The translations under genes and the position numbers were made by a program. 26,761 nucleotides of DNA, from the NCBI GenBank assembly GCA_002104905.1, contig MCFE01000912.1, positions 1 through 26,761 of the forward strand, read 5' to 3'. This DNA is from Basidiobolus meristosporus CBS 931.73 (taxonomy: Eukaryota > Basidiobolomycota > Basidiobolomycetes > Basidiobolales > Basidiobolaceae). A model generated the notes under the pieces. That model was not told where the DNA came from. It did no database searches and saw only the letters and a program-made list of their open reading frames with translations. The stretch's first letter is position 1; every line of letters starts with the position of its first letter. Positions 1 to 26,761 of the stretch are shown piece after piece.

Positions 1-308
1 GATCATACCAAGTATTTATTTTAAAAGTCACATCAAGGAGTATTGTCCTAAACTTTGCTGAGCAAGCTATCTTAATCTACCTGTAGTGCTCTGCACTCAG
101 CTGTTCTCTGACACAGTACATCTCAGCAAAAGAGACATACATTCCTTCTTGTATGCAACAGAAGTAACAGTGCTCAGAAGCTGAAAATGGGGGGACACAG
201 TATTAACACACCCAGATCCAGATACTATGCTGACCAAAAATACTCATCACCATGCCCCAGCACAAACTATTGCTGTTTTCTACTACCAGTTGCCAGTTAT
301 ATCACAAG
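1..308. other. AT-rich, CpG-free sequence with no gene seen
   Basis: No credible reading frame or RNA gene is visible. The stretch has no CpG and flanks the LTR-like repeat that begins at 309. It belongs to the same CpG-poor repeat compartment that continues to about 3110. Confidence 0.5.
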
Positions 309-1310
309 TGTTGTATTTAAGAGAAAGGTGCAATAAAACTCTTGAATTGTATACATGAACCTAGGAGACCACTATGTGCAGAATCCTAGAATTGTCAGAG
401 AGTGGGGGAAATATCAACAGAGAGATTCTGGCCTAATATTGGTCTTGTATATAGATGGGCTTGGCTATAAAGGGAACAGAGTTAGTTTGCTATGCAAGCC
501 AGGCTTGGTATTCATGGGAGTGCTAGATATGCTAGGCTTAGGTAGAAACTGTTGTAATTATTAAGTTATCACCTAAATATTCATGATAAATTAGTCACAT
601 AGATCTTATTCTTTGACTAGCATTCTGTCCTGACCAAATCTCTTGTTGGGATTTACTTAGAATATCTTCACCAAAATACCAGGTACCCAGATTATGATTT
701 TTCTCAAAGTTGTCCAAAAGCCCCCAAACTTTGCACACATATCTTTGGGACCTTCCTTAACAAACTTTATATATTTTTTTGCTCTTCTTTATTGAAAGTA
801 TAAGTACCATACTTCTGATCCATAAATCTACAAGTGAATAACATGTACATCCTCTAGTTCTCCACATCACTTCCAATACTCCTCAGAATATTGCAACAGA
901 AACTAGAGTGGAATTGTTGATTTCTAAGTTGTGCTAAGACACAATCTTAATTTTGTTGAGATACACACTAAACCAAAAGGTTCAGTAATCGTTATTTACA
1001 CTTTTCTGGTGGGTATTTAGGTCCAAAAGACAGATGAAAATTGCATCATCAATTAGCCAATGCCTTGGCAACTGCATAGTGGTTGGAACAATCTCAGATG
1101 GCTAATCACTTGGAAATGCTCAGCAGATCAGTTGAGGATGTAATGGCAACATGAAAACTGATCAGGTATGACAGCTAAAAATAGATTGTGAGAAGTGTTA
1201 AAATAAACTACAGCTGGGATTAGTTGTGTTTGGGCTAGGGAAAATCATTTAGGGTCCTAGATTTTCTAACAGAGCAAAATTGGCTAAGTTTCAAATGTTG
1301 ATGCACAACA
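309..1310 (-). mobile_element. Solo-LTR-like dispersed repeat, left copy, split by a MITE-like insertion
   Basis: Read on the minus strand it runs from TGTTGTGC to ATACAACA, so it has the TG...CA ends with short inverted termini (TGTTGT/ACAACA) expected of an LTR. It matches 21318-22016 in inverted orientation along its length, with point differences and small indels; for example, the segments around 360-540 and 905-1310 here correspond to 21990-21775 and 21760-21320. It is flanked by ACAAG (304-308) and ATAAG (1311-1315), a 4-of-5 match to a decayed 5-bp target duplication. No pol genes are attached. Without the 354 bp of insertion plus duplicated target it would be about 650 bp, against 699 bp for the right copy. 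The LTR assignment rests on ends and copy number only. Confidence 0.55.
551..897. mobile_element. MITE-like insertion, 347 bp, 7-bp target duplication
   Basis: The segment begins GTTGTAAT and ends ATTGCAAC, an imperfect terminal inverted repeat (GTTGYAAT). It is flanked by direct repeats AGAAACT at 544-550 and 898-904. The homologous LTR copy at 21318-22016 has one uninterrupted site here (reverse complement GGAAACTAGAAAGGAATT), so it is the natural empty site. The segment has no coding capacity, which fits a non-autonomous DNA transposon. A 7-bp duplication is close to the 8 bp of hAT and P-type elements, but the superfamily cannot be assigned. Confidence 0.7.
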
Positions 1311-2583
1311 ATAAGTACCCCATAGTAAGTACAACCTGAGCTTAGTGGAATATGTTGTAAGAGTCTTGAAGATGTTGGAAGAGATTGGGAAACAAATAGA
1401 CAATTGGGTCTCACTTGGTGATTTACTGAATGCAAAAGTAATATTTATACTTTCTCCTAGCCTTGGTCAACCCTATACACTGAGTAAGTAAGGAAGCTCC
1501 TGAGAGCATGTGTGTAAAGATTGGGGCTCTTTTAGCAACCTCAAGATTTCTGATATTCTGAGCACCTGATATTCTGGTGAAAATGTTCTAAATTTAGACA
1601 AAGGACTTAATTAGAATTCTCTGCACCATGTAGACAATGATCTCAGTGACTAATTTAGGTGTGCATTTAGGTGAAGCTGCAAAATTTGCAACCTATGATA
1701 TGATATGGATGCTAGAGGGATCTCCACTTACTAGTCTTATACCAGTAAAGCTGCAGTAAAGATTCTTGTTACATCATCAGGGGGCTCAATTCCATGATTT
1801 ATCTGCTGATCTAAGTGAAGGTAGAATAAATATTCCTTTGAGCTATCTACAAAGCTTATATTGTATGTAGAGAATAAAACTTTTGGCTGATTAGCTCTAT
1901 TTGGTTTGCCTGTAGAGAACCTGCAGTTCATAATTCAGCACTTAAACAGGGACAATAAATTTACCCATAACATTTGTGGATTACTATGAAAGTATTCACC
2001 TGGGGTTTAAGTAATATATCTCAGAAGCAGGAACTCCAAGTACCACTGTTGCCAAAGTTGCATATGAGGCTTTGGATACATATGTTTTTGAGATCTTCTC
2101 AAGCATCCTGCTGATGCTTTCTTTGCAAGGACACAGTAAAGTAACAGCTTCTCTCAAGCTTGATGTGTCATCAAGCAGAAACTGTGCAACCTGCAGGTTC
2201 TTTCAGCTATCCTCAGTGTCCTGAAGGTGCCAGAAATAATGATGGGCCATCAAGGCAATAGTGTTTCAATAAGTTGCAGGCATTAATGCCAGTATTATTT
2301 TAAAGGGAGCTAAGAGATGTGTCAGTTATAAAGGTACTCCTAACAGTAACACTACATAACACTTCTCCTTCAGCAAATGCCACAGTAATAGATTGTTGCC
2401 TGTGCCAAAGTATCAATGGGTGTATCTATTGAAAGATCTTGATCTTGGCAAACAATTACCAATGCTCAGGCTCACTCTGCATGAATACCAGAAGCATTAT
2501 GCAATTTCCTTTCAACTACAGCATAAAATCTGGTTGGTGCTGACTTGATATTTGGCATTGTAAGTCATCTGTAACAGTAAGGG
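1311..2583. other. CpG-free repeat-like sequence, no intact gene
   Basis: About 1.27 kb of AT-rich sequence with no CpG before position 2591. The longest minus-strand frame (1737-1931, 64 codons) has an ordinary composition but no start context, family or neighbour support. I regard the region as decayed repeat sequence of unknown origin. Confidence 0.4.
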
Positions 2584-2889
2584 TTAGGCATCCGATTGAT
2601 TAAGTGATTGCAGACAAACAGCACAGCAGTGAGTGTTTGATTGAGCTTGGCAAGTACTGCCAGATGCCATGAGCCCTGCCTTGTAAGTGGCCATCCTGAC
2701 CCAACTGCCATATCCATTGGAGTTGGCAACACTTATAAAGATCCTATTTCCATTATAGGCTACAGCATATGCACAACACCGCCTGGTCATGGCTCCTGAA
2801 TTGTACCAACCAATGGTAGTGTTTTTGACAAGTGATAAAAGTCCCACCAAGGGCACTGGAGAGCAGAGGAGGCAAGTCAAGAAAAGCAC
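2584..2889 (-). pseudogene. Relic of the 93-aa Cys-rich secreted protein gene
   Basis: This is a third, decayed copy of the gene at 4864-5145 and 6315-6596. The start codon is ATG to GTG (2887-2889), the stop is lost so the frame runs eight extra residues, and several conserved cysteines are replaced (C29Y, C53S, C69Y, C77G in intact-copy numbering). Many replacements are those produced by C:G to T:A transitions (E to K, S to N, A to T, D to N, C to Y, T to M, P to S). Several fall on CpG sites that the intact copies keep. The promoter TATAAA is also degraded to TATATT (around 2937). Homology continues through the upstream flank to about 3100, so the whole duplicated unit (about 0.5 kb) moved together. 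Confidence 0.8.
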
Positions 2890-3117
2890 AATAGTGAACC
2901 AAGTGCAAGGAAGGGCGATGGGATGGTGGATGAATATACTTTAGCACTCTGTTGTTGCTTTTGTCATGACTACAAGGGTGCTGATCCATGCTTCCACATT
3001 ATTGATTGAGTGGATGATCCAGAGAAGTATAGGGTAATCACCAAGGTTTTAATAAATCCATGTCTGTTCTCTAGAACACTATTGAGGACAAGCAATCACA
3101 AGGGCATTAGTGAACAC

Positions 3118-3930
3118 GGAGTCACAGTTTTGTTGATGCCCACGATGTCTACAGGTGAATGGAAGATGAGCGTGTGAGCATATATGGGAAAGATCTACGT
3201 TGCCAACATTGGTTCGGTGATACGATGCGCTTGAATTTGAGAATGGCAATTACGCCTGCTGATCTGCTTTTTTGGCAGTTACTTCCGTTGGCACCAGAGC
3301 CTATTGGTTCGCAGACAATAAGCGATTTAATGGAAGCAGTACAAATAGACTTCGTTGTGTTCTACACGTGTAGCGAATCCATCAATCTGTAGAATTCCAA
3401 GTAATTTCCTAATATACCGTTCATCAAAAGAACTGTGTATTTGATGTAACTATAGATAATACCGGCACTGATGAACCCTCCTCACTTGTGACATAACTCG
3501 ATTCTATTATCCAATTCATACTTGTAACAAATGAAGATATTATCGTGATTAGCTGAAGCACTTATTTTATAGCGGGCTCTTATCATTTTTGCTCCAAAGT
3601 CAAGCCCACACACCTGCACACCCAATCTTACTTACTCCGGCTCATATATAGCTGTATAAACCATGATATCCATCCGTATCAGCTGTAAATGGGATCATGC
3701 CAGAGATTGGTAGGCGTATTGGTCCAACACATCTCCATTTGAGTCAATATTCCCAGAGCCTATAAATGAATCATGTGCGCAGTAACAAGGTGTACGCCTT
3801 CGTATCAATATTCTAATGTGTGCAGTAATACTATCTAATCGTGCTACAAGTTAAGCCCGTACTACCGCTATCTACGACATCTAGATGGATCACTTGGGAA
3901 AGAGCATTCCACTAGTCTGCAATGGGAAAA
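3118..3930. other. Start of CpG-rich compartment, no recognised gene
   Basis: CpG dinucleotides become frequent abruptly at about 3118. A plus-strand ATG frame at 3159-3392 (77 aa, one Trp pair, two Cys) has no signal peptide and no family I recognise. It could be a gene fragment but is weak. The remainder to about 3930 shows no coding signal that I can support. Confidence 0.35.
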
Positions 3931-3949
3931 TGCTTACTCCCGGCATTAG

Positions 3950-3958
3950 TATATATAG
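3950..3958 (+). promoter_or_regulatory. TATA box of the lysozyme gene
   Basis: TATATATAG lies 32-40 bp before the lysozyme ATG. That is a little closer than the 44-62 bp seen for the other genes here, so the 5' UTR would be very short. Confidence 0.5.
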
Positions 3959-3989
3959 CAGCCATTGCATGCGCTGATAAGTCAAGAAA

Positions 3990-4481
3990 ATGCAATTTAG
4001 CAGCAAGGGTGAGAATCTACTGAAGTCCATCGAGGGCCTATCGTTGCAACCGTACGATGATCAAAAGGGCCTGAGTTCGGCGCCAATCAAGAGCTGGGTT
4101 GCAGGAGCAACCATTGGGTACGGACACCTGATCCCCAGCGCTCAGTGGAGCAAGTACAAGAGCGGCATCACCAAGGCCGAGGCTGAAGCCCTTTTCCAAG
4201 CCGACCTCAAGCCATTCGTGCAGGCTGTCAACGATTCGGCCAAAGTGAAGCTCCAGCAGCAGTTTGATGCCTGCGTGCTTTTATGCTTCAACATTGGCGT
4301 TAGTGCATTCAAGACCTCCTCTGTAGTCAAGATCCTGAACGGGCAAACCACCAGCTACCCCTCCCTGGAAGCGGCCTGGAAAGCCTGGAACAAGAGCCAA
4401 GGACAGGTGAATGCTGGACTGGTCAACAGACGAAATGCCGAATGGAAAATCTATACACAAGGAATCTACGAGAAGTGGTAG
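3990..4481 (+). CDS. Phage-type lysozyme (glycoside hydrolase family 24)
   Basis: A 163-residue protein, the usual length for the T4/P21-type endolysin family, which cleaves the beta-1,4 bond between N-acetylmuramic acid and N-acetylglucosamine in bacterial peptidoglycan. The catalytic triad is visible: Glu15 in SIEGLSL (T4 Glu11), Asp24 in YDDQKG (T4 Asp20) and Thr41 in TIGYGH (T4 Thr26). The insert between Asp and Thr (SSAPIKSWVAGA) is like that of proteobacterial prophage endolysins. A second conserved patch is NIGVSAF followed by the C-terminal VNRRNAEWKIY. The gene is intronless with its own TATA box and an AATAAA after the stop. No signal peptide precedes the domain in this frame, so export is unexplained. 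The family is bacterial or phage in origin, and horizontal acquisition is inferred. A fungus would use it against bacteria or for bacterial cell-wall feeding. Confidence 0.93.
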   Translation: MQFSSKGENLLKSIEGLSLQPYDDQKGLSSAPIKSWVAGATIGYGHLIPSAQWSKYKSGITKAEAEALFQADLKPFVQAVNDSAKVKLQQQFDACVLLCFNIGVSAFKTSSVVKILNGQTTSYPSLEAAWKAWNKSQGQVNAGLVNRRNAEWKIYTQGIYEKW

Positions 4482-4514
4482 CTGATGATGTTAGTTGGAA
4501 TCCTAAAATGAGCA

Positions 4515-4520
4515 AATAAA
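4515..4520 (+). terminator. AATAAA polyadenylation signal of the lysozyme gene
   Basis: A canonical AATAAA hexamer 34 bp after the stop codon, on the coding strand. Confidence 0.6.
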
Positions 4521-4863
4521 CATCCATCTGATTTCTGTGTTCATTGCCCTCCAACGAAGTACAATACATTTGCTGACATTATGATATAATCAGAAAGAAT
4601 TGGAATAACTCCACATGGATAATGATATCATTTTCCCCCTAATTCTTATATAGTGTTGTCGGTAATCCCTACTCCAAATGCACTCGTTGACTCATCTCTA
4701 TATAGGAAATCACGCATTGTGGAGAGGCTTGGATCTAAAATATAATTGGGCACACTATGCAATGTATGGACCCTTGCTAGTACTCAACAAGCATCCACAC
4801 GCTTTTCTAGATCCCTTAACCTACAATTCATTTATTACTTAGCACAACCGTAATATACGGTGA

Positions 4864-5145
4864 TTACAGACAAACAGCACAGCAGTGAGTGTTTGGTTGT
4901 GCTTGACATGTACCGCAAGATGCCGTGAGGCCAGCCTCGCAAGTGGCCATCCTGACCCAGCTGCCATTTCCGTTGGAGTCGGCAACACATCTGAAAATCC
5001 CATTTCCATTATAGCCCACAGCATATGTACAAGGCCGCCCGGCCATGGCTCCTGAATTGCACCCACCAACGATAGCGCTTTCGACAAGTGATAAGAGCCC
5101 CACCGAGGGCATCAGAGAGCAGAGGAGGCAAATAAAGAAACGCAT
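4864..5145 (-). CDS. Small secreted Cys-rich protein, 93 aa, copy 1
   Basis: I do not recognise the family. The N-terminus MRFFICLLCSLMPSVGLLSL is a clear signal peptide, with probable cleavage near Ser23-Ala24. The mature part of about 69 residues has nine cysteines (29, 39, 53, 69, 77, 80, 88, 89, 92) and ends CCAVCL. A central NGNG...SNGNGSW stretch is Gly/Asn rich and probably looped. The copy at 6315-6596 differs at only two residues (S14L, A75G), and 2584-2889 is a dead copy. The ATG is the first after a TATAAA box and begins the signal peptide. Size, secretion and cysteine content suggest an extracellular disulfide-stabilised peptide (effector, antimicrobial or wall protein). Which of these cannot be told from sequence. 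Confidence 0.75.
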   Translation of the reverse strand: MRFFICLLCSLMPSVGLLSLVESAIVGGCNSGAMAGRPCTYAVGYNGNGIFRCVADSNGNGSWVRMATCEAGLTASCGTCQAQPNTHCCAVCL

Positions 5146-5189
5146 GATAGTGAACCAAGTGTAAGGAAGAGTGATGGGATGATGGACGA

Positions 5190-5195
5190 TTTATA
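5190..5195 (-). promoter_or_regulatory. TATA box, Cys-rich 93-aa gene copy 1
   Basis: TATAAA on the minus strand, 45 bp before the ATG at 5145. The same box at the same distance is kept in copy 2 and lost in the relic. Confidence 0.6.
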
Positions 5196-5345
5196 CTGTG
5201 GCACTCCTGTTGTCCCTTTTCGACCTTAGTCATGGATACAAGGATGCTAATCCATGCTTAGTGCTAATAACTAAGGTTTGAGAAAATCCATATCTGCTCC
5301 CTAGAATACTATTCAGGACAAGAGGGGAGCGCACAGAAGTTTAGT

Positions 5346-5983
5346 GCTGCAGTAAGCGGCATTGTTCCTGCTTTTGATTTGCTACCCCTCATGCCGATAT
5401 TTGGTAATAGCTTAGCAACCGAAAACAGGCCATCATGCATACCATCCTGTAGTTGATTAGTAATAGCAATGCTGTAACAATACCGATGTACTGTTCAGCG
5501 TTGATTATGAGGATTTAGTAACAAGAGAGAAGGCACTAGTGGGTTTCTGTATAAAGAGACAGTTAGCTGCAGATGAATGAAAAATGGGAGCGTATATTGA
5601 ACAACGTATATGAAATAAACAAAAGTCAATATTTATTACGATTGGAAATATTCAGCCTGCAGTTTCGTTGGATTCAGTGGCTGTTGGTGCTTTTGCTCGC
5701 TACACAACCAAATCAAATCAATCAATCGGCATAATCATAAGTGGTTACCCGATGTTTCATTTGTCAACAGCTTTCAATTGATCCTGGTTGTATGTGAATA
5801 TAGGTAGATGTAGACACCAATGTACCCTCACTTTCTTGTTCATCCACAGCAATATCAATGCTGATGCTTCCAATTGAATTTAAACTTGCATTTTAGCGAC
5901 TTACACCCACTTCTCAGCTCATGCACATACTAGAGAAGAATACGGCTAAACTAACGGGTGTTAACCCTAACCTTAAGTCGACT
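5346..5983. other. Intergenic, no gene seen
   Basis: After the duplicated upstream flank of copy 1 ends (about 5345), about 640 bp show no frame with start, composition or family support. Confidence 0.4.
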
Positions 5984-6276
5984 TCAAGATACTAGGTTAG
6001 TGAAGCTGATTTCTGCGACATATTCTCCCCTTAACTCTTCGTAGCAGCAATAATACTCATGGTTGACCTCGTTGGCTTGATACCAAACATTGTAATTCTT
6101 GCTCTGAGCAGTCATGACCATACTGAGATGCATGTCAAATCTGCTAATCAAGCAGCTTTCAAAGAGAACATCAGAAATTTGAAGGGCCTCAAAATCTTGA
6201 GAATCGATTGATATGGAACTCACGCGCAATAATAGACTAAGAGTTGCTAACACTAAACAGGCGTGGTAATTACCAG
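5984..6276 (-). pseudogene. Orphan reading frame without a start codon, possible secreted-protein relic
   Basis: An open frame of about 97 codons downstream of the second 93-aa gene ends at a TGA at 5984-5986. Its first residues (ACLVLATLSLLLRVSS) look like a signal-peptide core but no ATG precedes them; the upstream codons read RSGNYH. The rest is acidic and polar with three cysteines (an isolated one and a CC pair). This could be a small secreted-protein gene that lost its start, or a chance frame. Part of it also lies in a longer shadow frame of the 93-aa gene. Confidence 0.25.
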
Positions 6277-6314
6277 ATCTATTTATTACTAAATACAACT
6301 GTGATATATGGTGA

Positions 6315-6596
6315 TTACAGACAAACAGCACAGCAGTGAGTGTTTGGTTGAGCTTGACATGTACCGCAAGATCCCGTGAGGCCAGCCTCGCAAGTGGCCA
6401 TCCTGACCCAGCTGCCATTTCCGTTGGAGTCGGCAACACATCTGAAAATCCCATTTCCATTATAGCCCACAGCATATGTACAAGGCCGCCCGGCCATGGC
6501 TCCTGAATTGCACCCACCAACGATAGCGCTTTCGACAAGTGATAAGAGCCCCACCAAGGGCATCAGAGAGCAGAGGAGGCAAATGAAGAAACGCAT
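6315..6596 (-). CDS. Small secreted Cys-rich protein, 93 aa, copy 2
   Basis: A nearly identical paralogue of 4864-5145 (differences at residues 14 and 75), with the same signal peptide and all nine mature cysteines. The duplication covers about 0.5 kb including the promoter (TATAAA at 6641-6646) and about 200 bp further upstream. In the far upstream part this copy resembles the relic at 2584-2889 more than copy 1 does, because both keep a segment (6711-6765 here, 2991-3045 in the relic) that copy 1 lacks. Copy 1 therefore probably derives by deletion from a copy-2-like ancestor. Function as for copy 1. Confidence 0.75.
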   Translation of the reverse strand: MRFFICLLCSLMPLVGLLSLVESAIVGGCNSGAMAGRPCTYAVGYNGNGIFRCVADSNGNGSWVRMATCEAGLTGSCGTCQAQPNTHCCAVCL

Positions 6597-6640
6597 GATA
6601 GTGAACCAAGTGTAAGGAAGAGTGATGGGATGGTGGATGA

Positions 6641-6646
6641 TTTATA
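6641..6646 (-). promoter_or_regulatory. TATA box, Cys-rich 93-aa gene copy 2
   Basis: TATAAA on the minus strand, 45 bp before the ATG at 6596, in a promoter block shared with copy 1. Confidence 0.6.
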
Positions 6647-7160
6647 CTGTGGCACTCCTGCTGCCCCTTTTCGGGCATTTTCATGGATGCAAGGGTACTA
6701 ATCCATGCTTCCACATTACTGATAGAGTGGATGATCCAGAGAAGCATGGGGTAATTACCAAGGCTTTAGTGAATCCATGTTTGTTCCCTGCAGAACTACT
6801 GAGGACGAGAGCGCAGCGCACAGAAGAAGTCAAGTACAGCAGCAAGCGGGTTTATTCCAGCTCTGGATTTACCGACCATCCATGCGGATATTTGGTGATG
6901 GCTTAGCAGTCAAGAACAGGCCATCATGTACATTATACTCTAATTGCTTGGAATCAACAATGCTACTACAATAGCACTATTATAGTCACCAAAACTGATT
7001 CCTTCATTTCAATTCAATAATCATCTGACAAATAGATTTTATTAATGATTCTTACTCAATGAAAGTACAAAAATACTACTGGTTGATTGCATGTTGGCCG
7101 GTGACTATTGACATGAATTCAGGATCTAGCTAATATCAATCAATCGCCTGTGAAAGTCAG

Positions 7161-7400
7161 CTAATCGCTGCATTGAATGAGGGAGCATGACTTGCAGTTG
7201 GTGTAGTTGGGCCAGCCTTGGGCTTGGCATTTCACATTCTGGTCGGTGCACTGCACGGTGGTTCCGGAGACATAGCAAGATCTGGTACCGAGGGAGAGGG
7301 CGCTGGCACACTTCTGGGCGGAGGAGCCGCATTGAAGAGAGAACTGGGTGGCGCTGACGGCCAAGCCGAAGAAAGCGATGACAAGAGCAGCAGTACGCAT
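7161..7400 (-). CDS. Secreted eight-cysteine protein, 79 aa, array copy 1
   Basis: Signal peptide MRTAALVIAFFGLAVSA (residues 1-17), then a 62-residue mature peptide with eight cysteines at 24, 31, 42, 51, 58, 69, 72 and 77, enough for four disulfides. A WPNY motif (63-66) and a possible N-glycosylation site (NYT, 65-67) are visible. I do not recognise the family. This copy carries Ala34 (CASALSLG), like copy 3. The TATA box is at 7462-7468, 62 bp upstream of the ATG. The compact, secreted, multicopy form fits an effector, antimicrobial or surface peptide; function is unknown. A long frame on the opposite strand is a shadow. Confidence 0.82.
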   Translation of the reverse strand: MRTAALVIAFFGLAVSATQFSLQCGSSAQKCASALSLGTRSCYVSGTTVQCTDQNVKCQAQGWPNYTNCKSCSLIQCSD

Positions 7401-7461
7401 TAGTGTAGATGGAGTTGGAGCGTTGTAGGTGTTTGTGATGTCCGTAGGTACTGCGTTGATC

Positions 7462-7468
7462 TTTTATA
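7462..7468 (-). promoter_or_regulatory. TATA box, array copy 1
   Basis: TATAAAA on the minus strand, 62 bp before the ATG at 7400. Confidence 0.55.
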
Positions 7469-8264
7469 ACAGACAGCTTTAGTTGAGATACCGTAAAAAT
7501 GGAGTCGGACAGAGGATTCTGCACTTCTCCAGGTCACACTATCATGCGGACTATTTTTAGTGGCTGAGGAAAAGAGCCGGCTCGGCTTGATGAATTGATA
7601 GGCCTAGTCAAGCAAGGATTTTATGGACCACTATCCGCATTCTTAGCCCTGGGTTACGAGACATTACTCCATAAAGAACCTCACATCAAAATTGGTGATT
7701 GATAATGAAATGCAACGGTGTAAAGCCCCTGGCTGGAATGGCTGTATCCTAGCACCAGCCTTTGGTAAGTCGACCCAATGGAAAGCAAAAGGAAAGTGGG
7801 ATAAATCTCCGGTACAACTGAAAGGGCCAATAAGATTGATTGATTCGCTGGCGAGAGGTTACGCCACGAGTAAGTTCAGTAAGACTGTTACATCAGTATA
7901 GCGCAACCCATGAGTGGAAAATTGAAACAATCAATTCTCTGGTACAATGTCGATCTGACCCATATTAGTGAAATAGTACAAAATCATCAGAGATGTTTAA
8001 CAAGGTTATTGGTCCATGCTTATTATGAATTCCTTGACACAATTCCGGTCCATTCCATGCTTGAAAATGAAGTTGCACAAAACCTTATTAAACAACTAAC
8101 GAGATGCCTTCGTATTTTGTTTCATTTATTCACAAAGGTTGCTAGCTGACACTTTAAATTTGATGAAAATGCTGAATGATAACCGGGTTCAATCAGAATG
8201 ACCTGATGATGCTTGCCAGGTCAAGGTAGCCTCGGAATCGCATTCAGTCGCCAGTAAAAGCCAG

Positions 8265-8504
8265 CTAATCGCTGCATTGAATGAGGGAGCATGACTTGCA
8301 GTTGGTGTAGTTGGGCCAGCCTTGGGCTTGGCATTTCACATTCTGGTCGGTGCATTGCACGGTGGTTCCGGAGACATAGCAAGATCTGGTACCGAGGGAG
8401 AGGGAGCTGGCACACTTCTGGGCGGAGGAGCCGCATTGGAGAGAGAACTGGGTGGCGCTGACGGCCAAGCCGAAGAAAGCGATGACAAGAGCAGCAGTAC
8501 GCAT
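8265..8504 (-). CDS. Secreted eight-cysteine protein, 79 aa, array copy 2
   Basis: Identical to copy 1 except Ser34 for Ala34 (CASSLSLG), a variant shared with copy 4. The signal peptide and all eight cysteines are intact. Its promoter, with the TATA box at 8565-8572, is nearly the same as that of copy 3, so units 2 and 3 share the most recent duplication or conversion upstream. The coding variant at residue 34 nevertheless pairs copy 2 with copy 4. That mosaic pattern points to gene conversion in the array. Confidence 0.82.
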   Translation of the reverse strand: MRTAALVIAFFGLAVSATQFSLQCGSSAQKCASSLSLGTRSCYVSGTTVQCTDQNVKCQAQGWPNYTNCKSCSLIQCSD

Positions 8505-8564
8505 TGGTATAGAAGAAGGTAGAACTTTGCAGATGTTCGTGATGACTAGAGGTGTCTTGTTGCC

Positions 8565-8572
8565 TTTTTATA
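8565..8572 (-). promoter_or_regulatory. TATA box, array copy 2
   Basis: TATAAAAA on the minus strand, about 61 bp before the ATG at 8504. Confidence 0.55.
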
Positions 8573-9459
8573 GCAGATGGGCATATTCAAAAAACTGGAA
8601 AAACGAAGCGAATTGACCAGAGGATTCCCGCTCCGTAAGGTCGTACTAATGTCCACAATTAAGATACAGGAAAAATGGAGTAGGACAGAGTACTATACAC
8701 TTCTCCAGGTTACATTATCTTGCGGAGTATCTTCAGTTGTGTGTCCAGAATGCCTAATTGCTGAAGAAAAGAGCCGACTCGGCTTGATGGGGTTTGATAG
8801 GCGCAATCAAGCAAGGATTTCCACGACCACTATCCACAACCGATTTACGAGTTATTGCTTCATTACGATTCTCACTTCGGAGTTGGTAATTAATAGTGAG
8901 AAGTAACTATGCAAAGTCCCTGGCTGTAAAGGCTCAAGACTAGGCCTGGCCTACAGCACATCGACCCATTGAAGAACGTTGGGAAGGTAGGAGTAATATC
9001 CGGCACAACCGAAAGAGCAATAGCCGTCGAGAGTATAGAATGATTATCTGATGGGAAGTAGCGCCACTAGTAAGCTCAGTAGGATTTTTGTTTCGATTCA
9101 AATGCAATCCAGATGGAGCAGCCCATGAGTGGAAAATCGGAACAAATCAATTCTCAGGTACAACGTCGATCCATTCCATATCTGGAAGCGAAATAGTCCA
9201 AAACCATCTGCACTGTTCAAGTCATCCAGGTTAATAATTGATACTTACTACGGATTCTCAGGCACAATACCGATCTACTTCATATTGGCAAGTGAGGGTG
9301 CACAAAATCCAGAACTTGTTAAAACTAATGAAATATATTGAAATTTTATTTGATTTATTAAAAATGTTATAAGATAACCGCATTCTTTCAGATAGACCTG
9401 ATGATGTTTGCCAGGTCAACGTAGCCTCGGAACCGCATTCAGTCGCCAGTAAAAGCCAG

Positions 9460-9699
9460 CTAATCGCTGCATTGGATGAGGGAGCATGACTTGCAGTTGG
9501 TGTAGTTGGGCCAGCCTTGGGCTTGGCATTTCACATTCTGGTCGGTGCACTGCACGGTGGTTCCGGAGACATAGCAAGATCTGGTACCGAGGGAGAGGGC
9601 GCTGGCACACTTCTGGGCGGAGGAGCCGCATTGGAGAGAGAACTGGGTGGCGCTGACGGCCAAGCCGAAGAAAGCGATGACAAGAGCAGCAGTACGCAT
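9460..9699 (-). CDS. Secreted eight-cysteine protein, 79 aa, array copy 3
   Basis: Protein identical to copy 1 (Ala34), with intact signal peptide and eight cysteines. The promoter block (TATA at 9760-9767) matches copy 2 almost base for base for about 100 bp. About 70 bp of 3' flank matches copies 2 and 4. No break is visible, and I expect it to be expressed like its neighbours. Confidence 0.82.
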   Translation of the reverse strand: MRTAALVIAFFGLAVSATQFSLQCGSSAQKCASALSLGTRSCYVSGTTVQCTDQNVKCQAQGWPNYTNCKSCSLIQCSD

Positions 9700-9759
9700 T
9701 GGTATAGAAGAAGGTAGAACTTTGCAGATGTTCGTGATGACTAGAGGTGTCTTGTTGCC

Positions 9760-9767
9760 TTTTTATA
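9760..9767 (-). promoter_or_regulatory. TATA box, array copy 3
   Basis: TATAAAAA on the minus strand, about 61 bp before the ATG at 9699. Confidence 0.55.
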
Positions 9768-10645
9768 GCAGATGGGCATATTCAAGAAGCTGGAAAAACG
9801 AAGCGAATTGACCAGAGGATTCCGCGCTCCGTATGGTCGCACCAATATGCATGGTACCGTTGGCTGTGTCGGGTATGTCTAGAATATGTCTTTATGTTTG
9901 ACGGAAATAGCTGATGCGGTTTGATTGGTAAAATCTCGCCAGCACAGCAAGAGATGTGACAATCGTTTACCACAAGTAATTACCACGGGCCATTGCTTCA
10001 CAAAGATCCTCCCATCAGAATATGTATTCACGAGTGGAAATCTGACAGAAACGGCTGACGACTAGGCCGAATCTACGTTAGTGCAACCTATTAGAGAATA
10101 CGAGAAATCGGATACAATATCCCGCAAAACTCGAAGTTCACTGGTCGTAAATAAAGCCGATTGGTTCACTGGCTTATATTGATATTGTCCACATAATCCA
10201 GATGGAGAAATACGTACACATAAACAGCAATAACCAACCAATCAATGCCCGGTACGGTGTGTGCAATTGAAGGTAAAAAATAATCCGAACTTTCATTTTA
10301 TCCAATTATTCGGCCAAATCGGCGCTGTAAAGGATTGATTTTATTTGTATGTAATAAATTTCAGTTTGGAAATAATTCACTTGCTGTTGTCCTGATCATG
10401 CCTGCATAATATATTCGGTTAGTGTCATCCTGTTATGTCTCACGAGAGTTAAGCCAACCGGGATAATGAGCAAAGGGTGAATCGTTTCTTTATTTATTAA
10501 GGTCACAGCTCCAATCCATGTGCAGTAATACTTGAAACTGTTGAAAATGTTGTGTAATAAAGGCGGTTCTCAACGAAAAAGTTCTGATGATGCTTGCCAG
10601 GTCAAGGTAGCCTCGGAATCGCATTCAGTCGCCAGTAAAAACCAG

Positions 10646-10885
10646 CTAATCGCTGCATTGGATGAGGGAGCATGACTTGCAGTTGGTGTAGTTGGGCCAG
10701 CCTTGGGCTTGGCATTTCACATTCTGGTCGGTGCACTGCACGGTGGTTCCGGAGACATAGCAAGATCTGGTACCGAGGGAGAGGGAGCTGGCACACTTCT
10801 GGGCGGAGGAGCCGCATTGGAGAGAGAACTGGGTGGCGCTGACGGCCAAGCCGAAGAAAGCGATGACAAGAGCAGCAGTACGCAT
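10646..10885 (-). CDS. Secreted eight-cysteine protein, 79 aa, array copy 4
   Basis: Protein identical to copy 2 (Ser34). A longer in-frame reading would start at 11029, but I choose the ATG at 10885. It begins the conserved signal peptide, matches the other three copies, and lies 61 bp after a TATATAAG box. The 48 extra codons upstream are promoter and leader sequence read through by chance. This is the most upstream unit of the array, and its promoter is the most different of the four. Confidence 0.82.
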   Translation of the reverse strand: MRTAALVIAFFGLAVSATQFSLQCGSSAQKCASSLSLGTRSCYVSGTTVQCTDQNVKCQAQGWPNYTNCKSCSLIQCSD

Positions 10886-10945
10886 TGGTGTAGATGAAGT
10901 TAGAACTTTGCAAGTGTTTGCAAAATCTACAGGTACCATCCTCCA

Positions 10946-10953
10946 CTTATATA
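10946..10953 (-). promoter_or_regulatory. TATA box, array copy 4
   Basis: TATATAAG on the minus strand, 61 bp before the ATG at 10885. Its position falls inside the longer alternative frame, which argues against the longer start. Confidence 0.5.
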
Positions 10954-11379
10954 TCAGTTGACTACAATAGCGATCCAGGGAATATAAAGTGAGTATGACT
11001 GAGAGTATCTTCTTTCTCGACCATGTCATCTTTTAACTGACTTGGTGCAACGTGAAATGTAATTACGAGTCATGGCGTCAGGGAAATTCGCACTGCAGTT
11101 CGACACAGCACCATAATTTGTGGCCAATAGTGAAATGTTACTAAAAAGAATCTCAGTCATGAGACTAGGCCCTACTCGTGATACGGGCAAGGTGGCAAAA
11201 ACATCGGGTGCCACTAAAGCCGACTGGTTCCTGGGCAAAACACATCTACTATCAGATTCAAGAATAATCTAGCAGGGGTTATACATGTTTAACGGTGGAG
11301 ATTAATTGAAATTCAATGCCGATCTGCTCCATATAAAGGCCTTACCTGTATCTATGTCTGGTGCTGAATAGAATATGCA

Positions 11380-12204
11380 CGAAGTAACGAAGTTAAAAGC
11401 AAACAGGAGTGAACTAGGTAACTAATCAGCTATTATTGTTACAGAAATAAATATAATACCTTGCGTAAAATGCGACATTTGTTGTTAGTTAATCCATGTC
11501 AAGTAAAATGTGTTAGGTAAACTGATCCAACTCACTATGTTAAATGGTATTAAACTGTATGCCTGAGGGAATGATATGGAGAATCAAACAAGAGCACATC
11601 TTAACTTTACTTACGCATACAGACGGCCTAAGCATATGCACTACTTTTATTGTTATTGTCATTATATCACGGCAGTATGCTTTCCAGTAGTGGCCGTAAT
11701 AAGATTGGGTAGAACGGTATACACATCTCCAATGTAAATTATATTCAAATCACCGTCGTAAGTGGCAACTTTATAGCATCAATTCCCACAAGCTTACAGA
11801 GAATCATTGGTCTAAACGTTGTCCATCATAGAAAGGAAAGTTCCACACCCAGTACCACGCATACAACATTACCTTTGATTGTGTAACTCATTCAGCATAA
11901 ATACTTAGACCTCGCTACCCAATGTATATCTTAGTGTTGTATGTTTTGATTAGGCTTTGAGCTTCCTGGGAAGAGTTGTTACGGAAATTGATAATGCATC
12001 CACAAATATAGGCCATGTAAGCCACGACTAGACAATGGAATTCGATGAAACTCACCACTGTGAAAGAGCTACCGATTCCAAATATAAAACGCAAATTACA
12101 ATCTTCTAACATGAAAAACAAAGGAACAACCAAACACTTCGCAAACTGTTTAATCACTCCTTAACCTCCATGGGATACAACATGAAACCCACAGAGTGAG
12201 AAGT
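11380..12204. other. Intergenic, no gene seen
   Basis: About 0.8 kb of AT-rich, CpG-containing sequence. A minus-strand frame at 11915-12157 begins with GTG and has mixed hydrophobic and Cys residues. I find no promoter or family and treat it as chance. Confidence 0.4.
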
Positions 12205-12277
12205 GGCCTCGTAGCTCAGTGGATAGAGCGTCCGCCTCCTAAGCGGAAGGTCCCAGGTTCGACCCCTGGCTTGGTTA
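12205..12277 (+). tRNA. tRNA-Arg(CCT), acceptor stem imperfect
   Basis: A 73-nt cloverleaf. The D arm is GCTC/GAGC with TA at positions 8-9. The anticodon arm is TCCGC/GCGGA with loop CTCCTAA, giving anticodon CCT. The T arm is CCAGG/CCTGG around TTCGACC. The acceptor stem GGCCTCG/CTTGGTT has two G-T wobbles and two mismatches (pairs 5-68 and 6-67), unlike a healthy tRNA. There is no intron. TTTTT at 12278-12282 is a Pol III terminator. A and B boxes are intact, so it may be transcribed, but the acceptor mismatches make it either a decaying copy or one needing repair. Confidence 0.8.
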
Positions 12278-12282
12278 TTTTT
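12278..12282 (+). terminator. Pol III terminator of tRNA-Arg(CCT)
   Basis: A run of five T immediately after the discriminator base. Confidence 0.6.
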
Positions 12283-12665
12283 GAAGTATAGTAGAAAGCT
12301 GTCTAGCTCAAGGTAGGATGAAATGTATATCACCTGTTCCACCGGATTCAACATCTGGATCCTATCTTTCACTCTCCTTCCAATTTTACCACTCATTTTC
12401 GCTTGGTTTACTTAATACGCATTCTCTGTCGATTACTAAATCAATAAAGGCAAGGTATCCAAAGTTTTTTGTTAACGCGTGGTACAATGACCACAAATAC
12501 CAGCCAATTGGGACGAAAGAGTTTGTGCCAATCACAAAACTATCAGTAACGCTGATTGAAGCTTTGGTAAAGAGAGTGCCGCAGTAGGATATTTGCCAAA
12601 GCCCAGCAGCAAAGCTTGTAGAAATCATATTTTCCTTTAAATTGGTAGTTTTGGTATTAGTAGCA

Positions 12666-13020
12666 CTAGCCATGGAGAAGGCAGATTGTGATATCTTCAG
12701 TTAGAGCTTGAGCCAGAGAAACGTGCATTTCAAGTTTGGCATCAGCCAGCTGACTGATTCCAAAAACAGATATATCTAAAATGTTGAATGACAAGTTATA
12801 TTTTTGTTAGAGATTATATTAGGCTACCTTCGAGCATCAGGCGCTTCATAAGACCTTCGCAATGAAAAATTGCATTTGAAGACGCTATAGCAGCTTTCAT
12901 GGAATATTCTGACATATGACATTGATGCTGAATATACAAGAGACAACTAGATGAAGGTAAAAAGCATTGCCCAACTACACCCACACGATTTACCACGGGG
13001 TTGAGCCAAGTAGAGCCCAC
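12666..13020 (-). pseudogene. Candidate spliced gene fragment (exons 12828 down, 12775-12666)
   Basis: A minus-strand frame ending ...MKRLMLE at 12828 stops soon after unless a 52-nt intron (12776-12827) is removed. It starts GTAGCC, has CTAAC (12810-12806) as a branch site 30 nt before the acceptor, and ends TTTTAG. Splicing keeps the frame and adds 36 residues (ISVFGISQLADAK... to ...ITICLLHG) before a TAG at 12666-12668. The product is mostly amphipathic helix with heptad-like spacing, which might be a coiled-coil or BAR-type segment; I cannot name it. The 5' end is unclear, and the first part overlaps the methyltransferase fragment on the other strand. It is probably part of a broken gene. 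Confidence 0.35.
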
Positions 13021-13358
13021 CGATACAAGTTTCTCGAGAAGATGCGCTCAGCTAGCTGCAGCGTGACTGTCGTCATGGGGAGGACACACCCTGCGGTATC
13101 ACTGTCGACTCGTGCGTGTTGGAGGACGTTGATATAATACTGTTCGACACTGGCTTTGAGAAATTCGTTTCCTCCCAAGTGGCAGGCCCTACCAGATACG
13201 ACATCCTCATTGCTGGTCATTCTTTCTACTCTTTAAAGTCCCTGGCACCTGCGCCGGACTCCATCTTCTACAAGCTTCTTGCGCCTGGTGGCTACCTTAC
13301 CATTATTCACGCCACTCCGGCCGACTTTCAGTGCTCGCCAGCGATTGTATGCGACTGA
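13000..13358 (+). pseudogene. Fragment of a SAM-dependent methyltransferase (histamine N-methyltransferase-like)
   Basis: Two reading frames read like successive parts of one Rossmann-fold methyltransferase. At 13000 the frame gives VEPSRAHRYKFLEKM, resembling the VEPS...Y region after motif I in HNMT-like enzymes. From about 13116, in a different frame, it gives RYDILIAGHSFYSL and DSIFYKLLAPGGYLTIIH, the typical motif II/III region where a Gly-Gly turn follows the helix. A frameshift lies between about 13060 and 13116. The Gly-rich SAM-binding motif I upstream is missing, and the frame stops at 13356-13358, so the gene is truncated and dead. The family call comes from motif recognition only. 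Confidence 0.45.
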
Positions 13359-13587
13359 ACGGGTGCTCTAAAGGGCGCTATCACTTTGCAATTCCCTAGC
13401 CATGCACAGGCTGTGCCTGAATTTTATTACCTTGGCTTCTGCAGCTGATTCCTGACAATTGATCGAATGTATCATGAAACAGACTGCAGCTGATCGTCAT
13501 TGGGTCAGTATGTGTGCCTCTGATGGTGGCACAGTCCCGGATATTATTATCAGTAAAACGCTAGCTGGCGGAACATAAGAGTTTTCC

Positions 13588-13594
13588 TATAAAG
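13588..13594 (+). promoter_or_regulatory. TATA box of the MpaB-like oxygenase gene
   Basis: TATAAAG, 44 bp before the ATG at 13638. Confidence 0.6.
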
Positions 13595-13637
13595 GCCGAC
13601 CACCACAACCTTCGTTTACGTAGTAATAAATTCAACA

Positions 13638-14702
13638 ATGGCTTACTCAGATTTTGATCTAACTGTGATTCTGGTGACCATTTGCATTTTGATCGCCTCC
13701 TACCTGGCTGTAGTGAGATCTCATCGATTCAGGAGAAGGAGCTACATCCAGCAGCTGTATGGGCGGATTCAAACAAAAGATGAACACTACAAAGCCGTTG
13801 CCTACCACAAAATCTTCCGGGAAACCACCGCAGACTTTCCACTAACCATGGACTTTGCACTTGGTTTAGCCAATGTCTATTTATGTGGCATTCCTAGTGT
13901 TAGCAAAAAACTTGCCGCCACTAAGCAGCTCACTGAAGCAACCGAGAAACGGTTCGAAGACACAGATATAATGTTGCGGGAGGTAATGGAGAACCCGCCT
14001 GGCAGTAGCCGCTCTGACATGGCACTTCGCCGGATCAATTATATGCATAGGCGTTACCAGATCAATTCGGAACATGCCTGGTATGTCTTTGGGCTCTATG
14101 TGTTCGTTACCATCGACATGATCTCCAAATACGAGTGGCGCTCGCTACTGGAGGCGGAGAAACAGGCCATCTACCAATACTGGATGGGCTATTTGGCCAA
14201 AAAGATGGGATTTTCTCCTAGCACAGTGATAGACAGCTATCAGAAGTTCGAGGGGTGGTTCCGTAAATACCATTCCAGGCACCAGGTTCACCATCCTCTG
14301 AATTCACGACTAGGTAACGTCACATTGGAGTATTTCCGGTCCATACTTCCGACATACCTTCAGTGGCTCTCTGACCCTGTGGTTTTGAGCCTATGCGGGC
14401 CCCTGGAGCTTCATGCTATCTTCCACTGCCCGGATATGCCCGACTGTGCAAACGAACGGCTAAAGCGTAGGGTTTGGCCTTCTCTGCTGATATCTGGTGG
14501 TTTTTTTTTGCGACGATGCATTGTCAGGTACCTCTGCTTCCCTAAGGAAATACCCCGGCGCACCCCTGAATCCAAGCGCCCAGATGGGAGTTACGTGCCC
14601 AACTGGGAAATCTCCCCGGGTTGTATCTATGCGAATGGGTACAAGATTGAATCAATTGGCCCTCCAAAGTTTGCTCACAGGTTTGGCGAGCTCTACCATT
14701 AA
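13638..14702 (+). CDS. ER-anchored oxygenase of the MpaB / rubber-oxygenase (DUF2236) family
   Basis: 354 residues, complete and intronless. One N-terminal membrane helix (about residues 7-26) is followed by a basic stretch (RSHRFRRR), as in ER-anchored MpaB. Family hallmarks follow in order: helix ending in RRINYMHRRY (131-140), W148 to F157, the YEWRSL...EKQAIYQYWM helix (165-183), a central helical core, and the C-terminal YANGYKIESIGP signature (331-342). MpaB of Penicillium cleaves the farnesyl chain of a mycophenolic acid precursor, and bacterial relatives cleave polyisoprene. The substrate here is unknown and no biosynthetic cluster is evident next to it. The start is the first ATG after a TATA box. 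Family assignment is strong; the specific reaction is not known. Confidence 0.85.
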   Translation: MAYSDFDLTVILVTICILIASYLAVVRSHRFRRRSYIQQLYGRIQTKDEHYKAVAYHKIFRETTADFPLTMDFALGLANVYLCGIPSVSKKLAATKQLTEATEKRFEDTDIMLREVMENPPGSSRSDMALRRINYMHRRYQINSEHAWYVFGLYVFVTIDMISKYEWRSLLEAEKQAIYQYWMGYLAKKMGFSPSTVIDSYQKFEGWFRKYHSRHQVHHPLNSRLGNVTLEYFRSILPTYLQWLSDPVVLSLCGPLELHAIFHCPDMPDCANERLKRRVWPSLLISGGFFLRRCIVRYLCFPKEIPRRTPESKRPDGSYVPNWEISPGCIYANGYKIESIGPPKFAHRFGELYH

Positions 14703-15589
14703 GTTGTGCTTTTGTATAGCTGGCGTCACGCTATAAACACTTCAAAGTATGGGATTTACAGGCTCTGAGGCTTATCGCAGGCTGTGATATTGATGCCTCA
14801 TTTTTACAAGCGATTTCCATATACATGATATTATGGCTATTTATTCAGTTTGCAATTGTCAGTCTTTAGCGGTTTATTTGTGTCGTTCACTTTTGAGATC
14901 TGTTAGTATGGAGGTGCACTATTCAGCTATATTAATGCGTATTTATGGATCCAATCATCAATAGGAATCGAATTCGTAGAACTAGACAGGCGAATCTCGC
15001 AAAAGTATCATTGTAGGGTAGAGACAAACCTTTTAGCGGTGGGCATATTCAAAGTACTCACAATGTATTGAGGACCGTTGAAGCTCAGCAAGCGTTTCGA
15101 GGGATTCTATCACTTTCTGGAGAAAGAAACCCCACTATACTGTGACCTGATACATCTAAGTGTATGATATATCGCGTGCTATTCAACCCTAGTTGGCATG
15201 AAGCATGTCTTTTTTATCTGATACATACTCCTCGATTTTTAGAGAATTCAGTGTTAAGCTCAATAAACTCAGATCGGAGCGGTTAACTTTGATTAGTGAA
15301 TTCGATCAATTTTCGGACTGTGAAAATTGTCTATCTTTTATTTGAGTGCTGGGTTATAGTTTTATACTTCTAGGAATTCGCGCAGAAATTTTCAAATGAT
15401 TTCAAGCACAATAGTCGGTCTATTTGGAACCGAGTCGCTATAAAATTAACTATCACATGGAATGTAAGTTATGATATAAACCATGCGAGGCACAGTTAAT
15501 AAAGCAGTTCTCCTTTGACAATTGAAGTGGTTACGTTAGATCTTTTTCCTTTTGTAGGGTTGGATAATCCATAAACGACAGGTATATGC
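14703..15589. other. Intergenic, no gene seen
   Basis: About 0.9 kb with scattered CpG and many short A/T runs. I find no supported frame, RNA gene or repeat copy in it. Confidence 0.4.
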
Positions 15590-15662
15590 GGGGCGTTGGC
15601 CTAATGGATAAGGCATCAGACTTCGGATCTGGGGATTGTGGGTTCGAGTCCCATGCGCCTCG
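15590..15662 (+). tRNA. tRNA-Arg(TCG)
   Basis: A 73-nt cloverleaf: acceptor GGGGCGT/GCGCCTC (two wobbles, no mismatch), anticodon stem TCAGA/TCTGG with loop CTTCGGA giving anticodon TCG, and T loop TTCGAGT. There is no intron. The body closely resembles the eukaryotic tRNA-Arg family with TGGCCTAATGGATAAGGC in the D region. TTTTT at 15668-15672 ends transcription. Confidence 0.92.
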
Positions 15663-15667
15663 TATAC

Positions 15668-15672
15668 TTTTT
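15668..15672 (+). terminator. Pol III terminator of tRNA-Arg(TCG)
   Basis: Five T residues, five bases after the tRNA 3' end. Confidence 0.6.
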
Positions 15673-15805
15673 GAATCAGGAAGTATTATCTGAATCCCAA
15701 TGTCTTGCACTATCAATTTTGGGTATCGAGGCTATTTATGTTGTACAAGTTACAATCACTGCGAGATTTTGTGGATGACATACATGTGATGGAAGTGGAA
15801 TCACC

Positions 15806-17623
15806 GGTTTGTTTGTAAAGAAATCAAGTATCTCTATAGGAGACCCTTATATTACTATCAAATCCACCATTGCTTACATGAATATAAAAATGAATTTATA
15901 GGAAGGATGAAGGGAATGTACAGGAGCTCCACCTTAGCCCTTGCTTTAGTGAGTAAAATGAGTAAGATGAGCCTGGTTTTACATTGTAACATATCAATAA
16001 TGCTGTCTTATCAATGTAGGGTATTTTTGCCATCAAGGTGCTACAAACTTGCTTCAGGGGGAATTGGGAATGGCTCAGAGCTAATCACCATTCTTGTTAC
16101 CAGATTTTCAAGGAGACTTGCATGAATATTTAATTAGTACTGGGTGTGGGGTTGAGAGTTATTCACAATATGTGATGTGAGCACTGTCTGCTGGGAAGAT
16201 GTTGTATTTGAATCAAGTGTCATGTTGCCAAGAAGTCTCACATCATAAGAGTAATATATGACTCTTGATGGTGTACCAAGGCCTGTCTTTATCTTCTGTG
16301 TAGGATTCACTTGATTTCATCCATACATCATTTACCTCATATTTGTCCTGCTTGCATAGATTTCTCTATATGTTGCAATCTGGTTAGGATTCACTTTGTT
16401 GTCACTGATATGCTATATTTAGATCCATCAAATATTCAAAAAGGGCCTGTTGATTGCAAGTTACTTTGTTAATTTTTTCTTTGACATGTTTGATGGGCAT
16501 ATTATGTTATCCTGAACCAATGCAACTTGGGCTGTGGTAGTGCTATATCCATGTGGTACTGATCCCTTATCTAGATGCTTATAAGGTATAGCCAGTTAGC
16601 TTTTCTTACAAGATTATTTATTTATGCTGGTTTTGGGAATCTGAGGGGTCAGGGCAATTCAAGCCTCAGCCAAGCAACATATGTGCCAATTTGTAATGCA
16701 GCCTGAGCTGCTTAGTTGGTTAGCTTGGTTTGAGCATTTGCCATTTCTACTTAGCATTGTTCAGTTGTTTTTACCATAATATTATTGAACTTCACAAATA
16801 TTCAATCAATGGTGCTGATGCTGGCACCACCACCAATCACAATTTCTGCTGGTCTTTGTGCCACCAAAGCCTTTGCAAGTTTAACCTGGTATGAGTTCAC
16901 CTATAGGTGTTCTATTATCCTTTTTGTGCTTGCAAATTGCAGCCCTTTGGTCTTGGTGTATGGTTGGAAATTGCATTCAACTTGTTAGACTTGTCTTATT
17001 GGATAGTGCCATATTGAGCCATGAGTGCCAAATAATGCTGTAATATGTCAGAAAGGCAAAGCAGACCAATAATTGGCCACCAAGTGCAAAACATTGTTCT
17101 TAAACTTTATGCAAAGCAGCCCCTCTGTTTTACCAACTGTAGTCAAGAAAATCAATTTTTTGACCTTTTTTTTGGGATCAATGTTGTCCTGCTTAGGGTG
17201 TAGGTGTTATAGTAAGGGCTACAAAATGGTTAGAAGAGCAGGGGGTCTGGGGGATGCAGTCCCCTAGAGAATAAAAAAGTAGGGGGCTTGGGGGATGCAA
17301 TCCCCCATACTGCTCCCATACTCTTTAAATTCCCTTTGGGTTACTTTCCACTCATTCTTGGTTCTGGTCCCTTAGGGTTGCAATTCCTACACCTAACCCT
17401 CATCACCCTAGCCATGAATATTTTTACCCTACAACTGGCACATTGTCTGGTCATGTAGTGGGCATGTCTGGGTCATTATTGGTCTCCCTACACTCTCTGT
17501 AAGCTCTGTATAAGTTTTGATGATTATATAATTAATAAATTGTTTCTTTTGATGCTATATCTAATAATTAATGGGAATCATCTCAATCTGGCCACAATCC
17601 CATATTTAAATAAGCTTTGGGCA
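15806..17623. repeat. CpG-free decayed repeat block
   Basis: About 1.8 kb without a single CpG that I can find, between CpG-containing flanks. This marks it as old, probably cytosine-methylated repeat sequence. No intact gene is present. On the minus strand, open pieces at about 17190-17051 and 16985-16790 have protein-like runs (for example KFKNNVLHLVANYWSALPF) but stop repeatedly. They may be transposase remnants that I cannot identify. It also holds the duplicated G-rich hairpin at 17238-17308. Confidence 0.5.
17238..17308. repeat. Two G-rich hairpin repeats, 41-bp period
   Basis: Two copies of a G-run, TG-run unit each end in a strong hairpin: GGGGGATGCAGTCCCC at 17249-17264 and GGGGGATGCAATCCCCC at 17290-17306. 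The second is a perfect 7-bp stem. The host element is unknown. Confidence 0.6.
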
Positions 17624-18690
17624 CCGTAAATTGCACAGCCGTAATATGATAAAAAAATTCATGACCAATGCAAATTTTCTGTAACCCAATTGCTTTTACC
17701 AGATATAAAGTGTATCCCAAAGTTCAATATACATTATAGTTATAATAGAAACTTTATTTGACACCATTGCAACTACTACTTGTGTCCTATGTGCACATGT
17801 ATCCTGCATGAGTCATCAATCATTAGCCACGTGGTAATAAAGTGCTTTTATTTTTCATCATGCTAGTTTTGCATGAATCCTAAAGACGTGCACAGCAAAA
17901 TCTGGGCTCCAGGTGTTGTGTTAATCCAAAGTCAAATCATTTGAATTTGGCTCTCCAACATCTTCCCACTGTTCAAACCTCCAGGCACAGTTAATTAGAA
18001 TTGAGTCCTCTCTGATAGCAACCATCACCTTGTATACGTACACGTGTTCATCAAGACAACACACAAAGGAGAGCACCTCTTGGCTTGAAAGTAGGCAAAT
18101 GATTTAACCCTGAAACATGTATCACGCTCTTAAATAGCTGGTTTCCCTTACTTGAGGGGAAATCCGATTGTAGTTTCTGGTTTGGGCTGTTGTCAGTAGT
18201 TACGTGATCCGAGTGGTGAGGGAGAGGTGAGCTTGATTTTGAATGAGGCTGCTTTGCGAGTGTTCTATGTTGTGTGCTGAATGGGTGTCGGTGGAGTTTG
18301 AGTTTTGATGGCAGAAGGATCACACATGATACGATATTTACTCGCCGGGAAGATCCTTGTAAACAAACCTAACAACAAGCAGTGGAACATACGGCTGGAC
18401 AACCGTTCCTTTCCTACTTAACTCCATCTAGGTAGGGAGCGTATTGAAATTGGTCACGTGCGGGATTTCTTTCTGTCAATGGAAGGTTTGCTGCAGCATG
18501 TTACGATGGGAAATATGCATCTAAGTACATGGAGGCAGGTATGAAGAATGTGGGGGAATAAGGTTGAGTCCACACAATAGACAGATTTCATATTCATCAA
18601 GATGTGCCTTGGCTTACTGAGACACCGCTGGAGTGAAAAAGGGGCAGTAAGGGAGGGTGTGGGGTACCCCATACTTTCCTCCGAAGTGAG
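17624..18690. other. Upstream region of the Gly/Asn-rich gene, no other gene seen
   Basis: CpG becomes frequent again from about 17830. Minus-strand frames at 18051-18323 (GTG start) and 18454-18797 lack promoters and families, and the second overlaps the promoter and signal peptide of the plus-strand gene. I accept none of them. Confidence 0.4.
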
Positions 18691-18697
18691 TATAAAT
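18691..18697 (+). promoter_or_regulatory. TATA box of the Gly/Asn-rich protein gene
   Basis: TATAAAT, 51 bp before the ATG at 18742. It overlaps the TTG at which a longer alternative frame could start, which supports the downstream ATG. Confidence 0.65.
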
Positions 18698-18741
18698 TGA
18701 TCAAGACACTCACTTGGCAGCATATCTCTCTCAACAACAAA

Positions 18742-20628
18742 ATGAAATTCTCCGCACCAAGAATCTTGTGCTTCCTCTCTGGTTTGGCTGCAATCAACGC
18801 CGCAGCTTTCGATAGAAGACTACAGGCCAGAAGCGGTGGGGCTTACGACGTGACCGATCTATTTGACGGAGGGAATGAAAGTGGTGGTAGCGGAGCTGGC
18901 GCTTATGGCCCCGGAAATGGTGATAACGGAGGTGGCGGTAACGGCAATGGAGGCAATGGTGATGGCAGTGGCAACGGCGGTAATGGAGATGGAGATGGCA
19001 ATGGTAATGGAGGCAATGGAGCCGGTGCTTATAGCTCTGGCAATGGTGGAAATGGAAACGGCGGTAACGGCAATGGAGGCAATGGTGATGGCAACGGCAA
19101 CGGTGGTGACGGAGCCGGTGCTTACGACTCTGGAAACAGCAACGGCGGTAATGGAAATGGAGATGGCAATGGTAATGGAAGCGATGGGAACGGTGGTAAC
19201 GGAGCTGGTGCTCACGACTCTGGTAATGGTGGAAATGGAAATGGCGGTAACGGCAATGGAGGCAATGGTGATGGCAGTGGCAACGGCGGTAATGGGAATG
19301 GAGATGGTAATGGTAATGGAGGCAATGGAGCCGGTGCATATGGCTCTGGCAATGGTGGAAACGGAAACGGCGGTTACGGCAATGGAGGCAATGGAGGCAA
19401 TGGTGATGGCAATGGCAACGGTGGTGACGGAGCCGGTGCTTATGGCTCTGGCAATGGTGGAAACAGCAACGGCGGTAATGGAAATGGAAATGGAGATGGC
19501 AATGGAGGCGATGGGAACGGTGGTAACGGAGCTGGTGCTTACGACCCTGGTAATGGTGGAAATGGAAATGGCGGTAATGGCAATGGAGGCAACGGTGGTA
19601 ACGGGGCCAGTGCTTACGACTCTGGAAACGGCAACGGCGGTAATGCAAATGGAGGAAATGGAGATGGCAATGGTAATGGAGGCAATGGTGATGGCAATGG
19701 CAACGGTGGTAACGGAGCCGGTGCTTACGACTCTGGAAACAGCAACGGCGGTAATGGAAATGGAGATGGCAATGGTAATGGAGGCGATGGGAACGGTGGT
19801 AACGGAGCTGGTGCTCACGACTCTGGTAATGGTGGAAATGGAAATGGCGGTAACGGCAATGGAGGCAATGGTGATGGCAATGGCAACGGTGGTAACGGAG
19901 CCGGTGCTTACGACTCTGGAAATAGCAACGGTGGTAATGGAAATGGAGGAAATGGAGATGGCAATGGTAATGGAGGCGATGGGAACGGTGGTAACGGAGC
20001 TGGTACTTACGACTCTGGTAATGGTGGAAATGGAAATGGTGGTAACGGCAATGGAGGCAATGGTGATGGCAGTGGTAACGGCGGTAATGTAAATGGAGAT
20101 GGCAATGGAAACGGTGGCAGCAGAGCCGGTGCATATGACTCTGGCAATGGTGGAAACGGCGGTAACGGCAATGGAGGTAATGGTGCTGGCAATGGCAACG
20201 GCGGTAATGGAAATGGAGGAAATGATGATGGCAATGGCAAGGGAGGCAGTGGAGACGGTGCTTATGACTCTGGCGATGGTGGAAACGGAAATGGCGGTAA
20301 CGGCAATGGAGATGGCAACGGAGGCAACGGAGCCGGTACATATGACTCTGGCAATGGTGGAAACGGAAACGGTGGTAACGGCAATGGTAATGGAGGTATT
20401 GGCAACGGTAATGGAGGAAATGGAAACGGTGGTAACGGCGCTGGTACTTATGGCTCTGGAAACGGCAGCGGTGGCAACGGAAATGATGGCACTGGAGGCG
20501 GCAATGGCAATGGTGGTAACGGAGCCGGTGCTTATAACTCTGGAAATGATGGAAACGGAAACGGAGGCAATGGCTCTGGAAGTGGTAATGGGAATGGTGC
20601 CAGCAACGGTAGTGGCGATTGTCAGTAA
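18742..20628 (+). CDS. Secreted Gly/Asn-rich repeat protein, 628 aa
   Basis: Starts at MKFSAPRILCFLSGLAAINA, a signal peptide with likely cleavage near residues 20-22, then a short non-repetitive segment (FDRRLQARSG...YDVTDLFDGG). The remaining 580 or so residues are GNG/GNGG/GDG repeats. About 17 modules of 20-50 residues are each marked by a GAG(A/T)YDSGN-type punctuation containing the only aromatic residues (Tyr, sometimes His). The C-terminus ends GDCQ with one cysteine. Repeats are non-identical but show higher-order duplication. Such proteins are usually disordered extracellular matrix, wall or adhesive components; the regular Tyr could serve cross-linking. I do not recognise a specific family. 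The very long frames on the opposite strand and in another plus frame come from the repeat lacking stops. Confidence 0.85.
   Translation: MKFSAPRILCFLSGLAAINAAAFDRRLQARSGGAYDVTDLFDGGNESGGSGAGAYGPGNGDNGGGGNGNGGNGDGSGNGGNGDGDGNGNGGNGAGAYSSGNGGNGNGGNGNGGNGDGNGNGGDGAGAYDSGNSNGGNGNGDGNGNGSDGNGGNGAGAHDSGNGGNGNGGNGNGGNGDGSGNGGNGNGDGNGNGGNGAGAYGSGNGGNGNGGYGNGGNGGNGDGNGNGGDGAGAYGSGNGGNSNGGNGNGNGDGNGGDGNGGNGAGAYDPGNGGNGNGGNGNGGNGGNGASAYDSGNGNGGNANGGNGDGNGNGGNGDGNGNGGNGAGAYDSGNSNGGNGNGDGNGNGGDGNGGNGAGAHDSGNGGNGNGGNGNGGNGDGNGNGGNGAGAYDSGNSNGGNGNGGNGDGNGNGGDGNGGNGAGTYDSGNGGNGNGGNGNGGNGDGSGNGGNVNGDGNGNGGSRAGAYDSGNGGNGGNGNGGNGAGNGNGGNGNGGNDDGNGKGGSGDGAYDSGDGGNGNGGNGNGDGNGGNGAGTYDSGNGGNGNGGNGNGNGGIGNGNGGNGNGGNGAGTYGSGNGSGGNGNDGTGGGNGNGGNGAGAYNSGNDGNGNGGNGSGSGNGNGASNGSGDCQ
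18880..20610 (+). repeat. Coding minisatellite of 9-bp GGN AAY GGN units
   Basis: About 1.7 kb of imperfect 9-bp units encoding GNG, with interspersed GAT (Asp) and a recurring motif coding GAGAYDSGN. Blocks such as that around 19710-19850 recur at 19130-19250 and 19910-20010 with few changes. This indicates expansion by unequal exchange or slippage. Confidence 0.75.
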
Positions 20629-20680
20629 CTCATAGAGCTATGGTAGAATGATCATGTATTTAAAATCTATTTAATCCATA

Positions 20681-20686
20681 AATAAA
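20681..20686 (+). terminator. AATAAA polyadenylation signal of the Gly/Asn-rich gene
   Basis: A canonical hexamer 53 bp after the stop codon. Confidence 0.6.
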
Positions 20687-20689
20687 ATT

Positions 20690-20950
20690 GCTCAATAGTT
20701 GGAATGCCATTTTGTATGATGTTGCTTCTCTAAGTGTTCTGTGGGCTTGTATTTGAAGCAACATATTGCTATATATGTTTTACTCCTTTGATTTATGTAG
20801 ATTATGGTTAAGGGAAGAGTAGGAAAGTGATGATTGCGGATCCATTGATACCGGTGGACTATTTGTGTATGCTACCTAGTGGAAATCAGTCTAGAGCCAA
20901 AAGAAGTGTTAGGAGAGTACTGAAAAGTTAATGCACTTGGATTTTTTGCG
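20690..20950. other. Boundary between gene compartment and subtelomeric array
   Basis: About 260 bp without a gene. CpG frequency drops here. A TTAAGGG-like stretch at about 20810 might be decayed telomere sequence but is too weak to call. Confidence 0.35.
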
Positions 20951-21051
20951 GAGGGGGAAGGAAAGTCATCAAGTGGTGAAATCTTTACTTACTTAAAATA
21001 AGCAAGTCTAAGGTTGCTCCTTGAAAGCTAGGCCTCACAGATATCTTGGCA
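20951..21051 (-). mobile_element. Decayed telomeric SINE-type fragment
   Basis: Its proximal end shows the shared tail (GGAAAGTCATCAAGTGGTGAAATCT at 20959-20983, described here in part only) with the hairpin already broken by one transition. It then has TTACTTA and a remnant of the first body hairpin (GAAAGCTAGG at 21034). The G-run before it no longer reads TTAGGG. This is the oldest recognisable member of the array. Confidence 0.55.
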
Positions 21052-21169
21052 AGGGAAACTCACCAAGAATTGGTGAGATCTTTATTTGCAGTCTGGATTA
21101 AATCAAACATAGAAGCCAGCAGGGATAAAGTCCCTTAAACAATAATTCTAAACTGAATTCAAAGCAGTA
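21052..21169 (-). mobile_element. Decayed telomeric element fragment
   Basis: Starts with GGGAAACTCACCAA and the hairpin TCACCAA/TTGGTGA at 21060-21076, followed by ATCTTTATTT and an AGAAGCCAGC box. It most resembles the short copy at 24853-24957. No TTAGGG remains at its proximal end. Confidence 0.5.
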
Positions 21170-22048
21170 TCCTAAAGAGTGAAATCCTTATCAAATATGC
21201 TAAATCAAGAAGCCAAGTTAGAATATAGATAACTGAAATGCAGAAAGCCTACAAGATAAACTTTGACTTTGCTGCTTCCCAAATATCCTTGGTATTAAAG
21301 TCTAGTGGAAAATACATTGTTGTGCATCAACATTTAAAACCTGGCCAATTACACTCTGTTAGAAAATCTAGTACCCTAACTGATTTTCCCTAACCCAAAC
21401 ATAACTAATCCCTGTTATGGTTTATTTTATCACTTCTCAGAATCTATTTTTAGCTGTCACACCTGATCAATTTTCATGTGATCATTACATCCTCAACTGA
21501 TCTGCTAAGCCTTTCCAAGTGAATAGTCATCTGAGATTTATCCAACCACTTAGCAGTTGCCAAGACATCAGCTGATTAATGATGCAATTTTTCATTTATC
21601 TTATGCACCTATCAACACCCCAACAGATTTCAATTAGTCCAGTCTCTTGGCACTTACTAATGCAATGCAATCAGAAAAGTATAAATAAAGTTTACTGAAC
21701 CTTTTGGTATAGTGTGTGTCTCAACAAAATTGAAATTGTGCCTTAGCAAAATTAAGAATTCCACAATTCCTTTCTAGTTTCCACCCAAGCCTAGCACATC
21801 CAGTATTCCCAAGAACACCAAGCCTAGCCTGTATAGCAAACCAACTCTGTTGCCTTTATAGCTCAACTCAACTATATACAAAACCAATATTTGACCAGAA
21901 GTTCTCTGCTAATATTTCTGTCACCCTTGACAATTCTAAGATTCTGCACTCAGTTATCACTTAGGTTCAGTTAACTCATTCAAGAGTTTTATTAAGCTTT
22001 TCTCTTGGATACAACACTGTCTTTGTTGAATTCCATTACATTCAGCAG
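21170..22048 (-). mobile_element. Decayed ORF1-type telomeric element, interrupted by an LTR
   Basis: From AAAGAGTGAAATCC through GAAGCCAAG (around 21210) to 21317 it follows the 3' part of the intact ORF1 element at 25510-25650, including the sequence of the last codons (TACAAGATAAACTTTGACTTTGC at 21251-21273, described here in part only). The LTR at 21318-22016 interrupts it. The 30 bp after the LTR (22017-22048) resembles the next part of ORF1, so the LTR probably inserted into this copy. Confidence 0.5.
21318..22016 (+). mobile_element. Solo-LTR-like element, right copy, 699 bp
   Basis: Runs TGTTGTGC...ATACAACA and is the inverted homologue of 309-1310. It lacks the 347-bp insertion found in the left copy and so shows the empty site near 21765-21785. 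No clear target duplication flanks it (TACAT against CTGTC). A TATAAATAAAG stretch at about 21681 could be promoter or polyA signal. No internal retroelement genes are adjacent. Confidence 0.55.
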
Positions 22049-22057
22049 TGTAGGGGG

Positions 22058-22076
22058 GAGACAGTCACCAACAGGT
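22058..22076 (-). mobile_element. 19-bp micro-copy of the RT-element 3' end
   Basis: GAGACAGTCACCAACAGGT is the exact terminal 19 bases of the RT-type element. It is preceded by TAGGGGGG and followed by AGGGGTAGGGGGGGG, after which the next copy begins with the same bases. It is either an extremely short insertion or a local duplication. Confidence 0.55.
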
Positions 22077-22090
22077 AGGGGTAGGGGGGG

Positions 22091-22294
22091 GGAGACAGTC
22101 ACCAACAGGTGAAATCTTTATTTCAGTTGAGACAAAGAAGCCAGCACTACTGTTGTAGCTTTGATACAAGAGTGTGTAGCTGAGGGGAATTTGTAGGTAA
22201 GTTGACAAGAAGTGATGATAGTTCTTCAGTGCTCAAGACACTGTTCAGGGGGAAGGGGGGTAGCAAGAGGGGTGAGAATGATTTGAGAACAACA
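22091..22294 (-). mobile_element. 5'-truncated RT-type element, about 200 bp
   Basis: Matches the last 200 bp of the RT element at 22839-24835 with few differences (about 50 codons of the RT-protein C-terminus plus the 3' tail). It is cut off at ACATT and joined on the telomere side directly to TTAGGGGTTAGGGGGGG. The proximal end carries the shared hairpin TCACC/GGTGA and CTTTATTT. Confidence 0.75.
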
Positions 22295-22310
22295 TTAGGG
22301 GTTAGGGGGG

Positions 22311-22826
22311 GAGGAAAGTCACCAAGTGGTGAAATCTTTATTTACTTATGACAAGTATCTAAAGAAGCCAAGTTAATCTGAAGTAATTCCTAGGAAGCTA
22401 GGTCTGAGAGGTATCTTCCTGGTAAGCCAGGTCTGAGAGTTGAGAAGCTGAGTGGTACTGTATTTCCTAGTAAGCTAGGTCTGAGAGAGGTTTCCTGGAA
22501 AGCCAGGCATGAGAATTGAGAATCTGAGTATATCTGAGGTGAAGTGTACTGATTTGCGGTAGCTGATTTGTGGCCGGAATGGCCAGTAGACTGGGGGAAC
22601 TGAGGGAAATATCTGGGTGATCACTGGCCAAATTTACTAGGCAAATCTGACCAATTAGCATTTCAAGGATTTCAGCCAATCAGAGCCTTTACTTTGCCCG
22701 ATGGTTGATCAAGCCATCTCCCAATGAGCACACATCAATTTATTGATCAAATTTTGTTGGATCCAGGATTTGAACCCACAACCATGGGTATGGAAGGGTT
22801 AGGGATAACCACAAGGCTGTGTTCTT
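22311..22826 (-). mobile_element. Telomere-attached tRNA-derived SINE, copy 1 (about 517 bp, full length)
   Basis: Sense is minus. The 5' end (22826) carries a Pol III-like promoter: A box CAGCCTTGTGG (22819-22809) and perfect B box GGTTCAAATCC (22776-22766), whose starts are 43 nt apart, as in a tRNA. The body contains four short hairpins (22389-22507) and no frame. The 3' end is the tail shared with the RT and ORF1 elements: GGCTTCTTT, AAATAAAGATTTCACCA, CTTGGTGACTTTCC, then C-rich sequence running into CCCTAA. Both ends abut G-rich telomere-like tracts (22295-22310, 22827-22838). A second copy lies at 24973-25489. This is the architecture of a SINE that borrows a LINE 3' end. It would depend on the RT of another element. 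Confidence 0.75.
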
Positions 22827-22838
22827 GGTTAGGGGGGG

Positions 22839-24835
22839 AGACAGTCACCAACAGGTGAAATCTTTATTTCAGTTGAAACAAAGAAGCCAGCGCTACTGTT
22901 GTAGCTTTGATACAAGAGTGGGTAGCTGAGGGGAATTTGTAGGTAAGTTAATAAGAAGTGATGATAGTTCTTCAGTGCTCAAGACACTGTTCAGTGGGAA
23001 GGGGGGTAGCAAGAGAGGTAAGAATGGCTTGTGAACAACATTAATGAGGGGAATGTGATAAGGATTGATGTTCATCATAAAGGGAGTGTGCTGCTGCAGA
23101 TATTGCTGCCAAAGGTCTGTCAAGTACTTCAGGTAGGCCAGCTTGGGTTTTTCTGACTGCAGAATGTAGTGAGCAAACTTCTTGACTTCAGGATCTCCAA
23201 GTATAGTTCTCCAGCAGGAGCCAGGTGTTGTGTGGTGTGTTCTCTTCCAGGCCTTAATCAGTGGGTTGTTGCAGTTGTGAAGTCTGAGGTATAATCTGGT
23301 TCTAAGGTGGAGAAGTCTGATCTTATAGGGCATAAACCCAAAAGCACCAAGAATAGCATGTCTGTAGGGGCATTCAGGCAAATGAGGCACCAAGGAGGTA
23401 ATGCACCATACTGCAAACTTGTCAAGCTTAGTGCAGTCTCTAGAAGTAAGAGAGAGAAGTGGTAAGCCAAATTCCAGGACAGGGAAGACAAACTGCTTGA
23501 GTAGAAGGAGGCAGCTGGGAGCTGAAGTTGTAGGAGGAGTAACAGCCAGTAGCTTGTGGAGTGCCTGTCTTGCTAGGATAATTCTCTTCTTCAGGTGTGC
23601 TCCAGAGTCTAGTCCAGTAGGAAGGAAAGGAAAGCCAAGATATGTAGCAGAAACCTGAGCAGGTAGAGTGAAGTTCTCCAAGCGGATGGGAGAGCCCAAA
23701 GGTACTGTCTTTGCAATGGAAAGCTGGAGATTATTCTTCTGCAGATACTGGTGGATGGTCTGGGAGTCTTGTTGCACATTGGAGGAGGATATTCTGATGT
23801 CAGCAGCAAAGAGAGTAACCAGGCAGTCAGCTGAGAGTCTTGGGAAATCATTCAGGAAGATGGCAAACAGTATAGGACCAAGCACAGAGCCTTGAGCCAC
23901 TCCATTAGGAACTGAGAACACTGGTGATTGCTCACTTGGGTGCAGAATTCTTGCTTGTGGATCCAGAAACAGAGACCTGACAAGGAGGGTGGGAGAGGTA
24001 CTGGAGAAGCATTGCAACTTGGACCAAAGCAGATTTCTGTCAACTGAATCAAAGGCCTTAGTAATATCAAACAGAACTGAGAGATACTTGCACTGGAGAG
24101 AGTGATCTTGGCTAAGTATGACTGCATATTCCAAGGAGAGGCCAGGAACAAAGCCAAACTGTGCAGGATGAAACTTGAGGGAGTCAGAGTAGAGCTCCTG
24201 AGCAAGCAGAAGCTCAAACACCTTTCTGCAGGTGGGCAGCAGAGATATTGGCCTGTAGGAGCTAGGATCCAGGTGCTTTCCTTTACCCTTGTACAGTGGC
24301 AGAACATTTACAAAGGACCATTCCTCAGGAGTAGAAAGCTGGGCTGAGCATTGCTGAAACAGTGGAAGCAGAAGTGCAGACATGGCCTTGGTACTAGTCT
24401 TCAGAAGCTCATAAGAGATTGTGTCCACACCTGGAGCAGTAGAGTTGGGAAGCCTCTTGAGCACATTATGGATTCTCCTTTGATCAAGTGCAAGTGGGAT
24501 GGGCAGAGTCTTGAAGTCAGGATGAAAGCCATGAGTTGAGTACTGCTTTGTAGAGAAGAAGATGTTAGCCAGCTGTTCTGTTGAAGGTAACTTCCTGGAA
24601 GAGGGCCTCATTGCCCTGTAGAGTCTTGATACTGTTCTCGTTATAGAGTTGGAAGATTGCAGAGGCAAAGAACTCATAATATGATCCCAGAGCTGAGTAT
24701 GCAGAGTGTGGTGAATTGCCTTGGAGTGGTGTATGGCTGTCAGGAGGAGTTTCTCTGTTTTTGGGTTAGGGAAACTCAGGTAGCTTTGTTGCAGGGCTGA
24801 AACAATAGATTCTCATTTTCTTGAGGTAACAGCAG
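22839..24835 (-). mobile_element. 5'-truncated telomeric RT element
   Basis: A non-LTR retroelement lacking its 5' part. The 3' end (22839) bears the shared tail only about 50 bp after the RT stop codon, then CTCCCCCCCTAACC. There is no poly(A). The 5' end breaks off at 24835 and joins TTAGGGTGTTAGGG. The coding frame is open almost to the break (24812), where a TGA interrupts it. No endonuclease domain is present in what remains; whether the intact element had one cannot be told. Confidence 0.85.
22893..24812 (-). pseudogene. Non-LTR reverse transcriptase (ORF2-like), truncated and with a lost catalytic Asp
   Basis: The open frame runs from 24812; its first ATG, at 24677, begins a 594-residue stretch. 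Numbering from that Met, RT motifs appear in order: APGVDTISYELLK (81-93), YRPISLLPTCRKVFE (141-155), FGFVPG (174-179), motif A FDITKAFDSVD (203-213), motif B NGVAQGSVLGPILF (258-271), motif C LFAADIRIS (289-297). Motif C should read (Y/F)ADD, but the first Asp is Ala292 (GCT for GAT, base 23803), which should abolish polymerisation. A thumb (LQLSIAKT) and a long C-terminal region without RNase H or zinc knuckle follow. It belongs to the LINE (jockey-like) RTs broadly. This copy cannot be autonomous, and an active relative must exist elsewhere. Confidence 0.85.
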
Positions 24836-24852
24836 TTAGGGTGTTAGGGGGG

Positions 24853-24957
24853 AGGGAAAGTCACCAAGTTGGTGAAATCCTTATTTGAGTTAAGAACTAA
24901 TCTAGGTACAAATAAAGAAGCCAATTAAGAGGTCTAGAACCTCTCTAATAAGTAATC
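24853..24957 (-). mobile_element. Short 5'-truncated telomeric element, about 105 bp
   Basis: Tail variant with hairpin TCACCAA/TTGGTGA (24862-24876), CCTTATTT and an AAAGAAGCCAA box, then about 45 bp of unique sequence. It is bounded by TTAGGGTGTTAGGGGGG on one side and TTAGGGTTAGGGGGG (24958-24972) on the other. It resembles the decayed copy at 21052-21169 and may represent a fourth member of the family. Confidence 0.65.
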
Positions 24958-24972
24958 TTAGGGTTAGGGGGG

Positions 24973-25489
24973 AGGAAAGTCACCAAGTGGTGAAATCTTT
25001 ATTTACTTATGACAAGTATCTAAAGAAGCCAAGTTAATCTTAAGTAATTCCTAGAAAGCTAGGTCTGAGAGATATCTTCCTGGTAAGCCAGGTCTGAGAG
25101 TTGAGAAGCTGTGTGGTACTACATTTCCTAGTTAGCTAGGTCTGAGAGAGGTTTCCTGGAAAGCCAGGCCTGAGAAGTGAGAATCTGAATATATCTGAGC
25201 TAAGTTATACTGGTTTGTGGTAGCTGAATTGTGGCCGGAATGGCCAGTAGACTGGGGGAACTACGATGAATTTCTGGGCAATCACTGGCCAAATTTACTA
25301 GGCAAATCTGGCCAATCAGCATTTCAAGGATTTCAGCCAATCAGAGCCTTTACTTTGCCCGATGGTTGATCAAGCCATCTCCCAATGAGCACACACCAAT
25401 TTATTAATCAAATTTTGCTGGATCCAGGATTTGAACCCACAACCATGGGTATGGAAGGGTTAGGGATAACCACAAGGCTAAGTGTTCTT
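24973..25489 (-). mobile_element. Telomere-attached tRNA-derived SINE, copy 2 (517 bp, full length)
   Basis: The same structure as 22311-22826. A box TAGCCTTGTGG is at 25480-25470 (one mismatch to the consensus TRGCNNAGTGG), B box GGTTCAAATCC at 25437-25427, with starts 43 nt apart. The four hairpins fall at about 25050-25165. The 3' tail has GGCTTCTTT, AAATAAAG and the hairpin. Identical 5' ends and nearly equal lengths in two independent junctions show that this is the complete element, not a truncation. The sequence between the A and B boxes contains CCCTAACCC in sense. Confidence 0.78.
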
Positions 25490-25500
25490 GGTTAGGGGGG

Positions 25501-26563
25501 GATGATCATCACCAAAGGGTGAAATCTTTATTTAAATAATAAATAAAGAAGCCAAGTTTGCATATGAATATCTGAGATGGAGGAAGCCTACAAGATAAAC
25601 TTGGACTTTGCTGTATCCCAAATATCCTCAATATCAAAGTCTAGAGGAGAGTGTAGCAAGACTGCTTGTTCACTGTAGTATTTCTTGAGGAAGTTTGTGA
25701 CTTGAAGGGAAGGAGAGTTTTTCAACAAGCTGGTAAATCTTTTCAGGAGTTCTTTTTCCAGAGAGAATGGCACAAAGAGTGGAATGTCCAAATGATGTCT
25801 GAATATATGCTCTGAGAGCTCCCAATCCAGCATATTTTTGACTTCTTCTGTAAAATCTTCAACAATATCTTTGTCAAGAATAACTTCCAAGAGATCCCTG
25901 GCAATGTACTGAATGTTAATAATCTTGGGCATATGAATACCTAGGTCCTTGAGGTAGTTTCTTTGTTCTGATATTGGGAGATATCCAGCATTTCTGAAAT
26001 AGCAAACTGCCCAGTTGGCAGTAGGAGGAGTATCAGGGCTGACAGGGAATCTTCTTCTGGCTTTAGAGTGGGCTGGCTTAGGAGACTGTCTTGATGGAAG
26101 GGCAGCTGGTTTTGGATGAGCTTGAAGTGCTTGGGAGTAGGTCTGAGTACAAGTAGTAGAAGTTCCTGGTTGCTGAGAATTTTCAGATTGACTGGATGAA
26201 GAGCTAATTGAGGGGTTGCAAGGTAAGGAAGAAGCTGAAAGAGAAGTGGAGAGGGCTGGGTGGAGTTCAGAAAGAGTTTTGAAAAGAATTTGGATCTGAG
26301 ATTTCAACATTGAGTTTTCAGCTTCAAGAAGAGAAACTCTTTGTTCAAGGTAAGAAGTCTGTAAAGAGTGAAAGTTAGGTAAAGACATGGAAGTAGTAAG
26401 TAAGAAAAAAGGAGTAGTTGGGGTGGGAGGGTGGGAAAATAGGTAAGAAGAAAAGAGAGGAAAGATCTGAAATTGAAAATCTCAGAATTTATAGATGGAT
26501 GGACAAGGGTAGAGGATTGATTAATCCAGGGCTAGGGAAAAATAGGTAAGAAGAAAAGAGAGG
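25501..26563 (-). mobile_element. Telomeric element encoding only an ORF1-like protein, about 1.06 kb
   Basis: Sense runs from the telomere (26563) inward. It has a pyrimidine-rich 5' UTR, one protein gene, an 87-bp 3' UTR with TTGGCTTCTTT, AAATAAAGATTTCACCC and TTTGGTGATGATC, then CCCCCCTAACC. Both ends touch telomeric sequence, so the element seems complete, yet it has no RT gene. This resembles Drosophila HeT-A, which codes only for Gag. The 5' UTR contains two direct copies of a 28-29-bp motif (26433-26460 and 26535-26563), the outer one ending exactly at the telomere. Confidence 0.75.
25588..26388 (-). CDS. ORF1-like coiled-coil protein of a telomeric non-LTR element
   Basis: 266 residues from the ATG at 26388 to a TAG. 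Residues about 12-43 (YLEQRVSLLEAENSMLKSQI and following) form a heptad coiled coil. Residues 45-85 are Ser-rich and low in complexity. Residues 86-120 are Pro and basic-rich (SKARRRF). Residues 122-266 form a mixed alpha/beta domain (WAVCYFRNAGYLP..., MPKIINIQYIARDLLEVIL, then acidic helices). Coiled coil, basic linker and C-terminal domain is the layout of LINE ORF1 nucleic-acid chaperones, which trimerise and bind the element RNA. No CCHC knuckle is seen. I assign function by architecture and location, not by a family match. Confidence 0.65.
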   Translation of the reverse strand: MSLPNFHSLQTSYLEQRVSLLEAENSMLKSQIQILFKTLSELHPALSTSLSASSLPCNPSISSSSSQSENSQQPGTSTTCTQTYSQALQAHPKPAALPSRQSPKPAHSKARRRFPVSPDTPPTANWAVCYFRNAGYLPISEQRNYLKDLGIHMPKIINIQYIARDLLEVILDKDIVEDFTEEVKNMLDWELSEHIFRHHLDIPLFVPFSLEKELLKRFTSLLKNSPSLQVTNFLKKYYSEQAVLLHSPLDFDIEDIWDTAKSKFIL

Positions 26564-26761
26564 GTTAGGGTTAGGGTTAGGGTTAGGGTTAGGGTTAGGT
26601 TAGGTTAGGGTTAGGGTTAGGGTTAGGGTTAGGGTTAGGGTTAGGGTTAGGGTTAGGGTTAGGGTTAGGGTTAGGTTAGGGTTAGGGTTAGGGTTAGGGT
26701 TAGGGTTAGGGTTAGGGTTAGGGTTAGGGTTAGGGTTAGGGTTAGGGTTAGGGTTAGGGTT
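26564..26761 (+). repeat. Telomere, TTAGGG repeats
   Basis: About 200 bp of TTAGGG running 5' to 3' toward the window end, with a few TTAGG units (near 26597-26605 and 26671). Orientation and terminal position fit a true chromosome end, probably cut off by read or assembly length. Its G-strand end is the presumed primer and landing site for the elements to its left. Confidence 0.97.

Follow-up and report, generated by a model that had tools for sequence, protein, structure and literature searches.

A telomere-attached array of non-LTR retroelements in Basidiobolus meristosporus, probably formed by end-priming on very short telomeres

How did a series of retroelements come to lie at a chromosome end, all facing the same way? 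The question is raised by the window considered here, the whole 26,761-nucleotide stretch of contig MCFE01000912.1 from Basidiobolus meristosporus CBS 931.73. The window is a chromosome end, consisting of a 0.2 kb TTAGGG array and, before it, head-to-tail retroelements with their 3' ends inward. At least nine such insertions in one orientation had been proposed in a preliminary description, and this was borne out by seven clear and three decayed copies, all on the minus strand with the 3' end to the left and the telomere to the right. From the telomere inward, the features are:

26561..26761, plus strand: terminal telomere, (TTAGGG)n, about 33 units
25492..26560, minus strand: ORF1a element that abuts the telomere; its ORF (25588-26481) is complete (clear)
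24964..25489, minus strand: full-length SINE; 5' end with A and B boxes, 3' end with the shared two-stem tail (clear)
24845..24958, minus strand: RT2 LINE scrap, 5'-truncated to about the last 110 bp (clear)
22833..24836, minus strand: RT1 LINE, 5'-truncated to about 2.0 kb (clear)
22307..22826, minus strand: full-length SINE, 94% identical to the outer SINE copy (clear)
22087..22297, minus strand: RT1 LINE, last 207 bp (clear)
22053..22076, minus strand: RT1 LINE scrap of about 24 bp, flanked by two telomere-like junctions (clear)
21320..22044, unstranded: LTR-like interspersed repeat inside the array, outside the consortium
21174..21309, minus strand: ORF1a-like 3' region, 82% (decayed)
21052..21090, minus strand: RT2-like 3' end, 90% over 39 bp (decayed)
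20951..21047, minus strand: SINE-like 3' end, 73%, the innermost member (decayed)

The array is broken up by the LTR-like repeat at 21320-22044. The junctions proposed near 22051, 22077, 22295, 22827, 24836, 24958 and 25490 were all present as a G-run after TTAGGG-like sequence, with only TAGGG before the G-run at 22051 and 22077. The proposal that inner copies are older agreed with the decay of the inner members within the window, but found no clear support among 17 adjacent pairs of full-length SINEs, in which the outer copy was younger in nine, the inner in seven, and one pair was tied.

Searching the 89 Mb assembly for the 3' tail shared by these elements gave 1,554 exact matches, against none for a reversed control, so the tail is no chance motif. 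Among the first 100 of the 1,554 matches, all 38 tails in contigs longer than 100 kb pointed inward and lay within 22.2 kb of an end; in contigs of at least 40 kb, 36 of 37 RT1 copies were directed inward at ends. The tail lies on the reverse strand in 125 cases, a minority of which had their orientation checked one by one. Inverted RT1 copies in one contig, C726, are the exception to the picture given by these samples, in which copies are neither mostly internal nor found in both orientations, as the preliminary description had anticipated. All five families have in common a two-stem 3' structure, one stem of which shows covariation, followed by a C-run that matches telomeric GGG in register; the earlier claim of a 3' end matching the telomeric G strand is thereby supported. 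Poly(A), expected to be absent, was missing from all 104 examined tails, each of which ended in a C-run.

At least five families occur in the arrays: two autonomous LINEs (RT1 and RT2), two ORF1-only families (ORF1a and ORF1b) and one SINE. The RT1 copy in the window is dead: its open frame (22893-24812, 639 aa) no longer includes the endonuclease and carries FAAD in place of the catalytic motif FADD. The window also holds a second LINE family, as the RT2 scrap, and the APE-type endonuclease of the RT element had been overlooked previously. Intact LINEs, which the preliminary description had called for, were recovered elsewhere in the assembly; besides an APE-type endonuclease and a reverse transcriptase they encode an ORF1 of their own. 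ORF1 lies upstream of ORF2 in both RT1 and RT2, in one frame, with UGA-CUA between them. The reverse transcriptase is of the non-LTR type (RVT_1, 2.6e-25), nearer by sequence to L1 ORF2p (1.9e-21) than to R2 (3.7e-8), while by fold L1 and R2 tie. Fold and motifs place an APE-type endonuclease at the N-terminus of ORF2; the motifs are conserved, and the position of the catalytic Glu reads Asp (LIDV). A pattern search found no CCHC-type motif in the ORF2 of RT1 or RT2, in which the N-terminal APE domain is present.

The 297-aa ORF1a product in the window appears to have a coiled coil, an RRM-like domain and a helical C-terminus, which may correspond to the coiled coil followed by RRM of L1-type ORF1 proteins. 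ORF1a and ORF1b are homologous to the ORF1 of RT1 (4e-18 and 6e-22, respectively), and dN/dS for one ORF1a pair was 0.19. A three-part division into RT supplier, ORF1 supplier and SINE had been suggested, but is not supported in that form: the intact RT elements carry ORF1, and ORF1-only elements are therefore not needed as its source.

LINE-dependent SINEs begin with Pol III-type boxes and have a 3' structure in common with partner LINEs. The Basidiobolus SINE matches them in both respects and differs in occurring, as sampled, only at chromosome ends. Judged from sequence only, its B box is exact (GGTTCAAATCC) and its A box has at most one mismatch, the two starting 43 nt apart; an Rfam search with E allowed up to 1 gave no tRNA match. 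Exactly one telomere unit follows 31 of 39 full-length SINEs. This unit may be carried in the SINE RNA, the 5' end of which would be expected at or before CCCTAACC, rather than made by telomerase.

The telomere tracts bear most directly on how the elements arrive. In a sample of 104 junctions, selected for a SINE match and for intact tails, zero to five telomere units lay on the inner side of the element, with zero or one at 70. Across the genome, four or more perfect units were counted in only 26 distinct tails, while true chromosome ends carry 23-40 TTAGGG units; on these counts the elements seem to join ends that are already short. The junction phase is fixed at GGG in 96 of the 104, including tails beside non-element DNA; the remaining eight have no T(1-3)A ahead of the G-run. 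A telomerase gene is present (a telomerase RNA-binding domain scored above cut-off in contig C880), and the elements thus coexist with it and with TTAGGG arrays rather than replacing telomerase. Truncation at the 5' end, also claimed earlier, was supported, with distinct truncation points in 21/21 RT1, 6/6 ORF1a and 6/6 ORF1b copies; end erosion could be its source instead of incomplete reverse transcription.

The reading preferred here, at a probability of roughly two in three, is a telomere-attached non-LTR consortium of the five families listed above, end-primed on very short telomeres. ORF2 protein, presumably made by UGA read-through, would recognise the 3' end that the RNAs of the five families have in common. 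The terminal C-run of the RNA would pair with GGG-3' at a chromosome end whose telomere is by then very short, or at one freshly broken and seeded; the paired 3' end would prime reverse transcription, which would halt at or before the RNA 5' end. Telomerase would then seed repeats on the new end. Restoration of about 33 units would close it, while at one to three units the next element could attach, and arrays would therefore grow in bursts. Against this reading count the LINE endonuclease with its conserved motifs, which a purely end-primed route would not need, the absence of generally younger outer SINEs, the inverted RT1 copies in C726 and the eight junctions without T(1-3)A.

That endonuclease fold, with its motifs, and the fixed GGG phase would also suit target-primed insertion of the TRAS/SART kind, in which an APE endonuclease nicks the G strand in TTAGGG near the array base and the outer repeats are kept or regrown. 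Cutting anywhere in an array of 23-40 units should often leave many inner units, whereas the maximum among the 104 junctions was five and tails with at least four perfect units are rare; SART1 requires at least three repeats according to the available text of PMC7265360, against zero or one at 70 of the 104 junctions. The inner sequence beside the tract also varies with each truncated neighbour, so the boundary is not readable from sequence. Such insertion is accordingly considered unlikely, though it is the strongest of the alternatives. Still less probable is that true insertions were few, with recombination or break-induced copying from one chromosome end to another as the main way in which the arrays arose and spread. 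Tandem SINEs do share like junctions (CTTGG-TTAGGG) in several contigs, and break-induced MoTeR expansions are reported in the available part of PMC7367193, but the truncation points all differ and the families occur in many orders. Ordinary LINE/SINE insertion everywhere, with selection keeping only near-telomere copies, is very improbable. Internal copies might be purged, and CNL1 of Cryptococcus can insert into a gene as well (PMC12810828, in part); this reading is opposed, however, by the telomere-phase junctions, even beside non-element DNA, by the single orientation and lack of poly(A), and by the LTR-like repeat, which persists at internal sites of the same genome in both orientations.

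Comparable systems are known elsewhere. HeT-A/TART/TAHRE of Drosophila are likewise head-to-tail, with 3' ends inward, and attached to chromosome ends. According to the accessible portion of PMC5537684, HeT-A encodes Gag and no RT, resides beside RT-bearing partners, supplies telomere targeting through its Gag, and the Drosophila elements end in oligo(A). ORF1a and ORF1b resemble this ORF1(Gag)-only partner. Drosophila is without telomerase activity and telomeric repeats (PMC7265360, in part), whereas Basidiobolus has a telomerase gene, TTAGGG arrays, C-run tails in GGG register and a participating SINE.

Fungal non-LTR elements at telomeres include MoTeR1/MoTeR2 of Magnaporthe, FoTeR of Fusarium and CNL1 of Cryptococcus. 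MoTeR arrays, as the available sections of PMC7367193, PMC12857005 and PMC12810828 describe them, are head-to-tail with the 5' end outward and TTAGGG tracts between, and MoTeR2 is an RT-less partner; telomeric retroelements with such a partner are already known from fungi. These known elements are, however, of another lineage. In the same sections, MoTeR1 and FoTeR have a restriction-like endonuclease, MoTeR tracts exceed 20 units, and the R2 superfamily, to which CNL1 is assigned with MoTeR as its closest neighbour, is stated to have a single ORF (PMC12810828); the Basidiobolus LINEs differ in their N-terminal APE endonuclease, their separate ORF1 (two ORFs in RT1 and RT2) and a maximum of five units among the 104 junctions.

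TRAS/SART of Bombyx mori are, like RT1 and RT2, APE-type endonuclease LINEs in telomere repeats, and we know of no SINE or ORF1-only partner for them. For SART1, pairing of the RNA 3' part with telomeric DNA is proposed in the available text of PMC7265360; SART1 there enters the body of the repeats and requires a long poly(A) tail, unlike the C-run elements here.

A more speculative extension is two-tier end repair in Basidiobolus. Telomerase would hold normal ends near 200 bp, and few-repeat or newly broken ends would be captured by a common LINE/ORF1-only/SINE machinery priming on bare GGG-3'. Like HeT-A Gag, the ORF1-only proteins would direct the RNAs of the five families to telomeres as a targeting subunit, and the SINE RNA would bring a telomere seed of its own at its 5' end. 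This scheme is possible but doubtful.

Within the literature searched, with subscription papers mostly outside it, no report of a telomere-confined SINE and no paper on telomeric elements of Basidiobolus was found; the available part of PMC4700185 contains nothing on fungi. The consortium would be a fungal telomere-attached LINE group distinct from the MoTeR/CRE-like elements and equipped with an APE endonuclease. It would also be the first case found of a SINE and constrained ORF1-only genes in such arrays in an organism with telomerase. Read-through in a LINE could be tested simply at the UGA-CUA that separates ORF1 and ORF2, and the short inner tracts make it a measurable question whether such elements enter healthy telomeres or instead cap those that are failing.

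The right end of the window (contig C1216) is a (TTAGGG)n array of 0.2 kb. All of the junctions named in the preliminary description were found in the window, and the single orientation it had proposed was confirmed, with every consortium member on the minus strand and its 3' end pointing inward. Part of the reference copies used for annotation come from the window itself, where 100% identity is uninformative.

Consortium members and adjoining repeat, from the chromosome end inward (annotated with reference copies)
25497-26560, minus strand, ORF1-only element ORF1a, outermost
24972-25489, minus strand, SINE
24849-24958, minus strand, 110-bp scrap of the LINE RT2
22837-24836, minus strand, LINE RT1, 5'-truncated to 2.0 kb
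22311-22826, minus strand, second SINE copy
22091-22297, minus strand, RT1, 207 bp
22053-22076, minus strand, RT1 scrap of ~24 bp
21320-22044, LTR-like repeat between the RT1 scrap and the decayed members
21174-21309, 21052-21090 and 20951-21047, minus strand, three decayed members, innermost

The reverse transcriptase frame in the window has its named relatives among the proteins of B. meristosporus CBS 931.73: P0002 matches it at 96% over 38% of its length, P0008 at 91% over 46% and P0003 at 62% over 64%, which makes this species the probable source. Several other features were observed in the window. A phage-type lysozyme gene (3981-4481, plus strand; Pfam PF00959, 1.8e-30) lies in this fungal subtelomere and is possibly a bacterial acquisition. 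Four gene-like stretches resembling one another occupy 7126-11032 (minus strand); the clearest, 10646-11032, encodes a small protein with cysteines and a signal-like start, MRTAALVIAFFGLAVSA, for which Pfam gave no match. A repeat protein rich in Gly and Asn, again with a signal-like start, is encoded at 18742-20628 (plus strand), where the repeats hold long frames open in further frames as well. Close to the chromosome end there are also two genes for tRNA-Arg that differ in anticodon (CCT, 12204-12278; TCG, 15589-15663).

All five families terminate in two stems. Stem A, UCUUUxxxxx/xxxxxAAAGA, had both arms placeable in 101 of 104 tails, counting a few very short copies whose far arm is supplied by the neighbour. 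The loops of stem A vary between families, as does pair 10 (A-U, C-G or G-C); pair 6 is A-U or G-U, and pairs 7 and 8 are unformed in the SINE. Because stem B, UCACC/GGUGA, had been built into the search pattern, its constancy within the sample proves nothing; it is supported instead by the genome-wide search, in which the loop letters were left free and the control gave zero matches. Beyond the stems come a run of pyrimidines and a C-run. The latter appears on the genomic plus strand as a G-run, 3-9 long in 103/104 tails and preceded by T(1-3)A in 96/104, which places the joint within the GGG of the repeat.

Searching the assembly (89.0 Mb, 1,311 contigs) with the exact tail pattern gave 1,554 matches (1,429 forward, 125 reverse), and its reversed control gave none. 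Contigs are mostly oriented telomere-right, as the bias of (TTAGGG)6 indicates (6,568 forward vs 68 reverse matches), so strand counts alone are no proof and position relative to contig ends was used instead. Those forward matches, at 23.9 per array, correspond to an estimated ~275 telomere-like ends, which implies either a very large number of chromosomes or separated haplotypes. Among the first 100 tails of the 1,554, spread over 28 contigs (for C1, C2 and C83 the length was taken from clipped loci), 92 faced inward relative to the closest contig end; the other eight were confined to C27, C32 and C45, each 19-20 kb long. In the 11 contigs of this sample longer than 100 kb, all 38 tails pointed inward at no more than 22.2 kb from the end, in keeping with the telomere attachment proposed earlier. 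Of 1,556 RT1 candidates, 69 copies were scored and 48 could be placed relative to contig ends. Among these, 43/48 pointed inward, including 36 of the 37 in contigs of at least 40 kb, which lay within 10 kb of the end. The five exceptions were in four contigs of 10-18 kb (C217, C323, C204, C96) and in C726, where inverted RT1 sequence lies ~9-12 kb from a telomeric end; because it is in at least two pieces, one adjoining the LTR-like repeat, this segment may have been turned round. The LTR-like repeat, taken as a control, gave 19 plus and 28 minus in 47 matches (40 of 911 candidates scored), with some copies well inside contigs (e.g. C14, position 98,376 of 172,275). Copies of this interspersed repeat, ~700-725 bp long, lie on either strand and also internally, and some contigs (C1142, C816) have two of them ~5.2 kb apart; its window copies, 1-1310 and 21320-22044, are mutually inverted at 77-80%.

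The telomere tracts on the inner side of the elements were short. Up to the G-run, 104 junctions held zero telomere-like units in 8, one in 62, two in 24, three in 5, four in 4 and five in 1. Terminal arrays (n=12) measured 140-238 bp, or 23-40 units, and if insertion were uniform along an array of 33 units, five units or fewer would remain in ~18% of cases. Genome-wide, TTAGGG stood immediately before the tail in 1,293 matches (some tails counted twice), and at least four perfect units in 28 (26 distinct), a count that excludes imperfect units and uses a looser tail anchor than the 1,554-match pattern. For 11 of the 104 tails no element was recognised on the immediate inner side; by reading, the one in the window adjoins an RT1 scrap and that at locus L030 RT2 sequence, and the remaining nine had equally short tracts. 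At locus L145 the innermost RT1 scrap comes after an LTR-element frame (truncated RNase H and integrase domain), with one TTAGGG between them, as expected if a broken end had been seeded and then captured. Where the inner neighbour was a full-length SINE (39 cases), 31 had exactly one unit, which might be carried by the SINE RNA itself. SINE 5' ends ran into at least four units in 22 instances, among them contig ends (C21, C52, C77, C83, both ends of C424) and inner junctions (C291, C424:311,593, C980) that also belong to the tails with at least four perfect units. A telomerase RNA-binding domain was detected above the Pfam cut-off in two pieces on contig C880, and none was detected in 14 control genomes.

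The best reading, to which we give a probability of roughly two in three, is that an element attaches to a chromosome end that is short beforehand, that the G strand's own 3' end would act as primer via the C-run, and that telomerase would then seed repeats on the new end. The main objection to such end-primed attachment is the preserved endonuclease, which favours the chief rival, insertion by nicking near the base of the array; we hold this rival to be rather improbable. Recombination may have copied tandem SINEs, but truncation points were all distinct in RT1 (21/21 uncensored copies), ORF1a (6/6) and ORF1b (6/6), and it is therefore unlikely as the main source of the arrays.

In RT1 (L061, L017, L019) and RT2 (L145), the ORF1 stop UGA is followed by in-frame CUA and ORF2, whose first Met is residue 142 (RT1) or 59 (RT2), both within the endonuclease. 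Stop-codon read-through is known for the context UGA CUA, and the in-frame presence of this sequence in two LINE families suggests that it takes place here. A pattern search matched 131 RT1 junctions; among the 100 listed, 99 read UGA CUA and one UGA UUA. As RT1 copies are young, this agreement is weak evidence; that between RT1 and RT2, which share the 13-base junction TCTGCCTGACTAC, is stronger. The RT2 copy L146 has a frame-shifted ORF1.

Fungal telomeric elements have been described before, among them MoTeR1 and FoTeR, with a restriction-like endonuclease (PMC7367193; PMC12857005), and CNL1, described as R2-related (PMC12810828). Accounts of MoTeR give tracts of up to >20 units (PMC7367193; PMC12857005), whereas the Basidiobolus tracts had at most five in 104 junctions. 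SART1 is described as inserting in the repeat body and requiring three repeats and a long poly(A) (PMC7265360). The SINE, ~520 bp long, carries an A box together with an exact B box, and no tRNA match was found. ORF1a (297 aa; 29%, 4e-18) and ORF1b (271 aa; 35%, 6e-22) are homologous to the RT1 ORF1, which shares 42% (2e-71) with that of RT2. The only outside relatives of ORF1a were two Basidiobolus ranarum proteins (62% over 89% and 70% over 35% of the query), and its predicted model has a 46-residue helix, a modestly supported RRM-like domain and a helical end. Two ORF1b pairs had dN/dS of 0.41 and 0.46. One ORF1a pair had 36 synonymous vs 26 non-synonymous changes (dN/dS 0.19, binomial p 1.5e-9), and ORF1a, if not ORF1b, is therefore kept as a protein. 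The ORF1-only elements had been proposed as the ORF1 supplier; they are not the sole supply, since intact LINEs carry ORF1 themselves. MoTeR2, as described, is a precedent for an RT-less partner (PMC7367193; PMC12857005), and HeT-A, as described, is the nearest parallel to the ORF1-only role (PMC5537684); ORF1a itself may be a functional partner.
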